The notes beneath the pieces were generated by a model. The model ran no database searches and had not been told where the DNA came from. It saw only the letters and a list, made by a program, of their open reading frames with translations. Of a DNA stretch of 26,723 nucleotides, positions 1 to 26,723 are shown one piece after another. Source of the DNA: a virus; the IMG/VR virus record IMGVR_UViG_3300009001_000076, positions 1 to 26,723 of that record. One strand, written 5' to 3'. Numbering within the stretch: position 1 is the first letter of the stretch; each line of letters starts with the position of its first letter. A program made the translations under genes and the position numbers.

Positions 1-7
1 ACACCTG

Positions 8-223
8 TCAACCCCCAGGAACAAATTCTTTTGGAGTATACCAAACCTTTTGATGATGTATGCGTCCAAGCAGTTCTTGTATCTCACGCATTTCTGCTCT
101 TAACTGTTCGCTGGTATCACCTTCAGCAATGGCTAAACCTCTACGGCCCGCCTTTGCTCTTAATGCTGATTCTATAACCTCAATGTCTCTTACAGTGAGT
201 TTGAATTCTGTATTTGGCTTCAA
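8..223 (-). CDS. small conserved-type phage protein, unknown function
   Basis: A protein of about 71 residues that starts MKPNTEFKLTVRDIEVIESA. The frame is open to 241, but AGGAGA lies inside that extension at a good distance from the TTG at 221-223, so I take that TTG as the start. It is predicted mostly helical, with a charged middle and a C-terminal end KVWYTPKEFVPGG. The T(V/I)RDIEVIE pattern resembles small proteins of T4-like marine phages, but I assign no function. It lies directly downstream of the tmRNA terminator hairpin on the same strand. The stop is near the left edge and the gene looks complete. Confidence 0.7.
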   Translation of the reverse strand: MKPNTEFKLTVRDIEVIESALRAKAGRRGLAIAEGDTSEQLRAEMREIQELLGRIHHQKVWYTPKEFVPGG

Positions 224-240
224 TCTGTGTCTCCTATACA

Positions 241-265
241 AAAGAAAGCACCCGAAGGTGCTTTC
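241..265 (-). terminator. rho-independent terminator of the tmRNA gene
   Basis: Perfect 9-bp stem (244-252 with 257-265) closed by a four-base loop (TTCG read on the minus strand) and followed on the minus strand by TTTCTTTTG-type sequence. It lies downstream of the tmRNA coding piece and just before the start of the next minus-strand gene. Confidence 0.75.
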
Positions 266-561
266 CTGCTATGTTTGGTAACAAGGTCTAACTACCCCGT
301 AGCGATCAAGCCGCTAATGCCATCTCTGGCGCATAATTGTCGTTTGCAATTATAATGTTTGACCAATAACGCAGTCATCCGGTTAACTCCACTTCACTAC
401 AACACTGGTCGATCCTAGTTCATCCCCATCATAGATACACTGCTTTCTACCTCTACAGTGGCCACTGCTTACGCTGGTATAACGTCCCACAGTGTATCTA
501 TGGTGGAGATGCGCGGTACTGCCCCGCGGTCCCATATGCTTTCATGTTGCTTCAACGCTAA
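266..561 (-). ncRNA. ssrA: circularly permuted two-piece tmRNA (alphaproteobacterial type)
   Basis: tmRNA rescues stalled ribosomes and tags the unfinished peptide for proteolysis. Minus-strand order is acceptor piece, intervening segment, coding piece. The acceptor piece has a T-stem CGCGG/CCGCG (512-528) around the loop GGCAGTA, then CATCTCC-A-CCA (511-501) with an encoded CCA. The intervening segment (428-500) is closed by a long inverted repeat (431-442 with 490-501). The coding piece opens with GGGGATG (427-421), which pairs with CATCTCC through one G-U, and continues GAACTAGGATCGAC, close to the canonical tmRNA 5' region. The tag reads ANDNYAPEMALAA then TGA (347-306). The permuted order is known in alphaproteobacteria; presence in a phage suggests capture from such a host. 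The outer ends are inferred from the upstream promoter and downstream terminator. Confidence 0.93.
306..347 (-). other. tmRNA proteolysis tag reading frame
   Basis: The resume codon GCA is at 347-345 and the frame reads A-N-D-N-Y-A-P-E-M-A-L-A-A followed by TGA at 308-306. The hydrophobic ALAA end is the usual ClpXP/ClpAP degron, and the ANDN(Y/F) start is typical of alphaproteobacterial tags. Confidence 0.92.
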
Positions 562-566
562 CAGTT

Positions 567-574
567 TATTTATA
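567..574 (-). promoter_or_regulatory. T4-type late promoter TATAAATA for tmRNA
   Basis: A perfect TATAAATA on the minus strand. With T4 late geometry (motif at -13 to -6), transcription would start near 561, about 33 bases before the T-stem of the acceptor piece. No protein start lies between it and the tmRNA, so the RNA appears to be its target. Confidence 0.65.
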
Positions 575-582
575 ACACAAGT

Positions 583-798
583 TTATTTGTGTGTCAAACG
601 TTTTTTTGCTTGACGTTTTGCCCAGGCTGCTTCAAACCCTAACTCAGCATATTGAGCTCTTTCGTGATTGCCCCATAGTCTACGGAAATATGATTCATAT
701 GTAGACATAATATCTTTATCACTCCAACTTTCAGGAATAAGTTGACCTTTGACCATCCAGTAAAAACGATTAGCTTCTTTGCGTTCAAAATATGTCAT
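583..798 (-). CDS. small phage protein, predicted leaderless, unknown function
   Basis: A protein of 71 residues starting MTYFERKEANRFYWMVKGQL, rich in aromatic and charged residues and ending in a basic stretch (KRQAKKRLTHK). I do not recognise the family. There is no Shine-Dalgarno before the ATG. Instead TGTAAATA lies at 804-811, exactly five bases upstream, so a T4-type late start would put +1 on the A of the ATG. The gene follows a strong terminator and so appears to form its own late unit ahead of the tmRNA promoter. It could be an unknown virion or late-phase protein. Confidence 0.65.
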   Translation of the reverse strand: MTYFERKEANRFYWMVKGQLIPESWSDKDIMSTYESYFRRLWGNHERAQYAELGFEAAWAKRQAKKRLTHK

Positions 799-803
799 AA
801 AAA

Positions 804-811
804 TATTTACA
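804..811 (-). promoter_or_regulatory. late promoter TGTAAATA, leaderless geometry
   Basis: An NNTAAATA motif with five T residues between it and the ATG at 798. Under the T4 -13/-6 spacing the predicted +1 is the A of the start codon. It overlaps the U-tract of the preceding terminator. Confidence 0.5.
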
Positions 812-850
812 AAAAAAAAGGATTATAACGCTAACATACGCTATAATCCT
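811..850 (-). terminator. rho-independent terminator after the histone-like gene
   Basis: An 11-bp stem (820-830 with 839-849) with one G-U pair when read on the minus strand, an 8-base loop, and a run of nine T on the minus strand (819-811). It ends the HAD/histone-like unit. Confidence 0.85.
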
Positions 851-871
851 TCGATTTTATAAATGCATTTT

Positions 872-1048
872 TTACATTGCGTTCTTTTTATCTTGAATTT
901 CTGCGCGGCGGTTTTTAGTTAGTTTACCTAAATCACCTAGTGCTTTACGAGCACGAGTTGCTGCTGCTTTTACACCTTTTTCATCAAAGGTTTCGGCTTC
1001 TTTCAAGTAATTATTAAACGCTTGAACGATTTCTTCATGTAAAGTCAT
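872..1048 (-). CDS. histone H1-like (Hc1-type) small DNA-binding protein
   Basis: A 58-residue protein starting MTLHEEIVQAFNNYLKEAET. The core KGVKAAATRARKALGDL followed by a basic helix ending AEIQDKKNAM matches the pattern of short bacterial histone-H1-like proteins (K-G-x-K-A-A-x-R-x-R-K-A). Such proteins bind DNA without sequence specificity. The ATG overlaps the HAD stop as TAATG, so translation is probably coupled. A strong terminator follows. The assignment rests on motif recall only; the alternative is an unrelated helical basic peptide. It may compact phage DNA or disturb the host nucleoid. Confidence 0.75.
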   Translation of the reverse strand: MTLHEEIVQAFNNYLKEAETFDEKGVKAAATRARKALGDLGKLTKNRRAEIQDKKNAM

Positions 1049-1632
1049 TATTTTTCTCCTGTAATAATAATATCATAAATGTCTTTCCAGTTACGTACCT
1101 TTGTTGCTTTTCCTGTATAAGTTTTATTATGTTCATGGTTAATTAAGATTCCATTTAATCCAAAATTTATACCAACATCTACGTTTTCTGGTTTATCTTC
1201 AATCCAGTAGCAACCACTACCTTCATAAACTGCTAATTCTTCGTCTTTGTCTGCACCTGTATCTAGATAAACGTATTTTTCAAATACAGTGTCTCCAAAC
1301 ATTTCACGCAAATTTTTAGTACGTAAATGTTGCGAATAATCATCATTACTTAAACTTGTGATTGCATGAAATATATATCCATGTTCGGTGTGCAGCTTCT
1401 TTACAAAATGGATTGCATCACGTAAAGGAGGAAGTTTGCGGATCCATGCACTTTCGTTAAACATACGAATTAGACGCTTTGTTTCTGTTTTTTCTAATCC
1501 GTATTTAACGTCCATTAAATAACAGCCAGTTTCTTTGACTGTGTAACCATGACGTTTCATCCATTGATCGAAACTATATTCCCAATCTAATAGTACACCG
1601 TCACAGTCTGTAAGTATTACTTTATTTTTCAT
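1048..1632 (-). CDS. HAD-superfamily phosphatase
   Basis: A 194-residue haloacid-dehalogenase-fold hydrolase. Motif I is TDCDGVLLDW (nucleophile D9, acid/base D11). Motif II is the ITS at 91-93. Motif IV is WIEDKPENV (E145, D146), followed by GLNGILINHEHN. Length and motifs fit phage HAD phosphatases related to 5'-nucleotidases, so dephosphorylation of a nucleotide or other small phosphate ester is likely, but the substrate cannot be read from sequence. GAGAGG gives a Shine-Dalgarno, and the gene is followed directly by the histone-like gene (TAATG). Confidence 0.88.
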   Translation of the reverse strand: MKNKVILTDCDGVLLDWEYSFDQWMKRHGYTVKETGCYLMDVKYGLEKTETKRLIRMFNESAWIRKLPPLRDAIHFVKKLHTEHGYIFHAITSLSNDDYSQHLRTKNLREMFGDTVFEKYVYLDTGADKDEELAVYEGSGCYWIEDKPENVDVGINFGLNGILINHEHNKTYTGKATKVRNWKDIYDIIITGEK

Positions 1633-1663
1633 TTTGCCTCTCTTAGCCTAAATTTTACTATGT

Positions 1664-1695
1664 ATTATACTAACATAGTTTGAATAATTTGTCAA
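1664..1695 (-). promoter_or_regulatory. possible sigma70 promoter for HAD/histone-like unit
   Basis: TTGACA (1695-1690) and TATAAT (1669-1664) on the minus strand are both perfect matches. The spacer is 20 bases, longer than optimal, which lowers confidence. It lies about 35 bases upstream of the HAD start. Confidence 0.4.
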
Positions 1696-1696
1696 C

Positions 1697-2014
1697 CTAT
1701 TCGTTATGTTCCGTATCGTCTGAGCCTGATATTATTCTTGCTTTGTAAATTCCGTCACGTCCTACTTGGTCATCTACTCTTGCTTCTAATTTACCATTTA
1801 CTTCAACTGTGCCGCTGCCTGTGATAATATAATCTTTATGTCCGCAATCTGTTTCTACACAGTCACCCACTCTAGCAACAGGACGACCGTTAATTTCTGT
1901 ATCCGGGCTTCCTGTTATAATTCTTCCTTTGGTTGCAAGTGGTGGAGAATGGCTTGGATGAAAACAAGTTCCATCTGTTTGATCGTTTAATCTTGCACTA
2001 GGTTTTCCACTCAT
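1697..2014 (-). CDS. PAAR-domain spike tip protein
   Basis: A 105-residue PAAR-type protein. It starts MSGKPSARLNDQTDGTCFHP and contains the repeated G-x-P-x-A-R-x-G/N-D pattern (PSARLND, RPVARVGD, KLEARVDD). His and Cys residues are placed as in zinc-binding tips (TCFHPSH, ETDCGHKDYI). PAAR proteins form the sharp metal-stabilised tip of contractile tail spikes such as T4 gp5.4. Its ATG overlaps the stop of the large upstream gene (TAATG), so that neighbour is probably also baseplate or tail. The alternative, a T6SS PAAR, is excluded by the phage context. Confidence 0.9.
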   Translation of the reverse strand: MSGKPSARLNDQTDGTCFHPSHSPPLATKGRIITGSPDTEINGRPVARVGDCVETDCGHKDYIITGSGTVEVNGKLEARVDDQVGRDGIYKARIISGSDDTEHNE

Positions 2015-4011
2015 TAGAGGTATCCACCCGTGCGATCAACGCTGTCGCTGCTATAGTATCCTGAAATTCTAGCACCACCTGTAATGTCAGGTGACGGATT
2101 TGCTAATATCGGCGGTTCCGTTCTTGCAATCAGCGATTCAAATAACGGAAAAGCAGTGTTACATCTCGATATAATCAAATCTCTAGCATTGTCTAATAAT
2201 GATGCGCCTGCGTCTGCAAGACTTTTTGCAGTACTTGCCGCGCTGTTTGCAACATTTGAAATCATATTTGATGTGACTTTTACAAAATCAAATTCATTAT
2301 ATTCAGCTTCGATTTTTGCTGCTTCGATTTGTTTTTTCATATCAATTTCAGTCTGTTTAGCAAGTTTTGCTGCGGCTAATAAATCTTTATCAAAGCCTCC
2401 TAACCCTGCTGTTGCTGCAACTGCTGATTTTTTTGCTGTTTCAACTATAGGACCAAACGGTTTCATTGCATTGTAATGTTCTTTAAATGAACGTTCATTT
2501 GAATCTGCGCCTGAAATAATATCTGTGGTAGGATTCATTGGTCCTAAACTAAATGTTTTTCCGCCTATTGTAATTGATTTACTTTTTGAAGGAGCAGTAT
2601 ATTCTGGTATACCAGATGGTAAGCTATCTGTTGTATCTAGGACAGGTTTTCTATAACCAATTACATTATTAGTAACGCCGTATTCTTCTTCTACATCTAC
2701 TCTTGTACCAGTTCGTTCGTTCCATGCTTCTTCCCATTCATTTACAGGAAGATAATTTGTTCCTGCCACAATAAAGAGTTCGCCGCCATTAACGTTGTTT
2801 ACACGAACTAGTCTTTCACTAGGAGATACAGTATTTGCTGCTACGGCTGTTTGAAATTGTACTAAACCTGGAAAAGTAAGAACATTATCTGTCGCTATAT
2901 AAGGAACTTCTAAAATGTTATTTTCAATTTCAAACTGTTGATCTTTGGATATAGTTGTGTTACCAGTATTTGTTATTTCGTATCTATAGTAAGGATCAAA
3001 CCCAGATTCGTTTTCATAAAGAACATATGTACTATTTACTTTTGACCCAGGTTCATAAGGAGAACCTAATCTTAAATTATATAATAGTGCAGGATTGTCT
3101 TGTCCAAACACACTTGTAAGTTCTTCAACAGTAACTCTAATATGGGCGGCGGTGTTGTATCTAATATTAGTTAATGTTACAGTATCAAACTGTTCTGGTT
3201 TTGGTTCTGCTCCACTTCTAGGATCACTGCGTTCCATTATGTTTGAGTTTTCAGCAATATCGGCAATAGCCGATGTAACTGCTTTACTTGCAGTTTTTGC
3301 AATATTTTTTGCAATATCTGCTGCGGCATTTAACATGCCTTCTTTGCCTGTCGCAATATTACTATTTGCTGTAGTAATCGCACTATTTGCAGTACTAAAC
3401 GCCGAAGCAACTGGCGACATTATACTGTTGAATGTATTGATTATATTAGTAACAACTGCTTGGTGATATGCTCTTTGTTCTTCCCAATCTAAAGCATAGT
3501 CTCCATTCAAAATACCTAGCTCTAGGTTAAGAGTATTATTAAAGAAGGTATAATCATCTATAATTGATTGTTGTGCAGCAACATCGTCTGCATATCCAGG
3601 ATCTACAGGATCTAAACCATCTATTACATCTTGTGCATTATCAATAATTGTATTGTTATCTGCTATTGTATTGCTATACCAACTGTTAGAACTTGCAATT
3701 TGCGCTTGTTCTGCTACGGCTCTGTCAACTGTTTCCTCATACGGAAGTAACTTAGCGTTTACTCTAGCAACTATGCCTTGCAATACTGGAACAATCGGAA
3801 TCATTAACTGTGTTAAGTCACCTAGTTCTTTAAAGCAATCTCCAGCAGCAATAATTGCAACATCTTGTGCTGCCGCAGAAGTTTCATCTGTTTGCGCTGC
3901 TGTACTTTTGCCAGTATTTGAAATATCACCTGTGTCGAGGTTCATAGTATCGCACGAAGCAATACCTAGAGCTAATGTTTCAGAAATAATACTAGGTAAT
4001 GATACTGGCAT
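2014..4011 (-). CDS. large putative baseplate/tail structural protein
   Basis: A 665-residue protein starting MPVSLPSIISETLALGIASC. Residues of about 1-290 are Ala/Asn/Asp rich and predicted helical with heptad-like stretches. About 290-520 is richer in beta and aromatic residues, and about 540-640 is again helical. A Shine-Dalgarno AAAGGA precedes the ATG. I do not recognise a named family. The direct overlap with the PAAR tip gene suggests a hub, spike or tail-associated protein; low-complexity helical character also fits a tail fibre or rod. No catalytic motif is visible. Confidence 0.72.
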   Translation of the reverse strand: MPVSLPSIISETLALGIASCDTMNLDTGDISNTGKSTAAQTDETSAAAQDVAIIAAGDCFKELGDLTQLMIPIVPVLQGIVARVNAKLLPYEETVDRAVAEQAQIASSNSWYSNTIADNNTIIDNAQDVIDGLDPVDPGYADDVAAQQSIIDDYTFFNNTLNLELGILNGDYALDWEEQRAYHQAVVTNIINTFNSIMSPVASAFSTANSAITTANSNIATGKEGMLNAAADIAKNIAKTASKAVTSAIADIAENSNIMERSDPRSGAEPKPEQFDTVTLTNIRYNTAAHIRVTVEELTSVFGQDNPALLYNLRLGSPYEPGSKVNSTYVLYENESGFDPYYRYEITNTGNTTISKDQQFEIENNILEVPYIATDNVLTFPGLVQFQTAVAANTVSPSERLVRVNNVNGGELFIVAGTNYLPVNEWEEAWNERTGTRVDVEEEYGVTNNVIGYRKPVLDTTDSLPSGIPEYTAPSKSKSITIGGKTFSLGPMNPTTDIISGADSNERSFKEHYNAMKPFGPIVETAKKSAVAATAGLGGFDKDLLAAAKLAKQTEIDMKKQIEAAKIEAEYNEFDFVKVTSNMISNVANSAASTAKSLADAGASLLDNARDLIISRCNTAFPLFESLIARTEPPILANPSPDITGGARISGYYSSDSVDRTGGYL

Positions 4012-4020
4012 TTAGATCCT

Positions 4021-4311
4021 TTATGCTAACTGTATTCCAGAAGTGCTTGATACGTACTGCTTGGCCATTTCGCCGTCAGTTTTGTGAATTACCAAACACG
4101 CACTCTTATTTATTTTGATTTTTGCTTCTGGATTAATAGTAATTGCAAAAGGACCTAATCCAACGCCTTGAGCAGATGCTACAAGTTGCATTGGTTTTTC
4201 TACTGTGATTTGATTGTCGTTTTCTTCTACAAAACGAGCAACAATTTCTTCGCCTGCTGTTGTTTTAATTGTAATAGTGTCTGTTGCCTTGTAGGGTGTT
4301 TCAATTATCAT
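4021..4311 (-). CDS. small beta-rich protein, possibly Sm/LSm-like
   Basis: A 96-residue protein starting MIIETPYKATDTITIKTTAG. Residues 10-45 (TITIKTTAGEEIVARFVEEN) alternate as in the Sm1 half-barrel, where a small protein binds RNA or ligand. The following NQITVEKPMQLV fits the next strand. This is a fold guess only. Its ATG overlaps the glutaredoxin stop (ATGA), so it is the last gene of the nrdB-glutaredoxin unit. A role in RNR biology is not implied by sequence; it may simply share the transcript. Confidence 0.6.
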   Translation of the reverse strand: MIIETPYKATDTITIKTTAGEEIVARFVEENDNQITVEKPMQLVASAQGVGLGPFAITINPEAKIKINKSACLVIHKTDGEMAKQYVSSTSGIQLA

Positions 4312-4559
4312 AAAGTGTGTCCTGTTCCTGTGTAATTCGTTTCTTCTACATATTTTGTAAACTGTTCATAGCCGCCAACTTTTAGTCCATTGACAACAAT
4401 CTGTGGGAATGTTCTAGCTTCTGGGAATTCTTCTAAAACTCGTTCACGTTCAAAGTCTTTGCCCAGTTCTAAATATTCAAATTGATATCCACGTTGTTCA
4501 CAAAATGCTTTTGCTTTTGTGCATGAAGGACATGCTGGTTTACCCCAAATGTAAATCAT
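4308..4559 (-). CDS. glutaredoxin
   Basis: An 83-residue glutaredoxin. The dithiol active site is C10-P-S-C13 within GKPACPSCTKA, the cis-proline motif is TFPQI, and the glutathione-binding GG is in VGGYEQF. It reduces the C-terminal cysteine pair of NrdA so that ribonucleotide reduction can turn over, as T4 nrdC does. It overlaps nrdB upstream and the LSm-like gene downstream, each by ATGA, which points to coupled translation and stoichiometric supply with the reductase. Confidence 0.93.
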   Translation of the reverse strand: MIYIWGKPACPSCTKAKAFCEQRGYQFEYLELGKDFERERVLEEFPEARTFPQIVVNGLKVGGYEQFTKYVEETNYTGTGHTL

Positions 4560-5659
4560 AATGAAAATCCTTTTAAACTGTCTTTATCTACATCTTGCTT
4601 GATGCCACCAATAACATAAGACTCAACTTCTGTTTCTTGTGGAGCAACTTGCAAGCCTGAACTTGACAACCAGTGTTGTGTCCACGGTAATGGGTTTGTA
4701 TTTACTGGCTGGTCAAAAATAGCGTTCAAGCCAATTGCCTTTAGACGACGATTTGCAATGTACTCTACATACTGGTGAAGTAGTGTAGCATTAAGTCCAA
4801 TCATAGAACCATCTTTGAACAAGTACTCTGCCCAATCTTTTTCTTCTACAACACACTCACGCCATAGATCATAAACTTCTTCTTCACACTCTTTTGCAAT
4901 CTTAGCCATCTCTGGATCGTCTTTGCCTTGTGCCCAAAGTTTCAATACGTGTGTGCTTAATGCAAGATGCTGTGCTTCATCACGAGCAATCAATGAAATA
5001 ATCTTTGCACTACCTTCCATTAGCTTTAGTTCTCCAAAGCCAAACGTGCAAGCAAATGACACATAGAAGCGTAATCCTTCTAGAATATTCACTGTTTGCA
5101 TCGCAAGATACAACTTCTTTTTAACATCACGCAAATTACCTTCTTTACGATGAAAATATGCATCAGCTGCTTCGTTAAACTCATCGTAGTATTTGGTAAC
5201 GCTTTGAGCACGAGCAAGAATTTTTTCGTCGTCAAGTATTGTATCAAATACTTCACTCGGGTCTGCATACACGTTTTTCATAATATGTGTATAAGAACGT
5301 GAATGGATTGTTTCAAAAAAATCCCAAGTAACAATACAGCCTTCTAGCTCAGGCAGCGATACGTGCGGCAAAAATGCTAGGCATGGACCTCGACCTTGTA
5401 CACTGTCAAGTAGTGTTTGATACTTTAGGTTAGCAGTAAAGATATGCTTTTGCTCAGGACGGAAGTTCTGATAGTCTGCTCTATCTTTTTGTAACGATAC
5501 TTCTTCAGGCCGCCAAAAGTAACCAAGCATTGTTTGGTTAAGTTTGTCAAACACAGGAAACTTAAAAGTATCATATCTTTGTGTGTTTTGATCTGCTCCA
5601 AAAAACATTGGCTGTTTTGTGAAGTCTACTTTGTCTTTATTAAAAACTGTCTTTGACAT
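4556..5659 (-). CDS. nrdB: class Ia ribonucleotide reductase small subunit
   Basis: A 367-residue beta subunit that makes and holds the tyrosyl radical for ribonucleotide reduction. The dimetal ligands are visible: D62 (DRADYQ), E116 and H119 (ETIHSRSYTH), with radical tyrosine Y123, then ARDEAQH further on. It is most like the E. coli and T4 class Ia proteins (WRPEEVSLQKDRADY, PELE). The C-terminus DSLKGFSL matches the tail that docks on NrdA. It lies about 60 bases after nrdA and overlaps the glutaredoxin gene by ATGA. A sigma70-like promoter candidate (TTGACT-17-TAAAGT) lies between the two nrd genes. Confidence 0.97.
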   Translation of the reverse strand: MSKTVFNKDKVDFTKQPMFFGADQNTQRYDTFKFPVFDKLNQTMLGYFWRPEEVSLQKDRADYQNFRPEQKHIFTANLKYQTLLDSVQGRGPCLAFLPHVSLPELEGCIVTWDFFETIHSRSYTHIMKNVYADPSEVFDTILDDEKILARAQSVTKYYDEFNEAADAYFHRKEGNLRDVKKKLYLAMQTVNILEGLRFYVSFACTFGFGELKLMEGSAKIISLIARDEAQHLALSTHVLKLWAQGKDDPEMAKIAKECEEEVYDLWRECVVEEKDWAEYLFKDGSMIGLNATLLHQYVEYIANRRLKAIGLNAIFDQPVNTNPLPWTQHWLSSSGLQVAPQETEVESYVIGGIKQDVDKDSLKGFSL

Positions 5660-5687
5660 TTTCTATCCTATAAATTATTACTTTTTT

Positions 5688-5716
5688 ACTTTACACTAAT
5701 TATTAAAATAAGTCAA
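5688..5716 (-). promoter_or_regulatory. possible sigma70 promoter for nrdB-grx-LSm
   Basis: TTGACT (5716-5711), a 17-base spacer and TAAAGT (5693-5688) on the minus strand, between nrdA and nrdB. Spacing is ideal and the -10 is imperfect. Confidence 0.4.
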
Positions 5717-5719
5717 CCA

Positions 5720-8032
5720 TTAAATTGCACATGCTTCGCATGCTTCTTCATCCTGCATATTATCTTGCATTTGTGTTGACATTAAAACTTCTTGTGGTTT
5801 TTCTTCTTCTAGTTCACTTGGATCAGTTTTGTAATCGTAAGTGTTTTGATAATAAGAAGTTTTCCATCCGTACTTGTAAGTGTTTAGTAAATCTTGTAAC
5901 ATTACACTCATAGGCACTTCGTTGTCAGGGTACTGTGTTGGGTTATAACTCCAGTTACCTGAAATAGCTTGATCAAAAAATTTCTGCATGACTGCAACAA
6001 TATTGATATATCCTTCGTTGCTTGGCATGTCCCATAGTAGGGTATAGTAGTTTTTTAACGACTGATATTGTGGAACAATCTGCTTTAGAGGTCCTTTTTT
6101 AGATTTTTTAACACTTAGATATCCACGTGGCGGTTCAATGCCATTTGTTGCATTTGACACAACTGAGCTCGACTCGCTTGGCATCTGTGCGCTTAGTGTA
6201 CTATGACGTAGTCCATGATTAACAATATCACTGCGTAGTTCTTCCCAATCATAATTCAATTTGTGTGGAACAATAGTATCAACATCTTTTTTATATGTAT
6301 CAATTGGCAGAATACCGTCTGCATATTTTGTACGATCAAATGCATCACATGCACCACGTTCTTTAGCAAGTGTATTGCTTGCCTTTAACAAATAGTACTG
6401 AAATGCTTCTGTCAAATCGTGTACCAATTTCCATGCGCCTTCGTCTGCATAGTTTACTCTATGTTTAGCAAGATAGTGTGCTAAGCCAATGTATCCTACA
6501 CCTAATGAACGACGAGCCTTTGTTGAAATTTCTGCCGCCTTGATTGGATAGCGTTGATAGTCAATTATTTCTTCTAGAGCACGAACAGCTAAATCGCATA
6601 ATTCTTCTAAATCATCTAAACTTTTAATAACACCTACGTTAATAGCACTTAGGATACATAATGCAATCTCACCTTGTTCATCATCAATGTGTTCCAATGG
6701 CTTAGTTGGTAGTGTAATCTCTTGACACAAATTACTCATGTATACAGGATCTTTAAATGAACTGTGTGTGTTTGCATGATCTACATTCATAATGTAGATA
6801 CGTCCTGTTTCTGCACGTTCTTTAATTAGTGCTGAAAACAATTCCATTGCATCAATTTTCTTTTTCTTAATACTTGTAGCACGTTCGTACTTTTCGTATA
6901 GATCTTGGAACTCGGCTGGATCGCCAAAGTATGCTTCATATAGTCCTGGCACATCGTGTGGTGAGAATAAAGTAATCTCACCTCCACTTAGTAGACGCTC
7001 GTACATTGTTTTGTTCAATTGTATTGAATAGTCTAGTTTACGTACACGATTGTCCTCTGTGCCTTTGTTGTTTTTTAGCACTAAAATGTCTTCGATTTCT
7101 TGATGCCAAAACGGGAAATGTACAGTTGCACTGCCGCCACGCACACCATTCTGTGTACAGCAACGTACTGTGCTTTCGAATTTTTTAAGGAACGGAATGA
7201 TACCTGTGTGTGCAACTTCACCGCCTCTAATTTTTGAGTTTACTCCACGAATGCGTCCTGAATTGATACCAATCCCTGCACGTTGCGCTGTATAACGGCC
7301 AATAGCCATATCGCTAGCAAATATGGAGTCAAGAGTATCATTACTATCAACCAAGACGCAACTAGCAAACTGACGAACAGGGGTACGCACACCAGCCATA
7401 ACGGGTGTAGGTATGTTAATTCTAAAAAGTGAGGTCGCATCATAATATCTCCTTACATAGTGCATTCTATCTTCTTTTGGATAATTAGCAAACAATGTTG
7501 CTGCAATCATCTTATACATAAACTGGGGAGTTTCAAAAATTTCACCTGACGAACGATCTTGTACTAGGTACTTGTCTACAACTTGACGTAGTCCTGCATA
7601 GGTAAAGTTTTCATCACGTTTGTGATGTAGGTAACTGTCTAATCTATCAATTTCTTCGTTAGAATATAAATCTAATATTTCAGCATCATATACACCTCTT
7701 TCAATATTGCGCTGTATCATCTCTTTAAACGAACATGCTTCAAACTGTCCAAATACTTGTTTGTTAACTCCATAACTAAGCAAACGAGCTGCTGCATATT
7801 GATAATTAGGTGTATCTAAAGAGATAAGATCGTTTGCACTGCGAACAAGAACTTCTTGTATTTCATTAGTACTCATGCCATCATAAAATTGAATGTTTGC
7901 ATTCATCTCAATTTGACTTGCACTTACACCGGCTAACCCTTCGCATGCATGCATAACTACTTTGTGAATTTTATCAATATTTAGGTGTTCTTTTTTGCCG
8001 TCACGTTTAACGATCATTGTTCCATTAGACAT
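5720..8032 (-). CDS. nrdA: class Ia ribonucleotide reductase large subunit
   Basis: A 770-residue catalytic subunit converting NDPs to dNDPs for phage DNA synthesis. An ATP-cone occupies about residues 5-90. Active-site residues line up with E. coli NrdA: C225 (FASCVLV) and C459 (ALCILS) as the reducing pair, and N434, C436 (thiyl radical) and E438 in NLCQEITLPT. The radical-path YY lies in SYYQNT. The tail CEACAI supplies the C765/C768 shuttle pair. It is full length and intact. A Shine-Dalgarno AGAGG precedes the ATG. A degenerate late motif ACTAAATA sits at 8056-8063. Confidence 0.97.
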   Translation of the reverse strand: MSNGTMIVKRDGKKEHLNIDKIHKVVMHACEGLAGVSASQIEMNANIQFYDGMSTNEIQEVLVRSANDLISLDTPNYQYAAARLLSYGVNKQVFGQFEACSFKEMIQRNIERGVYDAEILDLYSNEEIDRLDSYLHHKRDENFTYAGLRQVVDKYLVQDRSSGEIFETPQFMYKMIAATLFANYPKEDRMHYVRRYYDATSLFRINIPTPVMAGVRTPVRQFASCVLVDSNDTLDSIFASDMAIGRYTAQRAGIGINSGRIRGVNSKIRGGEVAHTGIIPFLKKFESTVRCCTQNGVRGGSATVHFPFWHQEIEDILVLKNNKGTEDNRVRKLDYSIQLNKTMYERLLSGGEITLFSPHDVPGLYEAYFGDPAEFQDLYEKYERATSIKKKKIDAMELFSALIKERAETGRIYIMNVDHANTHSSFKDPVYMSNLCQEITLPTKPLEHIDDEQGEIALCILSAINVGVIKSLDDLEELCDLAVRALEEIIDYQRYPIKAAEISTKARRSLGVGYIGLAHYLAKHRVNYADEGAWKLVHDLTEAFQYYLLKASNTLAKERGACDAFDRTKYADGILPIDTYKKDVDTIVPHKLNYDWEELRSDIVNHGLRHSTLSAQMPSESSSVVSNATNGIEPPRGYLSVKKSKKGPLKQIVPQYQSLKNYYTLLWDMPSNEGYINIVAVMQKFFDQAISGNWSYNPTQYPDNEVPMSVMLQDLLNTYKYGWKTSYYQNTYDYKTDPSELEEEKPQEVLMSTQMQDNMQDEEACEACAI

Positions 8033-8055
8033 TATTTTTCCTCTTTCTATTTTGA

Positions 8056-8063
8056 TATTTAGT
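8056..8063 (-). promoter_or_regulatory. degenerate NNTAAATA motif (ACTAAATA) upstream of nrdA
   Basis: The same octamer ACTAAATA also precedes the 89-aa gene at 20453. It overlaps the stop of the upstream gene and lies 24 bases from the nrdA ATG. RNR genes are usually early or middle, so this may be chance. Confidence 0.3.
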
Positions 8064-8484
8064 GAATTGGTAGCATGACATGTTCAAATTGCGAAATAAA
8101 ATTTTCTGGTAATTCATTTTGATGAACATGCGAGTCTCCGTTGAATCCCACGACACGATCATCTACGTACAACAAATAATATGTTGAAGAATTTTCTCTG
8201 TCATGTGTAATATGTATCTTGTAAGATGCTTGGGATAAAACATCAGTTAATTGCAAGGTGTAACAAATTGCAAGAATCTTAACAAAGGAACAATAATTAT
8301 TTTCCTCTAAGAGCTCCCATGGATCAGGCCATGTGCTAGGAGTATAAGGGTCAGTTGCTATAGTAACTAAAGGTGCATTATTATAAAAGTCTATTGTATC
8401 TTGAATAGGATCTTTTGACATTTCGAGAGACTCTCGAAAACTTCGCCAGGTGGTTAATCGGTCTTCAAAATTAAGTTGAAACAT
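8059..8484 (-). CDS. hypothetical phage protein
   Basis: A 141-residue acidic protein starting MFQLNFEDRLTTWRSFRESL. It has a helical N-terminus, a WPDPWELL motif near residue 52, and a beta-rich end (TYYLLYVDDRVVGFNGDSHV). Not recognised. The ATG follows the TAA of the tail-fibre gene directly (TAAATG), so it is co-expressed with it. Position after a fibre gene is compatible with a fibre chaperone or attachment protein, but nothing in the sequence proves this. Confidence 0.65.
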   Translation of the reverse strand: MFQLNFEDRLTTWRSFRESLEMSKDPIQDTIDFYNNAPLVTIATDPYTPSTWPDPWELLEENNYCSFVKILAICYTLQLTDVLSQASYKIHITHDRENSSTYYLLYVDDRVVGFNGDSHVHQNELPENFISQFEHVMLPIH

Positions 8485-10095
8485 TTAAGATTTTGTGGTT
8501 ACTCTATAACTAATTATTGCGTCATCGTTTAGTGTAGAGTTTAACACATTTAGGTCCAATGTGTCAAGTATTAAATCACTATCGTGATTATTCATTGTTA
8601 CAGTAAAGTTTAAATTATCATCATTGTTGCTATCTGTTCCGATCCAATCATAGTCGTCTGTTATTTGTGTTATGTTGTTAACTGGATCTAGAGTTATATG
8701 TAATGTGCCTGAGCGAGTAGCAACTATTTGAGAACTTTTATATATGTAATCTACAATAATAGATTTATTAGTGTCAGCTGCAAATCCAATAAGTTTTGTA
8801 GGTGTAGGTAGGTTGCCAACTACTACATTATTAGTGTACGGCATTTGTACAATAGAATTACCTGCTACTTCAGGATAATATCTTACTTCGTGATAATCAC
8901 TATTGATTCCTAAATCTGTAGATCTTTGAAACCAATCGCCTATGCTCTGATTAAAACTTGCTGCAAAATCTATAATAGATGCATGAGCTTGACCAGAATT
9001 GCCGCCTTCATTGCCTACACTAAAATATCTATTATTTTCACTTACATTATTTTCTCCGGTAGTAACTATAAAACCTGATAGTTTAATTTGGTTGAAACTA
9101 CTTTGTTTAATTTTTGTATGCGAAGGACCAATTTGTTGTCCTGGAGATCCTAGAATAGTTTCACTACCTAAATCAACACCTTTTTCAAGTTCATAAAAAC
9201 TGCAATCTTCAAAGCTGTTATTAAAGATATCGTCATTACTTTTAATACCGTAAAATTTATTTTGTATTTTTATATTTTTAAATTGATTGTTTGACGATGG
9301 AACAGCTAAACTAATTGAATTTAATTTAATAGCTATATCATCTTCAGTACTAGGAGTAAAGAAACTGTAAGGTCCTGTAAATTTAATGTTTTCAAAAATG
9401 CTATTTTTACAGCAGTCAACAGTTAAAGAAGAATGTGCTCCGCTTTCGATAGTAACATCTTTAACTGTTATATTATTTGCTTGATTTAAACTTGTTGTTA
9501 ACGTTCTATCTGGTGCTGGTTCTCCAGGAACTCCTAATGAACTAACAGTTTGAAACACTGTGTCCATTGCACCAGTTGCTCTAAAAATTGTTTTATCTAT
9601 GCCTGCACCAATTATTGTAGTTTGTGGCGGAATATAAACAGTATCAGAAATTAGATATACTCCGGGTTCAACAAAAAGTTTCACTCTTGATCTTTCTGTA
9701 CCTTTTGTAGATGGACCTAAATATAATTGTTCTAATGCTCGTTGTAGGATTTCTGTATGATCAGTTCCGTCACCGGTAGCTCCAAATGAAGAAAGATTTA
9801 CTATTTCGTCTAGTCTTGCTTGAAGAGTTCTTTCAGTAGGTGAATTTGCTGTAGAACCTGTTTGTATAGTAGAACCATTTTTATATATGTATTGGTCTGC
9901 GAGTTGAAATAGATCATCGTGCTCTGTTAGAAGCTTAGTATTGCCTACGTAAGGTGCGCCTTCCGATACTGCGCCGTTGCCTATAAATATTTCTTGTGAA
10001 TCAACTGCCCAACCAAACTCTCCTGACGCTAGTTGTGGTAGTTCAGTTCTTCTTCCTCTTCGGATTTGTATTCTTGATATTGATACAACAGCCAC
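8485..10095 (-). CDS. beta-helix tail fibre/tailspike-like protein
   Basis: A 536-residue virion protein. Residues about 5-60 (IQIRRGRRTELPQLASGEFG then IFIGNG) match the short N-terminal repeat domain seen in many phage fibre proteins. Residues about 95-180 hold a pectate-lyase-3-type start (FGATGDGTDHTEILQRALEQ, EPGVYLISDTVYIPPQTTII). A parallel beta-helix with N-I-x-x-x turns runs to about 400, followed by a beta-rich C-terminus. Such proteins recognise or depolymerise surface glycans. Catalytic residues cannot be assigned. A late motif AATAAATA and a Shine-Dalgarno AGGAGA precede it. Confidence 0.82.
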   Translation of the reverse strand: MAVVSISRIQIRRGRRTELPQLASGEFGWAVDSQEIFIGNGAVSEGAPYVGNTKLLTEHDDLFQLADQYIYKNGSTIQTGSTANSPTERTLQARLDEIVNLSSFGATGDGTDHTEILQRALEQLYLGPSTKGTERSRVKLFVEPGVYLISDTVYIPPQTTIIGAGIDKTIFRATGAMDTVFQTVSSLGVPGEPAPDRTLTTSLNQANNITVKDVTIESGAHSSLTVDCCKNSIFENIKFTGPYSFFTPSTEDDIAIKLNSISLAVPSSNNQFKNIKIQNKFYGIKSNDDIFNNSFEDCSFYELEKGVDLGSETILGSPGQQIGPSHTKIKQSSFNQIKLSGFIVTTGENNVSENNRYFSVGNEGGNSGQAHASIIDFAASFNQSIGDWFQRSTDLGINSDYHEVRYYPEVAGNSIVQMPYTNNVVVGNLPTPTKLIGFAADTNKSIIVDYIYKSSQIVATRSGTLHITLDPVNNITQITDDYDWIGTDSNNDDNLNFTVTMNNHDSDLILDTLDLNVLNSTLNDDAIISYRVTTKS

Positions 10096-10122
10096 TTGTG
10101 TCTCCTACATATTAATTATATG

Positions 10123-10130
10123 TATTTATT
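10123..10130 (-). promoter_or_regulatory. late promoter AATAAATA for tail-fibre unit
   Basis: NNTAAATA on the minus strand about 28 bases upstream of the fibre ATG. It lies in the 38-base gap between the metzincin gene and the fibre gene. Confidence 0.5.
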
Positions 10131-10133
10131 CAA

Positions 10134-11729
10134 TTAAGGAAGTTGTCTTTGTTGTCGTAAACGATCAAAACCTTTTATTCGTTCTAATTCACGCTGTTGC
10201 TGTTGTTCACCGTCTTCAAAGTCATATGTATAATCTTCTATAAGTTCTAGAGGCTTGCCTACACCTTCTATGTAGTAGTCCTGTTCTGCTAGTTTGCCTC
10301 TTGGTGCGGCATCGCACTTATCATCCTCGCAGTTAATAAGACTTACATCATATCTTATACGGTTAAGGTGATAAGCAGCGTCAGCATAGTCACGATATCC
10401 TCCTGGATCATCCTTTGGTGACCATTTGTCAACGCCGCCGTATATGAGATCACCATACATTTCACCACAAGTAAGTCTAGAGTTGTGATGTCCTCTTTCA
10501 CCAGAGTCATATGACATTATATCTGGAAAACTTCTACCACACAGCGATTCCCACCCATGACCAAACTCGCTCCATATGTATCCGCTATTAGCATAGGCTC
10601 TATTCTCAGGACCATGTGCTAATCCTACTGAGTGTCCTATTTCATGTAAGTCTGTATATGCGCCGCATCTAGATCTGCTGACCGGAGTTCTGTTAGTGTT
10701 TTCTGGAAAATAGGTATTAACATATGCGCAACCACATGTATCTGGGCATACAGATCCTACACCTATACCAACGTCAGCACTAGTTTCATTTTGAATAATA
10801 CTTTTAAGACCTCCATTACCATGATAATGCATACGACCTACGTTACCTTCCTTGAGTACATAACGTATGAATATGCCTGATCTTTCATATGCTTCGTTAT
10901 AGGTATTGACTGTTTTTTGAACTTTGTTCCATTCAGGTGATCCTTTCTCAAAAAGTTCAGTAATATGAGATTGATGATAGTTTTGATCAGAAGAATCTTC
11001 TCTGTCATAAATGAAGTATGCTAGTTCCCACTCTACTATTTGATCATCATCCTCCCCGTAGTAAATATATCCTTGTGTAGGGCCGCTGTAAGCGTAACCT
11101 TGACAGTCAGGTGCATAACCAGTGCCGTCTTTGCCACATCTGGGTTCCTCTACAATGTTAAACAGTATCTGTTCACGACCTAAGGTAAGAATACCTTCGC
11201 CTGTTTGACCAGTACCGTAAATAAGTATGTTGTTGCCATCGCGTTCTATGTGTCCAAGTGTAGTAGAAGCATGTTCCATGCCCCAAGGCTCTTCACGTCC
11301 TAAAAAATCTGTGTAGATTACATTGATCACAGCAGGTTTAAATCTATCACCCTCTGCTTTCTCTAACTCTAACACAAGTGTTGGCGGCTCCCAGCCACAC
11401 TCTACAGATTGATTGTCCTTTTCTGAATAAGTGCCGCCGTTGCCGTCAGCATACTGGAACCATTTTACACCTGGATAGTTTTTTGAACATCCTTCACGTA
11501 ACAGTGTACCTGCTTCTGGAACAGGAGGTGTGTACCCGCACTGTTTTGAACTGCCAGTCACACTTGTTATAACGCCGCCATTTCCGTCAGCAATTTTTTC
11601 AATTAGAGTTGTGCCATCGCAAGACCATTTAATAACTGTGCCTTGTTCTGGATGTGTTGGCGGCTCAAGGCCACAATAAGTTGATATAAATCCGTAAAGG
11701 AAAAGGGTGTTACATAGATTGGTAAACAT
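10134..11729 (-). CDS. metzincin zinc metalloprotease with Cys-rich repeats
   Basis: A 531-residue protein. The zinc site H362-E-x-x-H366-x-x-G369-x-x-H372 (HEIGHSVGLAH) and a Met-turn candidate M405 (DIMSY) define a metzincin endopeptidase. The N-terminal 115 residues hold two copies of a CG-x-x-PP...C...ADGNGG unit (from about C19 and C64) and a third partial start (C111), a repeat style seen in marine phage virion proteins. Additional Cys (198, 209, 328, 332, 334, 355, 397) could form disulphides. The extreme N-terminus is weakly hydrophobic but is not a clear signal peptide. It is probably a virion or secreted protease acting on host surface protein. AAGGAG precedes the ATG inside a hairpin. 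Confidence 0.88.
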   Translation of the reverse strand: MFTNLCNTLFLYGFISTYCGLEPPTHPEQGTVIKWSCDGTTLIEKIADGNGGVITSVTGSSKQCGYTPPVPEAGTLLREGCSKNYPGVKWFQYADGNGGTYSEKDNQSVECGWEPPTLVLELEKAEGDRFKPAVINVIYTDFLGREEPWGMEHASTTLGHIERDGNNILIYGTGQTGEGILTLGREQILFNIVEEPRCGKDGTGYAPDCQGYAYSGPTQGYIYYGEDDDQIVEWELAYFIYDREDSSDQNYHQSHITELFEKGSPEWNKVQKTVNTYNEAYERSGIFIRYVLKEGNVGRMHYHGNGGLKSIIQNETSADVGIGVGSVCPDTCGCAYVNTYFPENTNRTPVSRSRCGAYTDLHEIGHSVGLAHGPENRAYANSGYIWSEFGHGWESLCGRSFPDIMSYDSGERGHHNSRLTCGEMYGDLIYGGVDKWSPKDDPGGYRDYADAAYHLNRIRYDVSLINCEDDKCDAAPRGKLAEQDYYIEGVGKPLELIEDYTYDFEDGEQQQQRELERIKGFDRLRQQRQLP

Positions 11730-11781
11730 AGCAGACTCCTTACTTGCTTATGTCAGCAAATGATAACGCCGTAAGTCTGCT
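11730..11781 (-). promoter_or_regulatory. 5'-UTR hairpin around the metzincin Shine-Dalgarno
   Basis: AGCAGACT (11781-11774) pairs perfectly with AGTCTGCT (11737-11730), extended by TAC/GTA with a bulged AGG. The Shine-Dalgarno AAGGAG spans the bulge and stem, and the ATG follows the stem directly. The predicted +1 from GCTAAATA (11790-11797) lies three bases before the stem, so the whole leader would be closed by this helix. Confidence 0.5.
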
Positions 11782-11789
11782 GTATTTTC

Positions 11790-11797
11790 TATTTAGC
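11790..11797 (-). promoter_or_regulatory. late promoter variant GCTAAATA for metzincin gene
   Basis: An NNTAAATA octamer overlapping the stop of the SGNH gene, about 60 bases before the metzincin ATG. The same octamer occurs at 23741-23748. Confidence 0.4.
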
Positions 11798-12464
11798 TTT
11801 TTATATAATTGTATACAATATCTGCTAACTTCTTATGTCCTGTTTGATTCATATGAAGATGATCTTTAGGTAAATGATTTTGAAATGCATCTGGAATAGA
11901 AATAAATTTTTGTTTATAGTAATCTATAAAATCTTCCTCATTAGTTACAGGTCCATAACCACCTGCTTTTACAAAGTATAAATTATCAAACCCTTTGTCT
12001 TTCATAAAACCCTGAAACATATTGTGCATCATTGTAAAATTTTCTAATTCAAAATCTTCATTTATAAATCTTGTATAATTTTTAAAGAATTTTTTTTCCG
12101 CACTTGTATAATCATTAAATGTATGTGCATCCATTTTAAATTTAATGATTGCACCGTCGTCATTATATTTTTCTACAAGGTAAGTTTTTTTAGATCCGTA
12201 TAAAGGACGAGATTTTTTTTGATACGGTGACCAAAATTCGTTTCTAATAGTTTCAGTATACTGAACAATTACAGTATCATTATTACAAATTATATTATTA
12301 TTAATAAGACCAAAAACTTTTCTCCACATACGCCAATTACTGCCACAACCAGATGCTTCGTGAATGTATTCATGTTCTAATTTTTCTGAAAGAATTTCTC
12401 CCCATGCCTTATCAACGTGTGTATAATCACTTACAGAACATCCAAGTACAACAAGTTTAGGCAT
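11793..12464 (-). CDS. SGNH/GDSL-type hydrolase-like protein
   Basis: A 223-residue protein starting MPKLVVLGCSVSDYTHVDKA. GCSVS fits block I (nucleophile Ser), an N-bearing segment SGCGSNWRM follows, and the end DHLHMNQTGHKKLAD fits the block V Asp-x-x-His. These enzymes are esterases or acetyl-transfer enzymes on lipids or glycans. The frame stays open up to 12611, but that part only shadows the nuclease gene, and GSDSL-like proteins begin just before block I, so the ATG at 12464 is chosen. It overlaps the nuclease stop by 8 bases. The substrate is unknown; a glycan O-deacylase is one option. Confidence 0.78.
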   Translation of the reverse strand: MPKLVVLGCSVSDYTHVDKAWGEILSEKLEHEYIHEASGCGSNWRMWRKVFGLINNNIICNNDTVIVQYTETIRNEFWSPYQKKSRPLYGSKKTYLVEKYNDDGAIIKFKMDAHTFNDYTSAEKKFFKNYTRFINEDFELENFTMMHNMFQGFMKDKGFDNLYFVKAGGYGPVTNEEDFIDYYKQKFISIPDAFQNHLPKDHLHMNQTGHKKLADIVYNYIKS

Positions 12465-13137
12465 GATTTTCGTAGTATTGTTCACAGCGTTTCCACCACT
12501 CTTGGGCCCAGTCGTCGAATTCGTCTGGCCAAATATCAAACTGTTGATATTCGCCTGCACGACTGCACATAAACACATGTCCTTCACGTATATCAGTACC
12601 GTGTACTTCATTATGTGCTAGTGCATAAGCCGTCAACTGCAAGAAGTAATCGTATACCCATTCTAGTTTTTTAGGTTTGTTAGTTTGTTTGAAGTCCATA
12701 ATACAAGGTTGGCCTTTGTATTGTCCTACAAGGTCAGTTGTGCCTGCGTAGATACCAGGAACATATAAAGGCACTTCACTGCCCCATATTTCATCAACAT
12801 CTACCATTGCTTGCTCTTTGATTTGGGTTGCCATCATGTGTGCTTGTTGAGCATAAGGATTGCTGCCCGGGTCTGGCCACTCACCTGTATCTATATAATC
12901 TTCTAGATACTTGTGCATTCTAGTACCTACACCTGCGGCTTCAGTTACAATCTCTTGTGCTTTCTTCTCGCCTACACGTTTCTTCCAAGCAATAAGATGT
13001 GTTTTGTCTTTGGTTGCATCTAGAATAGTAGTAACACTTGCAACAGGGGGAGAACCGGGGGCCGCATATCTGCGTTTTCCATCTACTTCGACCCGCTTTA
13101 ATTTTTCGTAGATGTACTTTTCTGTTATAAGACTCAT
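12457..13137 (-). CDS. RecB/Cas4-like PD-(D/E)XK nuclease
   Basis: A 226-residue exonuclease-like protein. Motif order is GTRMHKYLED (H75), E121 (SEVPLY), D135 (YAGTTDLVG), D148-F-K150 (IMDFKQT) and QLTAYA (Q167), the classic arrangement of RecB-family nucleases. A role in phage recombination, repair or host DNA processing is likely. There is no Shine-Dalgarno. A good sigma70 promoter (TTGACT-17-TATAAT) ends six bases before the ATG, so the mRNA may be leaderless and early. The SGNH gene overlaps its 3' end. Confidence 0.88.
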   Translation of the reverse strand: MSLITEKYIYEKLKRVEVDGKRRYAAPGSPPVASVTTILDATKDKTHLIAWKKRVGEKKAQEIVTEAAGVGTRMHKYLEDYIDTGEWPDPGSNPYAQQAHMMATQIKEQAMVDVDEIWGSEVPLYVPGIYAGTTDLVGQYKGQPCIMDFKQTNKPKKLEWVYDYFLQLTAYALAHNEVHGTDIREGHVFMCSRAGEYQQFDIWPDEFDDWAQEWWKRCEQYYENHA

Positions 13138-13143
13138 GTATTA

Positions 13144-13172
13144 ATTATACTATCAAAGGTCTTTTAAGTCAA
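13144..13172 (-). promoter_or_regulatory. sigma70 promoter for nuclease gene, leaderless geometry
   Basis: TTGACT (13172-13167), a 17-base spacer and TATAAT (13149-13144). +1 is expected about seven bases after the -10, which is the A of the ATG at 13137. The promoter overlaps the end of the upstream coding frame. Confidence 0.65.
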
Positions 13173-13395
13173 CCGCATTTTTTGCCATTTTGCCTACAGT
13201 GTCGCTAGGACGTCCTGGGTTTCCTGGCAATTTATCTAAGTCGTCTGCTTCGCTTGATTTGAATTCAATTTTGTTTTGATCAAAATTTGTAACTAGATCT
13301 TGTAGTCTTGAATCAGCATCGTATGCTGCTTTGAATGTTTCGTAATCAAAGTTGCCACGACCTTGATTCTGCATAAATTTATCTAGTTTTTTCAT
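13153..13395 (-). CDS. C-terminal extension frame of the putative scaffold (or separate 80-aa gene)
   Basis: From its first ATG the frame gives 80 residues starting MKKLDKFMQNQGRGNFDYET and ending NAVDLKDL. That ATG has no Shine-Dalgarno. The same frame is open without a stop from 13497, across the end of the 241-aa gene, and reads KKKVIEGVDSEFIYTTLRQQ before reaching the ATG. A -1 shift at the A9G run (13482-13473) would therefore join it to the upstream gene, giving a product of about 350 residues. I favour a fusion over independent translation. A one-base homopolymer error in the assembly would look identical. Confidence 0.6.
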   Translation of the reverse strand: MKKLDKFMQNQGRGNFDYETFKAAYDADSRLQDLVTNFDQNKIEFKSSEADDLDKLPGNPGRPSDTVGKMAKNAVDLKDL

Positions 13396-13400
13396 AGATA

Positions 13401-13421
13401 AAGCGGCAATACCTGCCGCTT
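13401..13421. other. strong GC-rich hairpin inside the extension frame
   Basis: AAGCGGCA/TGCCGCTT, 8 bp perfect, 5-base loop. A T-run follows on the plus strand (13420-13424), but only TTTATCT on the minus strand. It could be a weak terminator, an attenuator lowering read-through to the nuclease gene, or part of the frameshift-stimulating structure. Confidence 0.45.
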
Positions 13422-13439
13422 TTTGTTGGCGTAAAGTCG

Positions 13440-13482
13440 TGTAGATAAACTCGCTATCTACACCTTCAATTACTTTTTTTTT
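13440..13482 (-). promoter_or_regulatory. candidate -1 ribosomal frameshift signal
   Basis: The in-frame heptamer A AAA AAG (13479-13473) lies within a run of nine A and is the same slippery sequence as in bacterial dnaX. The 0-frame stop TAA follows at once. Ten bases further, TGTAGATA (13462-13455) pairs perfectly with TATCTACA (13447-13440) around a 7-base loop, a spacing close to that of stimulatory hairpins. Confidence 0.5.
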
Positions 13483-14195
13483 GGACGTTCTACGCTTTCA
13501 CGGGTTTCACGACCCATTTCTTCATCGCCGCCTGCTGCTGCATCGCTAGCTTCAAAGTCATCTTCTGCGTCCATTTCCATGTCATCCATATCATCTGTTG
13601 GTTCCATGTCCATGTCATCGTCGCCCATAGTGTCCATTGGTTCAGCTTCTCCAGTTAGCATACCAACACCTTGTGTTAGTGTGCCGCGTGTAGTTTCCAT
13701 TGCTGCATACATAGCTTCTAGTGCAGGTTTAACTGTAGAGGTAAATGTTTCAGCTTGCTCTGAACCCATTTCGTCACGAATAGCATCTGCTAGTTCTAGC
13801 ATAGATTCTGTTTGCATTTCTGCTGTATCTTCCATCCATCCAGTAACTCTATCAACCATGTCCTTTGCAGCCATTACTAATTCTGCTTTATCTTCTTCGC
13901 CTTCGTTTACTCTTTCTACTGCTTCGTCAATTGCATCAATAATATGATCATCTCTTTCTGCAATAGCTGCGTTTAATACATCTAAGAAAAGTTTATTCTT
14001 CTGATATTCAGCAGTTTGCACACTATCAAAACTTTCAGTAGTTTCAACGTTAAAAACTCTTGTTCTAATCTTGTTACGAGCATCCATTAGCTGCTCTGTA
14101 GTAAATGAATCGATATCAATCTTAGAACCAAACTTTTGTGCAAGACTTTCGTTTAGCTTCTTAGCAGATACATTTGTAAATTCTTTTAGGTTCAT
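13470..14195 (-). CDS. putative prohead core/scaffold protein
   Basis: A 241-residue acidic, helical protein starting MNLKEFTNVSAKKLNESLAQ. Residues 27-60 (SFTTEQLMDARNKIRTRVFN) and LDVLNAAIAERDDHIIDAID look like the T4-like marine phage prohead-core family as I recall it. From about 180 it turns into a Met/Asp/Glu-rich tail (MGDDDMDMEPTDDMDD), which is typical of scaffold or internal core proteins. An LNE|S site at residues 15-17 resembles a prohead-protease cut. A late promoter GATAAATA lies 28 bases upstream, and there is a GGATGAG-type Shine-Dalgarno. Its end carries the A AAA AAG slip site. Confidence 0.7.
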   Translation of the reverse strand: MNLKEFTNVSAKKLNESLAQKFGSKIDIDSFTTEQLMDARNKIRTRVFNVETTESFDSVQTAEYQKNKLFLDVLNAAIAERDDHIIDAIDEAVERVNEGEEDKAELVMAAKDMVDRVTGWMEDTAEMQTESMLELADAIRDEMGSEQAETFTSTVKPALEAMYAAMETTRGTLTQGVGMLTGEAEPMDTMGDDDMDMEPTDDMDDMEMDAEDDFEASDAAAGGDEEMGRETRESVERPKKK

Positions 14196-14222
14196 GGTTA
14201 CTCATCCTATATTATATGTTTG

Positions 14223-14230
14223 TATTTATC
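14223..14230 (-). promoter_or_regulatory. late promoter GATAAATA for putative scaffold gene
   Basis: A good match to the T4-like late consensus on the minus strand, 28 bases before the ATG at 14195. It lies in the 36-base gap after the 139-aa gene. Confidence 0.6.
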
Positions 14231-14231
14231 T

Positions 14232-14651
14232 TTAACCAAAGATATATGACTCTAATTGACGTTTGATTTGTTTGGTATAATTATGTGCAATATCTAATCT
14301 TATTTCACGTACTTCTCTATAGCTGTTATCTTTGCTGTTTATCATAGAATTTTTATAAAATAGAGAATCATTATAATGTTTTAGTAAATCAGCATCTAGT
14401 TGTAGAATTCGGTTTGTTGATTTACCTTTGATTAGTGCTTTAGTTAATGCTATTGCGGTGTATTTAAAGTTAACTGAGAAAAGTCTACGATTTTCGGAAA
14501 TATCAAAGATATTATATTCCCCTTTTTTATTTTTTCGAATAACATAATTTTTTATTCTAATAGAATTTTGAGAAACATAAGGAATATCTAGATCTCTGAT
14601 GCCATTTTCAATTACATCTTCTAAATCTTTTGCAATTTTTTTAGATATCAT
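14232..14651 (-). CDS. hypothetical phage protein, basic and helical
   Basis: A 139-residue protein starting MISKKIAKDLEDVIENGIRD. About 25-60 looks like a small beta unit (IRIKNYVIRKNKKGEYNIFD), followed by helices rich in Lys, Asn and Tyr. No family is recognised. It overlaps the 67-aa gene upstream by 11 bases and ends the 15720-14232 run of five overlapping genes, so it is expressed with likely packaged or core proteins. Confidence 0.65.
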   Translation of the reverse strand: MISKKIAKDLEDVIENGIRDLDIPYVSQNSIRIKNYVIRKNKKGEYNIFDISENRRLFSVNFKYTAIALTKALIKGKSTNRILQLDADLLKHYNDSLFYKNSMINSKDNSYREVREIRLDIAHNYTKQIKRQLESYIFG

Positions 14652-14844
14652 TTTTCATTACCATAACTTGGTTGTTGTACAGTATTTTACTTACCACACT
14701 TTTACGAATCAAGTTATCAATAATGATTTGTTCTCTCTCTTGGAATGTAGACAAAGGAACAAGCCCATTTAAGGTTTCCAAGAGAGATTTTTCCTCGTTC
14801 GTTGTGTATATAGAAAAATCTGTTATGAGCTCATTTAATTTCAT
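14641..14844 (-). CDS. small phage protein with capsid-leader-like N-terminus
   Basis: A 67-residue protein starting MKLNELITDFSIYTTNEEKS. The MKLNE start matches the M-[KR]-[LIF]-x-E leader shared by neighbouring genes. The rest looks like a small helical winged-helix-like unit (FQEREQIIIDNLIRKSVVSK), but this is weak. The ATG overlaps the stop of the 92-aa gene (ATGA). Confidence 0.6.
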   Translation of the reverse strand: MKLNELITDFSIYTTNEEKSLLETLNGLVPLSTFQEREQIIIDNLIRKSVVSKILYNNQVMVMKNDI

Positions 14845-15119
14845 TTAATACTAGCCAATTGTTGTTGTAACTGTTTTAACTGCATTTGAGTTGATTTAAT
14901 TTGATCTTGTATTTGTTTCTTTTGTTCTTGTTTTGCTTTTTGCGCTTCAGGAGAATTAGCATCAGGTTGACCCATAGGTTCGCCTACACCAGCATTTTGA
15001 TTATTCATCTTTTTTATTTGCTGCTGCATTTTTTGTCCAGATGCAGATAAAGGCGGCAAACTTGAAACGCCGCCTGCTTTTTCTGGTGGTGGACCGCCTA
15101 CTACTTCAGATAACTTCAT
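14841..15119 (-). CDS. small Gln-rich coiled-coil protein with capsid-leader-like N-terminus
   Basis: A 92-residue protein starting MKLSEVVGGPPPEKAGGVSS. A Pro/Gly/Ser-rich first third is followed by a Gln/Lys-rich coiled coil in the last 35 residues (QDQIKSTQMQLKQLQQQLAS). It belongs to the MK(L/I)xE leader group. It overlaps both neighbours by ATGA-type junctions. The function is unknown; an internal head or core role is inferred only from its neighbours. Confidence 0.65.
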   Translation of the reverse strand: MKLSEVVGGPPPEKAGGVSSLPPLSASGQKMQQQIKKMNNQNAGVGEPMGQPDANSPEAQKAKQEQKKQIQDQIKSTQMQLKQLQQQLASIK

Positions 15120-15427
15120 CTTCTAGCTCCTCTGCGCTTATGAGGTTTAATTCTTCTGCGACCTACATTTAATCTTTTGAGTTTTTGGCTTGCAGGATTA
15201 GTTCTTTTAGTTCTACTTCTTTTAATATCTAATGTTTTACCTTTAGATCGTCTAGTTTTTTTAAGAGTTACACTTGCTTTAACATTTTTTGGTGCATTAC
15301 AAGTAGCTGCTTTTGCAACAACTCTACCTTTTCTTGGTCCGCTTGTACAACGATACTTTCTTACAGTTTTGTTACCGCTTTTACCAAATACAGTTGTGAT
15401 ACCTTCGACAATTTCTTCAACAAGCAT
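15116..15427 (-). CDS. very basic protein, paralogue of the next gene (B copy)
   Basis: A 103-residue protein starting MLVEEIVEGITTVFGKSGNK. After an acidic leader with an IVE|G site, the rest is strongly basic and ends KPHKRRGARR. It shares VRKYRC(T/S)SGPRK, V-x-K, a second Cys about 18 residues later, LK(K/R)T, and (T)KR-x-NPAS with the gene at 15427-15720. The two Cys could bind zinc in pairs. It is likely a nucleic-acid-binding, possibly DNA-condensing, virion protein. A Shine-Dalgarno AAGGAG and a one-base overlap (TAATG) with the upstream paralogue are seen. Confidence 0.75.
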   Translation of the reverse strand: MLVEEIVEGITTVFGKSGNKTVRKYRCTSGPRKGRVVAKAATCNAPKNVKASVTLKKTRRSKGKTLDIKRSRTKRTNPASQKLKRLNVGRRRIKPHKRRGARR

Positions 15428-15720
15428 TAACGTCTCCTTGAAGCTTTGTTCATTGATTGTACTCTACGACTAGCAGGGTTTATTCTTTTTGTTCTACGTG
15501 CTTTTCTTGCCATTCTTTTACCTAGTCTTGCTTTTGTTCTTTTGAGAGTTGCACGTTTTTTTGGATCAGGTGCAGCAAAACAAGCAGAAATCTTTGATAC
15601 AATTCTATTTTTTCTAGGACCACTAGAACAACGATACTTGCGCACTACCTTCTTACCAGAACGTGCCCAAGTCTGCGCTTCTTCTAAATTTTCGTCAATA
15701 AAAAACTCACGTAATAACAT
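15427..15720 (-). CDS. very basic protein, paralogue of the previous gene (A copy), predicted leaderless
   Basis: A 97-residue protein starting MLLREFFIDENLEEAQTWAR. An acidic leader with an LEE|A site is followed by KYRCSSGPRK, a second Cys (ISACFAAP) and a long Lys/Arg-rich tail (TKRINPASRRVQ) ending SRRR. No Shine-Dalgarno is present. GATAAATA at 15726-15733 lies exactly five bases before the ATG, so a T4-type +1 would be the A of the start codon. This looks like a tandem duplication with the next gene. The acidic leader joined to a protamine-like body suits a protein processed in the prohead. Confidence 0.75.
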   Translation of the reverse strand: MLLREFFIDENLEEAQTWARSGKKVVRKYRCSSGPRKNRIVSKISACFAAPDPKKRATLKRTKARLGKRMARKARRTKRINPASRRVQSMNKASRRR

Positions 15721-15725
15721 ATAGT

Positions 15726-15733
15726 TATTTATC
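15726..15733 (-). promoter_or_regulatory. late promoter GATAAATA, leaderless geometry
   Basis: A strong match to the late consensus with five bases to the ATG at 15720. It is also part of an imperfect inverted repeat running into the coding start (CTCACG...CGTGAG). Confidence 0.6.
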
Positions 15734-15742
15734 GTGAGCGAA

Positions 15743-15985
15743 TTAGAACTTCATTAAAATTACAATAAGTGTAGAAAGTAACCCTGCAATTACAGTACCT
15801 GCTGTACCTATTAAAACTTTTGTCATTGACTGATGCCCAGATTTAAGATCTGTATGTATATCTCTTAAAGTACTTTCAACGACAGTTAGACGGTTATCAA
15901 GATTTTGATAACGCAAAGCGCACATATCAACATGTGCTTCTAGGTTTTGTTTTTCTAATGCTGTAGTGTCTTTGATTTCAGACAT
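15743..15985 (-). CDS. small coiled-coil protein with C-terminal membrane anchor (holin/XhlA-like)
   Basis: An 80-residue protein starting MSEIKDTTALEKQNLEAHVD. Residues 10-55 form a likely coiled coil (QNLDNRLTVVESTLRDIHTD). Residues 57-78 (TKVLIGTAGTVIAGLLSTLI) form one membrane helix close to the C-terminus. This topology resembles XhlA-type haemolysin/holin accessory proteins, but the match is architectural only. GGAG precedes the ATG. A late promoter GATAAATA lies about 80 bases upstream, giving a leader with no clear structure. Confidence 0.65.
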   Translation of the reverse strand: MSEIKDTTALEKQNLEAHVDMCALRYQNLDNRLTVVESTLRDIHTDLKSGHQSMTKVLIGTAGTVIAGLLSTLIVILMKF

Positions 15986-16062
15986 TTATATCTCCGTATA
16001 AAGTAAACTCGAAGTTGGCCTTTAGTTTGTGAAATGCCTGAATGTTTTTTTGCCCTATGTAT

Positions 16063-16458
16063 CTATTTATCATTGATGTTATAAAATACTATGTTTTTCT
16101 TACCATTTTGAGAAATAAAAACATCGTTTTTGAACTTTACTGTTTCGTCTAAATTTGTTATTACTGGAACTAGATTAAAATCATTAGTTAACATTTCTAC
16201 ATTAAGTGCATCTTCATATTCAATATCAAATATAAAATTCCAAACTTTTTGTTTATTTTTATATGAATTATCTAATCCAACTTCACTTGGTACAATTTTT
16301 TCAACATTAGGTGCTTTAATATATGTAGGATTTACTCTAAGTCCAATTGTTTGGAGTACAGTTAAGAAATTCTGTTGCTGACGCATTAACTTAGGATCTT
16401 CTCCTCTTCTAGCCCTTGTTTCAGTTATATCTACCAGTGTGTAAAGTTCGAATTTCAT
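16063..16458 (-). CDS. hypothetical phage protein, predicted leaderless
   Basis: A 131-residue protein starting MKFELYTLVDITETRARRGE. The segment DPKLMRQQQNFLTVLQTIGL is followed by an alternating polar/hydrophobic part suggesting an alpha/beta fold. I recognise it loosely as a conserved marine T4-like phage protein of unknown role. It lacks a Shine-Dalgarno. TGTAAATA at 16463-16470 lies four bases before the ATG, and a strong terminator lies just before that, so it seems to start its own late unit as a leaderless message. Confidence 0.7.
   Translation of the reverse strand: MKFELYTLVDITETRARRGEDPKLMRQQQNFLTVLQTIGLRVNPTYIKAPNVEKIVPSEVGLDNSYKNKQKVWNFIFDIEYEDALNVEMLTNDFNLVPVITNLDETVKFKNDVFISQNGKKNIVFYNINDK
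16064..16071 (-). promoter_or_regulatory. late promoter GATAAATA for the coiled-coil membrane protein
   Basis: The motif overlaps the stop codon of the upstream 131-aa gene (GAT AAA TAG). Predicted +1 is near 16058, leaving a leader of about 70 bases. Confidence 0.55.
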
Positions 16459-16462
16459 ATCG

Positions 16463-16470
16463 TATTTACA
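16463..16470 (-). promoter_or_regulatory. late promoter TGTAAATA, leaderless geometry
   Basis: The same octamer as at 804-811. Four bases separate it from the ATG at 16458. It lies directly after the U-tract of a terminator, again as at 804-811. Confidence 0.5.
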
Positions 16471-16475
16471 GACAT

Positions 16476-16508
16476 AAAAAAAGAGCCCACATAAATGTGA
16501 GCTCTTTG
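16476..16508 (-). terminator. rho-independent terminator of the abundant structural gene
   Basis: A stem of 7 bp (AAAGAGC/GCTCTTT) continued by one wobble and CACA/TGTG with a TAAA-type loop. It is followed on the minus strand by a run of seven T. Confidence 0.85.
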
Positions 16509-16543
16509 ATGTGCCTAAGCACGGTCCCTAAGGTAGTTAGGAA

Positions 16544-16918
16544 TTAGTAAGTAAATGCGTCTACTGTAACGGCTGAAAAGTCAACGCCATCAACAGTTGC
16601 AGCTACAGCTTGTAGAACATCTTCTAGGTGAGCAGCAACAGTTTCGCTGTTTGTGCCGTCATATGTGTCAGTACCGAAAGTACCTTCTAGAGCCATACGT
16701 ACACCGTCAGCAGTTGCGTCTGAATCTTGTGCAGTACCCATCATTACGATGTTGAAGCCTGAGCCTTGGATTACTTCAGCTGCTTTTTCTACAGCACCGT
16801 TTACGCCAAACTTAGCTGAAACGTCAATGCTGTTAAAGTTAACACGAATGTGTGTTAATGAACCTGTAGTGTTAACACTAGTTGCTACACCACCATTTGC
16901 TTTTGTTACTTCTGCCAT
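16544..16918 (-). CDS. small putative virion structural protein, probably highly expressed
   Basis: A 124-residue protein starting MAEVTKANGGVATSVNTTGS. It is Ala/Val/Thr/Asp rich with few basic residues, as in capsid decoration or tube-like proteins. No family is recognised. It is a single-gene unit: late promoter GATAAATA (16977-16984), a hairpin near the 5' end, a strong Shine-Dalgarno (AGGAG), and a strong terminator. That arrangement suits a virion protein needed in many copies. Confidence 0.72.
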   Translation of the reverse strand: MAEVTKANGGVATSVNTTGSLTHIRVNFNSIDVSAKFGVNGAVEKAAEVIQGSGFNIVMMGTAQDSDATADGVRMALEGTFGTDTYDGTNSETVAAHLEDVLQAVAATVDGVDFSAVTVDAFTY

Positions 16919-16935
16919 TTTATTTCTCCTATAAT

Positions 16936-16969
16936 CTCTAATGGCAAGTCGTTCTTCTCTACGACTTGT
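16936..16969 (-). other. 5'-proximal hairpin in the leader of the 124-aa gene
   Basis: CAAGTCGT pairs with ACGACTTG around an 8-base loop. The stem begins about three bases after the +1 predicted from GATAAATA. No T-run follows, so it is not a terminator. Confidence 0.55.
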
Positions 16970-16976
16970 ATGTAAT

Positions 16977-16984
16977 TATTTATC
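16977..16984 (-). promoter_or_regulatory. late promoter GATAAATA for the 124-aa structural gene
   Basis: A good late-consensus match on the minus strand. The predicted +1 is near 16971, about 53 bases before the ATG. Confidence 0.65.
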
Positions 16985-17006
16985 TAATTAAAAAAAAATA
17001 TAGGAT

Positions 17007-17873
17007 TTAGCGTGTTTTTTTAGCTCTTTGTTGCAGAGCACGTAATTGTTGCACATAAGCAGGGCCGCCTTGCACAATATCGTCTATCATTTGTATTGCT
17101 GGAAGATAAGCTTGCACCATATTAGAACTTGCTGCTTTGCCGTCTTTTGCCATTTCTAAAAACTTTTTAGTAAGGGCTAGGTTTTTTGAGCCAACTAAGT
17201 ACTTGTATAGTGCAAGATCACCAGGCTGTGTTGCTATATCTGGACGGCTAACAGTTGGTTCAGGATCAGTTACATTAGTTTTTTCTAGGTCTTTTATCTG
17301 TGCAAACTTTTCAAAGTCTTCAATTATATCAGAACTTCTTAATTTTGCACGAACAGCAAAAATTAATCTAGTAACTAGTAATCTTTTATCTGCTCTAGTA
17401 AGTTTGTTGTAACTAACTAAATTCCTACGAATAGCTTTATAATCAGTATTAGTTATATTTAATGCGCCTTCAAGTTTAAGTAATAATTGACTTGTTTGCG
17501 TAGGTTCTTTGCCTTGAGCAAGAGCATTAATATGTCTGTTTATTGCTGCTACAGGCAATATAGTTTTTGCTTTAAGACGTTTTGCTGCACCAGGATCTTT
17601 GAGTTTATCTTGGGCACTGTCATCTCCTACAAGGAAATAGATAAAATTATATAGGTCAGTGCCCATTATACGATAAAATTTATAAAGCTCAAAACCTGAT
17701 GTTTTTTTACAATAACGTTGTACATATCCTTTAAAGTCAGGATACTGTCGCATAGTTTCTAAAGCCAGCAAAGTCAAGTATGCTCTTTCTCCACAATCAG
17801 TGTATGTCAGCTTTTTAGAGCTGCCATTATCTTTTGTCATTCTTGACTCGTGCAGGTCTTTAATAAAGTTCAT
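17007..17873 (-). CDS. hypothetical helical protein with capsid-leader-like N-terminus
   Basis: A 288-residue, mostly helical basic protein starting MNFIKDLHESRMTKDNGSSK. An LHE|S site at residues 7-9 resembles a prohead-protease cut. Segments TYTDCGERAYLTLLALETMR and FELYKFYRIMGTDLYNFIYF are aromatic-rich helices, and the end is Gln/Lys rich. No family is recognised. It abuts the 134-aa gene (start and stop overlap by one base), so it is in the 20453-17007 late run. Confidence 0.7.
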   Translation of the reverse strand: MNFIKDLHESRMTKDNGSSKKLTYTDCGERAYLTLLALETMRQYPDFKGYVQRYCKKTSGFELYKFYRIMGTDLYNFIYFLVGDDSAQDKLKDPGAAKRLKAKTILPVAAINRHINALAQGKEPTQTSQLLLKLEGALNITNTDYKAIRRNLVSYNKLTRADKRLLVTRLIFAVRAKLRSSDIIEDFEKFAQIKDLEKTNVTDPEPTVSRPDIATQPGDLALYKYLVGSKNLALTKKFLEMAKDGKAASSNMVQAYLPAIQMIDDIVQGGPAYVQQLRALQQRAKKTR

Positions 17874-18277
17874 TAACGTCCTCTAGCTCTCATATCAGCT
17901 TGACGTGCTATTTCGTCGTCATCCGGTCCGTCCATATCATCTTCTGGTTCATCTGTAGGTTCTTGTGGTTCCGGCATTGCAACAGCTCTAGCTTCTTTTG
18001 CTTTTGCAATAATTTCAGCAAGTTCATCTTTACTTGTTATACCTGCTTTTTTAAGAGCTTCCCCGGGTGTACGAGCTCTGCCACTTGGTAATTCAGATAG
18101 CATTCCTCCTAACATATTTGCTTTATTCCATAGTTCGTCATCTGGCCACTTAACACCTGATGATGGTTCTATCGAATTAGTAATTTGACGACCTAACTTA
18201 CGCTCTGCTTGAAACTTGTTCGCATCAGGATCGTAAATTGAGGCGCGATCTGCTTCTGTTACTTCATTTATTTTCAT
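17873..18277 (-). CDS. hypothetical acidic protein with capsid-leader-like N-terminus
   Basis: A 134-residue protein starting MKINEVTEADRASIYDPDAN. It has INE and VTE|A sites within the first eight residues. A compact helical middle (GMLSELPSGRARTPGEALKK) is followed by a Pro/Asp/Glu-rich linker (PQEPTDEPEDDMDGPDDDEI) and a short basic end. The function is unknown. The acidic tail recalls internal head proteins. The gene starts 10 bases after the KxDG protein stop. Confidence 0.7.
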   Translation of the reverse strand: MKINEVTEADRASIYDPDANKFQAERKLGRQITNSIEPSSGVKWPDDELWNKANMLGGMLSELPSGRARTPGEALKKAGITSKDELAEIIAKAKEARAVAMPEPQEPTDEPEDDMDGPDDDEIARQADMRARGR

Positions 18278-18287
18278 ATCTATTTCC

Positions 18288-19439
18288 TTAGTTTGGTTGC
18301 CAACGTCCTCGTGGCACTAGTTTAGTTTTTGATCCGAGGGCTACATAACCTTCGCCGCCCTTTTCGCCTTTTGTTGTTGCCTTAACGTCTGCGTCAGCAT
18401 CGTCTAATTGATCTATGATGTGATCCTTGACAGACATGATTTGTTTTACAAGACCTAGTATAGCATCTAAGCCTCCTGTTTGTTTATTTAACTCTGCTAG
18501 TTTAACTTGCTGTCCTTGGCTTACTTTGCTGTTTGCAAGCCAAGCAAAGAAGTTTGCTTCTAGTTTGTCTAATTGCTTTGCTTTACCCATTTGGTTAACA
18601 TATGTGTAGATAATACCTGCAGGATTACTTAATCCTTTTGTACCTTGTAGGAATGTATCTATTGCTTGAGCCTTACTTTGCACTCTTTTTCTTATGTTGT
18701 CAACCTCTTTTGTATCTACTTTTGGCTGGTGGGCAACATAAGTTTGTCCTAGCACTACTGCGTCTTGCGAATTTAATTCATTTACATCTTTAATAGGTGT
18801 GCTTGATTTACTACCCCATTCGTCAAATTTTGTATGAACTACTACACCCACTTTTGACTTCGCTATGCGGCCCCCGAGTGGGCTTCGTGTGTCGACTGTG
18901 TATTTGACGTTGTTAGGTTCAAATTCTACTGCGCCGTCAGTAGTGCTAAAAGGTTTACGTGGGCTGTATAATAAGTCTCCATACACATATCCACGAAAGT
19001 TTGGAGGTGTAGCTGCTTTCATTATGTTAAACACTTCTGCCATTTCTTCGCCAAAGTCTTTGCGCCACGGTTCTTCTTCTACACCTTTACCTGAATTTTG
19101 TATAAACCTTGATAAATTTTCTGCACTTGTTGATTTGTTTCTGCCCCAGCCGTTCTTACCTACAAGAACAAATTGTCCATCTGGTTCACGCCCCCAATAG
19201 ATAGTTGGGTTTCCGTCCCATTTGATAGCAACATCTCCTGAGTCTGAGCCTAGCTTTTCAAGTATGTCTGCTGCTTCCATTCCGCCTTGTGATCCTTTTG
19301 TAAACACAAGATCTTCTAGGTGTTGGTACTCACGACCTACCTTTGCTGCTTCTGTAAGACTTTCGCAAACACATGGTTCTGCGTTACATTTACCGCACAC
19401 CCAGTCTTCTTTCAATATACGAAATTCTTGAAATCTCAT
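18288..19439 (-). CDS. KxDG nucleotidyltransferase/ligase-like phage protein (DUF6267-like)
   Basis: A 383-residue protein. Residues 1-30 form a leader (MRFQEFRILKED) with a possible zinc knuckle (CGKCNAEPCVC) and an LTE|A site at 28-30. Then YQHLEDLVFTKGSQGG leads to K73-W-D-G76 in VAIKWDGNPTIYWG, the motif I lysine of covalent nucleotidyltransferases (DNA/RNA ligases, capping enzymes). FRGYVYGDLLY (D154) could be motif III, and SKTKLV near the end could be motif V. It resembles a marine T4-like phage family that I recall as DUF6267. The activity is inferred. It overlaps the Pol-beta-like gene by ATGA, so the two may act together. Confidence 0.8.
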   Translation of the reverse strand: MRFQEFRILKEDWVCGKCNAEPCVCESLTEAAKVGREYQHLEDLVFTKGSQGGMEAADILEKLGSDSGDVAIKWDGNPTIYWGREPDGQFVLVGKNGWGRNKSTSAENLSRFIQNSGKGVEEEPWRKDFGEEMAEVFNIMKAATPPNFRGYVYGDLLYSPRKPFSTTDGAVEFEPNNVKYTVDTRSPLGGRIAKSKVGVVVHTKFDEWGSKSSTPIKDVNELNSQDAVVLGQTYVAHQPKVDTKEVDNIRKRVQSKAQAIDTFLQGTKGLSNPAGIIYTYVNQMGKAKQLDKLEANFFAWLANSKVSQGQQVKLAELNKQTGGLDAILGLVKQIMSVKDHIIDQLDDADADVKATTKGEKGGEGYVALGSKTKLVPRGRWQPN

Positions 19440-20200
19440 TTTACTAATGCTGCCTTAAGTGTTATTATTCTGTTTAGTTGTTTATCTGCTAAAGATTCAG
19501 CAGGTTGTATTTTCTTTTGTTTCCAAGTTGGATTTGCTTCTGGGTCGGTTTCGTATTTGTCTACAATTGCTTTTGCTTCTGGATTTGCCTTAACAATGCT
19601 TTCAACGCTACCTAGGTCCTTGCCTGTAGCATTAGGACCTAACAGTTCCTTTGCAATCTCGTCCATATTATTACTGACAAGTTCATTAGTCTCTCTATTA
19701 ATTAGGCCTTTATATGGGCTCCACTTCATGCCTTTTGCTTTTGCTAGATCGGCAATCATCATTTGTTTGTGTATGCCCTTGTATGGCGATCCTTTTGGTA
19801 GATCGTGTACATGGAACTTCTGTGCTGTTTCGCCGTTGTCAACAACCATAATGTCAACCTGTTGTGCTGCTCCGCCTACTTTAGTTTTAACGTGTACGCT
19901 TGTACCTGTTTTCTTTGTATCAAATCCTGCTTGTTGGAATAGTTGTTCTAGCTCAACTCTTGCTGCTTTTGCGTCTTTAACTTGGAAGTGATCTGCGAGT
20001 TTGCCAGCATCAATAATCATATCTAGATCGCCGCTGCGCTTACCAGAAGTAGGTGTTGCGCCTGATCCAATTGGCAATGCTTTTGCTCCTGTTTTTGCCA
20101 ACACACTATTAACCTGTTTCATCATATCAGGAATTATAGCTTGATCAAAGTCTTCAGTCTCGTCTGGCCAAATATTGCCGCCTTCATTCAATTTCGTCAT
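19436..20200 (-). CDS. Pol-beta-fold nucleotidyltransferase-like protein
   Basis: A 254-residue protein starting MTKLNEGGNIWPDETEDFDQ, with an LNE|G site at residues 4-6. The signature GSGATPTSGKRSGDLDMIID (G45-S46, D58, D60) plus VDIMVVD (D116) gives the three carboxylates of the Pol-beta nucleotidyltransferase fold, which transfers an NMP to RNA, protein or a small molecule. HVHDLPKGSPYKGIHKQMMI and a C-terminal helical part follow. It overlaps the 89-aa gene upstream and the KxDG gene downstream. The target is unknown; RNA repair or modification of an injected substrate is possible. Confidence 0.8.
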   Translation of the reverse strand: MTKLNEGGNIWPDETEDFDQAIIPDMMKQVNSVLAKTGAKALPIGSGATPTSGKRSGDLDMIIDAGKLADHFQVKDAKAARVELEQLFQQAGFDTKKTGTSVHVKTKVGGAAQQVDIMVVDNGETAQKFHVHDLPKGSPYKGIHKQMMIADLAKAKGMKWSPYKGLINRETNELVSNNMDEIAKELLGPNATGKDLGSVESIVKANPEAKAIVDKYETDPEANPTWKQKKIQPAESLADKQLNRIITLKAALVK

Positions 20201-20453
20201 CTATTTTTTTACTCTCTATTATTCGTTGCATTGAGCGTTTAAATTTTCTAGGATCTCCACTTTTAATACTGTTTAAAAATCTACGTTCTAATTCATATGC
20301 TGTTTCATCTTCGTATAAATTATGTATACGACTAAGTAGATTGATGGCACTCTCAATAATATTATTGGCTGTAGAATCAATAAAATAGTCACTGTCCTTG
20401 TTGCCATGAACATTATTAAGCTCTTCAAGTATAGATCTAGTACGTTTTTTCAT
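20184..20453 (-). CDS. small conserved-type phage protein (RSILEELN family)
   Basis: An 89-residue helical protein starting MKKRTRSILEELNNVHGNKD, with NIIESAINLLSRI and ELERRFLNSIKSGDPRKFKR. The pattern recalls a small T4-like marine phage protein, but no function is known to me. The frame continues to 20606, but those upstream starts lack a Shine-Dalgarno and run through the divergent lipase start and both promoter motifs. The ATG at 20453 has AGGA nearby and clears that region. It overlaps the NTase gene by 17 bases. Confidence 0.7.
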   Translation of the reverse strand: MKKRTRSILEELNNVHGNKDSDYFIDSTANNIIESAINLLSRIHNLYEDETAYELERRFLNSIKSGDPRKFKRSMQRIIESKKIDDEIE

Positions 20454-20473
20454 TACATTAAGTCCTGTTACAG

Positions 20474-20481
20474 TATTTAGT
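20474..20481 (-). promoter_or_regulatory. degenerate late motif ACTAAATA for the NTase/ligase run
   Basis: It lies 20 bases before the 89-aa gene start and back-to-back with the plus-strand TATAAATA at 20492. The first two bases deviate from the stronger NATAAATA form. Confidence 0.4.
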
Positions 20482-20491
20482 GTAAACTGCA

Positions 20492-20499
20492 TATAAATA
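20492..20499 (+). promoter_or_regulatory. late promoter TATAAATA for the class 3 lipase
   Basis: A perfect late consensus on the plus strand. The predicted +1 is near 20505, with GGAGGG following and TTG at 20524. Confidence 0.65.
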
Positions 20500-20523
20500 T
20501 TACAAACATTGGAGGGTAAAACA

Positions 20524-21306
20524 TTGTCTATAATAAAATTAAGTTTTCCAGAGCGTTCATTATTATTTGCCAAACTGTCTGAAATTTCATATAATGATAA
20601 CATCAAGGAAGTAAAAAAGCAAGTAAAAGAATTAGGGTTTACAGAAGTAGAATTTTATAACAAAGAAGGAGCACAAGCATATCGTTTTGCAAGCAAAGAT
20701 GATATGGTTATTGCATGTCGCGGCACACAACCAACACAATGGAATGATATTAGTGCAGATCTAAAAGCAGTTCCAGTTGTAGCAGAGACCATAAGTCGTG
20801 TGCATCAAGGATTTAAAGCAGAAGTAGACGAGTTATGGCCAATGGTAATGGCAGACCTTATGTCAAAACAACCTAAACAAAAACTATGGTTCTGTGGACA
20901 TTCACTAGGTGCTGCAATGGCAACTATAATGGCAAGCCGTTGTTTGTACAACACCAAAGTTCCTGATCCTGAAGAATTATACACATACGGTTCTCCAAGA
21001 GTAGGCTGGAAGGGTTATGTAGTACATCTTGGAGTAAAGCATCATCGTTGGGTAAACAATAATGACATTGTTACCACAGTGCCTCCTAGGTTAATGGGAT
21101 ACAGACACCACGGAACAGAACACTATCTAAACGCATATGGTAATGTAAGAAAACTTACTGCTATGCAAAGGTTCAAAGATCGTATGCGTGGAATGTGGAT
21201 GGGTATTAAACGTGGCGGTATTGATAACTTCTCAGATCACTCAATGACCAACTACATAAATTATTTAGAATTTTACGCTAAAGGCAAAGAAAACTCACAG
21301 CACTAA
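20524..21306 (+). CDS. class 3 lipase (alpha/beta hydrolase)
   Basis: A 260-residue protein starting MSIIKLSFPERSLLFAKLSE. The nucleophile elbow G-H-S127-L-G lies in FCGHSLGAAMATIMA. The DIV segment (D181 in NNNDIVTTVPP) and H239 (FSDHSMTNY) complete a Ser-Asp-His triad, and the early VIACRGTQP fits the oxyanion region of class 3 lipases. It would cleave a lipid or ester. GGAGGG lies inside an upstream open stretch, so the TTG at 20524 is the start. It is an isolated plus-strand gene; its end meets the minus-strand UDP-glucose-dehydrogenase gene tail to tail. A lysis or membrane role is inferred. Confidence 0.88.
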   Translation: MSIIKLSFPERSLLFAKLSEISYNDNIKEVKKQVKELGFTEVEFYNKEGAQAYRFASKDDMVIACRGTQPTQWNDISADLKAVPVVAETISRVHQGFKAEVDELWPMVMADLMSKQPKQKLWFCGHSLGAAMATIMASRCLYNTKVPDPEELYTYGSPRVGWKGYVVHLGVKHHRWVNNNDIVTTVPPRLMGYRHHGTEHYLNAYGNVRKLTAMQRFKDRMRGMWMGIKRGGIDNFSDHSMTNYINYLEFYAKGKENSQH

Positions 21307-22040
21307 GACTTTCGTATACGGTTATTGTATGCAATAGCTTCTTGTAAAATACTCAGCTCAACGTTATCTCGTTGAGCTGTTTTTACGAGTGCTGATGTAT
21401 CTTTAGGGAAACAGTGTCCACCAAAACCACGCTGCTCTGTAACCTTAGTGTGGCTATCTCCAATGCGAGGATCTATACCTGTATAATGTGCAACTGCTTC
21501 ATAGTCTACATCTATTGCTTCGCATAAATCATACATCTGATTAAAGAACGCAACTTTAAGTGCTAAGAAACTGTTGCGGGCATATTTGGCAAGTATAAGT
21601 GCTTCTGGGTCGCAAACCTCAGTGTTCAAACAAAATACATCCTTCCAAAAATTACAGCCTTTGCCTCCTATGAGCAACTTGTCAAGATTCATTATATCTT
21701 CTTCCCAAGATGCTTCTCTCAAAAATTCTGGTGAAAATGCAATAGTTCTATCTGGGAATGTATCCATTAACATTCTCCAACCTTCTACACTAATAGTAGA
21801 TTTTATTAGTATAGGAACATCTGGCGATGATTCTATTACATCAAATATGTTTTTCATTTCGCAGCTGCCGTCATTTCGTGGCGGAGTTGCTACACAAACT
21901 ATAACGCCTTGTGTGTCTTCTGCAATAGGGAAGTTCCAGGCTGCATAAGCTGGATCAACTATATCAATTTCGTGAGCTTGTTGTAATAATGTGTTATGGG
22001 CTTTGCCTACAAAGCCGTAACCTGCAATAGTAATATTCAT
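21303..22040 (-). CDS. short UDP-glucose/nucleotide-sugar dehydrogenase-like protein
   Basis: A 245-residue protein. The NAD-binding Rossmann start is GYGFVGKAHN. VCVATPPRNDGSCEM, FSPEFLREA, KYARNSFLALKVAFFNQ and the catalytic Cys in GFGGHC210FPKD match the UDP-glucose 6-dehydrogenase family, which oxidises a nucleotide sugar to the acid. At 245 residues it lacks the C-terminal UDP-binding domain of typical enzymes (about 400-450 aa) and stops soon after the Cys motif. It could make modified sugars for glycan remodelling or be a truncated domain with another role. It overlaps the hydrolase gene by ATGA. Confidence 0.88.
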   Translation of the reverse strand: MNITIAGYGFVGKAHNTLLQQAHEIDIVDPAYAAWNFPIAEDTQGVIVCVATPPRNDGSCEMKNIFDVIESSPDVPILIKSTISVEGWRMLMDTFPDRTIAFSPEFLREASWEEDIMNLDKLLIGGKGCNFWKDVFCLNTEVCDPEALILAKYARNSFLALKVAFFNQMYDLCEAIDVDYEAVAHYTGIDPRIGDSHTKVTEQRGFGGHCFPKDTSALVKTAQRDNVELSILQEAIAYNNRIRKS

Positions 22041-22642
22041 AAAGATTCAATCCTATTTTTAATTAATTTAGCCACTTCATCCGAAATAAGAACTTCGTAA
22101 TGATTGTAATCTACGTATTCAATCTCCATATCTTTGCGCCAAGTCATACTTCGTAATGTAACAACACTATCGTTTTTTGAAAAGTGCCAAGGAACATTTC
22201 CTGTTGTGCTAACAATCTGTAGCCAAGGTACTTTAATATCAATGTCTAATGCATCAACAATTGGTTTTGACCTTAATCCTACGTCGTGAAATAAACTGTA
22301 CGTTGGAACAAACATTTTTGCCCAATCAGCTGTTCGACTTCCACGGAACGGAGTGCTAATACTAATTACACTCTTTACTTTAAACTCATTTTGTATATAA
22401 GTTGCATAGATGCCTCCCAAGCTATGTGCAACAATAACAAAGTCTTTTTTATCTTTGAGATCTTCTCGCATCGCTGCAAGATTATGTGCAAATCCATCTG
22501 CACTGTTGTAATTTAAATTAGTATAGTCGTCATTAATATCGCAGCGCCAACGAATGTAATTAAAACTTCTATTGGTTGCATTTGCTCCGTGTATAAACAC
22601 GATGTGTGGACGTTTTTTCTTCTTGGAGAAAACATTAATCAT
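22037..22642 (-). CDS. alpha/beta hydrolase (lipase/thioesterase-like)
   Basis: A 201-residue protein. The oxyanion HGAN (18-21), nucleophile S74 in VAHSLGGIYA, an Asp in SKNDSVVT and a His in DYNHYEV form a catalytic triad. The basic N-terminus (SKKKKRP) is followed directly by the first beta strand, so there is no signal peptide. The fold suits a lipase, an acyl-protein thioesterase or a depalmitoylase-like enzyme. GAAAGG precedes the ATG. It is the first gene of the pair with the dehydrogenase and is near a second hydrolase gene at 20524. Confidence 0.82.
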   Translation of the reverse strand: MINVFSKKKKRPHIVFIHGANATNRSFNYIRWRCDINDDYTNLNYNSADGFAHNLAAMREDLKDKKDFVIVAHSLGGIYATYIQNEFKVKSVISISTPFRGSRTADWAKMFVPTYSLFHDVGLRSKPIVDALDIDIKVPWLQIVSTTGNVPWHFSKNDSVVTLRSMTWRKDMEIEYVDYNHYEVLISDEVAKLIKNRIESL

Positions 22643-22663
22643 ATATTACCTTTCAGTATATAG

Positions 22664-22671
22664 TATTTAAT
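22664..22671 (-). promoter_or_regulatory. degenerate late motif ATTAAATA before the hydrolase
   Basis: An NNTAAATA-like octamer 22 bases before the hydrolase ATG. Weaker than the NATAAATA matches elsewhere. Confidence 0.3.
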
Positions 22672-22778
22672 AATATAAAGGAGATATACAATTTAGTCAA
22701 GAAAAAAGACTTGCATTTTTTGCATATCGCACCTGCAATAATAACAGTTGATTTTAGTCAACTATTCGTTTATTATAG

Positions 22779-22786
22779 TATAAATA
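22779..22786 (+). promoter_or_regulatory. late promoter TATAAATA for the DUF1127 unit
   Basis: A perfect late consensus. The predicted +1 is near 22792, giving a leader of about 165 bases before the DUF1127 start. Confidence 0.65.
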
Positions 22787-22790
22787 GTTA

Positions 22791-22955
22791 GGAATAGGAC
22801 AGTATGACTGCACTATTTCAACTCTCCTAGAGCGTCTTCAGCTCTATAAAAATGATGAAGGGCATATCCTATGCCATACAAAGGTGACGCTGGAAGAGAC
22901 CAGGGTTGTAATACCTACATTACACATACACATATAGAAACAGGAGAACGTAGCA
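22791..22955 (+). other. structured 5' leader / possible small RNA
   Basis: There is no supported gene in this stretch, which lies in the 22643-22955 gap. The predicted +1 is followed at once by a hairpin joining AATAG...CAGT to ACTG...CTATT. Then come AGAGC/GCTCT (22829-22845) and GGCAT/ATGCC (22861-22875). AGCGTC (22831-22836) can pair with GACGCT (22886-22891). TCTCCT (22823-22828) is complementary to the Shine-Dalgarno AGGAGA (22942-22947). The leader may regulate translation or be processed into a small RNA. It fits no riboswitch class I know. Confidence 0.45.
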
Positions 22956-23207
22956 ATGACTACACTTATAACTACGGCCAATTGGATTGGCTTACCATCA
23001 ATTGCGGAATGGTTTAACAAATTAAACGCAAACATGAAACGTGAAAAACTAGCACGTCAAACTATCAAAGAACTATCAGCACTTAGCGACAAAGAACTCA
23101 ACGACATTGGTATTGCCCGTGGAGAGATTTGGAGCATTGCATATGATCTAGATGAGTTACAAAATACTAAAGCACATGCAAATTCAAACTTGAGAGGATG
23201 GGTATAA
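22956..23207 (+). CDS. DUF1127-domain protein
   Basis: An 83-residue protein starting MTTLITTANWIGLPSIAEWF. The C-terminal half (RQTIKELSALSDKELNDIGI then ARGEI) is the DUF1127 signature of small, Arg-rich alphaproteobacterial proteins. Some of these bind RNA and act in stress or nutrient responses. The N-terminal part is a longer amphipathic or aromatic helix. AGGAGA is 8 bases before the ATG. The next gene overlaps its stop (TAATG). Its presence in a phage suggests takeover of host small-protein or RNA regulation. Confidence 0.88.
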   Translation: MTTLITTANWIGLPSIAEWFNKLNANMKREKLARQTIKELSALSDKELNDIGIARGEIWSIAYDLDELQNTKAHANSNLRGWV

Positions 23208-23416
23208 TGGCTGTAGCATTTAGACAACCAACTTTTAAAAACCCATTACCTGCACTAGGAAAATTTGTTGTAACTGGTCTAATGACAATCTTCGTTGGTA
23301 TGATTGCAATGGGCGAAACAGCAGGCCGTGCTAGAGCTGCTCGTGAACTTGCTAACATGGGAATGTACGACGAAGCAAAAAAACTTATGTTAAAAGGAGC
23401 AAGCAAAAATGTCTAA
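23207..23416 (+). CDS. small membrane protein, unknown
   Basis: A 69-residue protein starting MAVAFRQPTFKNPLPALGKF. One membrane helix spans about residues 20-41 (FVVTGLMTIFVGMIAMGETA), followed by an amphipathic Arg/Ala helix (RARAARELANMGMYDEAKKL) that resembles the short tail of DUF1127-like proteins. The ATG overlaps the DUF1127 stop (TAATG); the frame is open slightly upstream, but GAGAGG fits this ATG. Not recognised. A membrane partner of the DUF1127 protein is a guess from position. Confidence 0.7.
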   Translation: MAVAFRQPTFKNPLPALGKFVVTGLMTIFVGMIAMGETAGRARAARELANMGMYDEAKKLMLKGASKNV

Positions 23417-23510
23417 CTTTATCAGAGGAACACTAACAATGCTTGGTGTGTTTTCAATTCTTGCTGCACTATTAACTATTAACGGACTTCATTACGCAGG
23501 ATTGTTATAA
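23409..23510 (+). CDS. 33-aa membrane peptide
   Basis: The frame gives MSNFIRGTLTMLGVFSILAA and ends INGLHYAGLL. It is almost entirely one membrane helix. The ATG overlaps the upstream stop by eight bases, and AAAGGAGC lies just before it. The short length limits certainty, but overlap, Shine-Dalgarno and hydrophobic pattern all fit a real small membrane protein of the DUF1127 unit. Confidence 0.6.
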   Translation: MSNFIRGTLTMLGVFSILAALLTINGLHYAGLL

Positions 23511-23534
23511 AATATAACAAAAACTCTTGACTGT

Positions 23535-23579
23535 GATAAATATTGGTGTTACTATATAACACAAGTTACTGTTAGTAAC
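23535..23579 (+). promoter_or_regulatory. late promoter GATAAATA with 5'-terminal hairpins
   Basis: GATAAATA lies at 23535-23542. The predicted +1 near 23548 starts in GTTA-CTATA-TAAC (stem 23546-23551/23557-23562). A second hairpin GTTACT/AGTAAC follows at 23565-23579. A sigma70-like TTGACT (23527-23532) lies nearby but has no well-spaced -10. Confidence 0.55.
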
Positions 23580-23609
23580 ACCACACACAATCACACATAG
23601 GAGAAACAT

Positions 23610-23735
23610 ATGAACCGCTTACTCTGTAAGTTAAGAGAGTGTGACGGATACTTCTGCGAGCAGGTTGCAATGCTAGGACTAGCACTTGTTACTTTTTCAA
23701 TAATGTATTTGTCAATCTCACAAATTATTGCTTGA
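23610..23735 (+). CDS. 41-aa Cys-containing membrane peptide
   Basis: The frame gives MNRLLCKLRECDGYFCEQVA and then a membrane helix (MLGLALVTFSIMYLSISQII). Three Cys lie in the short N-terminal part (C6, C11, C16), possibly for metal or disulphide. AGGAG is seven bases before the ATG. It has its own promoter and leader. Unknown function; the small size and single-span topology recall holin-like or host-membrane-modifying phage peptides. Confidence 0.6.
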   Translation: MNRLLCKLRECDGYFCEQVAMLGLALVTFSIMYLSISQIIA

Positions 23736-23740
23736 CAAAA

Positions 23741-23766
23741 GCTAAATACCCTGTTACATTAGTAAC
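23741..23766 (+). promoter_or_regulatory. late promoter variant GCTAAATA with 5'-terminal hairpin
   Basis: GCTAAATA lies at 23741-23748. The predicted +1 (about 23754) coincides with GTTAC-ATTA-GTAAC (23753-23766). Promoter, hairpin and CACACA-rich Shine-Dalgarno leader resemble those of the upstream 41-aa gene. Confidence 0.5.
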
Positions 23767-23795
23767 ACTATACACAGACACACAAGGAGAAAACA

Positions 23796-24113
23796 ATGTC
23801 AAAAGTAGAAACTACATACGGTGAAACCATCTTGAAACAAACGCAAGAGATTGCAGATATGTTCAAGCAGGCAATGCCAAAAGTCACAACAAATAAAAAT
23901 GGATACGAAATCCGCACCAAAGTGCTAGAGATGGCACAGAATAATGTATGGCAAGATTACCACGCCAAACTAGGTGCGTTTGAAACTGCTGTTACCAAAG
24001 ACGGTGACGAAGTAGTAACCAAAGTGTCAATGCCAGAAGTACCAGGTGTTGATGCTGTAATGGAAGCTGCGGAGAAGTTTTACGATTTTGTAAACGGCAA
24101 GACTAATAAATAA
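23796..24113 (+). CDS. hypothetical 105-aa phage protein
   Basis: A 105-residue, mainly helical protein starting MSKVETTYGETILKQTQEIA. The segments LEMAQNNVWQDYHAKLGAFE and VDAVMEAAEKFYDFVNGKTN are amphipathic. Not recognised. A strong Shine-Dalgarno (AAGGAGA), its own promoter-hairpin leader and a strong terminator after it suggest high-level late expression. It could be a host-interaction or abundant accessory protein; the sequence shows no catalytic motif. Confidence 0.7.
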   Translation: MSKVETTYGETILKQTQEIADMFKQAMPKVTTNKNGYEIRTKVLEMAQNNVWQDYHAKLGAFETAVTKDGDEVVTKVSMPEVPGVDAVMEAAEKFYDFVNGKTNK

Positions 24114-24177
24114 AATTATAATACAACAAAGTACATTTGGGGCATAGCCCGTAATAACAATTTAAAAAAGTAGCAAG

Positions 24178-24213
24178 CCCCGGGCATTAGAAATAGTGTT
24201 CCGGGGTTAATCT
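24178..24213 (+). terminator. strong terminator at the convergent junction
   Basis: CCCCGG/CCGGGG (24178-24183 with 24201-24206) encloses CATTA-GAAA-TAGTG, giving a long stem with a GAAA tetraloop, followed by TTAATCTTTT. It ends the plus-strand unit. The minus strand may also use it weakly (T-run about eight bases away). Confidence 0.82.
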
Positions 24214-24214
24214 T

Positions 24215-25603
24215 TTAGCGTTGTTCAATCCAAGTCATAGATGCCAGTGCGTCTTTACCCGTGCCGTTTGAAGCACACAGGATGGTGAATACATCACTGA
24301 CTGTTCCTAAACTGCTTCTGCCAATTTGGTATGCTGTTTTCCCTTCCAACTCGATGCCCGTGCCGCCGCCGCCAGCGATAACGAACCCACTGTCAAGCAC
24401 ACGGCCGTGATTGGCTTCAGCGATAGGGGATGGATTGATATAGGTTTGATACTGTGTGAATCCGTTTGTGTCTGGATGGTCCAGCCAAGGTTGCGGACCA
24501 TCTGCACCTGCTGTGACTTCTGCTGGTATTGTAGGATTACGCACCAGTTTGTAAAACACGTTGGTGTTGTCGATGGTAGCGACTTGGAACATCTGTGGTA
24601 ACACAATTCCGTTCAGTGCTGAGGACTTTAGTTTAATGCTCAAAATGGGATACCAGTTGTCTTTGGTCACGGCGGAGGATAAAGCATTCGCCATTCGTGT
24701 GCCGTAGAAAGGAGCACTGATGTTTTGGGCAATACCAAGTTTGCCCACTGTGCCTTCTGATATAACACTGTTGGATCCTTGGAGCATAGTGTACGGACCA
24801 CCCGCCACCGTGGTCAGTGCTTCTATTTCCATCCTGATGGGAAGGAAGGGAGTCTGTGCCCAAGGTCGTTCATATCTGTTGGCATTCTTATGGGTGTGTA
24901 TTACGCGGGTCGCACCATCAATCACCCAACCAAATTTGACCTGTCCTGCACCATACCATTCATATTCAATGCTGACCAATTGTATCTTGGTGGAGTCTGC
25001 TGTAATACCACTTGATGATGTGCCGTCGAGTTTGTCGCCATTCCATTCACTTCTAGGAACCGCAATGTCACTACCACCGTTTGATACTGTACAGTTATAT
25101 TGTGGAACACCATCCACCCATACGCCACTGTCTTCAAACCAAAAGCCATCGCCTGCCTCGTTGAACATTCCTAATCTTTTGCGGATGCCTTCCACAGGAG
25201 TGCCAAGCGTAACAGCGAAACTTACCGAGCTGGTCCTTCCTGGAACATATCTCTGTGAGAGAAGACTTTGCCTAATCACCTTGTCGCCACTGTCTCCATT
25301 GATGCTCATCAGCACTTGACTGCTGGCTGGTGCGTGGGTAGCACTGCCTGTGCCTGTTACATCGGTTTCCCATACATCCGTTTCCACACCATATTGGAAT
25401 GTGTTGAAGAACACAGTTTCATAGAGACTGACTTTTGATCTACCCTTTGAGGTTAGATTGCTGTCGTCACCAGGACCAGTGGAAGTCTTGATACGCAGGA
25501 CGGGTTGCCCTGACGAATCATAGTCCATTGCCTGGACCAAATCATTAGTGTTAGGTTCGTTAGTATGAACGTAGTTAGTTGAGTTGGGATTTAGATTAGG
25601 CAT
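24215..25603 (-). CDS. GC-rich putative virion/fibre structural protein
   Basis: A 462-residue beta-rich protein starting MPNLNPNSTNYVHTNEPNTN. It is Gly/Ser/Thr/Asn rich, with jelly-roll-like segments (GFWFEDSGVWVDGVPQYNCT, QVKFGWVIDGATRVIHTHKN) and a Gly-rich end (FVIAGGGGTGIELEGKTAYQ). It looks like a phage virion structural or adhesin protein. Its base composition is higher in GC (about 43-63% in hand-counted 60-base samples) than neighbours (about 25-42%), which suggests recent acquisition. Receptor binding is a guess. It follows the 77-aa gene by one base. Confidence 0.72.
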   Translation of the reverse strand: MPNLNPNSTNYVHTNEPNTNDLVQAMDYDSSGQPVLRIKTSTGPGDDSNLTSKGRSKVSLYETVFFNTFQYGVETDVWETDVTGTGSATHAPASSQVLMSINGDSGDKVIRQSLLSQRYVPGRTSSVSFAVTLGTPVEGIRKRLGMFNEAGDGFWFEDSGVWVDGVPQYNCTVSNGGSDIAVPRSEWNGDKLDGTSSSGITADSTKIQLVSIEYEWYGAGQVKFGWVIDGATRVIHTHKNANRYERPWAQTPFLPIRMEIEALTTVAGGPYTMLQGSNSVISEGTVGKLGIAQNISAPFYGTRMANALSSAVTKDNWYPILSIKLKSSALNGIVLPQMFQVATIDNTNVFYKLVRNPTIPAEVTAGADGPQPWLDHPDTNGFTQYQTYINPSPIAEANHGRVLDSGFVIAGGGGTGIELEGKTAYQIGRSSLGTVSDVFTILCASNGTGKDALASMTWIEQR

Positions 25604-25604
25604 T

Positions 25605-25838
25605 TTATGTTGCCCAAGGTCTACCAGGCTTTAGTCCGCCAGTGTTAGGATTATCTACAAGAGGATCAGTATTGCCTGCACCATATTGTGTTGGTAGTTG
25701 AGTTATATCTGCTGTTGTATCCGCATAGCGACCCGGCTCAACTACATTGCGAGCTGCTCTATCTGCTTCTGCTAGAGCAAGTTTTGCTACCTGTCTTGCA
25801 CTTTTTTGTGGAAGTGTTGAAATGCCATTAGCTGCCAT
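25605..25838 (-). CDS. small conserved-type marine phage protein
   Basis: A 77-residue protein starting MAANGISTLPQKSARQVAKL. The pattern ISTLP-x-K-x-x-RQ-x-AKL...LPTQY, then DNPN, GGL and GRPW recalls a small protein frequent in T4-like cyanophages and pelagiphages, function unknown. The ATG overlaps the upstream stop (TAATG), and the virion-like gene follows immediately. Confidence 0.72.
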   Translation of the reverse strand: MAANGISTLPQKSARQVAKLALAEADRAARNVVEPGRYADTTADITQLPTQYGAGNTDPLVDNPNTGGLKPGRPWAT

Positions 25839-26083
25839 TATTCATATCCTCTCGGGTCTTTAACTCTAATATCTGCAGGGTGCTTAGGCTTGTTTGGGCC
25901 ACCGCCTGCAAGAGTTGTAATTGCGTCTACATCTGTAACTATTTCGTTTGGAGAATTTGCAAGAGGACCACGACTAGGATTATCAATCATATCTTTTACC
26001 ATATGCTTGCCGTCTTCTGCATCTAACTCTTCTTGAGCATCAATAATATCAATTAATGCTCTTAATATTTCTTGTATTCGCAT
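25838..26083 (-). CDS. small protein with capsid-leader-like N-terminus
   Basis: An 81-residue protein starting MRIQEILRALIDIIDAQEEL. It has an IQE site at residues 3-5 and belongs to the M-[KR]-[IL]-x-E leader group. After an acidic helix comes a Pro/Asn/Gly-rich second half (GGGPNKPKHPADIRVKDPRG). Unknown. It has a Shine-Dalgarno AGGAG and a late promoter CATAAATA and starts a three-gene minus-strand unit, diverging from hemA. Confidence 0.7.
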   Translation of the reverse strand: MRIQEILRALIDIIDAQEELDAEDGKHMVKDMIDNPSRGPLANSPNEIVTDVDAITTLAGGGPNKPKHPADIRVKDPRGYE

Positions 26084-26099
26084 TGCGTACTCCTATAAT
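26072..26099 (+). promoter_or_regulatory. possible sigma70 promoter for hemA
   Basis: TTGTAT (26072-26077), a 16-base spacer and a perfect TATAAT (26094-26099) on the plus strand. It lies within the start of the divergent gene. Predicted +1 is about 15-20 bases before the hemA ATG. Confidence 0.5.
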
Positions 26100-26100
26100 A

Positions 26101-26108
26101 TATTTATG
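26101..26108 (-). promoter_or_regulatory. late promoter CATAAATA for the 26083-24215 unit
   Basis: A good late-consensus match on the minus strand 17 bases before the ATG. It overlaps the presumed hemA transcription start, so late transcription could oppose early hemA expression. Confidence 0.6.
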
Positions 26109-26121
26109 CATAAGTAGATGT

Positions 26122-26723
26122 ATGATCAACAAAAAACCCTTTCAAGACAAACTAGATCAGCTGAAACAGGAAGGCAAGTACCGTGTATTCAACGATATAC
26201 TTCGTGAACGCGGAAAATTTCCTAAGGCTATTTGGTATGGCAAATACAATATTAAAGAAATTGTAAATTGGTGTAGCAACGATTATCTCGGAATGGGTCA
26301 AAATAAAGTTGTCATAGATGCAATGCATACTGCATTGAATCAAACAGGTGCTGGTAGTGGTGGCACTCGCAATATTGGGGGTACATCACACTATCACGTA
26401 GCACTAGAACACGAACTTGCCACTTTGCATAGCAAAGAACAGGCTCTACTGTATTCTAGTGCATATGTCGCAAATGAATGGACATTGGTTGCTCTAAAGC
26501 AAATCGTTACCGACATTGTGTATATCAGTGATTCAATGAATCACGCTTCTATGATCCAGGGGATAAGACACAGTGGTGCTGACAAGGTCATTTTTAAGCA
26601 CAACGATATGGAGGATCTAGAATCTAAACTCAGTAGTTGTTCAGGCACGCCTTGTATTGTGTTTGAATCCGTATATAGTATGGATGGGGATATTGGGAAG
26701 ATTCGTGAAATTTGCGACCTTGC
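26122..26723 (+). CDS. hemA: 5-aminolevulinate synthase, 5' part (cut by window end)
   Basis: About 200 residues are visible, starting MINKKPFQDKLDQLKQEGKY. The enzyme joins glycine and succinyl-CoA to make 5-aminolevulinate, the first step of the Shemin tetrapyrrole route. NWCSNDYLGMGQNKVV, GAGSGGTRNIGGTSHYH, LHSKEQALLYSSAYVANEWT, DSMNHASMIQGIRHSG and VFESVYSMDGDIGKI follow the alphaproteobacterial ALAS pattern closely; 'NHASMI' and 'SMDGD' separate it from KBL/BioF relatives. The PLP lysine lies beyond the window, so completeness cannot be judged. The Shine-Dalgarno is weak, and a sigma70-like promoter lies upstream. It would be an auxiliary metabolic gene. Confidence 0.93.
   Translation, partial: MINKKPFQDKLDQLKQEGKYRVFNDILRERGKFPKAIWYGKYNIKEIVNWCSNDYLGMGQNKVVIDAMHTALNQTGAGSGGTRNIGGTSHYHVALEHELATLHSKEQALLYSSAYVANEWTLVALKQIVTDIVYISDSMNHASMIQGIRHSGADKVIFKHNDMEDLESKLSSCSGTPCIVFESVYSMDGDIGKIREICDL

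Follow-up and report, generated by a model that had tools for sequence, protein, structure and literature searches.

Does a gene whose reading frame ends in a run of nine adenines make a single protein, or does a -1 frameshift at that run add a second, longer one? The question is raised by IMG/VR record IMGVR_UViG_3300009001_000076, whose 26,723 bases we call the window (the whole stretch of DNA analysed); the gene under study lies on its minus strand. A sequence-only reading had pointed out that a 241-aa frame ends in CCA AAA AAA AAG TAA, that no stop interrupts the -1 frame between 13497 and an 80-aa frame that it takes in, and that the ATG of this 80-aa frame lacks a Shine-Dalgarno sequence. 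All of this proved correct, the end of the 241-aa frame being confirmed at the level of single bases. We refer to the 0-frame product as N and to the -1 extension as C; the features of the junction are as follows.

13470..14195, minus strand: 0-frame ORF, N protein of 241 aa, ending in KKK and then TAA
13473..13482, minus strand: slip site, A9 at 13482-13474 plus G at 13473, with the heptamer A AAA AAG at 13479-13473
13470..13472, minus strand: 0-frame stop codon TAA, immediately 3' of the heptamer, as read in the window
13153..13473, minus strand: -1 frame extension, C domain, 106 aa plus stop, by translation
13153..13395, minus strand: 80-aa ORF of the mechanically made list, an internal part of the -1 extension

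The heptamer at the end of the frame is, as had been noted, that of dnaX. A slip on it would lead from the lysines into the extension (...KKK-VIEGVDSEF...) and yield a fusion of 241 + 106 = 347 aa, so that the two products with a common N-terminus, predicted earlier at 241 and about 350 aa, have computed lengths of 241 and 347 aa. The ATG of the 80-aa ORF (13395) is situated 26 codons inside the -1 frame and is not conserved in relatives. Gene callers cut the protein short and assign the C domain a false start.

Conservation of the junction

A first scan with the -1 extension recovered 25 relatives, most of them matched from the first post-slip residue, and the break is kept in all those with a readable upstream side. 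Wider scans, made with alignments of N and of C, gave 114 distinct loci carrying both parts. In 105 of these C is in the -1 frame relative to N, while a single ORF was found in none; in one further locus (L195) the best match to C lies further along, yet the same junction is present with C directly in -1, and in the remaining eight C is a separate gene. An in-frame fusion of N and C was considered as an explanation and rejected, there being no case of it among the 114 distinct loci.

Dereplication of the frameshift loci at 90% identity left 91. An in-phase A AAA AAN is found at the junction in every one of them (A AAA AAG in 85, A AAA AAA in five and A AAA AAC in one) and C is always in -1, whereas the background frequency of in-phase A AAA AAN is 27 per 23,566 other codons of the family. 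Conservation of the heptamer at the junction is thus far above chance. The 0-frame stop in relatives may be TAA, TAG or TGA, and lies 0, 3, 6 or 12 nt past the heptamer; since its identity and distance vary while the heptamer is constant, it is the heptamer and not the stop that is the conserved feature. Thirty more loci, not all of them new to the set, were classed as frameshifts by a script on the basis of a second subtype of C; 29 distinct loci of this subtype, in partial overlap with the others, retain a slip site of A9 or A10. One of the 30, L385, is better regarded as having a separate C, because this C has its own Shine-Dalgarno sequence, ATG and targeting-like start.

Most of the 91 loci have a run of nine adenines (78 loci), with A8 in six and A10 in three, so that A8-A10 together account for 87. 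There were about six origins of A8 and three of A10, none of which cost the -1 relation. A clade of four rows (L190, L192, L194 and L198, support 99) has a run of only six adenines, which forms exactly A AAA AAG.

Nine-base homopolymers are error-prone, and a break at such a run might in principle reflect a sequencing or assembly error, or a split gene in decay. Against this, many samples have yielded the identical break, in about 120 distinct contigs that differ in their flanks, in 2-codon insertions and in run lengths from A6 to A10. The presence of the same break in so many different contigs excludes sequencing error, and we give explanations of this kind practically no weight. That homologues keep both heptamer and break, and that none carries one continuous frame, strongly supports the proposal of a programmed -1 frameshift.

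The extension is conserved as protein

The C extension is conserved at the protein level across homologues (50-row alignment), and the other two frames over it are broken by stops. By a simple pooled pair count, which is not tree-based, pN/pS is 0.34 for extension residues 1-26, the part 5' of the first ATG in the window, and 0.21 for residues 27-75. This bears on the possibility that there is no recoding at all and that C is made separately, through termination-reinitiation or from an internal start. The 80-aa ORF does possess an ATG, and in five loci (L377, L380, L386, L389 and L394) a GTG overlaps the 0-frame TGA at the slip site as GTGA. Yet the ATG in the window has no Shine-Dalgarno sequence, first start codons are not conserved among relatives, and before residue 27 the -1 frame contains no ATG, GTG or TTG in 40 of the 91 loci and no ATG in 79. 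Residues 1-26 are moreover under purifying selection as protein, and conservation of the heptamer is not expected from reinitiation. Selection on residues 1-26, together with the loci that lack start codons, means that a separate start does not explain the data, and we consider production of C by this route very improbable.

The five loci with GTGA are otherwise of the frameshift type (AAAAAAAAAGTGA), and in three of them the GTGA is followed by targeting-like sequence of the sort described below (RINEV in L377, RISEV in L389 and RIAEV in L394). It is possible, judging from these sequences, that they are intermediates which use coupling as well as frameshifting.

RNA structure downstream of the slip site

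Two stem-loops follow the heptamer in the window.

13432..13468, minus strand: stem-loop 1, about 4 nt past the heptamer, including a perfect 8-bp hairpin at 13462-13440
13400..13422, minus strand: stem-loop 2, 9 bp, GC-rich and followed by a short U stretch, by folding

The perfect 8-bp core hairpin (TGTAGATA/TATCTACA) begins 10 nt past the heptamer, exactly as the sequence-only reading had described it, and the second strong hairpin that it placed further on is stem-loop 2. The 75 nt past the heptamer in the window fold with -26.3 kcal/mol (z -4.55 against dinucleotide shuffles). For the family, where each sequence was compared with synonymous codon draws, there is an excess of folding in the first 48 nt, with a mean z of -1.76 in 52 near loci and -1.31 in 39 distant loci. 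The excess is about zero beyond +130, and near loci show a second maximum at +36 to +96. Structure was judged by shuffle test; an even-length single-stem search 0-14 nt past the heptamer missed known stems, that of the window included.

In 28 near sequences 77.6% of the cells of a 15-bp stem are standard pairs, a figure that drops to 30-52% when the stem is slid, and its covariation score exceeds those of all 500 shuffles; in the same 28 sequences, pairs changed on both sides are not above shuffles, so that covariation gives limited support. Some loci (L073, L080, L093, L178 and L180) have no clear stem near the slip site, which counts against ribosomal frameshifting, and no conserved upstream Shine-Dalgarno stimulator could be established. 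On the whole, a stimulatory RNA structure is predicted a few nucleotides downstream of the heptamer both in the window and in the family. Stem-loop 2 has a terminator-like appearance, and in near relatives its excess stability is as strong as that of stem-loop 1.

Ribosome or RNA polymerase

A slip of the ribosome and a slip of the polymerase would lead to the same protein. Of the heptamers that have been compared in E. coli, A_AAA_AAG shifts most readily, and a stretch of nine As or Ts makes bacterial RNA polymerase slip efficiently (PMC5009743). The frame change could therefore arise in transcription, with RNA polymerase adding one A at the A9 run and no slip by the ribosome. The efficiency of nine As or Ts in bacteria (PMC5009743) speaks for such a mechanism, as do the A8-A10 runs in 87 of the 91 loci, which are longer than the heptamer requires, and three loci (L140, L141 and L171) that have lost the preceding A and changed AAG to AAA while keeping A9 (AAA AAA AAA G). 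The clade with six adenines, on the other hand, retains exactly A AAA AAG, and for this reason ribosomal slippage is favoured over slippage by RNA polymerase. In addition, the run hardly varies in phase (85 of 91 loci have A AAA AAG), a regularity for which polymerase slippage has no need, and the excess of RNA structure is located where a ribosomal stimulator is expected. We consequently regard purely transcriptional slippage as unlikely, though it is the more serious of the rivals so far discussed; ribosomal and polymerase slippage may also both contribute. A -1 frameshift with two products, and with the ribosome as the slipping agent, is the reading that these sequences favour, and we assign it a probability of roughly 85%.

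Gene identity and genomic setting

The gene had been labelled a putative prohead core or scaffold gene, and this label is not supported. N matches the 'virion structural protein' family phrog_14154 of PHROGs (E 1.1e-11) and one weak unknown besides; it has no match in Pfam, and hence no scaffold-family similarity is seen in Pfam or PHROGs. Its predicted structure is helical with an acidic disordered tail (AlphaFold2 helices at 85-143 and 145-181, mean pLDDT 66.7). Two related IMG/VR contigs, G007 (330,024 bases) and G008 (357,559 bases), carry genes for gp21 (Peptidase_S77, PF03420) and gp23 (PF07068) at about 110 kb from the N gene. The order in the head cluster of G007 is a portal-like protein of 579 aa, an acidic protein of 335 aa, the protease of 208 aa, a 362-aa protein in the gp22 position and Gp23 of 392 aa, where only the protease and Gp23 are matched to families, the portal-like, gp67-like and gp22-like labels being given by position and size. 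As gp21 and gp23 are distant and the gp22 position is filled by a gene of its own, N is by position not the T4 scaffold. With these genes, G007 and G008 would make the group T4-like jumbo phages; the family is a large one, of mostly marine giant T4-like phages. The gene neighbourhood in G007 is the same as that in the window, and the window probably derives from such a phage.

Searches of isolate phages with N, C and the divergent C gave no match except far homologues of N, namely gp044 of Agrobacterium phage Atu_ph07, which bears the annotation 'virion structural protein', and one protein from Sinorhizobium phage Phosso (E 9.3e-15 and 8.3e-20). In Atu_ph07, 29 virion proteins were identified by mass spectrometry from a cluster comprising CDS 31-76 (PMC6102473), and gp044 falls inside this cluster by position. 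Given this 'virion structural protein' homologue and the capsid-targeting-like N-terminus described below, a virion role for N, associated with the head, is likely.

Immediately downstream of the recoded gene is the following feature.

12457..13137, minus strand: PD-(D/E)XK exonuclease (phrog_298, E 9e-53; PF12705)

A tail assembly chaperone was considered as an identity for the recoded gene and rejected: the next gene is this exonuclease and not a tape-measure gene, and the neighbours scanned had no tail matches. Elsewhere in the window, the 531-aa product of 10134-11729 has a metallopeptidase domain that is reprolysin-like (PF13582, E 4.3e-6), and 20509-21306 encodes a Class 3 lipase (PF01764, E 2.8e-20) on the strand opposite to the structural genes. 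A 5-aminolevulinate synthase-like gene at 26056-26721, which as an auxiliary metabolic gene is unusual in a phage, is cut by the window end; its partial match to TIGR01821 (E 2e-81) is below the whole-protein cut-off because of this truncation.

The C domain resembles a winged helix

C residues 1-73 are predicted to adopt a winged-helix-like fold (AlphaFold2, mean pLDDT 72.7), with VIA-align Z scores of up to 6.6 against winged-helix domains. A fold search of PDB and BFVD gave no match at E <= 0.001 and many winged-helix domains at middling scores; as these matches are only middling, no function is read from the fold. C has no significant match in PHROGs, and its profile found no relative in bacterial and archaeal genomes. 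The winged helix that the model resembles is a widespread fold, and DNA binding inside the head is one guess as to what C might do.

Capsid-targeting-like starts and protease-like motifs

Packaging in T4 needs no more of IPIII than its first 10 residues, fusions to this protein are packaged too, and gp21 cleaves after L/I-x-E (PMC9026906). Sequences of comparable appearance occur at the start of N, in its neighbours and just after the slip.

14148..14195, minus strand: capsid-targeting-like N-terminus of N, MNLKEFTNVSAKKLNE, with L-x-E and then S, conserved in relatives
14641..15720, minus strand: four neighbouring small genes with the N-terminal motif, starting MKLNEL, MKLSEV, MLVEEIVEG and MLLREFFIDE
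13465..13473, minus strand: V-I-E and then G, a putative prohead-protease-like motif formed by the first three post-slip residues

N starts MNLKEF...LNE|S, and E5, L14, N15 and E16 are nearly invariant in a 43-row alignment. Seven further genes in the window start likewise (MKLNEL, MKLSEV, MLVEEI, MLLREF, MKINEV, MRFQEF and MRIQEI). Across all loci, M-x-[ILVFM]-x-E-[FILVM] begins 297 of 1,409 distinct N-termini, which include recurring homologous families and so are not independent, against 0.6% internally; [LIV]-x-E-[AGSN] follows within residues 6-22 in 51% of the motif-bearing proteins, against 14% of the others. By analogy with the T4 internal proteins, the start of N would act as a targeting signal. 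Between 13470 and 26083 there are thus eight genes with an M-x-hydrophobic-x-E-hydrophobic start, the rest of their sequences being mostly unrelated-looking, and these eight probably make up a catalogue of the head-internal proteins of these phages.

The motif after the slip is likewise a property of the family. In the fusion, [VILM]-x-E occurs within the first nine post-slip residues at all 91 loci, against a background of 18.6%, and one of A, G, N and S usually comes next, as in KKK-VTE|ADEPSKLVQVL. The P3 position is mostly V, whereas T4 gp21 prefers L or I, and this counts against a cleavage step at this site.

Clades with C as a separate gene

C is a separate gene in 29 rows of the tree, as against 120 frameshift rows. 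The 29 rows form three clades (support 92, 99 and 99), and the tree needs three changes between the two arrangements, of which well-supported branches force at least two. At these loci there is no slip site at the end of the N ORF (an example is ...CTGTCAAGCAGAAAG TAA), and A-runs at the junction are no longer than four, the exception being L385, with A6. Separate C has its own ATG, usually preceded by GGAT. All 29 separate C proteins start with M-x-[ILVFM]-x-[ED]-[FILVM] followed by [LIV]-x-E, examples being MRVSDIILE|AEPNQSASKLVQIL, MKIFELYE|ADVPQ... and MLMSDIINE|AGE... As the separate protein has its motif at the start and the fusion has one after the slip, a putative cut would leave, by either route, a protein with nearly the same starting point.

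L385 is apparently transitional, with a residual A AAA AAG beside a Shine-Dalgarno sequence, an ATG and a targeting-like C start (MLVSDILLKE). The outgroups Atu_ph07 and Phosso have separate genes, and rooting with them involves long branches and weak support.

A possible route into the head

These observations suggest a scheme in which a dnaX-type tandem tRNA-Lys slip takes place at A AAA AAG, aided by the stem-loop about 4 nt downstream. Most ribosomes would stop at the end of N (241 aa), and what we infer to be a minority would slip and make N+C (347 aa). The capsid-targeting-like start of N would direct it to the prohead core, and C would be carried in with it; a gp21-type maturation protease would then cut after the LNE of N and after the post-slip [VIL]-x-E, and so free the winged-helix-like C domain inside the head. 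In phages whose C has a targeting-like start of its own, the slip site is absent. We put at about even the chances that C reaches the prohead core on N and is then freed in the head by a gp21-type protease. Gag-Pol is a known delivery device, and an equal chance attaches to the idea that Gag-Pol-like logic operates here, the frameshift attaching cargo at a set ratio and a separate gene with its own targeting-like peptide being an exchangeable route to the same end.

N+C might instead be an assembly factor, or decorate the capsid or tail in the manner of T7 gp10B or lambda gpGT, and never be released by a protease. Frameshifts in phage structural genes are known to yield C-terminally extended capsid or tail proteins (PMC5009743), and the fold matches of C point to no function. 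Against this, C is free-standing in three clades, so a permanent fusion to N is not required; the stand-alone C always has a capsid-targeting-like start and [LIV]-x-E; and the fusion has [VILM]-x-E at 91 of 91 loci. We hold such a role to be a real contender, if somewhat less probable than delivery of a protease-released cargo.

Relation to known systems

The locus resembles E. coli dnaX in its heptamer, in a stem-loop a few nucleotides 3' and in two products with a common N-terminus. It differs in that the shift in dnaX gives the short product and here the long one, and in that the runs here are mainly A9 and no conserved upstream Shine-Dalgarno sequence was established. With lambda G/GT, T3/T7 10A/B, A2, A118 and PSA it has in common a frameshifted C-terminal extension in a late structural region. 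Unlike these, it belongs to another family that is neither a tail chaperone nor gp23, it has an exonuclease next door, and the domain that is added resembles a winged helix, not an Ig fold, and is a separate gene in some clades. T4 IPI-III and Alt likewise have a short targeting-like N-terminal motif followed by hydrophobic-x-E, and are likewise clustered, unrelated small proteins with only the start in common; N is by contrast larger and helical, C is carried by a frameshift fusion, and packaging and cleavage are here putative. If the cargo model holds, there is a likeness to retroviral Gag-Pol in that cargo is fused to an assembly protein and freed by a protease, though there is no homology, the virus is a dsDNA phage and the cargo is a small domain. 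Atu_ph07 (gp044/gp043) and Phosso have an N homologue that is followed by a small gene and set among similar neighbours, but unlike the family they have separate genes without a slip site, and the following protein falls short of the threshold in its match to C.

It had been noted earlier that such recoding is known for tail chaperones and is not known for scaffold proteins. Tail chaperones are indeed one established setting, but -1 frameshifts are known in capsid proteins too (T3/T7, A2 and A118), and the wider list of capsid or tail proteins includes A500 and PSA (PMC5009743). For T4-type internal or capsid-targeted proteins, or internal head proteins of jumbo phages, we found no report of recoding in the open-access literature. 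The present sequences would thus represent a large recoded family that is new to the open-access literature searched; it joins a small number of programmed frameshifts known from phage structural genes, and is neither a tail chaperone nor a major capsid protein.

Phages that have switched naturally between fusion and separate gene make the reasons for viral recoding directly accessible. In this family the likely reason is that the domain is thereby delivered into the head, and recoding, capsid targeting and proteolytic maturation would then be parts of a single system.
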